This document shows, piece by piece, positions 1-64,000 of a stretch of 64,000 bases of DNA (the first letter of the stretch is position 1; the number at the start of each line of letters is the position of its first letter). The notes beneath the pieces were generated by a model. It was not told the origin of the DNA. It was given only the letters and a program-made list of their open reading frames with translations, and searched no databases. Made by a program: the position numbers and the translations under genes. The stretch is from Gallionellaceae bacterium (GTDB taxonomy: Bacteria; Pseudomonadota; Gammaproteobacteria; Burkholderiales; Gallionellaceae): NCBI GenBank assembly GCA_030823955.1, contig JAVBYO010000004.1, positions 62,001-126,000 of the forward strand, in the 5' to 3' direction.

Positions 1-652
1 ACAGTGCACCCAATAACGCGACATGCGGAACGATCGTCATTCCGGTATTGACCGCTTCCACTGCCCCCGTGCCAAAGATCAGCACCGGGATACACAAGGG
101 CAGCACCAACAAAGACACCAGCACTCCGCCGCCGCGCAGACCCAGAGTAAGCGCCGCACCAATCGCGCCTATCATGCTTAGGATCGGCGTACCCAGTAAC
201 AACACCAGGATCAACACCCACAGAGCTTGTGCCGGCATGTCAAACTGCAACCCCAACACCGGCGCGATGAGTACCAGAGGCAGCCCCGACAACATCCAAT
301 GCGCCACAATCTTGCCCAATACCAGCATCGACAGTGACTGCGGTGCAAGCAGCATCTGCTCCAGCGTCCCGTCCAAATAATCAGCCGAGAACATTCGCCC
401 GAGTGACAACATGGAGGCCAGCAGAGCGGCGACCCAAACCACTCCCGGCGCCATCTTGCGCAACATGTCCATCTCCGGCCCCACGCCTAGCGGAAACAAA
501 CTTACCACCATCACGAAGAAGACCAATGTCGTCAACACATCGGCCCTTCGACGCATCGCCAGCAACAGATCGCGCCGAATCACCAAGCCGAACAGTCCGA
601 ACAATGACAACTTGCTCGTGACAGCACCCGTCGCATTCGCGCACCGTGTCAT
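1..652 (-). CDS. ccmB: Heme exporter permease CcmB (partial, 3' end off window)
   Basis: Translation of the minus strand from the ATG at 652 gives a hydrophobic protein starting MTRCANATGAV, with the CcmB-like stretch FGLVIRRDLLLAMRRRADVL followed by several membrane segments. It stays open to the window edge (about 217 codons; the family is about 220 residues), so only the last residues are missing. CcmB is the membrane subunit of the CcmAB ABC complex, which drives release of heme-loaded CcmE during c-type cytochrome maturation in the periplasm. Its ATG overlaps the ccmA stop (ATGA), which implies translational coupling in a ccm operon read right to left. Confidence 0.9.
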   Translation of the reverse strand, partial: MTRCANATGAVTSKLSLFGLFGLVIRRDLLLAMRRRADVLTTLVFFVMVVSLFPLGVGPEMDMLRKMAPGVVWVAALLASMLSLGRMFSADYLDGTLEQMLLAPQSLSMLVLGKIVAHWMLSGLPLVLIAPVLGLQFDMPAQALWVLILVLLLGTPILSMIGAIGAALTLGLRGGGVLVSLLVLPLCIPVLIFGTGAVEAVNTGMTIVPHVALLGAL

Positions 653-1263
653 GACAGCACCAACTGTCTGGTTTGCACACCCGCCACTTGCAAAGGTTGG
701 TGCGTGGTAAAAATCACCATCCCCCCCTTCGACAGATGTTCTCCAATAAGTTCCTGCATCAACCCTACTGCCCCTACATCGAGTGCGGTCAATGGCTCAT
801 CCAGTATCCACAAATGCGCATTCCCCACCAGCAGTCTGCTCAATGCGACACGGCGACGCTGCCCTTGTGATAGCACCTTCACCGGCAGGTGTTCGCGGCG
901 ACGCAATCCCATCCGGCGCAAAGCAGAAAGTGCCGCCTGCTCATCCACCGCACAGCCGGATAAGCCGGCACTGATATGCAGGTTTTCCAGCGCATTCAAC
1001 TCGTCTTTGATCGCATTCAGGTGACCGAGATAGACCATCTCGGCATAATAGCTTTCGTCCAATTCATGGATATTCTGGCCGCGCCAACGTATCTCTCCCG
1101 CAATCGGCTGCATGAATCCGCATAACGTACGCAACAGGCTGGTTTTTCCGCTGCCGTTCTCCCCTTGGACTTGCATCAATTCACCGGCCTCGAGTGAAAA
1201 ACTCAACCCGGAAAACAATTGGTGATCGCCGCGCGCACAGGCTAGGTTGCTTACTTCCAGCAT
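649..1263 (-). CDS. ccmA: Heme exporter ATP-binding protein CcmA
   Basis: ABC ATPase of 204 residues, the usual CcmA length, supplying ATP hydrolysis to CcmAB in cytochrome c maturation on the cytoplasmic face of the membrane. Visible motifs: Walker A GENGSGKT at residues 34-41, signature LSQGQRRR, and Walker B with LWILDEP. The open frame continues upstream to 1332, but the extra 23 residues do not look like the family; MLEVSNLACARG at 1263 is the normal N-terminus, so that ATG was chosen although its ribosome binding site is weak. The stop overlaps the ccmB start by four bases. Confidence 0.92.
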   Translation of the reverse strand: MLEVSNLACARGDHQLFSGLSFSLEAGELMQVQGENGSGKTSLLRTLCGFMQPIAGEIRWRGQNIHELDESYYAEMVYLGHLNAIKDELNALENLHISAGLSGCAVDEQAALSALRRMGLRRREHLPVKVLSQGQRRRVALSRLLVGNAHLWILDEPLTALDVGAVGLMQELIGEHLSKGGMVIFTTHQPLQVAGVQTRQLVLS

Positions 1264-1447
1264 GAGGTAAAGTATCCGACCCGAAACAGAATAGCCGCGA
1301 ATTATATACGATTGCACCGTGCAGTGCGGCACATCGAATACACGCTAAGCTCCTTGCGACAGCGCTGTCGGCAAGTAACTTGCGGCACAAATGAACGGGT
1401 AAAGTTCAGCTTTTCGATGCCAGACCCAGTACCGGGATTACAAAAGC

Positions 1448-1472
1448 AAACGCCGCTGAAACAGCGGCGTTT
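1448..1472 (-). terminator. Hairpin terminator downstream of ppiD
   Basis: A perfect 11-bp inverted repeat (arms 1448-1458 and 1462-1472, loop of three) lies 25 bases past the ppiD stop. On the minus strand the GC-rich stem ends in three T, followed by a T-rich stretch. It separates ppiD from the ccm genes. Confidence 0.75.
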
Positions 1473-1497
1473 ATCTTTCGGCAACACTAGATCAGGC

Positions 1498-3387
1498 TTA
1501 TTTTTTCTCTTCTGAAGCAAAAGGCTTCACGGAGATGTCTGCGCGTTTTTTGGCATCTGCCAGATAGGCCCGCAACAACTCCTCCCCGGAGATCTGTGCG
1601 ATCTGTTGCAGATAACGATTTCGCTTACCCTCATCAATGGCTTCGATCTCCTTCACACCATCAATCCGCGCCAAGGCGAAACCGTTTTGTGCGGTTCGCA
1701 CGCCCACATACGCCGGCAATTTGGACACGCCAGCCTGAAACACCTGCTTGATCAGTTCGATATCGAAACCGGCATGCTGAGAACGCGTGACCGGCTTGAC
1801 CGACTGCCAGGCAACATTGACCTTTTCCCCGCGCTGCAAGCGCGCAAGCATCTCGTTACCCTGCTTGATGGCCAGCTCGGATGCCTGCAATTGCTGCAAT
1901 TTTTTCTGAATGCTCCCCGCCACCTCGCTCAAAGGACGAACCGTCGCAGCCTGATATTCCGAGACGCGCGCAGCCAATAACATATTGCTACTGATCTCTA
2001 CCGCCGCAGTGTTGCGCTTGTTCTTCAGAACATCATCGGAGAACACCGCCTGCAATACCTTGTCGGTCCAGACACCAGTGGCGGCTTGGCCTTTGTTGAG
2101 CCAATCGCCTTGCCGCACCGGCACACCAACCAGCTCGGCGGCAGGCTTGAGGCTGTCACTCTGCTCATACACGGTATTACTGAACTTCTCGGCCAGCTCG
2201 GCGAAACGGTCAGTCGCCTTTTGCACTTTGAGTCGCTGTATGATCGTCTCTCTTACATCAGCCAAGGCTTGCAGCTTTGCCGGCTTGATCGCGGACAGGC
2301 GAATGATGTGAAAACCGAAATCGGACTGGATCAGACCGCTCGTTTCGCCCACTTTCAGCTGAAACACCGCCTCCTCAAAAGGTTTGACCATCATGCCGCG
2401 ACCGAACATCCCCAGATCGCCACCATTACTTGCCGAGCCGGGATCCTGAGAATACTGCTTGGCCAACACGGCAAAACTGGCCGGTGACTGCTTGACCTTG
2501 CCCAAGACCTCTTCCGCCTTGGTTTTGAGCGCTTGTTTCTCAGCCTCAGAAGCTTGTGCTGGCAGAGAGATCAAAATGTGCGCTGCTTGGCGTTGCTCCT
2601 GAGTGCCGAACTCCGCCTGATTCTCGGAGTAGTATTTTTTCACCTCCGGCTCATCTACCACCACCTGGGATAACAGAGATTCTGCCGAGAACACCACGTA
2701 TTCGGCTTTGGCACGCTCGGGAAGCTGGAACTCAGCCTGGTTATCTTTGTAATAAGCGGCCACGGCAGAATCGGTCACTTTGACCTGGCTCATGAACGCG
2801 CCCAAATCGAACTGGACCGATGTGACTAGGCGCTGCTGCTCGTTCAAGCGGATCAAATGATCCGCAACCGTGGTTGATGTATAGCCGTTCCGGCTGTAGG
2901 CATCGGTCAGTTGCCGGGAGGTCAGCTCATCCCGCACACGTGACTCAAACATCGGCGGAGACATGTTTTGCGCATTCAATGCACTTTCGTATTGCTGCTT
3001 GTCAAATTTACCTTCTTTCTGGAAGGCATTTATCCCACCGATCACCCCCGCAAGCTGCTCGTCGCTCACGACCAAGCCGCTTTTGCGTGCCTCTGCAACC
3101 AATAATCGCTGTGAAACTAGACCGTCCAAAATCGAATGCTTGACCTCCGGCTTTTCGAAGATGGATTGATCGAATCCCGCTCCGGCTAATTCGCTCATGC
3201 GTTGTTTTTGCTGGCGCAGCGCATTATCGAATTCCTGCACCGATATTTTTTCACCATTCACCGTAGCTAGCTCACCGGCATCGCCCGATTTCTGATATGA
3301 GTCCACCCCCCAAAATGCAAACGGCAAGATGATGAGTGCCAACACGAACTGCACCAATCGTTTCTTTTCATGTACGAAGTCGAACAT
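1498..3387 (-). CDS. ppiD: Periplasmic chaperone/peptidyl-prolyl isomerase PpiD (SurA N-domain, parvulin type)
   Basis: A 629-residue membrane-anchored folding factor. A short cytoplasmic N-terminus is followed by one membrane segment (residues about 11-28), then a SurA/PpiD-type N-terminal chaperone region (about 35-190), one parvulin domain (about 266-365, with [10 protein letters not shown] and [20 protein letters not shown]) and a C-terminal chaperone region. PpiD works at the periplasmic side near the SecYEG translocon on emerging outer-membrane and secreted proteins. Its length matches E. coli PpiD (623). It lies downstream of the tRNA pair and of lon-hup, the usual order in many proteobacteria. 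Terminators on both sides suggest it is transcribed on its own. Confidence 0.92.
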
Positions 3388-3424
3388 AACGCGCTATCCA
3401 ATCGAAAGTTGTGGTCCAGATGTG

Positions 3425-3451
3425 AAAAAAGGCGAACTTTCGTTCACCTTT
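3425..3451 (-). terminator. Terminator after tRNA-Val/tRNA-Asp
   Basis: On the minus strand a 10-bp stem (one T-G wobble) with a GAAA tetraloop runs from 3451 to 3428 and is followed by T residues to 3425. It begins directly after the CCA end of tRNA-Asp and fits a Rho-independent terminator for the tRNA unit. The top of the stem also resembles a LexA box (see findings). Confidence 0.75.
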
Positions 3452-3454
3452 GTT

Positions 3455-3531
3455 TGGCGGAGTGGACGGGACTCGAACCCGCGACCCCCGGCGTGACAGG
3501 CCGGTATTCTAACCAACTGAACTACCACTCC
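3455..3531 (-). tRNA. tRNA-Asp (GTC)
   Basis: The minus strand folds as a tRNA: acceptor GGAGTGG pairs with CCACTCC, the D-loop contains AGTTGGTTA, the anticodon loop CTGTCAC gives GTC (Asp), and the T-arm contains GGTTCGAGTCC. Discriminator G and CCA are encoded (3455-3457). It lies 14 bases downstream of tRNA-Val, probably on the same transcript. Confidence 0.97.
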
Positions 3532-3545
3532 ATAAAACTATTTTC

Positions 3546-3621
3546 TGGTGGGTGCTGACGGGATCGAACCGCCGACAATCGCCTTGTAAGGGCGGTGCTC
3601 TACCAGCTGAGCTAAGCACCC
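3546..3621 (-). tRNA. tRNA-Val (TAC)
   Basis: Minus-strand cloverleaf with acceptor GGGTGCT/AGCACCC, D-arm GCTCAGCTGGTAGAGC, anticodon loop CTTACAA giving TAC (Val), T-arm GGTTCGATCCC and an encoded CCA (3546-3548). Only ten bases separate it from the hupB stop and I see no good promoter between them, so read-through from hupB is likely. Confidence 0.97.
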
Positions 3622-3631
3622 GTCGAAAACG

Positions 3632-3907
3632 CTAGTTTACAGCATCTTTTAATCCTTTGCCAGCACGAAATTTAGGAACCATCGCTGCATCGATCTTAAT
3701 TGTCGCTCCGGTCTGCGGATTGCGACCGTTACGGGCCGCGCGCTTGCCCACGTAAAACGTGCCAAAACCAACCAGACTCACGAGCTCCCCCTGCTTCAAG
3801 GATTGCTTGATCGACTCAATCGTCGCATCCAGTGCACGCGCCGCTGCCGCCTTGGAAATATCGGCAGATTGGGCGATCGCTTCGATCAGATCGGATTTAT
3901 TGCTCAT
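3632..3907 (-). CDS. hupB: DNA-binding protein HU (HU-beta type)
   Basis: A 91-residue nucleoid protein of the HU/IHF family. It starts [19 protein letters not shown] and carries the signature [20 protein letters not shown], the arm that inserts into the DNA minor groove. HU bends and compacts DNA as a dimer and affects replication, repair and transcription. The frame is open further upstream to 4015, but ATG 3907 has a strong ribosome binding site (GAGGGAG) and gives the normal family length. It sits 31 bases after lon, the usual proteobacterial arrangement lon-hup. Confidence 0.95.
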
Positions 3908-3938
3908 GGCACTCCCTCTTTTTAAAGTGACAAGCCGT

Positions 3939-6362
3939 TCAATGTTTGATGGCAGTTGCCACGGCGGCTTCGCCGCCCGTAGCCGGAAGTGCACTTGGCA
4001 CTGCGGAAGGTTCACTTTCCGGTAGTGGCTCCGGTTTTCTTTCCAAGGCCAATTCCAGTACCTGTTCGATCCATTTGACCGGATGGATGTCCAGCTTGTT
4101 CTTGACGTTATCCGGTATCTCGACTAAGTCCTTCACGTTCTCTTCCGGGATCAGTACGACTTTGATACCGCCGCGCTGCGCCGCCAGTAATTTTTCCTTC
4201 AGGCCGCCGATAGGCAGCACTTCACCGCGCAAGGTGATCTCGCCCGTCATCGCGACATCCGCCCGCACCGGTATCCCGGTCAATGCGGAAACCATCGCGG
4301 TACATATCCCGATACCGGCGCTGGGGCCGTCTTTCGGCGTCGCCCCTTCCGGCAAATGGATGTGCAGATCGTTTTTTTCGTAGAAACTCTCCACGATACC
4401 CAATTTGCGGGCGCGGCTGCGAACCACGCTCAAAGCCGCCTGAATCGACTCCTGCATCACCTCGCCCAATTTTCCGGTCGTGGTGGTCTTGCCTTTGCCG
4501 GGCAATACGGCGGTTTCAATGGTTAGCAACTCGCCACCGACCTCGGTCCAAGCCAGACCGGTGACCTGACCGACCTGATTGTTCTTCTCGGCGATACCGT
4601 AGCTGTAACGACGCACGCCAAGATATTTGTCCAGATTCCGGGCATTGACCGTGACCTTGCTCTCGCGCCCCTTCAGCAACAGCGACTTGACCACTTTACG
4701 GCATATCTTGGACAACTCGCGTTCCAGTCCGCGCACACCGGCCTCGCGCGTGTAATAACGCAGGATGTCGCGTATCGCACTTTCCGAAACAGCGATCTCT
4801 TCGGGCTTCAGGCCGCTGTTCTTGATCGCTTTGGGCAACAAATAACGCGTGGCGATATTGACCTTTTCGTCTTCGGTATAACTCGACACATGAATCACTT
4901 CCATACGATCCAGCAAAGGTGCCGGGATATTCATGCTATTCGAGGTGGCCACGAACATCACGTCCGACAAGTCATATTCGACCTCGACATAGTGATCGAC
5001 GAAGGTATGGTTCTGTTCGGGATCCAGCACTTCCAGCAGGGCGGACGAAGGATCGCCGCGGAAATCCATACCCATCTTGTCGACTTCATCCAGCAGGAAC
5101 AGCGGGTTCTTCACACCGACCTTGCTCATGTTCTGCAATATCTTGCCCGGCATCGAGCCGATGTAAGTGCGGCGATGGCCGCGGATCTCGGACTCGTCGC
5201 GCACGCCACCCAGCGACATACGCACGAATTTGCGGTTAGTGGCTCGTGCAATGGACTGCCCCAGCGAAGTCTTACCTACACCCGGCGGTCCAACCAGGCA
5301 AAGAATGGGAGCTTTCATCTTGTCCACACGCTGCTGTACGGCGAGATATTCGACGATGCGCTCTTTTACTTTATCCAAGCCATAATGATCGGTTTCCAGC
5401 ACATCTTCCGCGTGTTGCAGATCGGTATCGATCTTGGTCTTTTTCTTCCAGGGCAGACCGATAAGGATATCGATGTAATTGCGGACCACGGTCGCCTCGG
5501 CAGACATGGGCGACATCAGGCGCAGCTTCTTCAGCTCAGCCTCGGCCTTGATGCGTGCATCCTTGGGCATGTGCGCCGCTTTGATCTTTTTCTCGATCTC
5601 TTCGATGTCGGCACCATCCTCGCCCTCGCCCAACTCTTTCTGAATCGCCTTGACCTGTTCATTCAGGTAATACTCGCGCTGACTCTTTTCCATCTGGCGT
5701 TTGACGCGCCCACGGATACGCTTTTCTACCTGCATGATGTCCAACTCAGCCTCCAGCAGACCCAGCAGATGTTCAAGGCGCTTCGCCACATCGAATATTT
5801 CTAATACTTCCTGCTTCTGTTCCAGCTTGAGCGGCAGATGTGCTGCGATGGTATCTGCCAGACGTCCTGCATCATCGATGCCGGCCAGCGAAGTCAATAT
5901 CTCCGGCGGGATCTTCTTGTTCAGCTTCACATATTGGTCGAACTGATTGATGAGCGCGCGACGCATCGCCTCGGCCTCATTGCCCAGGTCTTCATCCGGG
6001 GCGACCGGCTGGATCTCGGCATCGAAGTGCGATTTTTCGTCCACGACGTGCAACACCTTGGCACGCTGCGTCCCCTCAACCAATACCTTGACGGTTCCGT
6101 CAGGCAGTTTGAGCATCTGCAGAATATTGGCGATACTGCCGATCCGGTACATATCTTCGGTCGCAGGCTCGTCCTTGGCGGCTGATTTCTGCGCCACCAG
6201 CACGATACTCTTGCCGGCTTCCATCGCGGCTTCCAGCGCTTTGATCGACTTGGCGCGCCCCACGAACAGCGGAATCACCATATGTGGGAACACTACGACA
6301 TCGCGTAGCGGCAACAATGGCAATAGAGCGACTTCAGAGCTGATGATAGGATGTTCTGACAT
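3939..6362 (-). CDS. lon: ATP-dependent protease La (Lon)
   Basis: An 807-residue LonA protease that degrades misfolded and short-lived regulatory proteins in the cytosol. Order of domains: N-terminal substrate-binding LON domain (about 10-205, [20 protein letters not shown]), coiled-coil region, AAA+ module with Walker [12 protein letters not shown] and Walker [12 protein letters not shown], and a C-terminal serine protease domain with the Ser-Lys dyad (Ser in KDGPSAGIG, Lys in [10 protein letters not shown]). The C-terminal tail after the protease domain is Pro/Ala/Glu-rich and poorly conserved. It follows clpX after an 87-base gap that holds a heat-shock type promoter, so it can be expressed apart from tig-clpPX. 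Confidence 0.97.
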
Positions 6363-6398
6363 GGTGGCGGTCTTTTAAATAGTAACGGTGCGAGTCAG

Positions 6399-6424
6399 AT
6401 GGGGGGAGCATGGGAAAATTCAAG
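6399..6424 (-). promoter_or_regulatory. Probable sigma-32 (heat-shock) promoter of lon
   Basis: Read on the minus strand, CTTGAA (6424-6419) is followed after 14 bases by CCCCATCTGA (from 6404). This matches the RpoH consensus CTTGAA-N13/17-CCCCATNT in every conserved position. It lies 36-62 bases ahead of the lon ATG at 6362, so transcription would begin about 30 bases upstream of the start codon. A G8 tract just before the -35 and the C-run of the -10 could pair into a hairpin across the promoter. Confidence 0.8.
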
Positions 6425-6449
6425 CCCCCCCCGGCGATTATTCCAGATA

Positions 6450-7706
6450 CTAGGCAGCTTTCGGCGTATCGGCGTACATCACGATGGGCTTGATCTCTCC
6501 CGTGCTGTTCTCGTCCAGCACGACTTTGCTCACATTATCCATCGACGGCAGATCGAACATCGTGTCCAGCAAGGCATTCTCCAGGATGGAACGCAGGCCG
6601 CGAGCACCGGTTTTGCGCGCCAGAGCTTTTTTGGCGATCACATCCAGCACGTTGGAACGAAACTCCAGTTCCACCCCTTCCATCTCGAATAGTTTTTGAT
6701 ATTGCTTGATCAGGGAGTTTTTGGGCTCGGTCAATATCTTGACCAAAGCGGCTTCGTCCAATCCCTCCAGCGTTGCCACCACAGGCAGACGCCCGACGAA
6801 CTCGGGAATCAAGCCGAACTTGATCAGGTCTTCGGGCTCGACCTCACTCAACACCCGGCCAATGTCCTTGTCGTCGTCACGTTTTGCCAGATTGGCCGAG
6901 AATCCGATACTTGCCTTCTCGGAGCGGTTGCGAATCACTTTTTCCAAACCGTCGAACGCTCCGCCGCAAATGAACAGGATATTAGTGGTGTCGACCTGCA
7001 AAAACTCGGTGTTCGGATGTTTGCGCCCGCCCTGCGGCGGAATCGAGGCCTTGGTTCCCTCGATCAGCTTGAGCAATGCTTGCTGGACTCCTTCACCGGA
7101 CACATCGCGCGTGATGGAAGGATTGTCGGATTTGCGCGAGATCTTGTCGATCTCATCGATATAAACAATGCCGCGCTGGGCACGTTCTACATCATAATCA
7201 CATGCTTGCAGCAGCTTTTGAATAATATTCTCAACATCCTCTCCGACGTATCCAGCCTCGGTCAGGGTGGTGGCGTCCGCCATCACGAACGGCACGTTGA
7301 GCAAACGCGCCAGCGTTTGCGCCAACAGCGTCTTTCCGGAGCCGGTGGGGCCGACCAGTAGAATGTTGCTCTTGGCCAGTTCGACCCCATCTTTGTCTTT
7401 GTTCTTCAGACGCTTATAGTGATTGTAGACCGCCACGGCAAGGATCTTTTTGGCTTTGCGCTGGCCGATGACATAGTCATCCAGCCGTTCGCAGATCTCG
7501 TGCGGAACCGGCAATTCATTCTTGTCCGATTTCTCGGCACCGGCATTGGCCTGGGACTCTTCGCGAATGATGTCATTACATAACGCGATACATTCGTCGC
7601 AGACGAACACCGACGGCCCGGCAATGAGCTTACGTACCTCGTGTTGGCTTTTTCCGCAAAATGAGCAATACAGCAATTTATCACCCTTGGTTTTATCCGA
7701 TGCCAT
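6450..7706 (-). CDS. clpX: ATP-dependent Clp protease ATP-binding subunit ClpX
   Basis: A 418-residue AAA+ unfoldase that feeds tagged proteins (for example ssrA-tagged) into ClpP. The N-terminal C4 zinc domain has Cys14, Cys17, Cys36 and Cys39. Walker A is GPTGSGKT, Walker B is IVYIDEIDK, and the pore/sensor regions ([17 protein letters not shown]) are present. Length is as in E. coli (424). It lies 45 bases after clpP on the same strand, and its ATG at 7706 is preceded by a GGGG-type binding site. Confidence 0.97.
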
Positions 7707-7751
7707 TCAAATCCCCATCCGTGTTAGTTATCGGCAGCCTGTGGTCTAACT

Positions 7752-8378
7752 TTAAGCGCGCTTTGTGAGAACCTGATCGATCAAACCGTAATCCAGAGCT
7801 TCCGGTGCAGTCAGGAAGTTGTCGCGTTCGCTGTCGCGTGCGATCTCTTCCACACTGCGCCCGGTATGTTCCGCCATCAGTGTGTAGAGACGCTCGCGCA
7901 AGCTCAGGATATATTTGGCATGGATCTCGATGTCGGTGGCTTGCCCCTGAAATCCACCCAGCGGTTGATGGATCATCACCGTCGAGTTAGGCAATGCGAA
8001 GCGTTTGTCTTTGGCACCGGCCTGCAACAGGAACGCCCCCATGGAAGCGGCCATACCGATACACAGTGTCGAAACATCCGGCTTGATGAACTGCATCGTG
8101 TCATAGATCGCCATCCCCGAAGAGATCGAACCGCCCGGTGAGTTGATATACAGGTGGATATCCTTATCCGGGTTCTCCGATTCGAGGAACAACAACTGAG
8201 CCACCACCAGATTCGCCATCTGATCGTTGATCGGACCGACCAGGAACACGACCCGCTCCTTGAGCAGACGGGAATAGATGTCATAGGCCCGTTCACCGCG
8301 ACCGCTGGTTTCGATGACCATGGGCACCATACCCAGATCCTGCGGCTCGATATATTGCGAAGACGCGTTGTATGACAT
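7752..8378 (-). CDS. clpP: ATP-dependent Clp protease proteolytic subunit ClpP
   Basis: A 208-residue serine peptidase that forms the two-ring degradation chamber used by ClpX or ClpA. Catalytic triad: Ser112 in GMAASMGAF, His137 in VMIHQP and Asp186 in RDSERDNF, close to E. coli numbering. The N-terminal propeptide-like segment is short. The start is one base after the tig stop, and its binding site (GGAG) lies inside the end of tig, so the two are probably translationally linked. Confidence 0.97.
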
Positions 8379-8379
8379 G

Positions 8380-9684
8380 TTAGTTATTCTCCATCAGTGC
8401 ATTCAACTCGACAGCCTTGTCCGTAACCTTGGCACGTGAGGCCACCCAGGCAACGACGTTGTCTTCCAGTACCATATTCTCTACTTCCTGCAAGCGCGAG
8501 GCATCAGCCGCGTACCAGCGCACGACTTCTTCAGGATGCTCATAACTCTGCGCATATTCCTGAATCAGCGCCTTGACCTGATCCGGCTTGGCTTGCAGGT
8601 CGTATTTTTTGACCAACTCAGCCAGGATCAGGCCGAGCTTGACACGTTTGGTGGCTCGCTCTTCAAACACCCCGGTCGGCAGTTGCATCCCTTTCGGGAT
8701 CTTCATCCCCCGCCCTTCCAGGTCGCGCAAGGTCTGCTGCATCAGGTTCTGGGCTTCGCTTTCCAGCAAGACCTTGGGCACCTCCAGCTGACCGACCTGC
8801 AACAACACTTCCATCGTATTGTCCTTATTGCGCATCTTGACACGACGTTGCGCCTCCCGCTCCAAGTTGTCGCGGATCTCTTTTTTCAGCTTGCTTACGT
8901 CACCATCAACCACACCCAGAGCCTTGGCGAACTCCGTATCGACTTCTGGCAAACGCGGTGCCTCGACACTATGTAGCGTGATAGTGAAAGTGACCTGCTT
9001 CCCGGCCACGTCCTTGCCGTGATAGTCCGCAGGGAAAGTCATATCAAAGGATTTGCTCTCGCCCGCCTTCATGCCGATGATGGCATTCTCAAAATCGGGC
9101 AACATACGTCCGGCACCGAGCACGATAGAAAAGTCTTTGGCCTCGCCGCCTTCGAATACAACGCCGTCCAACTTGCCGCTGAAGTCGATACGAACCTGAT
9201 CTTCGTTCTGTACTGCACGTGTTGCCGGTTCAAACACGGCACGCTGTTTGCGCAGTGTAGTGACGGTGTTTTCAACATCGGCATCGCTCAATGTGAACGT
9301 GACACGTTCAAGCGCCTGTCCGGCCACATCCCCCACCACGACTTCGGGATAGACCTCGAAAGTAGCGCTGTATTCGATTTCGGGAGCATTCAGATCTTGT
9401 GTCTTGATCTCGAACTGGGGATAACCGGCGACCTTCAGCTGGTTAGCTTGGGCAGCTTCGGCAAAAGAGCGTTGCAGATTTTCTCCCAGCACCTCCTGCT
9501 GAACCTGCGGCCCGTATTGCTGTTCGATAATCTTAAAAGGGACTTTACCGGGGCGGAAGCCGTGTACTTTGGCCGTACGGCCTAAACGCTTCAAGCGAGA
9601 CTCGATCTCACCACGCAACTGTGGCTGTGGAATGGATACGTTCAAACGACGCTGCAACCCGCCTAATGTTTCTACGCTCGACAT
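8380..9684 (-). CDS. tig: Trigger factor, ribosome-associated chaperone
   Basis: A 434-residue chaperone and prolyl isomerase that binds near the ribosomal exit tunnel. The N-terminal ribosome-binding domain carries the signature GFRPGKVPF at residues about 42-50. The central FKBP-like PPIase domain (about 160-245) and the C-terminal SurA-like arm domain follow. Length matches E. coli TF (432). First gene of tig-clpP-clpX. The 285 bases upstream (9685-9969) hold no convincing gene, so this is taken as the promoter region, though I could not single out a clear -35/-10 pair. Confidence 0.96.
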
Positions 9685-9969
9685 ACTGAGAATTTCCTTG
9701 ATTTAAATTTGAATAATGGTCGCGCTGTGGAAACAAGAACAAGACTTCGCCCACCTTGAACAGGCCCCGAACCCTTGTCTTTCCATCGAAACGCGGTGAT
9801 AAATACTCACAAATCGCCAAAATCATCGAACCGTCAATGATCTGGCTCATACGGGCGCGGGAATCATACCTGAAACAGACCGACTGCACACCTACAAACC
9901 GTCACAGCCAATATGCTGACATCCCCGAATGAGGATGGATAATTAAATGATTATAAGGAGTTAATGATG

Positions 9970-11412
9970 TTATTTTGCGAGAGCAGAGTAGATCTCGCGG
10001 TATTGCTCTGCACTCTTCTGCCAGCTGAAGTCTTTGTGCATGCCGTTGGCCTGCAAAGCAGCCCACAACGGTTTGTCGTGATAGGCAGACAGCGCCCGTT
10101 GCACACAAGCAAACAAGTCCAAGGGCGTCGTATGCTGGAATATGAAACCCGTCGCCTCACTGCGATTCTGCCCTGTCGGCGAATAATCCACCACGGAATC
10201 CAGCAAGCCGCCTGTCGCATGGACGATAGGAGGCGTACCGTAACGCTGGCTGTACATCTGATTGAGACCGCAAGGTTCAAAACGCGAAGGCATCAGGAAC
10301 ATGTCCGCACCGGCCTCGATCAGATGCGACAATTTTTCGTCGAAACCGACCACCGTGGCGATCTGACCGGGATACGCATCGGCTAGCTGTTGTGCATCCT
10401 GTTGCATCACGGCATCCCCGCTTCCCAACAACACCAACTGTGCCGGTGCCGAAACCAATTTTGGCGCGATCTCCAGCACAATATCCAGCCCCTTCTGGTG
10501 AGTGAAGCGGCTGACTAGTCCAAATAAGGGAATATCTGGATCAAGCGCAAGTCCCATGCGTCGCTGCAACTCCTTCTTATTGGCCGCCTTCCCCGCCATT
10601 TTCTTGGCATGGTAGGTCTTGACCAGCATCGGATCGTTGGCAGGATCCCATTCACTGTCGTCGATACCGTTCAATATCCCGGTCAACTGCTCGCGCCGCC
10701 CACTCAACAGCCCCTGCAAACCGAACCCCAACGCGTCGGCCTGGATCTCTGCGGCATAGGTTGGGCTCACCGTCGTGATATGGTCGGCATAATACAAACC
10801 GGCCTTAAGGAAAGACAGATTGCCGAAGTATTCGACGCCGTGCGGCTGGAAACTCTCTATGGGCAAGGCCAGTTCGGAAACCGTCTGCGGTGCGAACACC
10901 CCCTGGAAAGCGAGATTATGTACGGTCATCACGCAGGGGGTGCCACCCGGAGCGAAATGCATATAGGCCGGTGTCAATCCAGTTTGCCAATCGTTGCAAT
11001 GCACCACATCGGGCCGCCAGTCGATGGGGGATTCCGCCCCGCCCAAAATCGCGGCGACTTTCGACAACAGACCGAAACGCACTGCATTGTCCAGCCAGTC
11101 GATGCCCTTGCCGTCCTGATATATGCCACCCTCGCGCTGGAACAGTTGCGGGCAGTCAATCACCCATAACGGGACACCGTCGGGCAGGATACTGGCGAAC
11201 AGGCGAGCCTCCGGCAAGCCGGCGACGGCCGGAAAAAACGCCGCCACCCGGAAAGATTCTAGCGCACGCAGCACCTGCGGATAACCCGGCATCAACACTC
11301 GCACATCCTCGCCCATCCGACGCAACGCTGCGGGCAACGCCGCACTGACATCGGCAAGCCCCCCGGTCTTCACCAGAGGAGCGACCTCCGAAGTAACGAA
11401 TAACACACGCAT
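9970..11412 (-). CDS. glgA: Glycogen synthase (ADP-glucose type, GT5)
   Basis: A 480-residue glycosyltransferase that adds glucose from ADP-glucose to glycogen. The N-terminal substrate loop KTGGLADV lies at residues 15-22; the C-terminal half has GLVSRFTHQKGLD, PSRFEPCGLNQMYSQRYGT and VHATGGLLDSV. The frame opens at 11448, but ATG 11412 is preceded by AAGGAAAG at good spacing and gives the canonical N-terminus MRVLFVTSEVAPLV, so the shorter form is preferred. It is the last gene of the long co-directional run, 69 bases after glycogen phosphorylase. glgB and glgC are not in the window. Confidence 0.95.
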   Translation of the reverse strand: MRVLFVTSEVAPLVKTGGLADVSAALPAALRRMGEDVRVLMPGYPQVLRALESFRVAAFFPAVAGLPEARLFASILPDGVPLWVIDCPQLFQREGGIYQDGKGIDWLDNAVRFGLLSKVAAILGGAESPIDWRPDVVHCNDWQTGLTPAYMHFAPGGTPCVMTVHNLAFQGVFAPQTVSELALPIESFQPHGVEYFGNLSFLKAGLYYADHITTVSPTYAAEIQADALGFGLQGLLSGRREQLTGILNGIDDSEWDPANDPMLVKTYHAKKMAGKAANKKELQRRMGLALDPDIPLFGLVSRFTHQKGLDIVLEIAPKLVSAPAQLVLLGSGDAVMQQDAQQLADAYPGQIATVVGFDEKLSHLIEAGADMFLMPSRFEPCGLNQMYSQRYGTPPIVHATGGLLDSVVDYSPTGQNRSEATGFIFQHTTPLDLFACVQRALSAYHDKPLWAALQANGMHKDFSWQKSAEQYREIYSALAK

Positions 11413-11454
11413 CTTGGCTTTCCTTGCCTGTAGCCCAGGCGATTCCATTATTTT

Positions 11455-11474
11455 TCCGGCGTTGATCCGCCGGA
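11455..11474 (-). repeat. Hairpin between glgP and glgA
   Basis: Perfect 7-bp GC-rich inverted repeat (arms 11455-11461 and 11468-11474, six-base loop) eight bases after the glgP stop. It has no T-run in the direction of transcription, so a processing or stability element is more likely than a terminator. Confidence 0.45.
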
Positions 11475-11481
11475 CGATGTC

Positions 11482-13974
11482 CTACCCCTGTCTTGCGGCG
11501 ATCTGCGGCAGATGCCAGATATCCCGGTTGTAATCCAGGATGGTCCGGTCACTGGAGAACTTGCCGCTGGTCGCCGTATTCAAGATACTCATCCTTGTCC
11601 AATGCTCGGTATCGCGATAGGCGACTGCCACCTCGCGTTGCGCCTGCACGTAACTGCGGAAGTCGGCTGCCGTCAGCCACGGATCATGCGGGCTATAGAT
11701 CGCCTGGACGATCGCATCAAAAATACCCGGCTCGAACAGATTGAAATGTCCGCTCTCCAGCAGATGCATCACCCGCTTAAGATCCTCATCCTCGGCAATG
11801 ATCCGTGCCGGATCATAATGGCCGCGCGTCTGCTCCACCTCTTCTGCGGTCAATCCGAACAGGAAGAAATTCTCGTGTCCGGCCTCGTCACGAATCTCGA
11901 TGTTGGCACCATCCAGCGTCCCGATGGTCAATGCTCCGTTCATCATAAACTTCATATTGCCCGTGCCGGAGGCCTCTTTACCGGCAGTCGATATCTGCTC
12001 GGACAGGTCGGCACCGGCACAGATCACCTCCATCGCCGATACGCGGTAGTCCGGAATGAAGGCAAGTTTGAGCAAGCCCGCGGTATCCGGATCGTTATTA
12101 ATGACCGCCGCGACAGCATTGACCAGTTTGATGGTGCGCTTGGCCATTTTGTAGCCGGGAGCCGCCTTGCCGCCGATCAACACACAACGCGGCGTCCAGT
12201 CTGCGGTGTCGCCGCGTTTGATACGGTCATAGAGGTGGATCACATGCAGCACATTGAGCAGTTGCCGCTTGTATTCATGGATACGTTTGACCTGCACATC
12301 GAACAGCGCATCGGTATTGAACTCCACACCACAATCGCGTTTGACCATTTCGGCCAGACGCGTTTTGTTGGCCTGCTTGATGGCTCGCCACTTGACCCGG
12401 AACGCCGCATCATCGGCGTGGGAAGCCAGTCCGCGCAACTTGCTCATATCAATGAGCCATCCTTCGCTCGGTGCATGGCCGACCAGATTGGAGACCCAGC
12501 CCTTGCCCTCGGAACCCAATGTGTCCGTAATCAGGTTGCTCAAGGCCGGATTGGCCCAAGCCATCCAGCGGCGCGGCGTAACGCCGTTCGTCTTGTTGTT
12601 GAACTTCTTCGGCCACAGTTCATAGAAGTCGCGGAACAGATATTTCTTCAATAGGTCGGAATGGAGCTCTGCCACCCCGTTCACCGACACGCTGGCAACA
12701 ATGGCCAGATAAGCCATACGGATGTGCTGTTCATGCCCTTCCTCAACGATGGACATGCGCCGCTGCCGCTCGACATCCCCGGGCCAGTGTTGCGCGACGA
12801 CTCTCATGAAGCGCGCGTTGATCTCGTAGATAATTTCCAGCAATCTGGGCAACAGACGGCCAAACATGCTGACCGACCAGCGTTCCAATGCCTCCGGCAA
12901 CAACGTATGGTTGGTGTATGCCACGGTACGACTGGTGACTGCCCAAGCCTCTTCCCAAGTCATACCGTGTTCATCCATCAGCAAACGCATCAACTCGGGA
13001 ACGGCACAGGTCGGATGGGTATCGTTCAGCTGGAAGAAGTTCTTTTCGGCGAAATCGCTGAAATCGTTGCCATGGTTGCTTACCCATTGACGCAACACAT
13101 CCTGCAAGCTGGCCGAGGCCAGGAAATATTGCTGGCGCAAACGCAATTCCTTGCCGTTCTCGCTCGCATCGTTGGGGTACAGCACCATGGTGATGTGTTC
13201 GGCAGCGTTTTTCGCCGCGACCGCATCGGCATAACTGCCCGCATTGAATTCACTCAGATCGAATTCTTCGGTCGCCGCGGCCTTCCACAGGCGCAAGGTA
13301 TTCACTGTACCGTTGTGATATCCGGGGATAGGCACATCGTACGGCACCGCCATCACGTCACTGGTGTATTTCCAATAGGCGCGCAATCGGCCGTTGGTGT
13401 CCTGATGCAACTCGGTCTGTCCGCCGAACTTCACCCGCGCGGTGAACTCGGGACGTTCGATCTCCCACGGATTACCGTTGCGCAGCCAGTGATCCGGCTC
13501 TTCCAGCTGATAGCCATTGTCGATTTTCTGACGGAACATACCGTATTCATAACGCAGACCGTAACCCATCACCGGCAGTTGCAGGGTGGCACAACTATCC
13601 AGAAAACAGGCCGCCAGACGTCCCAGGCCGCCATTCCCCAAACCGGCATCACTCTCCTGTTCGGCCACTTCTTCCATCTCGATGCCGAGATTACGCAATG
13701 CCTCGATGGTGGAAGCCTCGATGTCAAGATTCAGCGTGGCGTTACCCAGCGCCCTGCCCATCAGGAACTCCAGCGAAAGATAATAGGCCCGCTTGCAATT
13801 CTGCTCACGGTAAGCAAGCTGGGTATTCTTCCAGCGCTCGACCAGACGATCCCGCATGGAGTGGGACAAGGAAGCGTAGACATGGTGCGCAATGAGCTGT
13901 TTATTGTTCCATCCCAGGGTATGGCTGAAATAACGGCGAAAATCTTGCAGTATGCTTTCCGCATCCATGCCCAT
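11482..13974 (-). CDS. glgP: Glycogen phosphorylase (copy 1)
   Basis: Pyridoxal-phosphate enzyme that releases glucose 1-phosphate from glycogen; 830 residues from the ATG at 13974. The PLP lysine lies in EASGTGNMKFMMNGALTIGT near the C-terminus; the glycine-rich GNGGLGRLAACFLDS is also present. The start is uncertain: no Shine-Dalgarno precedes ATG 13974 or 13968, whereas the open frame runs 28 more codons to a stop at 14059, and an ATT codon at 14034 sits five bases after GGAGAG, giving a 20-residue extension with FFVKNPLAIDTDLPP. The gene precedes glgA, and a second, distinct copy lies at 30976-33450. Confidence 0.95.
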   Translation of the reverse strand: MGMDAESILQDFRRYFSHTLGWNNKQLIAHHVYASLSHSMRDRLVERWKNTQLAYREQNCKRAYYLSLEFLMGRALGNATLNLDIEASTIEALRNLGIEMEEVAEQESDAGLGNGGLGRLAACFLDSCATLQLPVMGYGLRYEYGMFRQKIDNGYQLEEPDHWLRNGNPWEIERPEFTARVKFGGQTELHQDTNGRLRAYWKYTSDVMAVPYDVPIPGYHNGTVNTLRLWKAAATEEFDLSEFNAGSYADAVAAKNAAEHITMVLYPNDASENGKELRLRQQYFLASASLQDVLRQWVSNHGNDFSDFAEKNFFQLNDTHPTCAVPELMRLLMDEHGMTWEEAWAVTSRTVAYTNHTLLPEALERWSVSMFGRLLPRLLEIIYEINARFMRVVAQHWPGDVERQRRMSIVEEGHEQHIRMAYLAIVASVSVNGVAELHSDLLKKYLFRDFYELWPKKFNNKTNGVTPRRWMAWANPALSNLITDTLGSEGKGWVSNLVGHAPSEGWLIDMSKLRGLASHADDAAFRVKWRAIKQANKTRLAEMVKRDCGVEFNTDALFDVQVKRIHEYKRQLLNVLHVIHLYDRIKRGDTADWTPRCVLIGGKAAPGYKMAKRTIKLVNAVAAVINNDPDTAGLLKLAFIPDYRVSAMEVICAGADLSEQISTAGKEASGTGNMKFMMNGALTIGTLDGANIEIRDEAGHENFFLFGLTAEEVEQTRGHYDPARIIAEDEDLKRVMHLLESGHFNLFEPGIFDAIVQAIYSPHDPWLTAADFRSYVQAQREVAVAYRDTEHWTRMSILNTATSGKFSSDRTILDYNRDIWHLPQIAARQG

Positions 13975-14128
13975 CGGGGGCAGGTCGGTATCGATAGCGA
14001 GCGGATTCTTGACGAAAAAGGACTTGGTATGAATGATGACTCTCCAATGATTGCTGATTTATAGAATTTTTAGTTTCGTGATTATACCGGAGCGGGATGA
14101 CAAGCTCACGACAGCTGCACCTTAAACC

Positions 14129-15052
14129 TTACAAACCGCTCAATACCTTGATATGTGCCGCTACGCTGCGCCCCAGCGCATGTAACGCGTACCCCCCCTC
14201 CAATACCGAAACGATACGTCGCCCGGCGTGCTTTTCCGCCATCGCTTTGAGTGCTTCGGTCACCCATACATAATCTGCTTCACGCAACGCCAATCCGCCC
14301 ATATCGTCCTCCCGGTGGGCATCGAAACCCGCCGAGATAAACAGCATCTGCGGCTGGAAACGTTCCAGCGCAGGCAACCAGTGCTGGGTGACTGCCGCCC
14401 GAAAGTCCTCCCCCGAAGCGCCGGCGGCCAGTGCTACGTTGATGATGTGCTCATTGCCGCTATCGGCCCCGCAATAGGGATAATAGGGATGGCGAAAGGT
14501 CGAACACAACATCACACGCGGGTCATCACGAAAGATGTTTTCAGTACCATCACCGTGGTGCACGTCAAAATCGGCAATGGCCACCCGTTGCAGGCCATAC
14601 TGTTCCAGTGCATGAGCCGCCGCCACCGCGACATTGTTGAAGATGCAGAAACCGGCCGCCCCGCCCCGCCCCGCATGGTGGCCGGGCGGGCGGATGTTGC
14701 AGAATGCATTCTCTGCCTGCCCCGCCATCAACAGATCGACCGCTTGCACCCCCGCGCCCGCCGCGTACAGGGCCGCATCCAGAGTGAACGGATTCATCGC
14801 CGTATCACCGTCCAGATGTACCAGCCCGGTTTGCGGCGCGCGCGCGAACACCGATTCGACATATGCCCCGTCATGGACGCGCAACAACTGTTCCCGCGTC
14901 ACACGGGGCGGCTCATGATGGGAGAGAAAGTGCAGCAAACCCGATGCGATGAGCTGATCTTCGATGGCATTGAGACGCGCCGGACACTCCGGATGATCCG
15001 CTCCCATATCATGTTTTAAACAGAGCGGATGGGTCAGATAGGCGGTCAACAT
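14129..15052 (-). CDS. Histone-deacetylase family protein (class II HDAC-like amidohydrolase)
   Basis: A 307-residue zinc deacetylase of the arginase/HDAC fold. Key residues visible: the catalytic His pair His125-His126 in RPPGHHAGRGG, zinc ligands Asp163 and His165 in DFDVHHGDGT, a third Asp in ISAGFDAHRED, and the C-terminal GGY motif (EGGYAL). Bacterial members remove acetyl groups from lysine, polyamines or acetoin-like substrates, so the substrate cannot be read from sequence alone. It starts 12 bases after the stop of the GNAT acetyltransferase fusion, so a writer/eraser pair for protein acetylation is the simplest reading. Acetoin utilisation (AcuC) is less likely because no acu genes are near. 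Confidence 0.9.
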   Translation of the reverse strand: MLTAYLTHPLCLKHDMGADHPECPARLNAIEDQLIASGLLHFLSHHEPPRVTREQLLRVHDGAYVESVFARAPQTGLVHLDGDTAMNPFTLDAALYAAGAGVQAVDLLMAGQAENAFCNIRPPGHHAGRGGAAGFCIFNNVAVAAAHALEQYGLQRVAIADFDVHHGDGTENIFRDDPRVMLCSTFRHPYYPYCGADSGNEHIINVALAAGASGEDFRAAVTQHWLPALERFQPQMLFISAGFDAHREDDMGGLALREADYVWVTEALKAMAEKHAGRRIVSVLEGGYALHALGRSVAAHIKVLSGL

Positions 15053-15064
15053 GATGGCCTGCGT

Positions 15065-17743
15065 TCAAAGCACCTTGCGTACCGACTTGATACTGTCATC
15101 TTCGGCACTCGTTTCGACGCTGAAACCCAGCCTGTCCATCAGGTGCAGCATGTCGGTGTTGTTCCTCAACACCTCGCCTTCGATCACCTTCAAACCTTTG
15201 GAGCGCGCGGCATCCATCATCGCCCCCATCAACTTTTGCCCCAGCCCCTTGCCGTGCATACAATCCGCGATCACCAGCGCGAATTCGCAGCTTTCGCCGT
15301 CCGGGTTGGTGGCGAAACGTGCCACGCCGAGTTCGACCTCCTTACCGCCCTCCTCCGTCACGGCGATAAGGGCCATCTCGCGGCTATAATCGATCTGCGT
15401 GAAGCGCACCAACATGGCATGGCTCAGCTCCTGCACACTGTTCATGAAACGGAAATAGCGCGATTGCTCGGACAGATTGCGCACAAAAGCCTGCACCAGC
15501 TCGGCATCCTCCGGACGGATAGGACGAACGGTGATATTGGTGCCGTCGGCCAATTGCCAGTGATTCACCAGATGGGAAGGATAGGGATAGATCGCCATGT
15601 GCGCATAACGGTCCGCACTTGGCTGCCTGAAATCTACCACCACACGTGCATCGGCCGCCAGCACGCCGTGCTCGTCCACGATCAGCGGGTTGATGTCCAT
15701 CTCCATCAGCATGGGCAGCTCACATACCATTTCCGACACACGCAACAACACACTTTCCAGCGCGTCCATGTCGGCCGGCGGCATATGACGGAACGCGCCC
15801 AACAGCTTGGAGATGCGGGTGCCCTTGATAAGATCTTTGACCAGAAAAGTGTTCAGTGGCGGCAAGGTGACCGAACGGTCTCCCATCACCTCCACCATCG
15901 TCCCGCCTGCGCCAAACGTGATGACCGGACCGAATACCGGATCGTTGATCACCCCGACCATCAGCTCGCGTCCGTTCGGTTTGACGATCATCGGCTGGAT
16001 CGAGATGCCCTCCATATGGGCATTGGGACGGTTGCGTTTGATGTTCTCGGTGATCTCGTGATACGCCGCACGCACTGCCTGGGCATTGCCCAGATTGAGC
16101 ATCACCCCACCGGCATCACTCTTGTGCGTGATATCGCGCGAATTGACTTTCATCGCCACCGGAAAGCCGAGTTGCTGGGCGATCAACAGTGCTTCATTGG
16201 GGGAATGGGCCACCATGGTCTGCGCCACCGGAATATGGAAGGCGGACAACAACGCCTTGGATTCCATCTCGCTCAATACCTTGCGTTTGTCGAGCAGAGC
16301 GCCTTCGATCACCATCCGCGCGCCTTCCACATCCGGCTCCAGATGATGGGACAACGGCCCCGGCATCTGCATCAACAGTTTCTGGTTCTGGTAATACGCG
16401 GAAAGATATGAGAACACCTCCACCGCCGGTTCCGGCGTGCGGAAATTGGGAGTCTTGGCACGGGCGAATTCCTTGCGCGACTCGGCCACCTGAGCCTCCC
16501 CCATCCAACAGGTCAGCAAAGGTTTCTTGTGGCTCTTGGAAAGTTCGATCACCGCCTTGGCCGCTTCCAGCGGCTTGGTCATCGCCTGCGGCGTAAGGAT
16601 GGTCAACACGCCGTCCACATTCGGGTCTTCCAGGCACGCCGCGACCGCATGCTGGTAACGGTCGACCTGTGCGTCGCCGATCACATCGACCGGATTGCCA
16701 TGTGACCAGTTCGGCGGCAATACCTGGCTCAGACGTTCCATCGTGGCATCGGACAACGTCGCCATGACCAGACCCAGATCCGATGCGCGATCCGTCGCCA
16801 TCACCCCCGGCCCGCCACCATTGGTGACGATGGCCAAACGGTTACCGGAGGGATGGAAGCCACAAGACAATGCCTTGGCTGCCGAGAACAACTCCGTCAC
16901 CGTCTTCACCCGTACCACACCGGCACGACGCACGGCGGCATCGAAGGCATCGTCCGAGCCGACCAGTGACGCGGTATGCGACATGGCCGCTTTGGAACCT
17001 GCCTCGTGCCGCCCCACCTTGACCAGGATCACCGGCTTGACGCGTGCAGCCGCACGCAACGAACTCATGAAGCGCCGCGACTCGCGTATCCCTTCGATAT
17101 ACATCAAGATGTTCTGCGTCTGGGTATCGTTCACCAGATAATCGAGTATCTCGCCGAAATCGACATCGGCAGAAGAACCCATCGACACCACGCTGGAGAA
17201 CCCCACATCGTTCAACTGCGCCCAGTCCAGTACAGCCGTACACAAAGCGCCGGACTGGGAGACCAAGGCCAGATTACCGACATTGGCACCACCCTTGTTG
17301 AAAGTGGCGTTCAACCCGATATTGGGACGCATCACCCCGAGGCAGTTCGGCCCCACCAGCCGGATGCCATAACGCTTGGCGTTGTCCAGCACCTTGCGTT
17401 CCAGTTCTTTGCCCTCGGCACCGATCTCGCCAAAACCGGCGGTGATGATAACGGCGGCTTTGACACCGCGCTTGCCGCATTCTTCGATGATATCCGGCAC
17501 GGTCTGTGGCGGCGTAGCGATCACCACCAGCTCGACCTTTTCCTCGATCTGGGAAATGGAAGCATATGCCTTGCGGCCCTGTACTTCGGCGTTCTTGGCA
17601 TTGATCGGATAGAGCGCGCCCTGAAAGCCGCTTTCCAGCATATTCTGAAAGACGATCTGGCCGACCGCATCGGTGCGATCACTGGCACCGAAGACGGCTA
17701 CGGACTTGGGTGCAAAAAGCGGGGTGAGATAGTGTTTGGACAT
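15065..17743 (-). CDS. Fused NDP-forming acyl-CoA synthetase-like / GNAT acetyltransferase (Pat/PatZ type)
   Basis: An 892-residue protein with the architecture of the protein lysine acetyltransferases Pat (Salmonella) and PatZ (E. coli). Order: CoA-binding Rossmann domain (about 8-105, FAPKSVAVFGASDRTDAVGQ), two succinyl-CoA-ligase-like domains (about 130-460), an ATP-grasp domain (about 490-700), and a C-terminal GNAT domain (about 730-890) with the acetyl-CoA loop HGKGLGQKLM. His256 in SHTAS lies where active ADP-forming synthetases carry the phospho-histidine, so residual synthetase activity cannot be excluded. Known Pat targets include acetyl-CoA synthetase. It lies between hoxW and the deacetylase. 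Confidence 0.9.
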   Translation of the reverse strand: MSKHYLTPLFAPKSVAVFGASDRTDAVGQIVFQNMLESGFQGALYPINAKNAEVQGRKAYASISQIEEKVELVVIATPPQTVPDIIEECGKRGVKAAVIITAGFGEIGAEGKELERKVLDNAKRYGIRLVGPNCLGVMRPNIGLNATFNKGGANVGNLALVSQSGALCTAVLDWAQLNDVGFSSVVSMGSSADVDFGEILDYLVNDTQTQNILMYIEGIRESRRFMSSLRAAARVKPVILVKVGRHEAGSKAAMSHTASLVGSDDAFDAAVRRAGVVRVKTVTELFSAAKALSCGFHPSGNRLAIVTNGGGPGVMATDRASDLGLVMATLSDATMERLSQVLPPNWSHGNPVDVIGDAQVDRYQHAVAACLEDPNVDGVLTILTPQAMTKPLEAAKAVIELSKSHKKPLLTCWMGEAQVAESRKEFARAKTPNFRTPEPAVEVFSYLSAYYQNQKLLMQMPGPLSHHLEPDVEGARMVIEGALLDKRKVLSEMESKALLSAFHIPVAQTMVAHSPNEALLIAQQLGFPVAMKVNSRDITHKSDAGGVMLNLGNAQAVRAAYHEITENIKRNRPNAHMEGISIQPMIVKPNGRELMVGVINDPVFGPVITFGAGGTMVEVMGDRSVTLPPLNTFLVKDLIKGTRISKLLGAFRHMPPADMDALESVLLRVSEMVCELPMLMEMDINPLIVDEHGVLAADARVVVDFRQPSADRYAHMAIYPYPSHLVNHWQLADGTNITVRPIRPEDAELVQAFVRNLSEQSRYFRFMNSVQELSHAMLVRFTQIDYSREMALIAVTEEGGKEVELGVARFATNPDGESCEFALVIADCMHGKGLGQKLMGAMMDAARSKGLKVIEGEVLRNNTDMLHLMDRLGFSVETSAEDDSIKSVRKVL

Positions 17744-17760
17744 AGGAGCGGTATGAAAAG

Positions 17761-17774
17761 ATTTTCCGGAAAAT
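17761..17774. repeat. 14-bp perfect palindrome upstream of the acetyltransferase gene
   Basis: ATTTTCCGGAAAAT is self-complementary over all 14 bases and lies 17 bases before the start codon at 17743, in the 87-base hoxW-pat gap. Position and symmetry suit a dimeric regulator site; no regulator can be named. Too short and AT-rich to be a terminator. Confidence 0.4.
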
Positions 17775-17830
17775 AATTGCGGATGAGATGACTCGAGTAG
17801 GAGTAGATCCTGATCGTTGTTATGGTGCAG

Positions 17831-18379
17831 CTAACAGCTAGCCTGTTGGTGTTGATTATCCTCGCGGTGTATTGATCTTTCCAGCGTTTTCGGCGTGCAC
17901 AGGCCTTGCCAATAACTACCGTCCGGCTCTTGCAGCAGTTTCTTGCAGAATTCGAACGCCGCTTTTTTGTGCTCGAGCGCATCACCGCCAAGACCCTCAC
18001 CCAGTTCATAGCGCTCACCGCGTATGCATAACACATACACCTCCGGCGGCATCTCTTGGTAGAACTGTCGATACACCTGCAATAACGCCTGCGGCTCCAG
18101 AGCATGGCTATAGAGCACCGGCTCGTTATTCATGTCCAAACGCTGGAAAGAAAAAGGCGCGGGCGTATCCATCCCGGCATCGATAAACAACACCAGCTTT
18201 CTGCCCTGCATATCCATCGCGTGTTCGATCTGCAACTGGAACTCTTCCAGCAACTCGAATCCATGCGCGTCACCATTGGCATGCAAATACGCTTGCAGTT
18301 CGCGCAATAACAATGGGCCCAGCCCGTCATCCCCGCGCGACTCATTACCTACGGCAAAGATCAGTACCGGTGCCAGCAT
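17831..18379 (-). CDS. hoxW: Hydrogenase maturation endopeptidase HoxW
   Basis: A 182-residue nickel-dependent protease of the HybD/HyaD family that cuts the C-terminal extension from the hydrogenase large subunit after nickel insertion. The N-terminus shows the family signature VGNESRGDDGLG (residues 10-21), whose Glu is a nickel ligand in HybD, and a conserved FIDAGMD stretch. The frame is open further upstream to 18496, but the ATG at 18379 overlaps the hoxH stop (TGATG), which fits coupling and family length. It follows its substrate gene hoxH directly. Confidence 0.9.
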   Translation of the reverse strand: MLAPVLIFAVGNESRGDDGLGPLLLRELQAYLHANGDAHGFELLEEFQLQIEHAMDMQGRKLVLFIDAGMDTPAPFSFQRLDMNNEPVLYSHALEPQALLQVYRQFYQEMPPEVYVLCIRGERYELGEGLGGDALEHKKAAFEFCKKLLQEPDGSYWQGLCTPKTLERSIHREDNQHQQASC

Positions 18380-19869
18380 CAGTCGGTATTGCACAGTACG
18401 CCGGCGCTGGAGCGGGACAGTGCGGACAAACGCTCGCCCGCTCCGCCCAGTACTTCGACTTCCAGCGGCATCTTGCCCAGTGCGTGGGTCGCACACGACA
18501 GGCAGGGATCGAAAGCGCGGATCGCCACTTCGATATGGTTGAGTAGTCCTTCGGTGATCTCATGCCCGTGCAGATATTGCTGCGCGACACGGCGCACTGC
18601 CTCGTTCATAGCCTGATTGTTATGCGTGGTCGAGACGATGAGGTTACACATGGTGACGAGATCGTTTTCATCCACACGGTAGTGATGGATCAGCGTACCG
18701 CGCGGCGCCTCGATCACCCCCACCCCTTCACTACCGCGTTCGCCTGTCGCCATCAGCTCGCTGCCCATGATGTCGTCATCGTGCAGCAGGTCTTTGATCA
18801 TCTCGGCGGCATGCAACATCTCGATCATGCGCGCCCAGTGGTAGCCCAGCGGTGCATGCATAGGCATCACGCCGCTGTAGGCCATGAACTCGCGCCGCTC
18901 CACCTCGGCCAAAGGCGTCGGGATGAAATCACAGTTCTGCACACGCGACAGCGGACCAACACGGTACCAGCCCTTCTCTTTGCCCAAGGACTTGAGGTAA
19001 GGGAACTTCATATAACTCCAGTTCTTTACCTCTTCCTCGATCAGCTGGGTGTAGTTCTGGTAGTCCACCCCGTCGAACAGTATCTGGCCGTTCTCGTCGC
19101 GTCCGCGCAGACGGCCGTGATACAGGTCCATCCCGCCGTCGAAGCCCACCATGGACATATAGTTGGCGCGGAACGCCCCGAAACTGTTGTACAGCTCGGG
19201 ATTCTTGTGGTGCATCTCCTTCACCAGATGTACCGCATCACGGCTCCAAGACACCATCTGATAGACATCCTTAAGCAACGTGTCACGCTCGTCGACACTC
19301 AGCGATTTGTTCACGCCACCTGGAACAGAGCCCGTGCCATGCACACGTTTGCCTGCCGTATGACGGATGACTTCCTGTCCGAATTTGCGCAACAACACAC
19401 CGCGCTTTGCCGTATCGGGATGTTTTTCCGCCACGCCGATGATGTTGCGCTTGGCGACGTCGCTATCGAAACCGAACAGCAGGTCGGGCGAGCACAGATG
19501 GAAAAAATGCAGCGCATGCGATTGCAATATCTGTCCGTAATGCATCAAACGGCGGTTCTTTTCCGCAGTCGGCGTCAGGTGTTTCGCGCCGACGATGGCA
19601 TCCAGCGCTTTGCTGGCGGCCAGATGGTGACTCACCGGGCAGATGCCACACAAACGCTGCACCATCACCGGCACTTCCCAATACGGGCGACCCTGAATGA
19701 ATTTTTCAAAGCCGCGAAACTCGACGATATGCAAACGCACCTGATGCACTTTGTTCTTGTCGTCGAGCAGGATAGTGACCTTGCCGTGACCTTCCACGCG
19801 CGATACCGGATCGATAACGACACGGCGCAGGTTCTCGGGATGGGCGGCGGTTTCCAGGGTAGATGACAT
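18379..19869 (-). CDS. hoxH: NAD-reducing [NiFe] hydrogenase large subunit HoxH
   Basis: A 496-residue catalytic subunit holding the NiFe(CN)2CO site. The nickel ligands are in RLCGICPVSHH (Cys74, Cys77) and DPCLSCATH (Cys456, Cys459). A 34-residue tail follows His462, the expected HoxW cleavage point (CATH/ALGK), so this is a precursor needing maturation. Family: group 3d bidirectional, NAD-linked hydrogenases, as in Cupriavidus necator. It catalyses reversible H2 oxidation with NAD+ through HoxFUY. It is preceded by AAAGG and begins ten bases after hoxY. No hyp maturation genes are in the window. Confidence 0.96.
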   Translation of the reverse strand: MSSTLETAAHPENLRRVVIDPVSRVEGHGKVTILLDDKNKVHQVRLHIVEFRGFEKFIQGRPYWEVPVMVQRLCGICPVSHHLAASKALDAIVGAKHLTPTAEKNRRLMHYGQILQSHALHFFHLCSPDLLFGFDSDVAKRNIIGVAEKHPDTAKRGVLLRKFGQEVIRHTAGKRVHGTGSVPGGVNKSLSVDERDTLLKDVYQMVSWSRDAVHLVKEMHHKNPELYNSFGAFRANYMSMVGFDGGMDLYHGRLRGRDENGQILFDGVDYQNYTQLIEEEVKNWSYMKFPYLKSLGKEKGWYRVGPLSRVQNCDFIPTPLAEVERREFMAYSGVMPMHAPLGYHWARMIEMLHAAEMIKDLLHDDDIMGSELMATGERGSEGVGVIEAPRGTLIHHYRVDENDLVTMCNLIVSTTHNNQAMNEAVRRVAQQYLHGHEITEGLLNHIEVAIRAFDPCLSCATHALGKMPLEVEVLGGAGERLSALSRSSAGVLCNTD

Positions 19870-19879
19870 AGACGTACCT

Positions 19880-20431
19880 TTAATCGTAATGGATCAGACC
19901 ATGCCCCAGCTCGGGCTCGCGCCCGGCCAGCAGATCGGTCAGCACTTTCCAGATGGCATCGCCGGAAGGCGGACATCCGGGGATGAAATAATCGACTTTC
20001 ACCACTTCGTGGATAGGATGTACCTTGTCCAGCGGCAGCGGCAATTCCGGATCGTTGGGAATGAAGCCGTCGACCAAACCATGCTGCGCGTGATAGACCT
20101 CTTCCAGGATCAACGGCAGTGATAGATGGTTGCGCTGGGCCGGCAAACCGCCATTCACGGCACACGCCCCCATGGCGATCAATATCTTGCAGTTGGCACG
20201 GAACTCGCGCAGCACATGCACGTTTTCCGCGTTGCATAATCCGCCCTCGATGATGCCGATATCGCACGGGCCACAATGTTTGATATCGGTGATCGGGGAG
20301 CGGTCGAACTCGACCAGCTTCATCAACTCCAGAATACGCTCGTCGATGTCGAGAAACGACATGTGACAACCGAAACATCCGGCCAGAGATGTCGTTGCGA
20401 CCTTGAGCTTGGGTTTGGCGGGAGCATTCAT
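19880..20431 (-). CDS. hoxY: NAD-reducing hydrogenase small subunit HoxY
   Basis: A 183-residue small subunit carrying the proximal [4Fe-4S] cluster that passes electrons from HoxH to the diaphorase HoxFU. Cysteines occur in SLAGCFGCHMSFLD, KHCGPCDIGIIEGG, IAMGACAVNGG and PGCPPSGD. The protein is short, as in group 3d enzymes, and lacks the extra C-terminal ferredoxin part of other small subunits. It starts one base after the hoxU stop with AAAGG as ribosome binding site. No signal peptide, so the enzyme is cytoplasmic. Confidence 0.95.
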   Translation of the reverse strand: MNAPAKPKLKVATTSLAGCFGCHMSFLDIDERILELMKLVEFDRSPITDIKHCGPCDIGIIEGGLCNAENVHVLREFRANCKILIAMGACAVNGGLPAQRNHLSLPLILEEVYHAQHGLVDGFIPNDPELPLPLDKVHPIHEVVKVDYFIPGCPPSGDAIWKVLTDLLAGREPELGHGLIHYD

Positions 20432-20432
20432 C

Positions 20433-21149
20433 TCAAGCGCCTTTCACTTTCGGATGGGGGGTGGCACTGATCGGTTGCGCATCGAAAGTACGCTGCCCGA
20501 TAGGTACGGAAAAACCGACGCGTTTTTTGAGGATGACACCAACCGGACAGACGTGTGCGGCCTTATCTGAGCCGGAAAAATCCGTATCGGCAAGATGGCC
20601 GGATTTTGCATTCACGATCAGATGGCTCTTGATGCCGCGCCCGGACAAAGCGAACACATTCTTGCCATCCACGTCGCGACTGGCGCGCACACACAGCGAA
20701 CACAGGATGCAACGGTTGAAATCGAGCAGATATTCCGCATGGCTCGCATCGACCGGACGATCGGGAAAGAACTGGTCGAAATGCGGCGACATCATATCCA
20801 GCTCGTAGGCAGTGGCCTGTAACTGGCAGTTGCCGCTCTTTTCACAGGACGGGCAGAAGTGGTTGCCCTCGACGAACAGCATCTGCAGCAACACGCGCCG
20901 TTCGTCGTTCAACTCGTTGATGTCGCTTTCAACCACCATGCCCGGCTGCGCTTGCTGGGTGCAAGATGCGGTCTGCCGTCCATTCGCCTTGACGGTACAC
21001 AGCTTGCACGAACCATGCGGTTTGAATTCGGGGTTGAAACACAGATGCGGGATGTAATGTCCGGCAGCCATGGCAGCTTGAATGATGGTCTGCCCCTCTT
21101 GATAGGGGACCGTCTTGCCATCCAGGGTAAAGGACTTATCTTGACTCAT
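20433..21149 (-). CDS. hoxU: NAD-reducing hydrogenase diaphorase subunit HoxU
   Basis: A 238-residue homologue of the NuoG N-terminus. The plant-type [2Fe-2S] domain has cysteines in CFNPEFKPHGSCKLCTV; the His/Cys [4Fe-4S] motif is HFCPSCEKSGNC; a further 4Fe cluster is suggested by CILCSLCVRA with a distant Cys (HVCPVG). It relays electrons between HoxY and the FMN of HoxF. Start at 21149 (GGAG at seven bases) lies inside the hoxF end, a 14-base overlap typical of coupled subunits. Confidence 0.95.
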   Translation of the reverse strand: MSQDKSFTLDGKTVPYQEGQTIIQAAMAAGHYIPHLCFNPEFKPHGSCKLCTVKANGRQTASCTQQAQPGMVVESDINELNDERRVLLQMLFVEGNHFCPSCEKSGNCQLQATAYELDMMSPHFDQFFPDRPVDASHAEYLLDFNRCILCSLCVRASRDVDGKNVFALSGRGIKSHLIVNAKSGHLADTDFSGSDKAAHVCPVGVILKKRVGFSVPIGQRTFDAQPISATPHPKVKGA

Positions 21150-22947
21150 GGCTACGCTCCAAGTGTGCTCCGGTATCGTCGCGCCCAGTCATCTGGCGTG
21201 CCTGCGACAGTGCCGCATCCAGATCGAAGGCGGGAACGAAGTCTTTGTGCGCCAGACGTTTTTCATAGGCGGGACGGAATTTGGCGATGGTATCCAGTAC
21301 GGGGTTACATGCCGCATGCCCCAGACCGCAGTGGCTGGTCGATTGCAAAAGACCGTTGAGTTTCTCGATTTCGGCGAAATCGTAGGGGGAACCGTGTCCG
21401 TTCGCCAGTTTGTCCATCATATTCGACAACAACGAGGTGCCGACCCGGCACGGGGTACAGAAGCCGCAACTCTCGTGCGCGAAGAAATGCACAAAATTAC
21501 GCGCCACTTCGAACATGTCGCGCTGTTGACCGAACACCATGAACGCGCCCGCAGTGGGAATATCCTCGAAAGCGATGCGTCTTTCGAATTCGTCGGCAGA
21601 GACGCAGACTCCGGACGCACCGCTGACCTGCACCGCTTGAGTGTCGCGAGCACCACATTCCGCCAACACCTGAGCGACCGTGACACCGAAAGGATACTCA
21701 TACAGACCCGGACGCTCACAATCGCCGGACACGGAAAGGATCTTTGTGCCGCTGGAGGTCTCCGTGCCGATCCCGGCATACCATGCGCCGCCATTCAACG
21801 CGATCAGACTGGCAGAGGCGAAAGTCTCCACGTTGTTGACCACCGTGGGCCGGTCAAGATAGCCGTTGGTGACCGGAAACGGCGGGCGGTTGCGCGGTGT
21901 GCCGCGCTTCCCCTCCAGCGATTCGATCAAAGCCGACTCTTCACCGCAGACATAAGCCCCCGCCCCGAGATGGATCTCGATGTCGAAATCAAAACCGGCT
22001 TCGCCCAATATCGATGTCCCCAACAAAGTCTGCTGGCGACGACGCTGCAATACCGCCTGCAAATGATCCAGCAGGTAGCGGTATTCCCCGCGCAGGTAGA
22101 GGAAACCCTGCTTGGCTCCGACGACACGCGCGCACAAGGTCATACCTTCGAACACCATGTCGGCATAACCGTTCAGCAGCACCCGATCCTTGAACGTACC
22201 GGGTTCTCCCTCGTCGGCGTTACACACCACATAATGTGCGTCACCCGCCGCATTGCGGCAGAACTCCCATTTCATCCCGGTGGAGAACCCGGCGCCGCCG
22301 CGACCGCGCAACTTGGACGTTTTGATCTCCTGCAAAGTCGCATCCGCACCGCGCTGGAACAGGGCAGACAGCGCCGCTCCGGATTTGAAGTCGCTGCCCA
22401 GCAAGATATCCTTGCGCCGGATGTTGTCCTCGATGGCAAAGAACTCCTGCGGCCAGGCCGACAGCGGCACACGCTCGCGGATCAGTTCACAGATGCTGCT
22501 CACCCTGGCTGGTGTCAGACGATTGATGGCGATATTGTTGACCAGCAGCGCGGGCCCCTGGTCGCACAATCCGGTACAGGAAGTGGTCTCGATGCTGAGC
22601 AAGCCATCCTCTGAGACCTTACCTGGCTCCACCCAGAGCTGGGCGCACATATTCTCCAGCAGCTCCATATTGCCCAGCATACGATCAGTGATATTGTCGG
22701 AGAACAACACACGATATTCACCGCGCGGCTGCAAATACAGAAAGGAGTAGAACCCGGCTACACCTTCGATCTTTGCCCGCGGCAATTTCAATTCCAGACT
22801 CAGATAATCGATCGCATCGGTATGGATGTAACCATGTTGCTCTTGTGCTTCGCGGAGGATCTGCAGGAGATCGTTCGGATTGTGCTGACGGCGGGCAAGA
22901 ATGGGATTCAGATACTCGGCATGAACATTGGTTTGGCTAGTCATCAT
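21136..22947 (-). CDS. hoxF: NAD-reducing hydrogenase diaphorase subunit HoxF (with NuoE-like N-terminus)
   Basis: A 603-residue protein joining a NuoE-like thioredoxin-fold [2Fe-2S] domain (residues about 20-165, TTSCTGLCDQGPALLVNN) to a NuoF-like part with the NADH/FMN site (GRGGAGFSTGMKWEF and later VCNADEGEPGTFKDR) and a [4Fe-4S] motif ESCGFCTPCR. This fusion is how C. necator HoxF replaces a separate HoxE. It is the NAD(H)-active end of the cytoplasmic hydrogenase and first gene of hoxFUYHW. Two adjacent ATGs (22947, 22944) are possible starts. The promoter should lie in 22948-23130; I see no confident motif there. Confidence 0.95.
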   Translation of the reverse strand: MMTSQTNVHAEYLNPILARRQHNPNDLLQILREAQEQHGYIHTDAIDYLSLELKLPRAKIEGVAGFYSFLYLQPRGEYRVLFSDNITDRMLGNMELLENMCAQLWVEPGKVSEDGLLSIETTSCTGLCDQGPALLVNNIAINRLTPARVSSICELIRERVPLSAWPQEFFAIEDNIRRKDILLGSDFKSGAALSALFQRGADATLQEIKTSKLRGRGGAGFSTGMKWEFCRNAAGDAHYVVCNADEGEPGTFKDRVLLNGYADMVFEGMTLCARVVGAKQGFLYLRGEYRYLLDHLQAVLQRRRQQTLLGTSILGEAGFDFDIEIHLGAGAYVCGEESALIESLEGKRGTPRNRPPFPVTNGYLDRPTVVNNVETFASASLIALNGGAWYAGIGTETSSGTKILSVSGDCERPGLYEYPFGVTVAQVLAECGARDTQAVQVSGASGVCVSADEFERRIAFEDIPTAGAFMVFGQQRDMFEVARNFVHFFAHESCGFCTPCRVGTSLLSNMMDKLANGHGSPYDFAEIEKLNGLLQSTSHCGLGHAACNPVLDTIAKFRPAYEKRLAHKDFVPAFDLDAALSQARQMTGRDDTGAHLERSHESR

Positions 22948-23130
22948 AATGGACTCTTTACGAAATTTGAATGCAAGCTATAACCTTGGTGAAGATTCTA
23001 CCCCGTTTGACACGCCTTGTATGCAGATGGTGCGGAATACCTCCCCAGACGAGGGACAGCATAACGGACGAATATGACATCTTGATTGCGTCCCAGACAG
23101 GCGCGAGCGAATCTCGCCACTCTCATCTGC

Positions 23131-25716
23131 TCAACCGCGCAAAAACGCCTCAAAATCCTGCAATGGCACCGGCCTGCTGAACAGATAGCCCTGGAAAGCA
23201 TGACAGCCGCGGGAAGCGAGAAACTCGCGCTGCGCCTCGGTCTCCACTCCCTCGGCGATGACATCCAGCCCCAACACTTCGCTCATCGCGATGATGGTCT
23301 GAACGATGGCCGCATCATTGGGATCGCTGGCGATATCGCGCACGAAGGATTGATCGATCTTGATCTGGTCAAGCGGGAGACGCTTGAGATACTGCAAAGA
23401 AGAATATCCGGTACCAAAGTCGTCCATCGAAAAGCTGACACCCAACAGCTTCAGTTCGCGCATCTTGGCGATGGTATCCTCGACATTCTCCAGCACGGTA
23501 CTTTCGGTCAGCTCCAGCTTCAACAAGGCTGGCTTGGCCCCGGTCTGGATCAGTATCTGTTGCACCTGTTTGACGAAATCACGCTGAAGGAACTGCTCGG
23601 CACTGACGTTCACCGCCAGCGTCAAAGCGCTGACCTGCGGATCGCGATGCCATCGTTTGAGTTGTTCACAGGCGATCTGTAGCACCCACTTGCCGATCGG
23701 CACGATCAACCCGGTATCTTCCGCGAGCGGGATGAATTGCGCCGGGGAGATCATCCCCCTCTCTGGATGTAGCCAGCGCAACAGGACTTCCGCTCCCAGT
23801 GGCCGACCCAGACTGTTCACCTGCACCTGATAATGGAGTTGAAACTGATTTTTATCGAGAGCATAACGCAGCTCGTCTTCAAGCTCTGCCCGCGCCACAA
23901 TGGCCGCCTGCATCGCCGGATCGTAAAAGCGCACGACATTGCGTCCCGCTGATTTGGCCTGATACATCGCGGTATCCGCATGCTTCAGAACATCGTCCAG
24001 GCTTTGTTGAAGTCCGCGGAACAGCACTACACCGATACTGGGTGTGGTGTGATACTGGTGATTGTCCAATTGATAAGGCTTCCCGAGCGCATCGCGTATC
24101 TGCTCGGCGATTGCCTCCGCATTCTTCGCTGCCACGTCCGGCAATGTCCCCAATGTCTGCATCACCACCACGAACTCATCCCCGCCAAAGCGGGCCACGA
24201 TATAACCTTCCGGAACGGATCGACCGATCCGTTCCGCCACTTCGACCAGCAACAGATCGCCAACATAATGACCCTTGCTATCGTTCAAAGTCTTGAAGTT
24301 GTCGAGATCGAGCAATAAGACCGCCCCATATTGCCCGTTTCTGGCTCCCGCGGTGAAAGCTTGCTGCAATTGTTCGAGCAACAGGCGGCGGTTCGGCAAG
24401 TTGGTCAGTGCATCATAGAATGCCAACTGATGTATCTTGGCATCGGCACGTTTCTGTTCAGTGATATCGTCATATATCCCCAACACCCCGACCACGTTTC
24501 CAGCTGCGTCGTGCAAAGGCACCTTGGATTTCCGCAGCCAAATATCCTGCCCATTCGGCTGGGTCCGCGACTCCTCGAACCCCAGCTTGGACTGATTTGA
24601 TTCAATGACACTGTTATCGTCCAAACGGTAAAGTTCGGCCTGATCCTGCCAAGCCAGTTGTGTATCACATTTACCAATCACCTCTTCCGGGCGACTCATC
24701 CCGGCGTCGCGGGCAAACGCCGTGTTGCAGCCAAGATAATGCAGCGCTGTATCTTTCCAGAATATGCGCAACGGTACGTTCTCTAGAACGGCCTCCAGCC
24801 TTTCATTGGAAGAACGCAATGCCTGTTCGGTCTCTTTCTGTGCCGTCAGATCGATGAAATACGTGAAGGTCCTTGGCCCCTCGTCGAACTCGACACGTTT
24901 CGCGTAGACCAACAAGGGGAATTCCGTACCATTTTTGCGCAATCCCACGATTTCATAGGAGTTTTCCACCGGCAGCCCCTGTTCCCGCCGCTTTATTCTT
25001 GTACTCATGGCGGCACGACTCTGTTCCGCGATGAGCATGAGCAATGGTTTGCCACATACCTCATCCGCCAGTTCATATCCGAACATCTTGAGGCATACTT
25101 GATTCACGTTCACCGTGATGCCTGCGGTGGAGACTCTCACACCGATCGGACTCAAATCGATCAACGAATCAAAGTTGGCCTGGCTCTGCCGCAACAGGCT
25201 CTTCTGTGCCTCGGCGGCGGCAATCCGCGCATCGTTGCTGCGACACAGAATGATAGATTTGGCCAGATGAGCCAGCACGGGTTGCAGCATCTGCCGTAAA
25301 GGAAGCTTCGTCTCGGGTAGTGACGCGGCCAGCAGCACGATCACCCCATAATGTTCTATCGGCAATCGTAGCGCGGCATGATAATGCGCTTGTGTCGGCC
25401 AGGCAGCTGAAAGCGACTTATCATCCAAGTCCGCCCCGTTCTCGGATGTACAGCAGACCAGTCCACTCGGTAGTCTGACCGGTTTGCCGACCAGCCCGAT
25501 CAGATCGAAATCGCCCACGGCAGCATCGATGCGGGTATCTATATATCCGTCCTGCGCGCGACAAGGTACAACATCAAGGCAGATGAAACCGGCAGAGAAC
25601 GAGGTGTGATACAAAAGACGCTGTAAAGTATGCGTTAGCAACGGCTTGAGACGGGTCTCGCCGCCTATCGTCACAACGAGGTCATACAGGACCGGAAGGA
25701 TGTTGTCTCGATTCAT
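23131..25716 (-). CDS. GAF-like/PAS/PAS/GGDEF/EAL cyclic-di-GMP turnover protein
   Basis: An 861-residue soluble signalling protein. The N-terminal 160 residues look like a GAF-type sensor, followed by two PAS domains (about 175-300 and 300-425), a GGDEF domain (RFGGDEFVVV) and an EAL domain. The GGDEF signature is intact but the usual RxxD inhibitory site five residues upstream is missing (PEGY instead). The EAL motif reads EVL, while the other catalytic residues are present (NVSAEQF, LELTES, DDFGTGYSSL, KIDQSFV, AEGVET, QGYLFSRP). Both synthesis and hydrolysis of c-di-GMP are possible. No membrane segment. The start is 15 bases after the FIST gene stop, so both are probably co-expressed. 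Confidence 0.9.
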   Translation of the reverse strand: MNRDNILPVLYDLVVTIGGETRLKPLLTHTLQRLLYHTSFSAGFICLDVVPCRAQDGYIDTRIDAAVGDFDLIGLVGKPVRLPSGLVCCTSENGADLDDKSLSAAWPTQAHYHAALRLPIEHYGVIVLLAASLPETKLPLRQMLQPVLAHLAKSIILCRSNDARIAAAEAQKSLLRQSQANFDSLIDLSPIGVRVSTAGITVNVNQVCLKMFGYELADEVCGKPLLMLIAEQSRAAMSTRIKRREQGLPVENSYEIVGLRKNGTEFPLLVYAKRVEFDEGPRTFTYFIDLTAQKETEQALRSSNERLEAVLENVPLRIFWKDTALHYLGCNTAFARDAGMSRPEEVIGKCDTQLAWQDQAELYRLDDNSVIESNQSKLGFEESRTQPNGQDIWLRKSKVPLHDAAGNVVGVLGIYDDITEQKRADAKIHQLAFYDALTNLPNRRLLLEQLQQAFTAGARNGQYGAVLLLDLDNFKTLNDSKGHYVGDLLLVEVAERIGRSVPEGYIVARFGGDEFVVVMQTLGTLPDVAAKNAEAIAEQIRDALGKPYQLDNHQYHTTPSIGVVLFRGLQQSLDDVLKHADTAMYQAKSAGRNVVRFYDPAMQAAIVARAELEDELRYALDKNQFQLHYQVQVNSLGRPLGAEVLLRWLHPERGMISPAQFIPLAEDTGLIVPIGKWVLQIACEQLKRWHRDPQVSALTLAVNVSAEQFLQRDFVKQVQQILIQTGAKPALLKLELTESTVLENVEDTIAKMRELKLLGVSFSMDDFGTGYSSLQYLKRLPLDQIKIDQSFVRDIASDPNDAAIVQTIIAMSEVLGLDVIAEGVETEAQREFLASRGCHAFQGYLFSRPVPLQDFEAFLRG

Positions 25717-25731
25717 GTAACGGCCTTGGAA

Positions 25732-26883
25732 TCACCAGCGCGATGCAACCAGTGTTGCATTCTGGAACAACGGATAACCGTGCAGGGTTGATCCGCCGAT
25801 CTCGCCCAGCGAAAGTGCTCCGGCCACTTGTCTCGCTTGTGTATGCTTCAGAAATTCCGCCATCTCTGCGGTCGCCGACTCTGTCCCCAGATGCATCCGT
25901 CTTCCGGCGCAATAAAACAGCAGTAGCTCTGTCCCGCAAGGAGATCCATTCAGCGCAGTCAAGCCATCGACCAGCACACGCAGCGTCTCATTGCTGTCAA
26001 CCTCCGGCCTTTCCAACAGGGTCAATACCGCATTGGGCGGCACCTCCCCCACGCAGAACAGCGAGCCATCCTCATGTAACATGACCGGAATACGCACTAC
26101 CACATGATGGTTTGCGCGCACGATGCCGAACGGAAAATGGACTGCATGTTCGTAGAAATTCTGCTGCGTGATCTCCACGCCGTATTGCGTACGCACCAAC
26201 TCCTGATACACCTCGAAAGCAGGACGCCAGTCGATCTGTGAGATACGATTGCCCTCAGTGGAAGTCGCATAGACTATGTTTTGCGGGGCGCGATACCCAT
26301 GTTCCAGAATGGCCCCTTTGTGTTTCGTCAGCAGCATCAGTAACAGTCCGTTCGACACCACACGCTGGCTATCGAAGAGACAAGGCATGGGCTGGAATGT
26401 CTCGCTACCCGCATTGGCACCGGCATAGTGGACCCGATTCGCCAATTGCAGATACAACAGGTCGAGCATGCTGCTGATATTGGGAACCATCGCATCGAAC
26501 AGCATGAACAAGGTCAGGTCCGGCGTATGATCGATCTGTGCACGCACGTCGGCAGCAATCTTTTCCGCCACCGCCTCAGCTTCAGTTCCGTCTTGGGGGA
26601 TATTCTCGTATAACGCGTAATAGGGCATCTGCTCGAAGGCCAGCAACCACACGCCTTCGGTAACGAAGCGAGCGTCTTTCACCAATGCCGGAAAGATACC
26701 GCCGACCAGCGGGATGGCATGTCGAGAACACACCGCTTGCAATGTCACCACACTTGAGCCGATCGCTTCCGGAAACAGGGCGCAAATACCCAGACCGGGA
26801 TGAACCTTCTGCCAGGCGAGCACGGTAGACTCAAGTATTGCTTCGTCCGGGATGGGCAGGTACACCATCATATTCTTATCCAT
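25732..26883 (-). CDS. FIST-domain sensor protein
   Basis: A 383-residue protein recognised as FIST_N plus FIST_C by overall pattern (an N-terminal part with VVTLQAVCSRHAIPLVGGIF, a C-terminal part with CGTELLLFYCAGR and GALSLGEIGG). FIST domains are thought to bind small ligands such as amino acids and usually pair with signal-transduction proteins; here the neighbour 15 bases downstream is a GGDEF-EAL protein. The frame is open to a GTG at 26934, but ATG 26883 has a near-perfect GGGAGG binding site and is chosen. Ligand unknown. Confidence 0.82.
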   Translation of the reverse strand: MDKNMMVYLPIPDEAILESTVLAWQKVHPGLGICALFPEAIGSSVVTLQAVCSRHAIPLVGGIFPALVKDARFVTEGVWLLAFEQMPYYALYENIPQDGTEAEAVAEKIAADVRAQIDHTPDLTLFMLFDAMVPNISSMLDLLYLQLANRVHYAGANAGSETFQPMPCLFDSQRVVSNGLLLMLLTKHKGAILEHGYRAPQNIVYATSTEGNRISQIDWRPAFEVYQELVRTQYGVEITQQNFYEHAVHFPFGIVRANHHVVVRIPVMLHEDGSLFCVGEVPPNAVLTLLERPEVDSNETLRVLVDGLTALNGSPCGTELLLFYCAGRRMHLGTESATAEMAEFLKHTQARQVAGALSLGEIGGSTLHGYPLFQNATLVASRW

Positions 26884-27131
26884 CTCGCCTCCCAACGATT
26901 CAGATAACTGTATAAACAGGCCGAACTGTACCACTACTTGGACTCCCCAAGCGGGCCAGTTCAGAATTTTTAAAATGTGCTGAAAGTATATTGCACGACG
27001 CAGCCAAAAGGCATAGGCTTCCGTCCAGACGATCTCATTTGAAAAAATAATATCCCTGCAACATCGAACAACGATAATCCTGCCATCACCTCACCTACTC
27101 CCCCTGAAAATATCAATTAAGGATGAACATC

Positions 27132-29501
27132 ATGAGTACCCAAGCCACGCCCTTGTCTCCCGATGAAGTCAAAAATATCCACGCTTACTGGCGTGCCTGT
27201 AACTATCTGGCCGCGGGGATGATTTATCTGCGCGAAAACCCGCTATTAAAAGAACCTCTCAAACCCGAACACATCAAGAACCGTTTGCTCGGTCACTGGG
27301 GCGCCAGCCCCGGCTTGGCATTCACTTACATCCACATGAACCGTCTGATCAACAAATACGATCTGGATGCGATCTTTATGGCGGGCCCCGGGCACGGCGC
27401 CCCCGGCGTACTGGGGCCGGTATATCTGGAAGGCCGCTACAGTGAGGTGTATCCAAACAAGGGCGAGAACGAAGAAGGTATGCGCCAGTTCTTCAAGGAA
27501 TTCTCATTCCCCGGCGGTATCGGCAGCCATTGCACACCGGAGACACCCGGTTCCATCCATGAAGGCGGTGAACTCGGTTACAGCGTGTCGCATGCGTTCG
27601 GCGCAGCCTATGACAATCCCGACTTGATCGTGACCGTGATGGTGGGCGACGGTGAATCCGAGACCGCGCCGCTGGCGACCTCGTGGCACTCTAACAAATT
27701 CCTCAATCCGATTCGCGACGGTGCGGTGCTGCCGGTGCTGCACCTGAACGGCTACAAGATCAACAACCCGACCATCCTGTCGCGCATCTCGCACGAAGAG
27801 TTGGAGAACCTGTTCAAGGGTTACGGCTGGACGCCCTACTTCGTCGAAGGCAGCGACCCGGAGACCATGCACCAAGCGATGGCCGCCACAATGGAAGCCT
27901 GTGTGCTGGAAATCCGCCGCATCCAGGCCGAAGCTCGTAGCAGCGGCAAGCCTATCCGTCCACGCTGGCCGATGATCGTGCTGCGTTCACCCAAGGGCTG
28001 GACCGGCCCGAAGGAAGTGGACGGCAAAAAAGTCGAAGGCTTCTGGCGCGCGCACCAAGTGCCGATCGGCGATGTGAAAACACCTGAGCATTTCGCTAAG
28101 CTGGAAGAATGGCTGAAGAGTTACAAGGCGTCCGAACTGTTCGACGAGAGCGGTGCCTTGCGCCCGGAACTGAAAGCATTGGCACCAAAAGGCAACCGCC
28201 GCATGAGTGCGAACCATCACGCCAACGGCGGCTTGTTGCGCAAAGCGCTGCATATGCCGAACTGCAAGGATTACGCCATCGAGGTGAAGAAACCCGGCAC
28301 GACCACCGCCGAGAACACCCGTCCGCTGGGCAAGTTCCTGCGCGACATCATGCGCGACAACATGACCAACTTCCGCGTGTTCGGCCCGGACGAGAACAGC
28401 TCGAACAAACTGGACAATGTGTATGAAGTGAGCAAGAAGACCTGGCTGGCGGATTACCTGCCGGAAGACGCGGGCGGTGGCGAACTGTCGCCGGATGGCC
28501 GCGTGATGGAGATGCTGTCCGAACATACGCTGGAAGGCTGGCTGGAAGGTTATCTGCTCACCGGCCGCCACGGCTTCTTCTCCACCTACGAAGCGTTTGT
28601 GCATGTCATCGACTCGATGTTCAACCAACACGCCAAGTGGCTGGCCATGTCCAAAGACGTGCCTTGGCGCGCACCCGTTTCTTCGCTGAACCTGCTCATC
28701 ACTTCCACCGTATGGCGTCAGGATCACAACGGCTTCACCCACCAAGACCCCGGCTTCCTCGACGTGGTGGTAAACAAGAGTCCTGAAGTGACACGCATCT
28801 ATCTGCCACCCGATGTGAACTGCCTGCTGTCGGTCGCCGATCACTGCCTGAAGAGCACCGACTACATCAACGTGATTGTGTGCGATAAACAGAAACACTT
28901 GCAGTTCCTGGACATGGATGCCGCCACCAAACACTGCACCAAAGGTATCGGCATCTGGGATTGGGCTTGCAACGACCAGGGTTCGGAGCCGGATGTGGTC
29001 ATCGCCAGTGCCGGCGACATCCCGACCAAAGAAGCTCTGGCTGCCGTGGTACTGTTGCGCGAAAATTTCCCCGATTTGAAGATACGTTTCATCAACGTGG
29101 TCGACCTGTATAAATTGACCCCGGCCAGCGAACACCCGCACGGTCTGACAGACAAAGATTTCGACAGTCTGTTCACCAAAGACAAGCCGGTGATGTTTAA
29201 CTTCCACGGCTACCCTTGGCTGATCCACCGCTTGGCTTACCGTCGTAACAACCACAAGAACTGGCATGTGCGCGGTTACAAGGAAAAAGGCAGCATCAAC
29301 ACCCCGCTGGAACTGGCGATCCAGAACCAGATCGACCGCTTCAGCTTGGTGATCGACGTGATCGACCGCAATCCGGCGTTGCATGTCGCCGGAGCACATG
29401 TCAAAGAGAAGATGCTGAACCGTCAGATCGAGTGCCGCAACTATGCCTACGAACACGGTATCGATCTGCCGGAAGTCGACAACTGGACATGGCCTTTCTA
29501 A
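27132..29501 (+). CDS. xfp: Xylulose-5-phosphate/fructose-6-phosphate phosphoketolase
   Basis: A 789-residue thiamine diphosphate enzyme that splits xylulose 5-phosphate (or fructose 6-phosphate) with phosphate into acetyl phosphate and glyceraldehyde 3-phosphate (or erythrose 4-phosphate). Signatures: [33 protein letters not shown], the ThDP/Mg motif VMVGDGESE, and C-terminal [13 protein letters not shown]. ATGs at 27123 and 27132 are both in frame; AAGGA is eight bases before 27132, so the second is preferred. Its product feeds acetate kinase downstream. Divergent from the FIST gene across 248 bases that must hold both promoters. Confidence 0.96.
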
Positions 29502-29507
29502 ACTCGG

Positions 29508-29587
29508 GAAGGGGGAAGGATAAAGGGGAAAGGGTAAAACCTCCGCTGTTACCCTTGAGCGACGAAGGAGCGATCCCTTCCCCCTTC
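29508..29587. repeat. Nested purine/pyrimidine inverted repeat between xfp and ackA
   Basis: A 12-base purine arm (29508-29519) is perfectly complementary to 29576-29587, and inside it an 8-bp stem (29530-29537 with 29549-29556) is also perfect. The left side contains four runs of three to five G within about 30 bases. Transcribed on the plus strand this could form a long two-part hairpin just upstream of ackA, or a G-quadruplex. Confidence 0.65.
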
Positions 29588-29607
29588 TCTCTTCTCAGAT
29601 CGTTAAG

Positions 29608-30663
29608 ATGAAATCCATTCTCACCATCAACAGCGGCTCGTCATCGATCAAGGCCAGCCTGTTCGATACGGACGGTTCGCGGCGCAATTTTCGCTACGAG
29701 CACTTGCGCGACCACGGGCCTGCGTTCGACCAATTGATGTGTGACCTGCACGGACATACACCCGACATTATCGGCCATCGTTTCGTGCATGGCGGAGAGA
29801 TCGTCGATGCGGCACGCCTGGTAGACGCCACAGAACGTGCTCGGCTGGAGAGTATCGTCCATCTTGCCCCCTTGCATCTGCCGGGGAACCTGATGGGGCT
29901 GGATCTGTGCGCACGCCGCTTCGACGTTCCGCAAGTCGCCTGCTTCGATACCGCTTTCCATACCACGATGCCTGAACTGGCAAAACGCCTGCCGATTCCC
30001 CGTGAACTCGGCCTGCGCCGTTTTGGATTCCATGGACTGAACTACGCCTATATCGCGACTTGCTTGCCCGCCGCTCTGGGTGCGGCCTCCTCCGGCAAGA
30101 TCATCATCGCCCATCTGGGTAGCGGGGCCAGCCTGTGTCTGCTGCATGCGTTAAGATCGGCGGATACCACGATGGGTTACACCCCCGCCGGCGGAATTAC
30201 GATGGGCACCCGCAGCGGCGACCTCGACCCCGGTGTCATCTTGGAACTGAGCAAACGTTACGACAGCACCGAACTGAGTGACCTGATCTTCCATCGGATG
30301 GGGTTGCTTGCCCTTTCCGACGGGGAAAGCAGTGAGATGAGCGAACTGCTGACCAGCGCTACCATCTCAGCCGGTTTCGCCGTAGACTATTTCTGCGCCC
30401 AGGTACGTGCCTCCATCGGTAGTCTCGCGGCAAAAGCTGGAGGGATGGATGCACTCGTATTCACCGGGGGAATAGGTGAACATGCTGCGGAGATAAGGGA
30501 AAAGATCTGTGCGCCCTTGGCTTTCCTAGGTGTCGCATTGGATAACGAGCGCAACCGCTCCGCAACTGGCCGAATCGAATCTACAGGCAGCAAACCGGTG
30601 CTGATCATTCCGGCCGATGAAGAATCCATGATCCGGTCACTATGCCAATTTTTTATAGACTGA
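29608..30663 (+). CDS. ackA: Acetate kinase (short form)
   Basis: Transfers phosphate from acetyl phosphate to ADP, giving acetate and ATP. Motifs of the ASKHA acetate kinase family: NSGSSSIKASLF near the N-terminus, HRFVHGG (substrate Arg), FDTAFH, HLGSGASL, TRSGDLDPG, FTGGIGEHAAEIR, and PADEESMI. At 351 residues it is about 45-50 shorter than typical AckA, though both ends and all named motifs are present. It begins 106 bases after xfp with no obvious Shine-Dalgarno, so it may be read by coupling or structure-dependent initiation. No phosphotransacetylase is nearby, which fits acetyl phosphate coming from phosphoketolase. Confidence 0.93.
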   Translation: MKSILTINSGSSSIKASLFDTDGSRRNFRYEHLRDHGPAFDQLMCDLHGHTPDIIGHRFVHGGEIVDAARLVDATERARLESIVHLAPLHLPGNLMGLDLCARRFDVPQVACFDTAFHTTMPELAKRLPIPRELGLRRFGFHGLNYAYIATCLPAALGAASSGKIIIAHLGSGASLCLLHALRSADTTMGYTPAGGITMGTRSGDLDPGVILELSKRYDSTELSDLIFHRMGLLALSDGESSEMSELLTSATISAGFAVDYFCAQVRASIGSLAAKAGGMDALVFTGGIGEHAAEIREKICAPLAFLGVALDNERNRSATGRIESTGSKPVLIIPADEESMIRSLCQFFID

Positions 30664-30676
30664 ACTCGAGAACATC

Positions 30677-30934
30677 ATGAACACCCCTCAGACAACCCCG
30701 GAACGCCGGGAAAATCTCCGCGTACGCGAGGTCTTCGTACAGGCCTGCACCTTGATCTCCCCGGTGATTGCCGCGAACGACACCATCAAGACCGTCTCCA
30801 ACTTCGCGATGGCACATATGCTGTCGGAGCATTTCCCCGAACTCTCCGCCACCGAGGTTCATATCGTCATTGTGACCGCGGAAAAATTACACCGCGAACA
30901 ACGGTTACAGGCGATCCTGCATAAAAAAGGCTGA
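30677..30934 (+). CDS. Small unknown protein (85 residues) after ackA
   Basis: Not recognised. Starts 13 bases after the ackA stop with GAGAAC six bases before the ATG, and ends inside a terminator stem. The product is soluble, mixed-charge and mostly helical in appearance (LRVREVFVQACTLISPVIAA, then FAMAHMLSEHFPELSATEVH), without signal peptide, membrane segment or zinc motif. Position suggests a role tied to phosphoketolase/acetate kinase or to the convergent glycogen phosphorylase. Confidence 0.65.
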   Translation: MNTPQTTPERRENLRVREVFVQACTLISPVIAANDTIKTVSNFAMAHMLSEHFPELSATEVHIVIVTAEKLHREQRLQAILHKKG

Positions 30935-30958
30935 TCCCGCTTCGGGACCAGCCTTTTT
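30924..30958. terminator. Bidirectional terminator between orf85 and glycogen phosphorylase 2
   Basis: A-rich left arm plus GGCTG and TCCCG pair with CGGGA and CAGCC plus T5 (one A/C mismatch, short CTT loop). Poly-A on one side and poly-T on the other allow termination from both directions, serving xfp-ackA-orf85 and the convergent glgP. The orf85 stop codon lies in the stem. Confidence 0.85.
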
Positions 30959-30975
30959 CTTTCGTCTCTTTTCCG

Positions 30976-33450
30976 TTATTTTTGTCCGACTGGTTTCACA
31001 TCCCATATCTCTCTGGCGTATTGCGCGATGGTGCGATCACTGGAGAACTTGCCCATGTTAGCCACATTAAGAATGGATTTCTTCACCCAGGTGTCCTGAT
31101 CCCGATAGGCCGCATCGACCTCGGCCTGACAGGCGATGTATGAAGCATAATCGGCCAGCAACAGGTATTTATCACCGTGGTGCAACAGATTGTCGATGAT
31201 CGGCTTGAAACGTGCCGGTTCGCTCGGTGAGAAGAACCCCGAACCTATCATGTCCAACACTTCGCGCAATTCAGCATTGCCATCGTAATATGCGCCGGGC
31301 TGATGACCTCTGGCCTGTATCTCCGCGACCTGATCCGTGGTCAAACCGAAGATGAAGATGTTTTCCCATCCCACTTCCTCGCCGATCTCGATGTTCGCGC
31401 CGTCCAGCGTACCGATAGTCAGCGCGCCGTTCAATGCCAGCTTCATATTGCCGGTACCGGAGGCTTCTGTTCCGGCGGTCGATATCTGTTCGGACAAATC
31501 AGCCGCAGGCACGATGATCTCGGCCGTGGAGACATCGTAGTTGGGGATGAAAACGACCTTCAGTCTGCCTGCCACTTGCGGGTCATTGTTCACGACATCG
31601 GCGACATCATTGATGAGCTTGATGATGAGTTTGGCCACGGCATAACCCGGTGCCGCCTTGCCGCCGAAGATGACGGTACGCGGTACACAATCCCCCCCGC
31701 GGCGGATACGGTTATACAGCGTGACTATATGCAGCACATTGAGCAGTTGCCGCTTATATTCGTGGATACGTTTGATCTGCACATCGAACAACGAATCGAC
31801 GTTCACATCGAGGCCCAATTTGTGTTTGATCAAACCGACCAGACGCTGCTTGTTGGCCCGTTTGATCGCCGCATACTGTGCGCGGAAGCTGGCATTTTCG
31901 ACAAGCGGGATGAGTGCCTTAAGCTGGCTCAGATCCTTTAACCAGCTTTTACCGATATTCGAATTGATTAGCTCGGCCAATTGCGTGTTAGCCTGATTCA
32001 ACCAGCGGCGCGGCGTGATGCCATTGGTCATGTTGACGATCTTGCCCGGATAGAGCCGGTCGAAATCGGCGAATATCGTCTGCCGCATCAGTTGCGTATG
32101 GATCGCCGCCACCCCGTTCACCTTGTGGCTGCCTACGATGGCGAGATGTGCCATGCGGATGCGTTTCCCCCCCTCCTCCCCGATGATCGACATGCGACGC
32201 AACAAGTCGTTCTCTCCGGGAAAATGATGGCGTACCTCTTCCAGGAATCGATGATTGATCTCGTAAATGAGTTGCATGTGCCGTGGCAGGATGTTCTCGA
32301 ACATCGCCACCGGCCATGTCTCCAGTGCCTCCGGCATCAGGGTGTGGTTGGTATAGGAGAAGGTATGCCGCGTGATGTCCCAGGCTTTTTCCCACGGAAC
32401 GTGGTGCAGGTCGACCAACACACGCATCAGTTCGGCAATGGCGATAGCCGGGTGTGTATCGTTCAACTGGATCGCCACTTTGTTTGGCAGTTCGTCAAAG
32501 TGGTCGTGGTCCTTAAGATAGCGAGTCAGGATGTCCTGCAATGACGCACAGGTGAAGAAATATTGCTGTTTCAGGCGCAGCTCATGCCCCATCTGGGTCG
32601 AGTCATTCGGATACAGCACTTTTGAGAGATTCTCGGAGCGGTCTTTATCCTCTACCGCTTTGATGTAGTTGCCCTGGTTGAAATAGCCCAGGTCAAAATC
32701 GCGCGAGGATTTAGCCGCCCACAGTCGCATGTTGTTCACCGTGCGCGTCCCGTATCCGGGAATGGGGGTATCGTGCGCCATCGCCATCACATCGTCGGTG
32801 TCCATCCAGTGGTGACGCACCACACCGTTCTCATCCTTATATTCGGCTACGTGACCGTGGAACTTCACCTGATACAGCACCTCAGGACGGCCAAACTCCC
32901 AGGGATTGCCATAACGCAGCCAGTTGTCCGGATGTTCGATTTGGCGGCCTTCCTCGATATGCTGCTGGAACATGCCGTATTCGTAACGAATACCGTATCC
33001 GTATCCGGGCAGATCCAGTGTCGCCATTGAATCGAGGAAACAGGCTGCCAAACGCCCCAGACCTCCGTTGCCGAGAGCAGCGTCGTATTCCACGTCACGC
33101 GCAGCTTCCAACTCCACACCCAAGTCGTGTAATGCTTCGCGCGTCGCCTGATCCATTTCCAAATTGTGCAGGCTATTCATCAGGGCGCGTCCCATCAGAA
33201 ATTCCATCGACAGGTAATAGACGCGTTTCACATTCCCTTCGTAATAACTGCTCATGGTCTGCATCCAGCGATCGATCAAACGATCCCGCACGACATAAGC
33301 GGAAGCCATGAACCAGTCGCGGTCAGTCGCGGTGAGTGCGTCTTTTCCAACCGAATAGATCAGGCGCTCATCCAGCGCATCCCTGATCGAATTCCTGTCA
33401 AAGGCCTTTTCCAAATGGCATACCAACGCCTTCTTTGATTTTATCGCCAT
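30976..33450 (-). CDS. glgP: Glycogen phosphorylase (copy 2)
   Basis: An 824-residue PLP-dependent phosphorylase with the lysine motif EASGTGNMKLALNGALTIGT and the glycine-rich GNGGLGRLAACFLDSMATLD. It is clearly related to copy 1 but diverged throughout, so it is an old paralogue rather than a recent duplicate; different regulation or substrate (maltodextrin versus glycogen) is possible. Its ATG at 33450 has an excellent AGGAGGAG site. It lies next to, and convergent with, xfp-ackA-orf85, where released glucose 1-phosphate could supply phosphoketolase substrates. The 221 bases upstream (33451-33671) are taken as its promoter; I see no clear motif. Confidence 0.95.
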   Translation of the reverse strand: MAIKSKKALVCHLEKAFDRNSIRDALDERLIYSVGKDALTATDRDWFMASAYVVRDRLIDRWMQTMSSYYEGNVKRVYYLSMEFLMGRALMNSLHNLEMDQATREALHDLGVELEAARDVEYDAALGNGGLGRLAACFLDSMATLDLPGYGYGIRYEYGMFQQHIEEGRQIEHPDNWLRYGNPWEFGRPEVLYQVKFHGHVAEYKDENGVVRHHWMDTDDVMAMAHDTPIPGYGTRTVNNMRLWAAKSSRDFDLGYFNQGNYIKAVEDKDRSENLSKVLYPNDSTQMGHELRLKQQYFFTCASLQDILTRYLKDHDHFDELPNKVAIQLNDTHPAIAIAELMRVLVDLHHVPWEKAWDITRHTFSYTNHTLMPEALETWPVAMFENILPRHMQLIYEINHRFLEEVRHHFPGENDLLRRMSIIGEEGGKRIRMAHLAIVGSHKVNGVAAIHTQLMRQTIFADFDRLYPGKIVNMTNGITPRRWLNQANTQLAELINSNIGKSWLKDLSQLKALIPLVENASFRAQYAAIKRANKQRLVGLIKHKLGLDVNVDSLFDVQIKRIHEYKRQLLNVLHIVTLYNRIRRGGDCVPRTVIFGGKAAPGYAVAKLIIKLINDVADVVNNDPQVAGRLKVVFIPNYDVSTAEIIVPAADLSEQISTAGTEASGTGNMKLALNGALTIGTLDGANIEIGEEVGWENIFIFGLTTDQVAEIQARGHQPGAYYDGNAELREVLDMIGSGFFSPSEPARFKPIIDNLLHHGDKYLLLADYASYIACQAEVDAAYRDQDTWVKKSILNVANMGKFSSDRTIAQYAREIWDVKPVGQK

Positions 33451-33671
33451 GATTCAACTCCTCCTGGTTAATCCAACTGCTTATTATGTGCAATACGAGC
33501 GCTGTTACAGCCATCTACTGCGCAAGCAGGTGGTCGGACGGCGCGGATAAAGCAGATGAACTGCCGGACACTGTCCGGCATTGAAATGTAGAAAAGTTCA
33601 GAGAGATGATTGGCTGCGCTGGCTTCCATAGCTGTATGGTAAACCCGATTGAGCCGTCAGTGCAGTATTCG

Positions 33672-34247
33672 TTATTTGTATTTGCGGAATTGCCCGACCA
33701 CGATACCGAAGATTTCGAGGTCACCTTTCGGACGGATAACCGGATAGGCCGGATTGGCCGGCAACAGGACGAACTGGCCTTTTTCACTACCGAGCGTCTT
33801 CAGGGTGAATTCGTTGTCGACGATAGCGATGACCATGTCACCGATATTAGCCGGCCCCCGTTTTTCTACCACGACCGTGTCACCTGGCATGATGCCGGCA
33901 TCGATCATGGAATCACCTTTGACGTTGATCAACACCGTACTGGATGGGCTTTCGACCAGGTATTCGTCAATGGTGAGGGTATCGTAACGGGCATCATCCG
34001 CTGCTCTGGGAGCGCCGGCCTGGACACTGTCAAAGATGGGACGTTCAAAGAAGCGTCTACCCGGCTTAAGGCGCTTTTCCGGGGTGGACTCAAGAAAGCC
34101 CTGTAATTTGAGCCGCGCGATCAGGGCCGCCACTGGGGATTTGGATTTCAGCCCCAATAACGACATGATGGTAGAGTACGGCGGCAACACGTTGTTGTCC
34201 GCGTAATAGTCCTGAAGTTTGGCGAGATAATTTGCGTCGTTGCTCAT
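33672..34247 (-). CDS. lexA: LexA-family SOS repressor (short, non-canonical type)
   Basis: A 191-residue repressor with an N-terminal DNA-binding region (about 1-60) and a C-terminal S24 autoprotease domain. Visible are the cleavage bond Ala77-Gly78 in DSVQAGAP, the nucleophile Ser113 in GDSM and the general base Lys150 in EFTLKTL. The N-terminus differs from the textbook betaproteobacterial LexA, and a B. subtilis-like box stands 17 bases upstream of its start. This matches the LexA lineage described for Sideroxydans lithotrophicus and relatives (from memory). Expected to repress DNA-damage genes until RecA-stimulated self-cleavage. An S24 regulator of prophage origin is less likely, as no phage genes are near. 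Confidence 0.88.
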   Translation of the reverse strand: MSNDANYLAKLQDYYADNNVLPPYSTIMSLLGLKSKSPVAALIARLKLQGFLESTPEKRLKPGRRFFERPIFDSVQAGAPRAADDARYDTLTIDEYLVESPSSTVLINVKGDSMIDAGIMPGDTVVVEKRGPANIGDMVIAIVDNEFTLKTLGSEKGQFVLLPANPAYPVIRPKGDLEIFGIVVGQFRKYK

Positions 34248-34263
34248 GGGTCGGTAAGATATA

Positions 34264-34275
34264 GAACGAACGTTC
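34264..34275. promoter_or_regulatory. LexA binding site (GAAC-N4-GTTC type)
   Basis: GAACGAACGTTC lies between the divergent lexA (start 34247) and parE (start 34317). It fits the B. subtilis-like LexA consensus CGAACRNRYGTTYC except for the first base. Its location in the lexA promoter implies autoregulation. Confidence 0.82.
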
Positions 34276-34316
34276 CCGAGTCAACACCGAAATTCAGTTT
34301 TACCCATACGAAGAAA

Positions 34317-36281
34317 ATGGCCAACAATAAATACGACGAATCCAGCTTCAAAGTTCTGCGCGGTCTTGAACCGGTGCGCCAGCGCCCGGGGATGTATACC
34401 AATCTCGAATCTCCCAATCACCTCATCGCCGAAGTCGTGGACAACGCCTGCGACGAGGCCTTGGCGAATTACGCCAAGAACATCAGCGTGATCGCCCATG
34501 CCGACGGCTCGGTGTCAGTGTTGGATGACGGGCGCGGCATTCCGGTCGGTCTGCATCCTGAAGAAGGCGTGGCGGTGGTCGAGGTGGCGTTCACGGTGCT
34601 GCACTCGGGCGGCAAGTTCGACAAGGATTCCGGCGGCGCGTACAAATTCGCGGGCGGTTTGCACGGTGTCGGCGTGGCGGTGACCAACGCGCTTTCCACT
34701 AAAGTTGAAGTGACGGTTTTCCGCGATGGCGGCGAGCATTTCATTCGTTTCATCAACGGTGTTGCCGCAGCACCGGTAACGCGTGTCGGCGATTGTCCGA
34801 AGAAGCGCAGCGGCACGATGGTGCGCGCTTGGCCAGACCCTAAATACTTCGACGTGCCCAATGTCATCCTGCCGCAACTGGAGCGCTCTTTGCGCTCCAA
34901 GGCGGTGTTACTACCCGGCGTGAACGTTACATTGTTCACCGAAAAAACCGGTGAGACGCGCGTCTGGTCTTACCCCGACGGGCTGCGCGGTTACCTGAAT
35001 GAAGCGATGGCGGAACAGGAAATGGCAGTCCCGATCTTCGCCATGGAAAAATTCATCCCCAAGGGCGGTGACAGTGGTTATGCCGAAGGCGAAGGTGCGG
35101 CCTGGGCGATCGTGTGGTCTACCGAAGGTGCGGTGGTGCGCGAATCCTACGTCAACCTCATCCCCACTTGGTCGGGCGGAACACACGATTCCGGCCTGCG
35201 CGACGGTGTGTTTAATGCAGTGAAGAGTTTCGCCGAGTTGCACGGCCTGCTGCCCAAGGGCGTGAAGCTGGTGCCGGAAGACGTGTTCTCGCGCGCCAGT
35301 TTTGTGTTGTCGGCGAAAGTGCTTGATCCGCAATTCCAGGGACAGACCAAAGACAAACTCGTTTCGCGCGATGCCCTGCGTCTGGTCTCGCTGATGGTGA
35401 AAGACCCGCTCGACCTATGGCTGAACGAGCATATCGAGTTCGGCAAACGCATCACCGAACTCGCCATCCAGCAGGCACAGAGCCGTTTGCGTTCAGCACA
35501 AAAAGTGGAAAAGAAAAAAGGTTCTTCCGTTGCGGTATTGCCCGGCAAGCTGACCGATTGCAGCTCCAGCGACCCGACCCGCACCGAACTGTTTCTGGTC
35601 GAGGGCGACTCCGCCGGCGGCTCCGCCAAACAGGGGCGCAACAAAGAGTTTCAGGCCGTGCTGCCCTTGCGCGGCAAGGTGCTCAACACTTTCGAGGTGG
35701 AAAAGGACCGCCTGTTCGCCAATAATGAAATCCACGACATCGCGGTTGCCATCGGCGTAGATCCGCACGGGCCGGATGAGGCGGTGGATTTGTCCGGCAT
35801 GCGTTACAACGGCATCTACATCATGGCCGATGCGGACGTGGACGGCGCGCACATCTCCACCCTGCTGCTGACTTTGTTCTTCCGCCACTTCTACCAAGTG
35901 GTACTCGCAGGAAAGATCTATCTGGCGCAACCGCCGCTGTTCCGTGTGGACGTTCCCGCACAAGGCAAGAAACCGATTCGTAAAATTTACGCGCTCAATG
36001 AAGGCGAACTGCTAGGCATCGAAGACCGCTTGCGTCAGGAGAAAGTGCGCGAAGGCAGTTGGTCGATCTCACGCTTCAAAGGCTTGGGTGAAATGAACGC
36101 CGAACAACTGTGGGACACCACGCTCAACCCCGACACGCGCCGCTCGCTGCGCGTCAATGTCGCCGCCGTACCGTATAAAGAGAATATGGACATGTTCAAC
36201 ATGCTGATGGGTAAACACGAAGCCTCAACGCGCCGCGCGTGGCTGGAGTATCACGGCAATGAAGTTGAGGGAGATATCTGA
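34317..36281 (+). CDS. parE: DNA topoisomerase IV subunit B
   Basis: A 654-residue type IIA topoisomerase ATPase subunit that decatenates daughter chromosomes with ParC. GHKL ATPase domain at the N-terminus ([12 protein letters not shown] with the catalytic Glu/Asn region, [21 protein letters not shown]), transducer domain, then the TOPRIM part with [18 protein letters not shown] and DADVDGAHI. Length and the absence of the large GyrB insert favour ParE over GyrB. Stop and parC start overlap (TGATG). It is divergent from lexA across 69 bases. Confidence 0.94.
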
Positions 36282-38689
36282 TGAGCAACAACCACATCCC
36301 GGACGACCAACCCACCCTCTTCCCCGAAGACGAAGCCAAATCGGTCGAAGTCGACACACCGGAACTGGAGGCCAGTACCGCAGGCGGTTCCGGCGGCACC
36401 AAACAATTCGCCCCGCTCGCGGCCTTACCCGATGGCGACGAAGTGCCGATCTCGTTGTATGCCGAGCGCGCCTATCTTGAATACGCCATCTCAGTGGTCA
36501 AAGGCCGCGCGCTGCCGGATGTGTGCGACGGACAGAAGCCGGTGCAGCGCCGTATCCTTTACGCTATGCGCCAGATGGGCTTGAGCCACGGCAACAAACA
36601 CGTCAAATCGGCGCGTGTAGTCGGCGATGTGCTGGGCAAATACCACCCGCACGGCGACTCTTCCGCGTATGAGGCGATGGTGCGGCTGGCGCAGGATTTC
36701 GCCATGCGCTACCCGCTGGTCGATGGTCAGGGCAACTTCGGCACACGTGACGGCGACAATGCCGCCGCGATGCGTTACACCGAAGCGCGCCTCACGCCGC
36801 TGGCCGATCTGCTGCTGTCCGAACTGGATATGGGTACGGTGGATTTCGTGCCCAATTACGACGGCGCATTCCAGGAGCCCGCCATGTTGCCCGCGCGTTT
36901 GCCGATGGTGTTACTCAACGGTGCATCCGGTATCGCGGTGGGAATGGCGACCGAGATCCCATCGCACAACTTGCGCGAAGTCGCTTCTGCGGCGGTGCAG
37001 TTGGTGCGCGATCCGAGCATCAGCGACGACGCTCTGCTCGCTTGCGTGCAAGGCCCGGACTTCCCCGCCGGAGGCCAGATCATTTCCTCACCGCGCGACC
37101 TGCGCGAAAGTTATTTGAGTGGACGCGGTTCGATCAAGATGCGCGCCCGTTGGACAGTGGAAGAACTAGCGCGCGGTCAGTGGCAGATCGTGGTGTACGA
37201 ATTGCCGCATGGCGTTTCGACCAAGAAAGTGCTGGAAGAGATCGACGAGCTGAGCAACCCGAAAGTCCGCGCCAACAAGAAAAGCTTGTCGCCGGAACAG
37301 GTGCAGAACAAACAATTGCTGCTGTCGGTACTGGATGCGGTGGCGGACGAGTCCGACAAATCACAAGCCGTGCGTCTGGTGTTCCAACCCAAGTCGTCGC
37401 GCCAGACACAAGAAGAATTGATGAACGTGCTGCTGGCACACACCAGTCTGGAATCTTCCACCTCGCTCAACCTGACCATGATCGGTCTGGATGGTCGCCC
37501 GCAGCAGAAGTCGCTGACCCAGATCATTCGCGAGTGGGTCGAGTTCCGCCTCGCCACGGTGCGCCGCCGCAGCCAGCACCGTTTGGCCCAGGTCAACGAC
37601 CGCCTGCACATCCTCGCCGGACGCATGGTGGTATTCCTCAATATCGACGAAGTCATCAAGATCATCCGCGAATCGGACGATCCCAAAGCCGCTTTGATCG
37701 CGCGCTTTGAACTGTCCGACCGTCAGGCCGAAGACATTCTGGAAATTCGTCTGCGCCAATTGGCGCGCCTGGAAGGCATCCGCATCGAGAAGGAAATCAA
37801 GCAGCTCGAAAAAGAAGCCAAAGACCTGACGCGCCTGCTGTCGAAAGACTCTGCGTTGCGCGAACAAGTGGCCAGCGAAATTGATGCCGATGCACTGACC
37901 TATGGCGATGAGCGCCGCACACTGATTCAGGAAGCACAACGCTCAGCGCCGGTGAACAACGTCATCGACGAACCCGTCACCGTGATTATTTCCAAGAAAC
38001 ACTGGGGGCGCACACGCCAAGGGCACGGGCTGGATTTATCCGCCCTGCCCTTCAAGGACGGCGACGGCTTGCTTGCCAAATACGAATGCCGCACCACCGA
38101 CCATTGCATCGTCATTTGCGACAATGGCCGCGTGTGCAGCATCCCCGTCAACCAGCTGCCCTCGGGGCGCGGCGACGGTGTGCCGCTCGCCACGCTGATC
38201 GAACTCGCCAGCGGTGCCAAGATCGCCCACGTACTCTGCGGAAAAACCGACCAGCATGTTTTGATCGCCAGCGCCGCGGGTTACGGTTTCAGCGCCACCC
38301 TAGGTGACATGGTCGGGCGCAACAAAGCGGGCAAACAGTTCATTAGCATCGAGCAAGAAGCCATTCTCAGCCCGGTGCTCTACTCGCCCACCGAACAATC
38401 TCTGGTCGCGGCGGCCTCCAGCGATGGCCGCTTGTTATTGTTCCTGCTTTCCGAAATAAAGCATCTTCAAGGGGGGGGGAAAGGGGTCATCCTGATGGGA
38501 TTGGCAGAGGGGGAGACCTTGGCGGCGGCCAGCGTCATCAATCAGGCCAAATTAGAAGTCAGCGGAACAACAGGGGCACGTGAACATGCGATAAAGCTTT
38601 CCGGTGAGGCATTACAAAGCTATTTCAGCAAAAGGGCCCGTGGCGGAAAACCCTTGCAAGCCAAGTTCAAGCCGAAACGAATCGACTAA
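36281..38689 (+). CDS. parC: DNA topoisomerase IV subunit A
   Basis: An 802-residue breakage-reunion subunit of topoisomerase IV. The N-terminal winged-helix region carries [20 protein letters not shown], the quinolone-resistance region around [14 protein letters not shown], and the active-site Tyr in [10 protein letters not shown]. The C-terminal half has the coiled-coil and a beta-pinwheel, shorter than in GyrA, without a clear GyrA-box. The reading frame near the C-terminus (about residue 730) crosses a run of nine G (38471-38479). It is coupled to parE by a one-base overlap. Confidence 0.94.
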
Positions 38690-38711
38690 CGGGGCCGTTC
38701 CCGCGCGCGCT

Positions 38712-39143
38712 TCATAACATACACGCCGGTAAATCTATGTTGCGCAAGTTGACCTTTTCCAGCATGTCCATCGCTTTGGCATGCCCTTGTTGTGCCGCCA
38801 GCGAAAACAGATTGGCCGCAAAAGCCACGTTGCGAGGCACCCCGCTGCCCCTGAGATAGAACAGGCCGAAACGGTACTGTGCCTCGAGGCTCCCCAGTCT
38901 GGATGCCGTGCAATAGAGCATGACCACCCGTCCGGCTCTGTCTGGATCCTTGATCTCCTGCTCAAGTGTGATCGCTTCATCCAGCATCGCCACCACCCTA
39001 GGAGGCTCCGCAGCCAGATCGAAGTCTTGTGCATGACAAGGCGAGATATATAGAACCGGCGCTAGCGTGAGGCATACCGCCCCGAGCATTCGAACAGACG
39101 AACGTGCAAGCGCCACGATGTGCCGCCTGATAAATTCCGCCAC
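38712..39143 (-). CDS. Secreted Sel1-repeat protein
   Basis: About 143 residues from the GTG at 39143, which has AGGG at good spacing; an upstream GTG (39176) is an alternative. The N-terminus is a signal peptide (RRHIVALARSSVRMLGAVCL, cleavage likely after CHA before QDFDL). The mature part holds a Sel1-type helical repeat (AQYRFGLFYLRGSGVPRNVA, ending AAQQGHAKAMDML). Sel1 repeats mediate protein contacts in periplasmic or membrane signalling; no partner is evident. It is convergent with parC, 22 bases away. Confidence 0.7.
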   Translation of the reverse strand: MAEFIRRHIVALARSSVRMLGAVCLTLAPVLYISPCHAQDFDLAAEPPRVVAMLDEAITLEQEIKDPDRAGRVVMLYCTASRLGSLEAQYRFGLFYLRGSGVPRNVAFAANLFSLAAQQGHAKAMDMLEKVNLRNIDLPACML

Positions 39144-39236
39144 TGTTTGCCCTGACTGTTCCACGTCCACACCCACCCTGCCGAATAAAACCCAGTAGGT
39201 GGAATGTATGCCGCCGAACGGAAAATTTATATTGGA

Positions 39237-39800
39237 CTAAAGTTCCATATGCCCGGAAATTCGACGCGTCCGGCTCCGGCGACGTTGGCGTAATCGCCAC
39301 AATATCCAGCCATGCCAACCCATACGAACTGCGACATATCCCGATACGGCAAGCGATAACGCCAAAAGTGGCAGGCCAATAGCAAAAGCATGGCCGAGCG
39401 ACGACACCCACTGGATTAACGGCCAAAACCAGTCGTGCCAATGAAGTTCCGGCAGCACCAGACCTGCCGTATCCGTTTCCGCTCCCGATACCCAGGCTCC
39501 CAGTTGATAAGCCAGCAGGTACAACGGCAGAATGGTGAACGGATTGGTATACAGGGTAAAGAACAACGCTACTGGGAGATTGACACGAAACAAGATGGCC
39601 AACAGTACCGCCCCCAGCATCTGTAACGGCCCCGGGATCAGGCCACAAAACAATCCGACCGCCACGCCTCCCGCGACCGAGCGTCGGTGCAGATGCCACA
39701 AATTGGGATGAACCAGCCAATGTGTAAAAGGCTGTAACCAGGGATGACGGTGGATCGATTCCCTGCTGGGCAAACGACTTTTCAGCGGTCTTTTGAGCAC
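39237..39800 (-). CDS. DUF2062 membrane protein
   Basis: A 187-residue protein with the DUF2062 pattern: HPWLQPF and LWHLHRRSVAGGVAVGLFCG, GPLQMLGA, FTLYTNPFTILPLYLLAY, two to three membrane helices and a basic Arg-rich tail. Function unknown; often fused or adjacent to glycosyltransferases or competence-like proteins in proteobacteria. Starts at a GTG (39800). Its neighbours here give no further clue. Confidence 0.8.
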   Translation of the reverse strand: MLKRPLKSRLPSRESIHRHPWLQPFTHWLVHPNLWHLHRRSVAGGVAVGLFCGLIPGPLQMLGAVLLAILFRVNLPVALFFTLYTNPFTILPLYLLAYQLGAWVSGAETDTAGLVLPELHWHDWFWPLIQWVSSLGHAFAIGLPLLALSLAVSGYVAVRMGWHGWILWRLRQRRRSRTRRISGHMEL

Positions 39801-40008
39801 AATGACGTGTTAGACATCCAAATTGATCCGGGGAGACTAGCTTATACCAACTGGAAGGGTAGCCACCTTAAGATTCTATCCTGTTGGTTCAGCCTGCTAT
39901 CTTTGGTCGTAAATTCAAGACAGCGCTACTTTTTACCATCTGTTCCAATCATAGTGAACTCCATCTAGCCGCTAAGATTCGATCATGCTCACTTCTTAGG
40001 AGTACACC

Positions 40009-40146
40009 ATGCTTACCCTATACGTAGAAGGAATTCCCGCCATCAAGCTCGGCAATACATCCGAGATCCCCGCTCCACAAGGTAATGAATCTTGGCGCGT
40101 GGTCGATGCCGAGGGTAAAACAATAGCTGCCTATCTCTTCCAGTAA
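40009..40146 (+). CDS. Small unknown protein (45 residues)
   Basis: ATG at 40009 is preceded by TAGGAG at seven bases, a strong ribosome binding site. The product starts MLTLYVEGIPAIKLGN and ends VVDAEGKTIAAYLFQ, soluble and possibly beta-strand rich, without signal or metal motif. Flanking DNA (39801-40008 and 40147-40267) is otherwise non-coding. The binding site and sensible composition support a real gene, but I do not recognise it. Confidence 0.6.
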   Translation: MLTLYVEGIPAIKLGNTSEIPAPQGNESWRVVDAEGKTIAAYLFQ

Positions 40147-40267
40147 GCAGGACGCAGCCCCGTACCATTTTGTTTCATATGACTTAGGCTAGGGTGATCT
40201 GCGGCTCATGTTGTGCTGAACGGGTCTATCCTCTATCCTTGCGGATGTCGCCCGAGAACACACCATC

Positions 40268-41062
40268 ATGACTATCTGTATCAAAACCCCAGAAGAGATC
40301 GCAAAAATGCGCATCGCCGGTCGTCTTGCCGGCGAAGTTTTGGATTATGTCACCCCGTTTGTCAAAGCCGGCGTGACTACCGAGGAGCTGGACAGGTTAT
40401 GCCATGATTACATGGTCGATGTCCAAGGCTGTATCCCCGCCCCGCTGAACTATGCCCCCCACGGCCATGCACCGTATCCGAAATCCATCTGCACTTCGAT
40501 CAACCATCAGGTCTGCCACGGCGTTCCCGGTGACAAGAAGCTGAAGAACGGGGATATCGTCAACCTCGATATCACCACCATCAAGGACGGCTATCACGGG
40601 GACACCAGTCGCATGTTCTACATCGGCGAACCTTCGATCCAGGCACGGCGCCTGTGTGAAAGCACCCATGAAGCAATGTGGCGAGGCATACGCACGGTCA
40701 GGGCCGGAGCCATGCTGGGAGATATCGGCCATGCCATACAGAGTTTCGCTGAAGGATTGGGCTACAGCATCGTGCGCGAATTCTGCGGGCATGGCATCGG
40801 CAAGAAGTTCCATGAAGAACCCCAGGTTCTGCACTATGGCAAGTTCGGTAGCGGTATCCGTCTGGAAGCCGGAATGATCTTTACCATTGAACCGATGGTG
40901 AATGCCGGAAAGGCCGCAATCAAACAGCTGGGAGATGGTTGGACGATCGTCACCAAAGACCACAGCCTCTCCGCACAATGGGAGCATACGATCCTTGTGA
41001 CCGAGAGCGGATTCGAGGTTCTGACGCTATCGGCTGACGCCCCGCCACCTCCCGAACTCTGA
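40268..41062 (+). CDS. map: Methionine aminopeptidase, type I
   Basis: A 264-residue metalloenzyme that removes the initiator methionine from new proteins. The pita-bread fold signatures are visible: INHQVCHGVPGDKKLKNGDI, NLDITTIKDGYHGDTSRMF with two metal Asp ligands, CGHGIGKKFHEEPQV with the metal His, and FTIEPMVN with the metal Glu. Length is normal for type Ia. It precedes glnD, as in many beta- and gammaproteobacteria (map-glnD). Confidence 0.96.
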   Translation: MTICIKTPEEIAKMRIAGRLAGEVLDYVTPFVKAGVTTEELDRLCHDYMVDVQGCIPAPLNYAPHGHAPYPKSICTSINHQVCHGVPGDKKLKNGDIVNLDITTIKDGYHGDTSRMFYIGEPSIQARRLCESTHEAMWRGIRTVRAGAMLGDIGHAIQSFAEGLGYSIVREFCGHGIGKKFHEEPQVLHYGKFGSGIRLEAGMIFTIEPMVNAGKAAIKQLGDGWTIVTKDHSLSAQWEHTILVTESGFEVLTLSADAPPPPEL

Positions 41063-41071
41063 TCCGCGGCA

Positions 41072-43609
41072 GTGCAAACCACCGTTCAGATCCGCGATGC
41101 TTTGCGCGCTGCCCGACTTGAGCTGCAACGCGATTACGAAGCCCGTCCCCACCCGCTACGCCTGCTGCGCAACCACGCCAGGCTGGTTGACCGCTTCCTG
41201 AGACTGATCTGGAAACAATCCGGGATGCCGGATGATGCCGCTTTCGTCGCCGTCGGGGGATATGGGCGTATGGAACTGTTTCCCAAATCTGACATCGATT
41301 TGCTCATCCTCCTGCCGCAACGCCCCGATAGCGCATTGGAACAGCGTCTGCAGACCTTGGTCGGCGTATTGTGGGACATTGGTCTGGAGATCGGACACAG
41401 TATCCGCACGGTCGGCGACTGCATGGCCGAGTCTTCGGATGTCACGGTACAAACCAATCTGCTGGAAGCACGCCATATCACCGGCAATCGCCCCCTCTTC
41501 TTTGAGATGCGTGAAGCACTCGCCGAACACCTGAGTCGCCGTGCTTTCTTTCTTGCCAAGACACAGGAACAACAGCAGCGCCATACCCGTTTCGTCGATA
41601 CCGACTTCAATCTGGAGCCCAACCTCAAAGAAAGCCCGGGCGGCCTGCGCGACCTGCAGACCGTGTTATGGATCAGTCGCGCCTGCGGTTTTGGCACGAC
41701 TTGGAAGCAACTGGCCACCGCAGACCTGATCACCGCGACCGAAGCTCGTGCAATTTCCCGGCACGAAGCCCTGTTGCAAACACTGCGTATCCGTTTGCAC
41801 TACCTCGCCAACCGCCGCGAAGACAGACTGATCTTCGACTACCAGACCGCACTCGCCGAACAGATGCACATTCTGGCCAGCGCCTCGCGGCGCGCCAGTG
41901 AACACCTCATGCAGCATTACTACCGTACCAAACGCGCAGTGCAGCAACTCAACAGCGTACTCCTGCAAAACATGCGTGCGCGTATCTTTCCCGAAGCCGG
42001 CCAAGCCTATCCGCTCAGCCAGCACTTTATCGCACGCGACGGATTCCTGGCTGCACGTGAAGAGGCTTTGTTCGATCTTCAACCGGCCACGATACTGGAA
42101 AGTTTTCTGCTACTGGAACAACATCCGGAACTGAGTGGATTCTCGGCCGGCACCATGCGCGCCCTGTGGCGCGCGCGCAAGAACATCGATGCGGACTTTC
42201 GCAAGGCCCCTGAGAATCGCGCATTGTTCATGCAACTGTTCCGCCAACCGCAAGGCCTGACCCATGCACTGCGGCGCATGAACCAGCACGGTATCCTCGA
42301 GCGTTATATACCCGCATTCGGCAAAGTCGTCGGGCAAATGCAGCACGACCTGTTCCATGTCTACACGGTGGACGAGCACATCCTGATGGTCATCCGCAAT
42401 CTGCGACGTTTCACGCTCGCCAAACATGAGCACGAGAATCCGTTGTGCAGCAAACTCATCCGGGATTTCGCGCGCCCGGAGGTGCTCTACATTGCCGGGC
42501 TGTTCCATGACATCGCCAAAGGACGCGGCGGTGACCACTCCAAACTGGGCACAGCGGATGCAGCACGTTTCTGCAAACAGCACGGCCTGACCAACGAAGA
42601 CTCGCAACTGGTCGTTTGGCTGGTGGAACATCATCTCACCATGTCCTCCACCGCCCAGAAACAAGACCTGTCGGATCAGGATGTGATCGGGGCCTTTGCC
42701 TCCAAGGTGAAGAACGGGCGCTATCTGACTGCACTATATCTGCTTACCGTGGCGGATATACGCGGTACCAGTGCAAAAGTATGGAACGCATGGAAGGGAA
42801 AGTTGCTGGAAGACCTGTTCCATGCCACCCAGCGTTACATGACGGACGGCAAGATTGCCGACCAGGTCGGTGACACCCGCAAACACGCGCAGGAGACGCT
42901 CAGCCTGTATGCCGTCGCTCCGGAACGTTATGCCCTGCTTTGGGCACAACTCGATGCGGAATATTTCCTGCACCACGATGCGCATGAGATCGCATGGCAC
43001 ACCCGTCAACTGGCGCACCGGGTGAATGTCGAGGCTCCGGTCGTCAAAGCCAGACTCAGCCGTATCGGTGAAGGCATACAGGTCATGGTATACGGCCCGG
43101 ATCAACCCTATCTGTTCGCCCGCATCTGTGGCTTCTTCGAGCGCATGAACTACAACATCATGGAAGCCAAGATCCATACCACCCAGCACGGTTACGCGAT
43201 GGATAGCTTTCTGGTGATGGATGCCAGCAGTGACAAGACCGCTTACCGCGACGTGATGAACTATATCGAATACGAACTGGCGCAGCAGCTGGTCCGTTCC
43301 GAAACCGCGCAGACACCGCGGATCGGCAGAGTCAGCCGCCAACTCAAACACTTCCCGATCGACCCGGAAGTTTCGGTGTCACGAGACGAAAAGAACAATC
43401 TGGTCCTTTCTCTGATCGCAGGAGACCGCCCCGGACTCCTCGCCCGTATCGCCTATGTGCTCGCTCAACACCATGTCGACATCCATCGTGCCAAGATCAA
43501 CACCTTGGGCGCACGCGCTGAAGATACGTTCTGGATCAGCGCAGAAACACTGCATGACTCGCAGCATGTCGCCCACTTGTGCGAAACCTTAAAGAGCCAG
43601 TTGAACTAA
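41072..43609 (+). CDS. glnD: [Protein-PII] uridylyltransferase/uridylyl-removing enzyme
   Basis: An 845-residue nitrogen sensor that uridylylates PII when glutamine is low and removes UMP when it is high. Order: nucleotidyltransferase domain with GGYGRMELFPKSDIDLL (residues about 63-79), HD hydrolase domain with FHDIAKGRGGDHS (about 470), and two C-terminal ACT domains that bind glutamine (about 670-740 and 775-845, the second with AGDRPGLLARIAYVLA). It begins at a GTG ten bases after map, which suggests co-transcription. Length is slightly under E. coli GlnD (890). Confidence 0.96.
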   Translation: MQTTVQIRDALRAARLELQRDYEARPHPLRLLRNHARLVDRFLRLIWKQSGMPDDAAFVAVGGYGRMELFPKSDIDLLILLPQRPDSALEQRLQTLVGVLWDIGLEIGHSIRTVGDCMAESSDVTVQTNLLEARHITGNRPLFFEMREALAEHLSRRAFFLAKTQEQQQRHTRFVDTDFNLEPNLKESPGGLRDLQTVLWISRACGFGTTWKQLATADLITATEARAISRHEALLQTLRIRLHYLANRREDRLIFDYQTALAEQMHILASASRRASEHLMQHYYRTKRAVQQLNSVLLQNMRARIFPEAGQAYPLSQHFIARDGFLAAREEALFDLQPATILESFLLLEQHPELSGFSAGTMRALWRARKNIDADFRKAPENRALFMQLFRQPQGLTHALRRMNQHGILERYIPAFGKVVGQMQHDLFHVYTVDEHILMVIRNLRRFTLAKHEHENPLCSKLIRDFARPEVLYIAGLFHDIAKGRGGDHSKLGTADAARFCKQHGLTNEDSQLVVWLVEHHLTMSSTAQKQDLSDQDVIGAFASKVKNGRYLTALYLLTVADIRGTSAKVWNAWKGKLLEDLFHATQRYMTDGKIADQVGDTRKHAQETLSLYAVAPERYALLWAQLDAEYFLHHDAHEIAWHTRQLAHRVNVEAPVVKARLSRIGEGIQVMVYGPDQPYLFARICGFFERMNYNIMEAKIHTTQHGYAMDSFLVMDASSDKTAYRDVMNYIEYELAQQLVRSETAQTPRIGRVSRQLKHFPIDPEVSVSRDEKNNLVLSLIAGDRPGLLARIAYVLAQHHVDIHRAKINTLGARAEDTFWISAETLHDSQHVAHLCETLKSQLN

Positions 43610-43648
43610 GTCACTCGCCCCTCGTCCAATCCCGTATCCGCATCACAA

Positions 43649-43663
43649 GACCTGTTGCAGGTC
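43649..43663. repeat. Perfect inverted repeat downstream of glnD
   Basis: GACCTG-TTG-CAGGTC, six-base arms with a three-base spacer, 40 bases after the glnD stop and about 145 before the HD-domain gene. There is no T-run after it, so it may be an operator or a weak hairpin. Confidence 0.35.
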
Positions 43664-43719
43664 ACTTCGGTCATAAGTACGAACTGTATCCGCATTTCTT
43701 CCCTGATCCATGACTTTAC

Positions 43720-43747
43720 GCGACAATTACACTGCAACTAGTATGAT
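43720..43747 (+). promoter_or_regulatory. Possible sigma-70 promoter of the HD-domain gene
   Basis: GCGACA (43720-43725) and TATGAT (43742-43747) with a 16-base spacer, about 60 bases upstream of the start at 43808. The -10 is good, the -35 only partial. Confidence 0.35.
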
Positions 43748-43807
43748 TAGACAATAATAATTATTTCACGCAAGCCAGCTTTTACTATTGCGGAATAGGA
43801 GTTCACC

Positions 43808-44764
43808 ATGCAGAATGCTGTAATGAATGTACCAGAACGCGAGATACATCCTGCCGAAATCAGGGCGTTGTTCGCCAACAACGATCCGATCGAGGTGTGG
43901 AGCAAAGCCAGTGAGATTGTCCATGGCATCAGCCCGGGTATCGACGTGACCCGCTTGCGCAGTGTATTCGACGATGTCATGTGCCTGTTCAACGGCTGTT
44001 ACCCAGGCTACAGCCGCATCCAAACTCCTTATCATGATCTCCGGCACACGCTGGACGTGTTTATGTGCGCGGTTCGCCTGTTGCACGGCGTGCATCTTTC
44101 CGGAACCCAGCTCAACGACGAAGAGATCACCTTGATCCTGGTAGCGGCTCTGCTGCACGACATCGGTTATGCACAGAAAGAAACCGAAGTGGCTGGCAGT
44201 GGCGCCCAATATACTCAAACCCATGTTTCTCGCGGTATCGAATTCATGGCTCAACATCTGCATAATTGGCACCTTCCCACAGACTTCACCGCGCCTCTGA
44301 GCATGATCATCAGCTGCACCGATATGCGTCATGACCTGTCAAAGATCGATTTCTCCACTCCCCGCATCCGCCTGCTCGGCCAGATCGTCGGAACAGCCGA
44401 CCTGGTTGGTCAGATGGCTGATCGCTGCTATCTGGAGAAGCTACTGTTCCTGTACCTGGAATTCAAGGAAGCCGACTTGGGGAACTACCAGAACATGCAG
44501 GATCTGCTGAAAAAGACGCGCAGCTTTTACGAACTTATCCGTAAAATACTGGATACGGAGTTCGAGGCCGTCTACCAATATCTGAGCAACCACTTCAAGA
44601 GCACTCTGGGCGCCGACAGAAATTTCTATCTCGAATCGATAGAACGCAACATCAGCTATCTGGACAGCGTCATCTCACGTAACGAGACAGAATGGCTCTC
44701 CATGCTGAAGCGTCATGGTATCGTGCAGGCATTCCAAAAAATCAGTAACGACAACCCCTTTTAA
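43808..44764 (+). CDS. HD-domain metal-dependent phosphohydrolase
   Basis: A 318-residue protein with an HD domain: YHDLRHTLDVF (residues about 76-86) and the core ALLHDIGYAQKE (about 115-126). The YH-x-x-x-H-x-x-D-V pattern resembles class I cyclic-nucleotide phosphodiesterases, so a nucleotide or cyclic nucleotide substrate is plausible, but (p)ppGpp or other phosphates cannot be ruled out. The C-terminal third is helical and charged, without a recognised domain. Strong ribosome binding site TAGGAG. It ends 12 bases before parA, implying an operon. Confidence 0.78.
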   Translation: MQNAVMNVPEREIHPAEIRALFANNDPIEVWSKASEIVHGISPGIDVTRLRSVFDDVMCLFNGCYPGYSRIQTPYHDLRHTLDVFMCAVRLLHGVHLSGTQLNDEEITLILVAALLHDIGYAQKETEVAGSGAQYTQTHVSRGIEFMAQHLHNWHLPTDFTAPLSMIISCTDMRHDLSKIDFSTPRIRLLGQIVGTADLVGQMADRCYLEKLLFLYLEFKEADLGNYQNMQDLLKKTRSFYELIRKILDTEFEAVYQYLSNHFKSTLGADRNFYLESIERNISYLDSVISRNETEWLSMLKRHGIVQAFQKISNDNPF

Positions 44765-44776
44765 TCTCCATCGCCC

Positions 44777-45544
44777 ATGACCATCATCGCCGTATTCAAT
44801 CAAAAAGGGGGGGTCGGTAAAACAACGACAGCGCTCAATCTGGCCGCGGCCTTGATCCGAACTGGCCGCACCGCATACGGCATCGATCTCGATCCGCAGG
44901 CACACCTTAGCTCGATCTCTGGCATCACTGTCCGCTCCGGTGATGAGACGATGTTGAGCCTGTTCCAACGTAACCGCCCCTTGCGTGAGTTGGTACAGGA
45001 CACCAGCAGTCACATCAAGATCATCCCTTCCCACGCTGAGTTATCCAAAGTCGATGCCTTGTACGGCAAAGGCTACAACGTGGTCAACCGTCTCAATTCC
45101 AGCCTGCAGGCGGAAAACTTCGGCAAGAAGGAGACTCCCGTCATTATCGATTGCTGCCCGATGATCGGTGTGTTATCCCTGAATGCACTCTTTGCCTGCA
45201 ACGGCTTGATCGTCCCCATCGCGGCCGATCATCTCTCCACCAAAGGTGCGATACAACTGGAGAAGTCTCTCAGCGCGCTGGAGCATGTTTTGAAACGGCG
45301 TATCCAGCGGCGTTATCTGCTGACGCGCTTCGATGGGCGTCGCCGCATGGCTTGGGATGTGTTGAGTCTGGTGGAAGAGCGTTTCGGTCAGGATGTGTGC
45401 AAAACCAAGATTTCCGAAAACGTCAGCTTGGCAGAAAGTCCGGCGCTGAATTTGACCGTGTTTGAACACGCTCCGACCAGCCGGGGAGCCCAGGATTATG
45501 ACGATCTCGTGGCAGAACTGCTGGCCGACGGTTTTATCGAATAA
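44777..45544 (+). CDS. ParA/Soj-family P-loop ATPase (orphan)
   Basis: A 255-residue deviant Walker ATPase: NQKGGVGKTTTALNLAAAL with the signature lysine at the N-terminus, IDLDPQAH switch and a Walker B-like VIIDCCPM. Such proteins position DNA, protein clusters or organelles. No parB or parS is adjacent, so chromosome partition is unlikely; an orphan positioning role linked to the preceding HD protein is an inference. The Walker A codons contain A5 followed by G7 (44802-44813), a possible slippage tract. Confidence 0.88.
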   Translation: MTIIAVFNQKGGVGKTTTALNLAAALIRTGRTAYGIDLDPQAHLSSISGITVRSGDETMLSLFQRNRPLRELVQDTSSHIKIIPSHAELSKVDALYGKGYNVVNRLNSSLQAENFGKKETPVIIDCCPMIGVLSLNALFACNGLIVPIAADHLSTKGAIQLEKSLSALEHVLKRRIQRRYLLTRFDGRRRMAWDVLSLVEERFGQDVCKTKISENVSLAESPALNLTVFEHAPTSRGAQDYDDLVAELLADGFIE

Positions 45545-45545
45545 C

Positions 45546-45761
45546 TCACTTCGAGATCATGGTGAGGATGTCTTCGACCGATACCGAAGATGACATCTTT
45601 CCGCCGCCATCATCCTCTTTCGGCGTACAACGCACGATCTCGCAATAACGATACATCTGTTTCAATTTGCGCTCGGCTCCGTCCTGGTCTTGCGCCGCAA
45701 TCACCACACTTTCGACCTTCTGACCGTCTTTCGTCAGGATCGAAAAATCAAATTTCCACAT
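45546..45761 (-). CDS. Small unknown protein (71 residues), convergent with parA
   Basis: Not recognised. Begins MWKFDFSILTKDGQKVESVV and ends SVEDILTMISK; two predicted strands, a helix with AERKLKQMYRYCEIV, and an acidic glycine-rich linker (KEDDGGGKM). No signal or membrane segment. Its stop codon lies one base beyond the parA stop, so the two genes are convergent and essentially touching. The short acidic design would suit an adaptor or regulatory protein. Confidence 0.6.
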   Translation of the reverse strand: MWKFDFSILTKDGQKVESVVIAAQDQDGAERKLKQMYRYCEIVRCTPKEDDGGGKMSSSVSVEDILTMISK

Positions 45762-45821
45762 TGCCCCTCCACTCGATCTTTTTTATTTTATCCCCAAATC
45801 CACGAGTACAGCCACGTCCTC

Positions 45822-46559
45822 TCAAGCCATACGCTGTCTTCTTGCCTCATACAAACAGATTCCGGTACTCACCGACACATTCAGGCTTTCCACGCTGCCC
45901 GACATCGGTATCCGCACCAGCTGATCGCAGGTCTCGCGTGTCAAACGGCGCAACCCCTCGCCTTCTGCACCCATCACCCAGGCAATCGCCCCGGTGTGCT
46001 TGAAACCGTACAAGTCGGTCTCAGCCTCGCCATCCGTACCGACCACCCATATGTCGCGCTCTTGCAACTCGCGCAAGGTACGCGAGATATTGGTGACAGT
46101 GATGTAGGGCACAGTCTCGGCAGCCCCGCAGGCGACTTTTTCCACCGTGGCATTGATGCCGACCGCCCTGTCTTTGGGCGCGATCACGGCATGCACACCA
46201 AAAGCATCGGCACTGCGCAGACAGGCTCCCAGATTGTGCGGATCCTGTACACCATCCAGGACCAGCAATAAAGCCGGTTCAGTCAGTGTATCCAGCACAT
46301 CATCCAGATGCTGGACACGCTGCGCCGCATCCACCCGCGCTGCCACTCCCTGGTGTCGTGTATTGCCGGCCATACCATCCAGGCGCTTGCCATCCACCGG
46401 CACAACACGTACGCCGTGTGTTTCGGCCAATTTCAACAGATCACGGGCGCGCGGATCGCGGCGTTGTGCATCGACATAAATCTCCAGAACACCGTCCGCG
46501 TTCTGGCGAATACGTCCGATGACCGCATGAAAACCATGAATGATGCGTGTTTCAGCCAT
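45822..46559 (-). CDS. rlmB: 23S rRNA (guanosine-2251-2'-O)-methyltransferase
   Basis: A 245-residue SpoU-family RNA methyltransferase with the knot signatures [26 protein letters not shown] and [14 protein letters not shown], plus [18 protein letters not shown]. It methylates the ribose of G2251 in the peptidyl-transferase region of 23S rRNA. ATG 46559 ([13 protein letters not shown]) overlaps the end of rnr by eight bases and gives the normal length; an upstream start at 46583 is unlikely. rnr-rlmB is a standard proteobacterial pair. Confidence 0.95.
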
Positions 46560-48822
46560 GCTTCTTGCCTGCTTTGGCAGCACTGCCCTTCTTGGTTTTT
46601 TTCGGAGCAGTATCGCCCCATGCGCCTACACTCAATGCTGGAAGCGCCTCGGATTTTTCACCGATCAAAGCAAAATCGATCTTGGTACTTTCCATATCCA
46701 CACGTACGACCTTAACCTTGACCCGGTCGCCCAGACGGTAACGCTTGCCGGTACGTTCGCCCAGAATCTGATGCTTGGCGGCATCGAAATGGTAATAATC
46801 CGCACCCAGTTCGGACACGTGTACCAAGCCTTCCACGTACAAATCGTCCAGTGCCACGAACAGGCCGAAACCGGTGACCGATGAGATCGTGCCCGCAAAT
46901 TCGCTACCGAGATGGTCGCGCATGTAGAAGCATTTCAACCAGGCTTCCACGTCACGTGTCGCGTCGTCGGCTCGGCGTTCGGTTTGCGAACAATGGATAC
47001 CCAGCTCCGCCCATTTTTGCGCGGGTTTGTACTGTTTCCCCTGTAACACGGCCTTGATGGCACGATGCACCAGCAGATCGGGATAACGGCGGATCGGTGA
47101 AGTGAAGTGCGCGTAAGCCTCATACCCGAGACCGAAGTGCCCCACATTCTCCGGGTTATATTGCGCTTGGCGCAAGGAACGCAGCATCACGGTTTGCAAC
47201 AACCCGGCATCGGGACGGCCTTTGATCTGTTTCAACAGTTTTGAATAGTCCCCCGCCTGCGGCTCATCGCCGCCGCCCAGTTGCAGGCCGAATTCCTTGA
47301 AGAACTCGCGCACGGCTTCCAGTTTCTCCGGCGTCGGCCCTTCATGTACGCGGTACAACACCGGATGCTGGTTGGAACTCAAGAAATCAGCGGCGCAAAC
47401 GTTCGCCGCCAGCATACATTCCTCGATGAGCTTGTGTGCATCGTTGCGTACCACTGGCACGATCTTTTCGATCTTGCCCTGTGCGTTGAAGACCATCTGC
47501 GTCTCCACTGTCTCAAAATCGATGGCACCGCGCTTTTCGCGCGCTTGCAGCAAAGTCTGAAACAGGGTGTAGAGATGCTTGATGTGCGGCAACACCGTAG
47601 CGAACTGCAGGGCGTTCTCGCCTTGCGGATTGGCCAGCATATCGGCCACTTGCGTGTAAGTGAGACGTGCTTGGGAGAACATCACCGACGGATAGAAACG
47701 GTATTTCACGATGTTCCCGGCAGCATCGATCTGCATGTCGCACACCATACACAAACGTTCGACATTGGGATTCAGCGAACACAGGCCGTTGGACAACTCC
47801 TCCGGCAACATCGGAATAACGCGCCGCGGAAAATACACCGAGTTACCGCGATTGATCGCCTCGCGGTCGAGTGCATCGCCCGACTGCACATAGGAACTCA
47901 CGTCGGCGATGGCCACCACGAGGCGGAAGCCGTTGCCCGCAGGTTCGCAATACACTGCATCGTCAAAATCGCGCGCCGTCTCGCCATCTATCGTCACCAG
48001 AGGTAACTGGCGCACATCTTCGCGCCCGGCATAGTCCTCGGCTTTCACTGTGGGCGAGAACCGTTCTGCCTGCTGCTTTGCGTCATGCGGAAACTCGTTC
48101 GGCAGGTCATGTTTGCGCAATGCGATCTCGATCTCCATGCCGGGGTCGGCATAGTTACCCAGCACCTCGATGATGCGCCCGACCGGCTGGGCATGTTTGG
48201 AAGGTTGCGACAATATCTCCAGCACCACCACCTGCCCCACCTGTGCTTCGCCATGTTCGCCCGGTGCAACCAAGATGTCCTGGCTGATGCGACGGTTCTC
48301 GGCTACGACAAAGCGGATACCGTGCTCTTCATACAAACGTCCGACCAAGCGGGTCGTGCCATGCTCCAACACTTCGACGATACTGGCCTCGCGCCGGCCG
48401 CGCCTATCCGTTCCGCCTACACGCGCCATCACGGTATCGCCGTGCAATGCCTTATGCATCTCCTTGGCGCTCAGCACCAGATCGTCGCTACCGTCTTCCG
48501 GGATCAGGAAGCCGAAACCATCGGGATGGCCTTGCACCTTGCCTTTGACCAGATCCAGTTTATCGACCACACAGATGGCACGTTTGCGGTTGCGCATGAT
48601 CTGCCCGTCCCGCTCCATCGCACGCAGGCGACGGTTGAACAGGTCTTCCTCATCCAGCTCGATACGCAAAAAGGTACACAGCTCATCCTGTTCGACCGGG
48701 ACTCCACGTTCGGTCAATATCTGCAAGATATATTCACGGCTGGGCAACGGGTTATCGTACTGGGTGCGTTCACGTTCCAGGAAAGGATCGAGTTCGCGTA
48801 TATTTTTTTTCTTCGTTGTCAT
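46552..48822 (-). CDS. rnr: Ribonuclease R (3'-5' exoribonuclease)
   Basis: A 756-residue RNase II/R family enzyme for degradation of structured RNA, important in rRNA quality control and trans-translation. Order: N-terminal winged-helix part (about 1-75), two cold-shock type RNA-binding domains, the RNB catalytic domain ([17 protein letters not shown], with the metal Asp cluster, and later [18 protein letters not shown]), a C-terminal S1 domain and a basic tail ([16 protein letters not shown]). The coding strand has eight A near the start (48803-48810). Start 48822 lies 44 bases from the divergent tRNA-Leu. Confidence 0.95.
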
Positions 48823-48850
48823 TGACAGTAAATCCTATAGCAATTAAAGT
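48822..48850 (+). promoter_or_regulatory. tRNA-Leu promoter
   Basis: TTGACA (48822-48827), a perfect -35, is followed after 17 bases by TAAAGT (48845-48850) and then a GC-rich discriminator (GCGCGTCC). Transcription would begin near 48857, about ten bases before the mature tRNA. The first base of the -35 is the complement of the first base of the rnr start codon. Confidence 0.75.
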
Positions 48851-48866
48851 GCGCGTCCTCAGCAGT

Positions 48867-48951
48867 GCCCAGATGGCGGAATTGGTAGACGCGCACGGTT
48901 CAGGTCCGTGTGCCGCAAGGTGTGGAGGTTCGAGTCCTCTTCTGGGCACCA
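48867..48951 (+). tRNA. tRNA-Leu (CAG)
   Basis: Acceptor GCCCAGA/TCTGGGC, D-arm GCGGAATTGGTAGACGC, anticodon loop TTCAGGT giving CAG (Leu), a long variable arm (TGCCGCAAGGTGT) as in class II tRNAs, T-arm AGGTTCGAGTCCT and encoded CCA (48949-48951). It is divergent from rnr. Confidence 0.97.
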
Positions 48952-48964
48952 ACAGAAACAGTAT

Positions 48965-48999
48965 AAAGCCCCGTAACTGCAAAGTTTCGGGGCTTTTTT
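48965..48999 (+). terminator. Terminator after tRNA-Leu
   Basis: AAAGCCCCG pairs with CGGGGCTTT, followed by further T; an inner AACT/AGTT stem with GCAA tetraloop continues the hairpin across one T-T mismatch. It starts 14 bases past the tRNA. Confidence 0.9.
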
Positions 49000-49206
49000 A
49001 CGTGCATTCGAACCTTGTCTGTTTTCACCGCACGATGCACAGTTTTACTCCAACCGCACATCGTTCACACCGTTCGAGCTTGACCCACCTGGCAAAGCCA
49101 CGGCAGGCCCGTCTGACTCGAATCGACCAAGTCGCGATTCTATCAGGTAACCGTGACCTCGGCCCCGGAGATATCAGAATCATCCCGCGGCCTCAGGACT
49201 CGATAT

Positions 49207-50142
49207 CTACTTAACGCGATAAAATCGTTTAGCCAGCGTCTCACCCTTGATCTTGTCAAAACGCGCACCCATCGCCACCGAAATTTTATCCAGACGCTCA
49301 TCGGGATGAGGGTGTGTCTTGAACAACAAGGCCACACTGCCCTCGTCCTTGGCGGAATGGCCGATCTGTTGCAATACGCCGGGCAAGCCGTAAGCGTCAT
49401 AGCCGGAGCGGGCGGAAAGCACCACCCCGATACGGTCAGCCTCAAATTCGGCATCTTTGTCCAAAGAGCGCGAAACGATCTCGGCCCCGCTGCCGATGAT
49501 CTTCTGCACCGCATCGTTATTCCCCGTCTGGCTGGTGAGTGCTTTGCTGCCTGCCTCGAGCAACTTGCTCTGTTGCAGGATCTTCAAATGATGCTGACGG
49601 ATGACATGCCCAACTTCATGGCCCAGCACCCCGGCCAGCTCGGCCTCGTTCTGCAACTGCCGATACAATCCCAAGGTCACAAAGATGTATCCGCCCGGTG
49701 CGGCAAAGGCATTGATGTCATTCGTTTCGATCACGCCAAAATGCCAGGGTAGCTCCGGTCGCTCACTTTGACTTGCCACCCAAGCCCCGACACGATTGAC
49801 GTATTGCTGCAATTTGGCATCTTTCACCAGTGGTGCGGCGCCCAGCAGATTCCCCGCAATCTGGTGTCCGATGGCGATCTCCTCTTCCTGGGTGGGGCCG
49901 GCCACTTCCTTAACCACGCTCACAATCGCCGGATTGACCGGAAGCTGCTGGATGACCTGCTGCTGTATCTGCGGCGGCACGACTTGCGGTATCGGTTGCG
50001 GCAGTTGGGGTATCACGGGCGGAAGTTGTTTGGGCAACTCCGCATTCACCTTGTCTTTCAATGCACCGAAATCGAATGCCGCCGCAGTGCCACAGACTGC
50101 GCACAGGATGCCGGTAAATATCCATCTCTTGTTCAAGTTCAT
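49207..50142 (-). CDS. M48-family periplasmic metalloprotease
   Basis: A 311-residue zinc protease with signal peptide (MNLNKRWIFTGILCAVCGTA, cleavage near AAA), a Pro/Gln-rich linker (about 38-68), and the M48 core: HEVGH at 175-179 (ligands His175, His179, catalytic Glu176) and a downstream EFEADRIGV with the third ligand. It resembles BepA/LoiP-like peptidases that act on outer-membrane assembly. Textbook binding site TAGGAGG; eight bases after the SH3-like gene, so in the same operon. No lipobox was evident. Nothing convincing lies in the downstream 207 bases (49000-49206). Confidence 0.9.
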   Translation of the reverse strand: MNLNKRWIFTGILCAVCGTAAAFDFGALKDKVNAELPKQLPPVIPQLPQPIPQVVPPQIQQQVIQQLPVNPAIVSVVKEVAGPTQEEEIAIGHQIAGNLLGAAPLVKDAKLQQYVNRVGAWVASQSERPELPWHFGVIETNDINAFAAPGGYIFVTLGLYRQLQNEAELAGVLGHEVGHVIRQHHLKILQQSKLLEAGSKALTSQTGNNDAVQKIIGSGAEIVSRSLDKDAEFEADRIGVVLSARSGYDAYGLPGVLQQIGHSAKDEGSVALLFKTHPHPDERLDKISVAMGARFDKIKGETLAKRFYRVK

Positions 50143-50150
50143 AACGCCTC

Positions 50151-50651
50151 CTATTTGACTGCCGGCAGATAATCGATTGGGCGTGCAACCAGCTTCCCAT
50201 CCGTGGCGAACTGCTGTGCCTGCGCCCTGTTGACCGCGTAGGATTCGGCCAGCTTCAGCTCTTCCGCATTGAAACTTGCCGCTTTCAACTCTTCTTCGCT
50301 GAGACCGCGTATACCCGTGGAGGCCACGACTTTACCCGTACCGGCGCGGCCCGAAGCCACACTGAGCAGACCGGCAGCCTCATTGCCGCCCTTCTTGGCA
50401 TCCCCCTTGCGTATGCTCAACATACGCACCCAGCCTTTGCTCTTGGCAACCTTGACCTCAAACCAGCCTCCCTCTTTGCGCAGGATATCGACCTTGTCAC
50501 CGGCCTTGAGCGCACCGGTCACTTTTGCATCACCAAACGGTTCCGCGCGGATCTGGTCGACTTTCAATGCCACACCGGGCTCGCCGGCAAAAGCCATCGC
50601 ATGGATCAACATCCCCAGCGACGCAGCCATACATTGCTTCATCACACTCAT
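50151..50651 (-). CDS. Secreted bacterial SH3-like protein
   Basis: A 166-residue periplasmic protein starting MSVMKQCMAASLGMLIHAMA, a signal peptide cleaved around AFA before GEPG. Residues about 40-85 match the SH3b pattern (VTGALKAGDKVDILRKEGGW, then VKVAKSKGWVRML). The C-terminal half carries SVASGRAGTGKVVASTGIRG and a helical EELKAASFNAEELKL. Such domains bind peptidoglycan or protein ligands. ATG 50651 has AGGAG at eight bases and overlaps the CHASE2 stop (ATGA), so it is translationally coupled. Confidence 0.8.
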   Translation of the reverse strand: MSVMKQCMAASLGMLIHAMAFAGEPGVALKVDQIRAEPFGDAKVTGALKAGDKVDILRKEGGWFEVKVAKSKGWVRMLSIRKGDAKKGGNEAAGLLSVASGRAGTGKVVASTGIRGLSEEELKAASFNAEELKLAESYAVNRAQAQQFATDGKLVARPIDYLPAVK

Positions 50652-52357
50652 GCTTTCATCTCCTGTCGTTTTTCCCATTCCAAAATCGCTTCCGCGAACA
50701 ACACCCGCCAGCTCGCCTGGGCTTGCTCGCCCCCCCGTACATCACCCTGATAGGTGAAGCAGGTCGCCACATTTTCCGGCTTGGCCAGATATTTCGCCAA
50801 GATCGCCGGCAATTTCTCCAGCACGACCTCGCGGTCGCACTCGATCCGTGTTTGCATTTGCTCGTCACCTGCCGCTGCCACCCAGGAGACCGCGAAGGTA
50901 TATTCAAACAGCTCCCACAACCCCTTTTGTACCCCCTTCAACACATCCACACTTTTGACCTCGTTGCCGGAACGCTCAAGGGCATTACGAATACGCTCCA
51001 ACACCACGTCCACCATCAGGTTCTGCGTCCCCTCCAGGCGGATCAACAATAACGTCGCACGCAGCTCGCCGCCACGCTCTGCCGACACCCGCACCATATT
51101 CTGTTCCAGTGCCTTGTAGGTGCCGGAGGCATAGATCCGCGCCAGCGTGAAATATGCCACCGCCAATGCGACCGGACCGGTCAGATTGATATAGGTGGTG
51201 CTGAAATTGATGCTGGCATAAGAGATGGCGATGAGCAGGAACTGCGACAAACCGAACAAACGGTCTACCTTGTCCCGTCCGATGTTGCGGTAGAACGCCC
51301 AGGCCGAGACCCATACCAGCAACAAGGTCAGCAGCAGATAGGCGACTCTGGCCTCGGGGAAGCGCAGATAATCCTCATGCTTCATATTGTCGATGGCGGT
51401 CGCCAATATCTCCACCCCCTGATGCATCTTGCTCATCGGTGTGGGCTTGATATCGAACAGGCTGGGAGCGGTCGAACCGATGATGACGATCTTGTCCTTA
51501 AACTCATCCTGCGGGCGTTTCTTCTCTTTGCGCCCCATATCCGCGTACACATCACTGAAACTGACGTAGTGATAGGAGAACGGCTTGCCGCGCCAGTTCA
51601 ACAGCACCTCCTGCGCGGGAGCTTGCGGCCAACCGAGTTCACTCGCCACGCGGGTCGGCAGGGAGGGAATACGCCAACCGTAATCGTTGCGATAGACCTG
51701 ATAACGGCGCGCAACACCATCGACATCGGGGTAGATGTTATTCAAACCAAGACGACCGCCCTCCAGCGCGGCGGCAAAGTGCGGCAACACCACCGCCACC
51801 GTGGCTTCCGCATTCGCCTGACCGGAGAAAGGGGTGACACCGGGGATCATGGCGGGCTTGACCTGACTCAATGCATCACTGCTAGGATCCAGTCGCAAGA
51901 TCGGAAAGAAGGTATTGTCGCTGGCCGCAATCGCCGAGTTGAAATAGGTATCACTGTCCGGGTTATATACATCGGCATCACTGAACAGGATGTCGAACAC
52001 CACCGCCTTGGGCTGTTGTTTTTCGAGCTGTTCGAGGAATTCACCCAGCACCTGTCGCGGCCATGGCCAACGGCCATAATCCTGCGCCATCGCCGCCAGG
52101 CTGGCCTCGTCGATATCGACGATGACGATATCTTTGTCCGGCTTGGGAGGATTGATGCGGTAACGCACCATCATGTCGAATGCCCCCTGGCGCATCTCCT
52201 GTGTGACATGCAGAAAAGCGGTATCGGCCACGGCGAACACGGTAAACACCGCCGCCAGATAGAGGTAGAAGTTCTTTTTCCAGCGCCGGGCCAGCAGTCC
52301 GTAAAACAGGAAGAAGAATTTGCGGATGTTATTGATCGCGACGAGATGGATTTTCAT
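50648..52357 (-). CDS. CHASE2-domain membrane sensor without a recognised output domain
   Basis: A 569-residue protein. One membrane segment near residues 30-48, a large extracytoplasmic CHASE2 domain (about 55-330; IVIVDIDEASLAAMAQDYGR, KAVVFDILFSDAD, DKIVIIGSTAPSLFD), then three more hydrophobic segments (about 338-415) and a 150-residue cytoplasmic tail. CHASE2 proteins usually end in a cyclase, kinase or GGDEF domain; this tail (beginning YKALEQNMVRVSAER) has none I can identify. It heads a tight group with the SH3-like and M48 genes, which suggests an envelope stress or wall-sensing role. Confidence 0.85.
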   Translation of the reverse strand: MKIHLVAINNIRKFFFLFYGLLARRWKKNFYLYLAAVFTVFAVADTAFLHVTQEMRQGAFDMMVRYRINPPKPDKDIVIVDIDEASLAAMAQDYGRWPWPRQVLGEFLEQLEKQQPKAVVFDILFSDADVYNPDSDTYFNSAIAASDNTFFPILRLDPSSDALSQVKPAMIPGVTPFSGQANAEATVAVVLPHFAAALEGGRLGLNNIYPDVDGVARRYQVYRNDYGWRIPSLPTRVASELGWPQAPAQEVLLNWRGKPFSYHYVSFSDVYADMGRKEKKRPQDEFKDKIVIIGSTAPSLFDIKPTPMSKMHQGVEILATAIDNMKHEDYLRFPEARVAYLLLTLLLVWVSAWAFYRNIGRDKVDRLFGLSQFLLIAISYASINFSTTYINLTGPVALAVAYFTLARIYASGTYKALEQNMVRVSAERGGELRATLLLIRLEGTQNLMVDVVLERIRNALERSGNEVKSVDVLKGVQKGLWELFEYTFAVSWVAAAGDEQMQTRIECDREVVLEKLPAILAKYLAKPENVATCFTYQGDVRGGEQAQASWRVLFAEAILEWEKRQEMKA

Positions 52358-52392
52358 AAGCGTTAGTTTAGCAAAGAAGCCGACGATTCATT

Positions 52393-55300
52393 TCAGATAG
52401 GTGCCATACATACGTCCCGCCCGTCGGCTGGGAGCGTCTTTCCGAACAGCATCTGATACGGCACTCTCACCACAGAAGTGGCGATGTCACCGATAAAATC
52501 GAACACATCCGATGCCCTCACCCCCACCTGGAAATCGTCGAAACGCCCCTGCACCTCGATAGGCAAGGCCAAACTCAGGAATTGGGGCGTCTTCGCTTTG
52601 GGCTGCACGTATAGCTGGAAGGTTTCAGCAGCGAAGTCGGCATTGCCCTTGCCTTTCACCCGCATGCGGCTGGTATCGATCAGAATGCTCTTGTCGGACA
52701 GTTTGCCGTTGTCCAGAACAAAACGCCCCATCGCACAATTCACCTTGGAAGCCTGGGCAGGATCGACCACCGGCAAGAGTGCGACCAACACGTTCACCGC
52801 CCAGATGTCCAGCACTCCGGATTTCATGTTCTCCGGCCAGACGGCGAAATCGATATGTCCGTTGCCCGTCCGTAATATATCGGATAGATAGCGGGCACGT
52901 CCGCTGACATCGATATCCAGGCTGAAGATACCGCGCATATCCGTCTTGGGATCCATGCGCCGCGCCAACACCCCATAATCGAAGCGGCTGACCTTGCTGC
53001 GCAGATCGACCGCCACATCGTTGCTACCGGGCTCATATCCCAGCCAGAGCTGGGCGGAACCGCCCGGCACATTGAGCACGACTGGCCCGATATCGGCACG
53101 CCCGTTCTCCACTTTCGCATCCAGCATACCGCTGCCCAAAACATCTTTTCCCGACGCGACCTGATCTACCCGCACAGTAAGATAGGCATTCTGGCGACGC
53201 AACACAGCCTGACTCAATACCTGCTGAGCCTGGTCGCTCGCCGCAGCGGTCTTCTTGCTCAACTCACCTTTTGCCGCCGGTTGGGCCGTGACCGGAGCCG
53301 CTTTCTTTTCCGGCGACCAAGTGCCGGTATTGAAGTCGTTCAACTGGATGAGCGGAGAATCCAGCGCGATATCGATACGCGGCGGCACGGCACGGGTATC
53401 GAGTTTGCCGTAACCATTGAGCTGACTGCTGCCTACCTGTAACGCCAGCTTGGCAACCTCGTATCCGCTCGCCGAGGTCTTGAATCTTCCCGAAACGGAC
53501 CAAGGGCCCCACGGCGGCAGTGATGTATGCACGAGCCGATCCAGATCGGCGAAACGCCCGCCCTTCATCTCCAAACCCAGTTCGACAGTTTCGCCAAGCG
53601 GGCGGATGAGGCTGCCGGACAATTGCATCGTCACGCCCGAAGTCTGCGCAGTAAGCTTCAATGGAATGGGCGTTTTTGCATCGATCAGAGTCGCAGTCGA
53701 AGCCGTTTCGATCCCGATCATGACCGGCACCTCGTCCAATGCGCCGTTTAGATGCAAATAGACCGCGTCGCCCGCTGCGGCCTTGAGTTCACCGCTATTC
53801 AGGTCGATACGCATCTTTGCGCCGGTGTTGGCATCACGCAAAGCCAGATGCCCACCCTCAAAGTTGATCGTCAAGGCGGATTGGGCCAGCATCTGCCCCA
53901 TACGACTCGCATGCAGATCGAGATAAAGTCGCAACCTGTCTATCCTGGCATCCAGCTCTTTGGCCAAGCCCAGCTTGTTCAATAACGCCCCCACGTCCAT
54001 CCCGTCTGCCGCCAACCACAGTCCGGCGCTCGGTTGCTGGGTACGCAAGTCGAGTGCGATGGCGCCAGTGAAACCGATATCGGCGATGTTCGCCGCGAAC
54101 GGTGATGCCGACATCATGCCGTTGCGGATACGTCCGTCAAAAGAAAGATCGCGCAAGGTCAATGGCGATGCACTGGAGATGCGTTTGAGTCTGACCTCGA
54201 TATCCGCATCGGCCAGACTCATACCGTTCGGAAGGATGGGAATATCGAGCAGCGCTGCTGCCGACGGTGTCGAAGACGGGGATTTTTTTTCGCTCTGCGG
54301 CAACAGTGCTTCCAGCTCTGCGACATCGATCATCGGACTGGCAAGTTGCACACTGAGCAGCGCTTTACCCTGTTCAAGCGTACGTTTGACCTCCGCAGTC
54401 AGGACTGTCTTGCCCAATTGCACCGCGAGATCGCCCAACTGCCAAGTGTCTTGATGGGCACGCGCAACTCCTTTGATGGACACCGGCACATCGCTACCCG
54501 GCTTGAGTCCAAGCCAACTGGCGATCTCTCCCGAATGCGGAGCAAGCAGTTCAAAAGACAGCTGCGAACCAAGACCGTTGCGGGGTGACTGCAACACCCC
54601 CGCGACCTTCACACTGGCACTGGCCGCCTGCAACTTGAAATCGAGCGGAACCCGTTCCTCGCGCATCATCGTGACCAGATCACCGCCGCGCAACGTGACA
54701 ACAACAGGTTTATCCAGCAGCGCACCTTGGATATCACCTTGCAGCGGTTTACCCGCCGGCAGTGCCACGGCAAAACGATCCAGTGCAAAACTGACCGGCT
54801 TTCCTCCCGCATGATTACCGTAAGTCAGCTTGCCCCGTTCGATGTCCAAGCGCACATCCAGACTTTCCATCAATGCCGAACCGCGATCTCCGCGTGCGGC
54901 GATACGCAGATCGAAACGCTGCAACTGTCCTTGGACATCGGGGATGCCGGCGAGCAGCTTGGCCAGATCACCCAAACTTGAATCGTGTGTACCGAGAGCC
55001 AGTTGAAAACGCGCCGGAGAGACGCGGGCATCGGCGCTGGCACTGCCGGACAATACGACATCGGCGACCGTAGCCTGTAACGGCACCGTCAAACGCCCCT
55101 GCTCCAGCTTCACTTGCAACATCGCATCGTGTACCGAACCGGGCAGGCTTAACCACTGGCCGACGCGCAAGGTCAGATCAGCATCTGCACGGTTCAACTC
55201 CTTCAGGTCGAAGGTGGCATTGGACAGTTCGCGATACACTTCAGCCAGACTGCGCGGCGGCTCCGTCTGGGTGGCCGGTTTATCCGTCATAAACGGACGC

Positions 55301-56343
55301 AGATCCAGAACCGGAAGTGTGAGCTCCCCCGTTATCTTCGGGCGTGTGCTGCTGTAATCGAAATCAAGCTTGCCGTTGAGCTGGGTATTCCCCATCACAC
55401 CGTTCAGATTCTCCAGCGCGACCTTGCCCGGTGCATAGTTCACCGTGCCCGAGACACTGGCGATACCGACCGGGGGAAGCTTGGTTTGTAATAAGCGCTC
55501 AAACTCACTGATATCTTCGGTACCGAGGCCGAAGTTGATTACGCCATGATTTCCCGACACGCTACCGCTCAGCGACAAACGCGAATTCATGAAGTCCAGC
55601 GAGAGATCGACTGGCCAAGGTTTTTCCGGGTGCGTCAGATCCGCGAGCATACCGCCGACAAAATCCAGCTTATAGGGATATTGCTTTTCTACTTTCCCTT
55701 GCAGACTCAACGTGAGCGGTTTATCGGCGGGGAAACGGGCCAGCAGCGATTGCAGATCGAAGTCATGACGCTTTGCATCCGCCCCAATGAACTCCACCCG
55801 CAGATTCTCCAGCGATACACGTTCGATATCGAGTGCAGCGAGTACCTCGCCGAGTGCCAGCGTATTGCCCTCCCCGGGAGCGGCCACGCTTTGCGGTTTG
55901 ACTTGAGACGGCTTGAGCGTCCAGTTGTTACTTCCATCCGGCTTGCTTTGCAGGCGGACACGCACATCACTCCCGGCGAGTTCCTCGATCTGCAAGCGCC
56001 ACATGAATAATGGCCACAGATCCAGCCCTAGGCGTGCTTCGCCCAGACTAACCAGTTCGCCCCCGCCGAAACCGGTTTCATTGGCCAGATGCAATCCGCC
56101 GATGCGTAATTTTGGATGTGCAGAGACTTCGAGCTGCAACGGGCCTTCGAAACGCACCTCCCGTCCAACACTCTCGGACAGCATCCGCGCGATATTGCCG
56201 CGTAACGCAGAGGCATCGATGACGATACCGATCAATGCGACATACAACAGCGCCACCACCAGCAAAGCGGAACAGGCCGCGACCACCTGCAACACGTAAC
56301 GTAGCTTGAGATAGGATCGCAAAGAAGAGAGAGATTTTTGCAT
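52393..56343 (-). CDS. Giant AsmA-family protein
   Basis: A 1316-residue protein with a single N-terminal membrane anchor (about 15-40) and an extended periplasmic part built of AsmA/TamB-type repeated beta-strand modules; the C-terminus carries the AsmA_2-like stretch RMDPKTDMRGIFSLDIDVSG and the tail LSLALPIEVQGRFDDFQVG. It is about twice the length of E. coli AsmA (617) and near YhdP in size. AsmA-like proteins are proposed to bridge inner and outer membranes for phospholipid transport. It lies 35 bases upstream of the CHASE2 gene on the same strand. Confidence 0.88.
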   Translation of the reverse strand: MQKSLSSLRSYLKLRYVLQVVAACSALLVVALLYVALIGIVIDASALRGNIARMLSESVGREVRFEGPLQLEVSAHPKLRIGGLHLANETGFGGGELVSLGEARLGLDLWPLFMWRLQIEELAGSDVRVRLQSKPDGSNNWTLKPSQVKPQSVAAPGEGNTLALGEVLAALDIERVSLENLRVEFIGADAKRHDFDLQSLLARFPADKPLTLSLQGKVEKQYPYKLDFVGGMLADLTHPEKPWPVDLSLDFMNSRLSLSGSVSGNHGVINFGLGTEDISEFERLLQTKLPPVGIASVSGTVNYAPGKVALENLNGVMGNTQLNGKLDFDYSSTRPKITGELTLPVLDLRPFMTDKPATQTEPPRSLAEVYRELSNATFDLKELNRADADLTLRVGQWLSLPGSVHDAMLQVKLEQGRLTVPLQATVADVVLSGSASADARVSPARFQLALGTHDSSLGDLAKLLAGIPDVQGQLQRFDLRIAARGDRGSALMESLDVRLDIERGKLTYGNHAGGKPVSFALDRFAVALPAGKPLQGDIQGALLDKPVVVTLRGGDLVTMMREERVPLDFKLQAASASVKVAGVLQSPRNGLGSQLSFELLAPHSGEIASWLGLKPGSDVPVSIKGVARAHQDTWQLGDLAVQLGKTVLTAEVKRTLEQGKALLSVQLASPMIDVAELEALLPQSEKKSPSSTPSAAALLDIPILPNGMSLADADIEVRLKRISSASPLTLRDLSFDGRIRNGMMSASPFAANIADIGFTGAIALDLRTQQPSAGLWLAADGMDVGALLNKLGLAKELDARIDRLRLYLDLHASRMGQMLAQSALTINFEGGHLALRDANTGAKMRIDLNSGELKAAAGDAVYLHLNGALDEVPVMIGIETASTATLIDAKTPIPLKLTAQTSGVTMQLSGSLIRPLGETVELGLEMKGGRFADLDRLVHTSLPPWGPWSVSGRFKTSASGYEVAKLALQVGSSQLNGYGKLDTRAVPPRIDIALDSPLIQLNDFNTGTWSPEKKAAPVTAQPAAKGELSKKTAAASDQAQQVLSQAVLRRQNAYLTVRVDQVASGKDVLGSGMLDAKVENGRADIGPVVLNVPGGSAQLWLGYEPGSNDVAVDLRSKVSRFDYGVLARRMDPKTDMRGIFSLDIDVSGRARYLSDILRTGNGHIDFAVWPENMKSGVLDIWAVNVLVALLPVVDPAQASKVNCAMGRFVLDNGKLSDKSILIDTSRMRVKGKGNADFAAETFQLYVQPKAKTPQFLSLALPIEVQGRFDDFQVGVRASDVFDFIGDIATSVVRVPYQMLFGKTLPADGRDVCMAPI

Positions 56344-56441
56344 GGCGGCAATATTGTAGTTCAGTTACAGCGACATGCGCTCCCTTGCATAGTTAATGAA
56401 GGCACCAACCACGGCACCGGCGATACGAGGCGAAACCAAAC

Positions 56442-56468
56442 AAAAAGGCGGGACATCCCCGCCTTTTT
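56442..56468 (-). terminator. Terminator of the OmpA-family gene
   Basis: A5-GGCGGG pairs with CCCGCC-T5 around a short loop, 22 bases past the stop at 56490. With A and T runs on both sides it would work in both directions. Confidence 0.88.
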
Positions 56469-56489
56469 GCGATCCGTCAGTTGCCTGCC

Positions 56490-57602
56490 TTACGGCACGA
56501 GCACCTGCTTGGCCTCTTTGACCACCGCATTGATTTCTACACGGCGATTCTTGGCGCGCCCTGCCGCAGTCTTATTATCCGCCACCGGATTGGCAGCTCC
56601 CTCACCCTTGGAGGAAAGACGCTCAGCTGCAACACCCTGCTTGATCAGATAGTTCTTCACCGCATCGGCACGTGCGGCAGACAGCTTCACGTTCTTCGCC
56701 GCATCACCAAGGTCATCCGTGTAGCCGGAGACCACCAAATCAGCCTCTTTGTTGTTATTGGCGAATTCGATGGCCTTGTCCAGACCTGCACTGGCAGAAC
56801 GATTCAGTACTGAGGACCCGCTGGCAAAACTGGTTCCCTCAAGAGTGATCTTCTTCTCGTCGTAGACAGTCTTGTAGGTCGGATCAGCCGCTTTTTTGCT
56901 GGCTGCGGCTTTTTCAGCAGCGGCTTTTTCGGCAGCCGCTCTTTCAGCAGCAGCTTTTTCATACGCGGCTTTTTCGGCGGCAGACTTTCCAGCCAAGGCT
57001 TTCTCCGCAGCAGCTTTCTCCGCAGCCAGCCGTTCAGCAGCAGCCTTCTCTGCGGCGACTCGCTCTGCGGCAGCTTTGTCGGCAGCCGCCCGTTCAGCAG
57101 CAGCGGAACGTCTGGCACCACCGTATTGGTAGTTCAGTCCAATGCCGATGTTGCTGTTCTTGTTGTTCACACCGTCGGTATCTTTACTATCGGCGGTCCA
57201 TTCGGCATTCAACGACCAACTATCGGTCAGGCTGTACTCCACCCCGACACCGCCATGCAAGCGCTCTCCGGGTGTAGTGGCAGCCATGCCCAACTTAACA
57301 TAGGGCAACCAGCGATCCAGCGGCAGGCCGAGACGGGCATCCACCCCCGCATCATCCTTGGTATAGGATTGGTCGTGCGCATCATAGAAGCCTTCTGCGC
57401 CCAACAGGAATTGATCGAAATTCCAGCTATAACCAGCTTTCAAACCAAGGTAAGAGCTGTTCTTGTCGGACAGATTGGAAGCCGACGAGGTGTTGCTCCC
57501 CAAGAACAGCCCCGCATAAGTACCTTCAAACTCGCCTGCGTGCGCATTGGCAATACTCGCGGCTGCAAGCAATGCGCTCAGAATGGTGGATTTTTTCATC
57601 AT
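56490..57602 (-). CDS. OmpA-family outer-membrane protein with pentapeptide-repeat linker
   Basis: A 370-residue secreted protein: signal peptide (residues 1-22, cleavage after AHA), an N-terminal beta-barrel (about 23-160, ending NIGIGLNYQY), a linker of fourteen five-residue repeats (167-236) rich in Ala, Glu and Lys, and a C-terminal OmpA-like peptidoglycan-binding domain (about 255-365, with YTDDLGDAAKN and KNRRVEINAV). It probably links the outer membrane to the wall. The repeat linker is far longer than the Pro-rich hinge of E. coli OmpA and should be helical or rod-like. Single gene with its own terminator; starts at ATG 57602 or 57599. Confidence 0.92.
   Translation of the reverse strand: MMKKSTILSALLAAASIANAHAGEFEGTYAGLFLGSNTSSASNLSDKNSSYLGLKAGYSWNFDQFLLGAEGFYDAHDQSYTKDDAGVDARLGLPLDRWLPYVKLGMAATTPGERLHGGVGVEYSLTDSWSLNAEWTADSKDTDGVNNKNSNIGIGLNYQYGGARRSAAAERAAADKAAAERVAAEKAAAERLAAEKAAAEKALAGKSAAEKAAYEKAAAERAAAEKAAAEKAAASKKAADPTYKTVYDEKKITLEGTSFASGSSVLNRSASAGLDKAIEFANNNKEADLVVSGYTDDLGDAAKNVKLSAARADAVKNYLIKQGVAAERLSSKGEGAANPVADNKTAAGRAKNRRVEINAVVKEAKQVLVP
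56895..57104 (-). repeat. 14 tandem 15-base units in the OmpA-family linker
   Basis: Residues 167-236 read as fourteen consecutive AAAEK/AAAER-like units (AAAER, AAADK, AAAER, VAAEK and so on, ending AAASK). At DNA level this is a degenerate 15-base tandem repeat with no interruptions in phase, a likely site for copy-number change. Confidence 0.85.
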
Positions 57603-57688
57603 GGTCTCTATAAGCTACTAATTAAAATAAAACAGGTGCAGTCGCCGCCCAGGCTTCCGAATGGGGGAATTATATCAAAAATCCCTAA

Positions 57689-59215
57689 TCAAGAAGCCAA
57701 ACTATAGCGGTGATAGCGGTTCTTTCCGGTCTGTTTGGCGACATACATGGCCTGATCCGCGTGGCGCAGCAATTGCTCGGCATCTCCATCATCCTGCGGA
57801 TAGACTGTCACTCCGATACTGGCGGAAACATGCAGCACGGCGTCCCCTATCACCACAGGTTCAGCCGCAGCCTGCAACATGCGCTCCAACACCTGATCGC
57901 CATCCTGCGGCCGCTCCAGATCGACCAATACAGCCAGGAATTCGTCGCCACCAATGCGCGCCAAGGTATCACCTTCGCGCAGAGCCGTTTTCATACGCTG
58001 GGAAACAGTGATCAACAATTCATCTCCGACCTGATGCCCGTGGGTATCGTTCACCGCTTTGAAACCGTCCAGATCAAGGAACACCACGGCCAGCGACAGA
58101 TTCCGCCGCACGCTTTGCGCGATGGCCTGTTGCAGACGGTCTGCCAGCAATATCCGGTTGGGTAGATGTGTCAATGCATCATAATGGGCGATATGCTCAA
58201 GCTGGCGCTGATGCTCCTTCATCGAGGTGATATCGGTGAATAGCGCGACATAGTTCTGTACGACATTTGCCGCATCCCTGACCGCGCTGATGGTCAGCAT
58301 CTCGGCATACACCTCGCCGCTCTTGCGCCGGTTCCAGACTTCCCCGGTCCAATGGTTATTTTCGGACAATGCCTTCCACATCGCGGCATAGAATTCCGGG
58401 GGCTGTCGTCCAGATTGCAGCATGCGCGGAGTTTTACCCAGCGCCTCTTCGCGACTGTATCCGGTGATGCGGCTAAAGGTCTCGTTGACATCGATGATGT
58501 TCGTCTCGGCATCAGCGATCAGAATACCTTCGCGGGCGTGGGTGAACACGCTGGCAGCGAGCTGCAAGCGCGCTTCGGTCGCTTTGCGGGCATTGATGTC
58601 CCAGCAATATCCGATGTAGCCGAGAAACTCACCGTTGCTGTCGATACGTGGTGTACCGACATCGGCGATCCAGCCATAAGAACCATCGGCGCGACGCAGA
58701 CGGAACTCCATCTCGAACCGTTGCCGGGCATCAAAAGCCGATTGGCAATACGCCGCGCATCGCTCGCGGTCATCCGGATGCATACCCTCGATCCAGCCGA
58801 AACCGAGCTCCTGCTCCATCTTGCGTCCGGTATAGTCCAACCAGCGTTTGTTGTACCAAGTGCCCAGATTCCGGGTGTCCGCCATCCAGATGAGTGCGGG
58901 CGCATGATCGGCCATGTTGCGGAAGCGCAGCTCACTTTCGCGCAGCGCCTGCTCGGCACACCTGCGCTCGGTGATATTGAGGATCAGCGGACGGAAAACC
59001 AGATAATAGAACAGGGGAAACAGCATGACGGCCAGCAGCGAAGCATCCACCAGCGTCTCGGCTGCCCCCGACATCGGTGGAAAAAGTGGCAACAACAACA
59101 TCACCAGCGATTCCGCAAGAAACACCGTCACGGCCAGCACTATCAGCAACCAAGACGCCGATTGGTGACGGTCTTTTTTTTCGCTCATAGCCGCTGCAAC
59201 AGATTCATCGTTCAT
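57689..59215 (-). CDS. PAS/PAS/GGDEF diguanylate cyclase, membrane-bound
   Basis: A 508-residue c-di-GMP synthase. Two N-terminal membrane helices (about 22-75), two PAS domains (about 85-215 and 215-335, the first with MADHAPALIWMADT and the second with ASVFTHAREGILIAD), and a C-terminal GGDEF domain (RIGGDEFLAV). Unlike the GGDEF-EAL protein at 23 kb, it keeps the inhibitory I-site REGD five residues before GGDEF, so product feedback is expected. No EAL domain. It lies after purA on the same strand with a 59-base gap. Confidence 0.9.
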   Translation of the reverse strand: MNDESVAAAMSEKKDRHQSASWLLIVLAVTVFLAESLVMLLLPLFPPMSGAAETLVDASLLAVMLFPLFYYLVFRPLILNITERRCAEQALRESELRFRNMADHAPALIWMADTRNLGTWYNKRWLDYTGRKMEQELGFGWIEGMHPDDRERCAAYCQSAFDARQRFEMEFRLRRADGSYGWIADVGTPRIDSNGEFLGYIGYCWDINARKATEARLQLAASVFTHAREGILIADAETNIIDVNETFSRITGYSREEALGKTPRMLQSGRQPPEFYAAMWKALSENNHWTGEVWNRRKSGEVYAEMLTISAVRDAANVVQNYVALFTDITSMKEHQRQLEHIAHYDALTHLPNRILLADRLQQAIAQSVRRNLSLAVVFLDLDGFKAVNDTHGHQVGDELLITVSQRMKTALREGDTLARIGGDEFLAVLVDLERPQDGDQVLERMLQAAAEPVVIGDAVLHVSASIGVTVYPQDDGDAEQLLRHADQAMYVAKQTGKNRYHRYSLAS

Positions 59216-59274
59216 GGCTCGAATGTCCTAATCTACGAGCGCCCCCTAGAAACAGAGGCACGATACTTTAAGCG

Positions 59275-61762
<2,488 letters not shown>

Positions 61763-61765
61763 TCT

Positions 61766-61951
61766 TTATTTCATCCAATAGATCAACAATAGTCCGCTCA
61801 ACATCAGAGTCAGCCCGAGGAAGCGCATCTGTCCGTCCTGTAGCCGTACCAGCACCGCCAGAGTCTTGCGCCACGCTTCGGGAAACAGGAATGGCATGAT
61901 CCCTTCCAGCACCAGCATCAAGCCCAATGCGGCCAGCCAGTATTCCAGCAT
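61766..61951 (-). CDS. DUF2065 (YjeT-like) small membrane protein
   Basis: A 61-residue protein with two membrane helices (residues about 4-22 and 43-60) joined by a loop containing PEAWRKTLAVLVRL. The family is short, widespread in proteobacteria and without assigned function. It sits five bases after hflC and three before hisZ, the conserved position. Confidence 0.9.
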   Translation of the reverse strand: MLEYWLAALGLMLVLEGIMPFLFPEAWRKTLAVLVRLQDGQMRFLGLTLMLSGLLLIYWMK

Positions 61952-61956
61952 CTGGA

Positions 61957-62835
61957 CTATCGACCGCCCTTGTTCGAACTCTTCAGGTACTTGAAGAACG
62001 ACGAGCTGGGGTCCAGCACCATCACATCACTCTTGTTCTTGAACGTTTGTTTATACGCTTCCATACTGCGGTAGAAGGCGAAGAACTCCGAGTTGCGACC
62101 GAACGCGGCCGCATACAGCGAGGCAGCTTTGGCATCGCCCTCACCTTTCAGTTTCTGCGCATCACGATACGCCTCGGCCAGGGTCACTTCGCGCTGCTTG
62201 TCGGCATCGGCGCGGATCTTTTCGCTCTCCGCATTACCGGTAGCGCGCAACTCGTTGGCCACACGCTTGCGCTCCGCATCCATGCGGCGATAGACCGAAT
62301 CGCTGATCTCCATCGGGAAATCCACACGCTTGATACGCACGTCCAGCACTTCGACACCGATCTTGCGCGCATCCACATCGGTCTTCTCCTGCACCACACG
62401 CATCAACTCGTCGCGCTTGCCGGAGACCACCTCGTGGATAGTGCGTTTACCGAACTCCTCGCGCAACGACGCGTTCACCGTCTGGATCAGACGGGTCTGC
62501 GCGCGCATCTCGTCGCCGCCCACGCTGATGTAATACTGCTTCACATCGACGATGCGCCACTTCACGAACGAGTCTACCAGCACGTTCTTCTTCTCGGCGG
62601 TGATGAAACGCTCCGGATCTTCCCCGTCCAGAGTCAGGATACGCGAATCGAAGAAACGCACGTTCTGCACCAGCGGTATTTTGAAATACAAGCCGGGCTC
62701 GGTCTTCTCACCCACCACCTCACCGAGCTGGAACACGATCGCCACCTGACGCTGGTCGACCACGAAGGCGCTCATACTCACCAAGACCAGCGCGACGACC
62801 GCGCCCACCAACAGATTACCCATGTTCGCTTTCAT
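61957..62835 (-). CDS. hflC: HflC, FtsH-associated SPFH-domain protein
   Basis: A 292-residue inner-membrane protein with one N-terminal membrane anchor (about 8-27) and a periplasmic SPFH/band-7 domain (about 25-210, QRQVAIVFQLGEVVGEKTEP). With HflK it forms a large complex that encloses and modulates the FtsH protease. The frame opens with TTG at 62838, but ATG 62835 overlapping the hflK stop (TGATG) is the natural start. Confidence 0.95.
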   Translation of the reverse strand: MKANMGNLLVGAVVALVLVSMSAFVVDQRQVAIVFQLGEVVGEKTEPGLYFKIPLVQNVRFFDSRILTLDGEDPERFITAEKKNVLVDSFVKWRIVDVKQYYISVGGDEMRAQTRLIQTVNASLREEFGKRTIHEVVSGKRDELMRVVQEKTDVDARKIGVEVLDVRIKRVDFPMEISDSVYRRMDAERKRVANELRATGNAESEKIRADADKQREVTLAEAYRDAQKLKGEGDAKAASLYAAAFGRNSEFFAFYRSMEAYKQTFKNKSDVMVLDPSSSFFKYLKSSNKGGR

Positions 62836-64000
62836 CAACGTGCCTCCCTGTCTCTACTGCGCAGCGTCTCACGCCCGGTGGGCGGGAGCTGCTCGACGGC
62901 AACAGCCTGCGGTGCAACCTGTTCGGCATTGTTCGCCGGACGGCCTGCCGCCGTCTGCATCTCGTTCGGCTGTCCCGCATTGGTACTCTGGATCAGCTTG
63001 TCCAAAGGCAGATACAACAGACTGCCATTACCACTCTTCTGATCCACCAACACCTTGCTGCTGCTGGTCATGATCTGCTGCATCATGTCGATGTACATAC
63101 GTTCGCGGGTGACCTGCGGCGCTTTTTCATACTCAACCAAAATCTGCTTGAAGCGGCTCGCATCACCCTCGGCATTGGCGATCACACGCTGCTTGTAACC
63201 CTCTGCTTCCAGCATCAGCCTCGACGCCGCACCTTTCGCCTTGGGCACCACGTCGTTCGCATAAGCCTGGCCTTCGTTCTTTTGGCGTTCACGGTCTTGC
63301 CCCGCTTTGACCGCGTCATCAAACGCCGCCTGCACCTGCTCCGGCGGCTGCGCGTTCTGCATGGTCACCTTGCTCACCAGAATGCCCGACTTGTAACGGT
63401 CGAGGATGTCCTGAATCAGCTTGGTCGTTGCTGCGGCAACCTGTTCGCGCCCTTCATACAGGACGAAGTCCATCTTGCTCTTGCCCACCACCTCGCGGAT
63501 GGCGGTTTCAGCCGCCTGGCGCACATTCTCGTCGGGAGCGCGGTTGTTGAACAGGAAATCCGCAGGGTCTTTCAGGAAATACTGCACGGCGAACTGGATG
63601 TCGATGATGTTCTCATCGTCCGTCAGCATCAGCGACTCTTTCAACATCTTGTTCTTCACGTTCTCGCGGTAGCCCACTTCGACGGTACGCACCTGGCTCA
63701 GACTGACCACTTCCACGCTTTCGATCGGATAAGGCAGGTGCCAACGCGGGCCCGCCTGGGTCGCCTCGACATATTTACCGAAGCGCAACACGACACCGCG
63801 CTGACTGGCATCGACGATATAGAAACCGCTCGCCAACCAGATCAAAGCCACAACCAGCACGATCAGACCGATCCCGCCGGGAATACCGTCAGGTGTCTTG
63901 CCCGCACCGTTGCCGCCCGGCGTCTTGCCGCTCAACTTGCCGAACAGTCCCTCGACCTTCTTGTTCAGGTTACGCAGCACCTCTTCCAGATCGGGAGGGC
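62835..64000 (-). CDS. hflK: HflK, FtsH-associated SPFH-domain protein (5' end off window)
   Basis: At least 388 residues are in the window. The frame stays open to the right edge: the codons before the GTG at 63980 read PPDLEEVLRNLNKKVEGLFG, the usual HflK sequence, so that GTG is an internal valine and the real start lies beyond 64000. A Gly/Pro-rich segment precedes the membrane helix (IGLIVLVVALIWLASGFYIV), followed by the SPFH domain and a variable C-terminal tail rich in Gln and Ala. First of the visible hflK-hflC-yjeT-hisZ-purA group. Confidence 0.95.
   Translation of the reverse strand, partial: PPDLEEVLRNLNKKVEGLFGKLSGKTPGGNGAGKTPDGIPGGIGLIVLVVALIWLASGFYIVDASQRGVVLRFGKYVEATQAGPRWHLPYPIESVEVVSLSQVRTVEVGYRENVKNKMLKESLMLTDDENIIDIQFAVQYFLKDPADFLFNNRAPDENVRQAAETAIREVVGKSKMDFVLYEGREQVAAATTKLIQDILDRYKSGILVSKVTMQNAQPPEQVQAAFDDAVKAGQDRERQKNEGQAYANDVVPKAKGAASRLMLEAEGYKQRVIANAEGDASRFKQILVEYEKAPQVTRERMYIDMMQQIMTSSSKVLVDQKSGNGSLLYLPLDKLIQSTNAGQPNEMQTAAGRPANNAEQVAPQAVAVEQLPPTGRETLRSRDREAR

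Follow-up and report, generated by a model that had tools for sequence, protein, structure and literature searches.

The usual target of Pat-type protein acetyltransferases is the acetyl-CoA synthetase Acs, and the known eraser for E. coli PatZ is a sirtuin. According to the excerpts of the papers cited here, AcuA of the Bacillus acuABC system is a type III GNAT without a synthetase fusion and AcuC is a cluster 2 deacetylase with GGGLHH and GGGY motifs (PMC11532494, PMC8556138), RSGKIMR is the acetylation site of Bacillus AcsA (PMC11532494), acs transcribed away from the acu genes is the layout described for Bacilli (PMC13121692), and AcuB is missing from the S. aureus operon (PMC8556138). In the excerpted text of PMC8556138, the synthetase domains of type I GNATs are called inactive; for class II the cause given is the absence of the catalytic histidine, and class I is described as alike. 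For an ADP-forming synthetase of Nitrosopumilus, a phosphate relay is reported in which H535 accepts phosphate from ATP and the swinging-loop H256 passes it to the substrate (PMC11494057, in excerpt). Among the zinc deacetylases, RPP and EGGY are tied to robust, acetyl-preferring lysine deacetylases; small-molecule hydrolases occur in cluster 1, some members of clusters 1 and 4 are small-molecule or polyamine hydrolases, two cluster-1 members have turned to pesticides with RPA replacing RPP, and polyamine deacetylases have PEG or PIS motifs, PIS in the bacterial ones (PMC11532494, in excerpt). We found no prior description of a Pat paired with a zinc HDAC in the open-access literature, outside which most subscription papers lie.

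The locus described here, located in a 64,000-nucleotide stretch of a Gallionellaceae genome (the window), is a conserved two-gene unit that combines a type I-like acetyltransferase with a cluster-1-like zinc deacetylase. We consider it likely that the pair is a reversible lysine-acetylation switch that acts chiefly on Acs and resembles AcuA/AcuC, built from other protein families; the enzyme activities, the target and the opposition of writer and eraser are what we infer.

The putative writer and eraser genes and their surroundings

The pair consists of the following features (genes from the ORF list and Pfam):

15065 to 17743, minus strand, gene of the Pat-type protein, 892 aa
15053 to 15064, minus strand, 12-base spacer from the Pat stop codon to the HDAC ATG
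14129 to 15052, minus strand, gene of the HDAC-family zinc deacetylase, 307 aa

Coordinates, spacer and Pfam domains agree with the first-pass annotation, which had placed a Pat/PatZ-like fusion and an HDAC 12 bases apart on the same strand. The two genes are probably on one transcript; promoter and terminator scans of positions 13800-18600 gave nothing usable above shuffled sequences. On the minus strand, the pair belongs to a run composed of hoxF-U-Y-H, a HoxW-like protease gene, pat, hdac, glycogen phosphorylase and glycogen synthase (hox and glg names were partly given by eye, as was that of the protease, which had no Pfam match). The window holds two glycogen phosphorylase genes, one after the pair (11482-13974) and one near the xfp and acetate kinase genes (30976-33450); the latter was named by Pfam, and the former by its similarity to the latter. 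The genome itself (2.25 Mb, 36 contigs, 85% complete) has Gallionellaceae MAGs as its closest named relatives, and the nearest HDAC among the best 80 of >500 loci was 88% identical (L001).

Pfam analysis of the Pat-type protein revealed CoA_binding_2, Succ_CoA_lig, Ligase_CoA_2 and ATP-grasp_5 domains, corresponding to an NDP-forming acyl-CoA synthetase part, and a C-terminal GNAT domain (about residues 730-880) with a catalytic-type Glu820. The top solved matches were the full-length protein acetyltransferases 9isq and 9it0 (555 bits), followed by ADP-forming synthetases, among them 8wzu and 4xyl. Glu820, with which the Glu of E. coli PatZ (from NC_000913) aligned, was found in 58 of 59 full-length sequences (the window and 58 loci), and the remaining one had Asp.

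By motif matching, His540 and His256 of the window Pat are taken as the counterparts of the relay histidines of the Nitrosopumilus enzyme. Both were present in all 59 full-length Pats and, in a wider set, in 81 of 82 Pats linked to the HDAC and in 62 of 73 whose linkage is loose or absent (the counts omit L108, L116, L165, E. coli PatZ and Pats excluded from the full-length set for being too short). The latter count weakened the idea that the histidine pair is a peculiarity of HDAC-linked Pats; the difference in retention (Fisher 0.0015) is uncontrolled for relatedness, with the unlinked rows mostly from more distant genomes. One or both histidines were lost in a number of Pats without tight HDAC linkage (L092, L096, L099, L103, L121-L123, L132, L133, L143 and L144), frequently by a change of His540 to Tyr. 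In E. coli PatZ (NC_000913), aligned to the window Pat, the swinging-loop (alpha) histidine is absent. Since the window Pat, unlike E. coli PatZ, retains both phospho-relay histidines, its synthetase domain may be live. Such retention runs counter to the general view of these acetyltransferases as dead synthetases, and judged by sequence, the statement to that effect in the excerpted PMC8556138 does not hold for this Pat group. We filed the window Pat as type I-like by its layout only, because the inactive-synthetase feature is descriptive rather than defining and unlinked Pats mostly retain the histidines.

The 307-aa protein matched Hist_deacetyl of Pfam over residues 20-304 (5.6e-87), and its best solved relative was 5ji5 (378 bits, full length). 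The deacetylase motifs are located as follows:

Residues 121 to 126, RPPGHH
Residues 161 to 169, DFDVHHGDG
Residues 240 to 246, SAGFDAH
Residues 285 to 288, EGGY

All catalytic motifs are present, and RPPGHH, DFDVHHG and EGGY were retained in 81 of 81 deacetylase sequences. When compared to the cluster 1 motifs given in PMC11532494, the window deacetylase contained RPPXHH, the Asp-His-Asp zinc site and EGGY. The gatekeeper residue at position 251 was Met in 97 of 99 sequences. Met251 aligned with Lys/Leu of the two HDAC6 domains, and from this alignment we take it to be the position of the gatekeeper Glu of HDAC10. In HdaH-type chains (369-382 aa), the aligned stretches started at residues 35-46; because of these offsets and the length of 307 aa, the N-terminal L1-loop region of sub-cluster 1b and the C-terminal helix are probably missing from the window deacetylase.

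Conservation and orientation of the pair

From a scan of named genomes for the HDAC, the best 80 of >500 loci were taken. A Pat or Pat remnant was found beside the HDAC in 69 of these 80 loci (36 divergent, 33 in the same direction), and the gap was within 222 bp in 63. Counted among the 69 linked loci are two Pat remnants (L045 and L046) and six cases in which the gap measures 1.8-2.4 kb, while the 11 loci without a Pat beside the HDAC comprise 9 real absences and two (L007 and L056) that end too near to tell. In the Nitrosomonas loci L045 and L046, Pat has shrunk to 98 and 48 residues, with the deacetylase intact. An amino-acid-permease-like gene (by eye) is inserted between pat and hdac in four loci from Nitrosomonas.

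In 18 of the 25 genomes of the own family (G000-G024), the pair was located on one contig within 2.1 kb, with 12 pairs in the same direction and 6 divergent (Pat is a piece in G007 and G009). Two further family genomes had both genes on separate contigs, and five had no HDAC match. Both genes were present in 75 of 150 genomes sampled from the order, within 250 bp of each other in 23 and at 1.7 kb in one more. Chance falls far short of explaining this adjacency: with the genes placed randomly in 3.5 Mb, about 0.01 genomes would be expected to have them within 250 bp, compared to the 23 observed. The HDAC is not tied to this particular Pat, since the genes were unlinked in 51 of the 75 genomes and 41 of 116 HDAC genomes were without Pat at E 1e-150. 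The unlinked set includes three genomes in which the two genes are separated by 5-9 kb containing surE, pcm, nlpD and rpoS-like genes (by eye); the linked and unlinked lists of the order were compiled by hand, and the class counts were made by eye.

In the class sample (143 genomes), 23 genomes besides the own one held both genes, and 9 of these were tight, including one same-direction pair, one tail-to-tail pair and one genome (G218) with two separate pairs. In the phylum sample (249 genomes), Pat matched in 66 genomes; for the best 30 Pat loci, the flanking 1.5 kb on either side was inspected as well. Only 1 of 28 (the best 30 of 66 minus the own locus and one order genome) had an HDAC beside it, in the same direction at a distance of ~30 bp; this locus, L150, is in a genome of another class. 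Linkage is frequent within the own order and its vicinity and becomes rare at greater distances. The adjacency on which the first-pass annotation had made its proposal depend held in the order and class samples and among the best 80 HDAC loci.

Four orientations of the pair exist. In the HDAC trees, divergent pairs occurred on most branches, and pairs in the window's same-direction arrangement were nearly all gathered in a single clade (37 rows, of which 34 are same-direction, 2 unscored and 1 divergent); two linked order genomes had the order hdac then pat. On the 110-row HDAC tree, which has several long branches and weak deep forks, the linked states needed 7 orientation changes (L007, L045 and L056 are without state in both trees, and L108 and L116 were dropped from the 110-row tree as duplicates of L058 and L077). 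Therefore, the two genes have remained adjacent despite several changes of orientation. Much of the linkage count is shared descent, because the same-direction genomes are nearly all in one clade.

The divergent pat/hdac spacers share TATGATAGCACC (e.g., L010, L020, L024, L043, L049 and L057). The word ATGATAG was detected in 20 of 49 divergent spacers, with a maximum of 6 in shuffles, and the shared word resembles a -10 box on the side of the deacetylase gene. The window had no occurrence of it beyond chance, and sigma-54, CRP and FNR consensus patterns matched 0 of the 49 divergent spacers.

When the 943 open frames from 91 linked loci were clustered, HDAC was recovered in 75 loci and Pat in 74; cut or masked frames probably account for the misses. 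The next cluster, with 10 loci, was an antisense frame over HDAC (by coordinates in L178), and no third recurring gene was found above about 6 of the 91 loci. The hox and glg genes were rejected as parts of the unit, as they were beside the pair in 5 and 3 of the best 80 loci, respectively (the hox count omits a weak 27% hoxH match in L045).

A proposed acetylation switch and its alternatives

The Acs of the own genome scored above the TIGR02188 cut-off and has a PKTRSGKIMRRL-type motif near its end; RSGKIMR (the RSGK motif) occurs in it. The genome also holds a PrpE-like enzyme with PKTRSGKTLRKT. Among the best 80 loci, acs was found beside the pair in one, that of a Methylotenera (L011), where it is transcribed divergently at a distance of 367 bp from pat-hdac. 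Genes of OYE and LysR type (identified by eye) are located upstream of acs in the own genome (L084, C32) and upstream of pat-hdac in L005, L026, L042 and L067.

The first-pass annotation had advised checking the genome for CobB. No sirtuin was found in the own genome, at 85% completeness, and a full-length SIR2 match was found in 0 of 25 family genomes, with a partial match in 5. In the order sample, SIR2 was detected in 4 of 24 linked and 23 of 51 unlinked genomes (p 0.02); in the class sample, from which G072 was omitted because it was already in the order sample, in 2 of 9 and 6 of 13 (p 0.38); and in the pooled samples (full SIR2), in 6 of 33 and 29 of 64 (p 0.013), with relatedness uncontrolled in all three comparisons. 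Sirtuins tend to be rarer in linked genomes, some of which (the 4 of the order and 2 of the class) do carry a CobB-like sirtuin. Since the statistics are not phylogeny-controlled, sirtuin replacement is only a trend.

The presence of pat and hdac side by side in many bacteria suggests a joint action as a single switch. In this scheme, the Pat-type protein would sense acetyl-CoA and perhaps adenine nucleotides through its synthetase domain, and its GNAT domain would acetylate a lysine. The zinc deacetylase would then strip the acetyl group and turn the target enzyme back on, filling the role that the sirtuin CobB has in E. coli and Salmonella. As a tentative and doubtful extension, the cycle could be self-fuelled: acetate released by the eraser would be recharged to acetyl-CoA by the writer's own ADP-forming synthetase, and the writer would read the ATP/ADP/phosphate state, the energy-sensing role of AcuB in Bacilli, while the AMP-forming Acs is off.

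We regard it as unlikely that the deacetylase is a housekeeping eraser, which mainly removes non-enzymatic acetylation by acetyl phosphate and not the marks of its neighbour. For this reading speak the 41 order genomes with HDAC but without this Pat and the presence in the window of two further genes:

27123 to 29501, strand opposite to the pair, xfp, 9 kb from the pair
29608 to 30663, strand opposite to the pair, acetate kinase

However, xfp was found beside the pair in 0 of the best 80 loci, and the conserved partner is an acetyltransferase. Thus, the acetyl phosphate source noted in the first pass is indeed in the window, but 9 kb off, on the other strand and outside the conserved unit; the hox, glg and xfp surroundings are incidental.

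Still less probable is acetate salvage, in which the HDAC-family protein cleaves acetyl-amides (acetyl-polyamines or other small molecules), the synthetase recharges the acetate to acetyl-CoA, and protein acetylation is secondary. The relay histidines in 81 of 82 linked Pats fit a live synthetase, and cluster-1 and cluster-4 relatives include small-molecule or polyamine hydrolases (PMC11532494, in excerpt). However, in one linked pair (L184, G218:C50) both relay histidines and a large share of the ATP-grasp part are gone from the synthetase domain, although the GNAT is intact; therefore, the linkage concerns the acetyltransferase. Moreover, the gatekeeper Met is neither the Glu of HDAC10 nor the PIS of bacterial polyamine deacetylases, and RPP is intact, whereas the pesticide hydrolases have RPA (same source).

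It is very unlikely that the genes are adjacent merely by descent, with unrelated jobs, since, although nearly all genomes with the window's same-direction arrangement are in one clade, most order genomes with both genes have them apart, and the trio with 5-9 kb distance looks like ordinary synteny, other neighbours were retained in at most about 6 of 91 loci, and the pair survives several orientation changes, is present twice in G218 and recurs in the other-class L150.

The acetylation switch would mean that a PatZ-kind writer with a zinc HDAC in the sirtuin's place is widely conserved in Betaproteobacteria-type lineages, among them iron oxidisers, methylotrophs and ammonia oxidisers. With likely candidates for the opposing enzyme and the target at hand, the cellular role of bacterial cluster-1 HDACs, a long-open question, would become directly testable.

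Comparison with known systems

The eraser resembles the cluster 1 deacylases KpHdaH and FB188 HdaH (solved relative 5ji5) in having all catalytic motifs, but with 307 aa it probably lacks the N-terminal L1-loop region and the C-terminal helix of sub-cluster 1b. With E. coli PatZ and Salmonella Pat, which are paired with CobB, the writer shares the synthetase-GNAT order and the full-length similarity to 9isq and 9it0. In contrast to PatZ, which is without the swinging-loop histidine, the window Pat has both histidines and a zinc HDAC as its neighbour.

In line with Bacillus acuABC, the genes for a GNAT writer and a classical zinc deacetylase are located together, an Acs with RSGKIMR is encoded in the genome, and acs in L011 diverges from the pair in the way that acsA does from acu. 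A zinc HDAC partner had been called less usual in the first pass; since acuABC is a known precedent, such a partner is less unusual than claimed. The families of AcuA and AcuC are not matched: the window writer has a type I layout, and the eraser has the cluster-1 motifs RPPGHH and EGGY. Furthermore, an AcuB-like third gene is not recurrent at the pair (91 linked loci). With a writer and an eraser from other families and no recurrent AcuB-like gene, the pair is not a member of acuABC; we infer that it works like AcuA/AcuC but outside that system.
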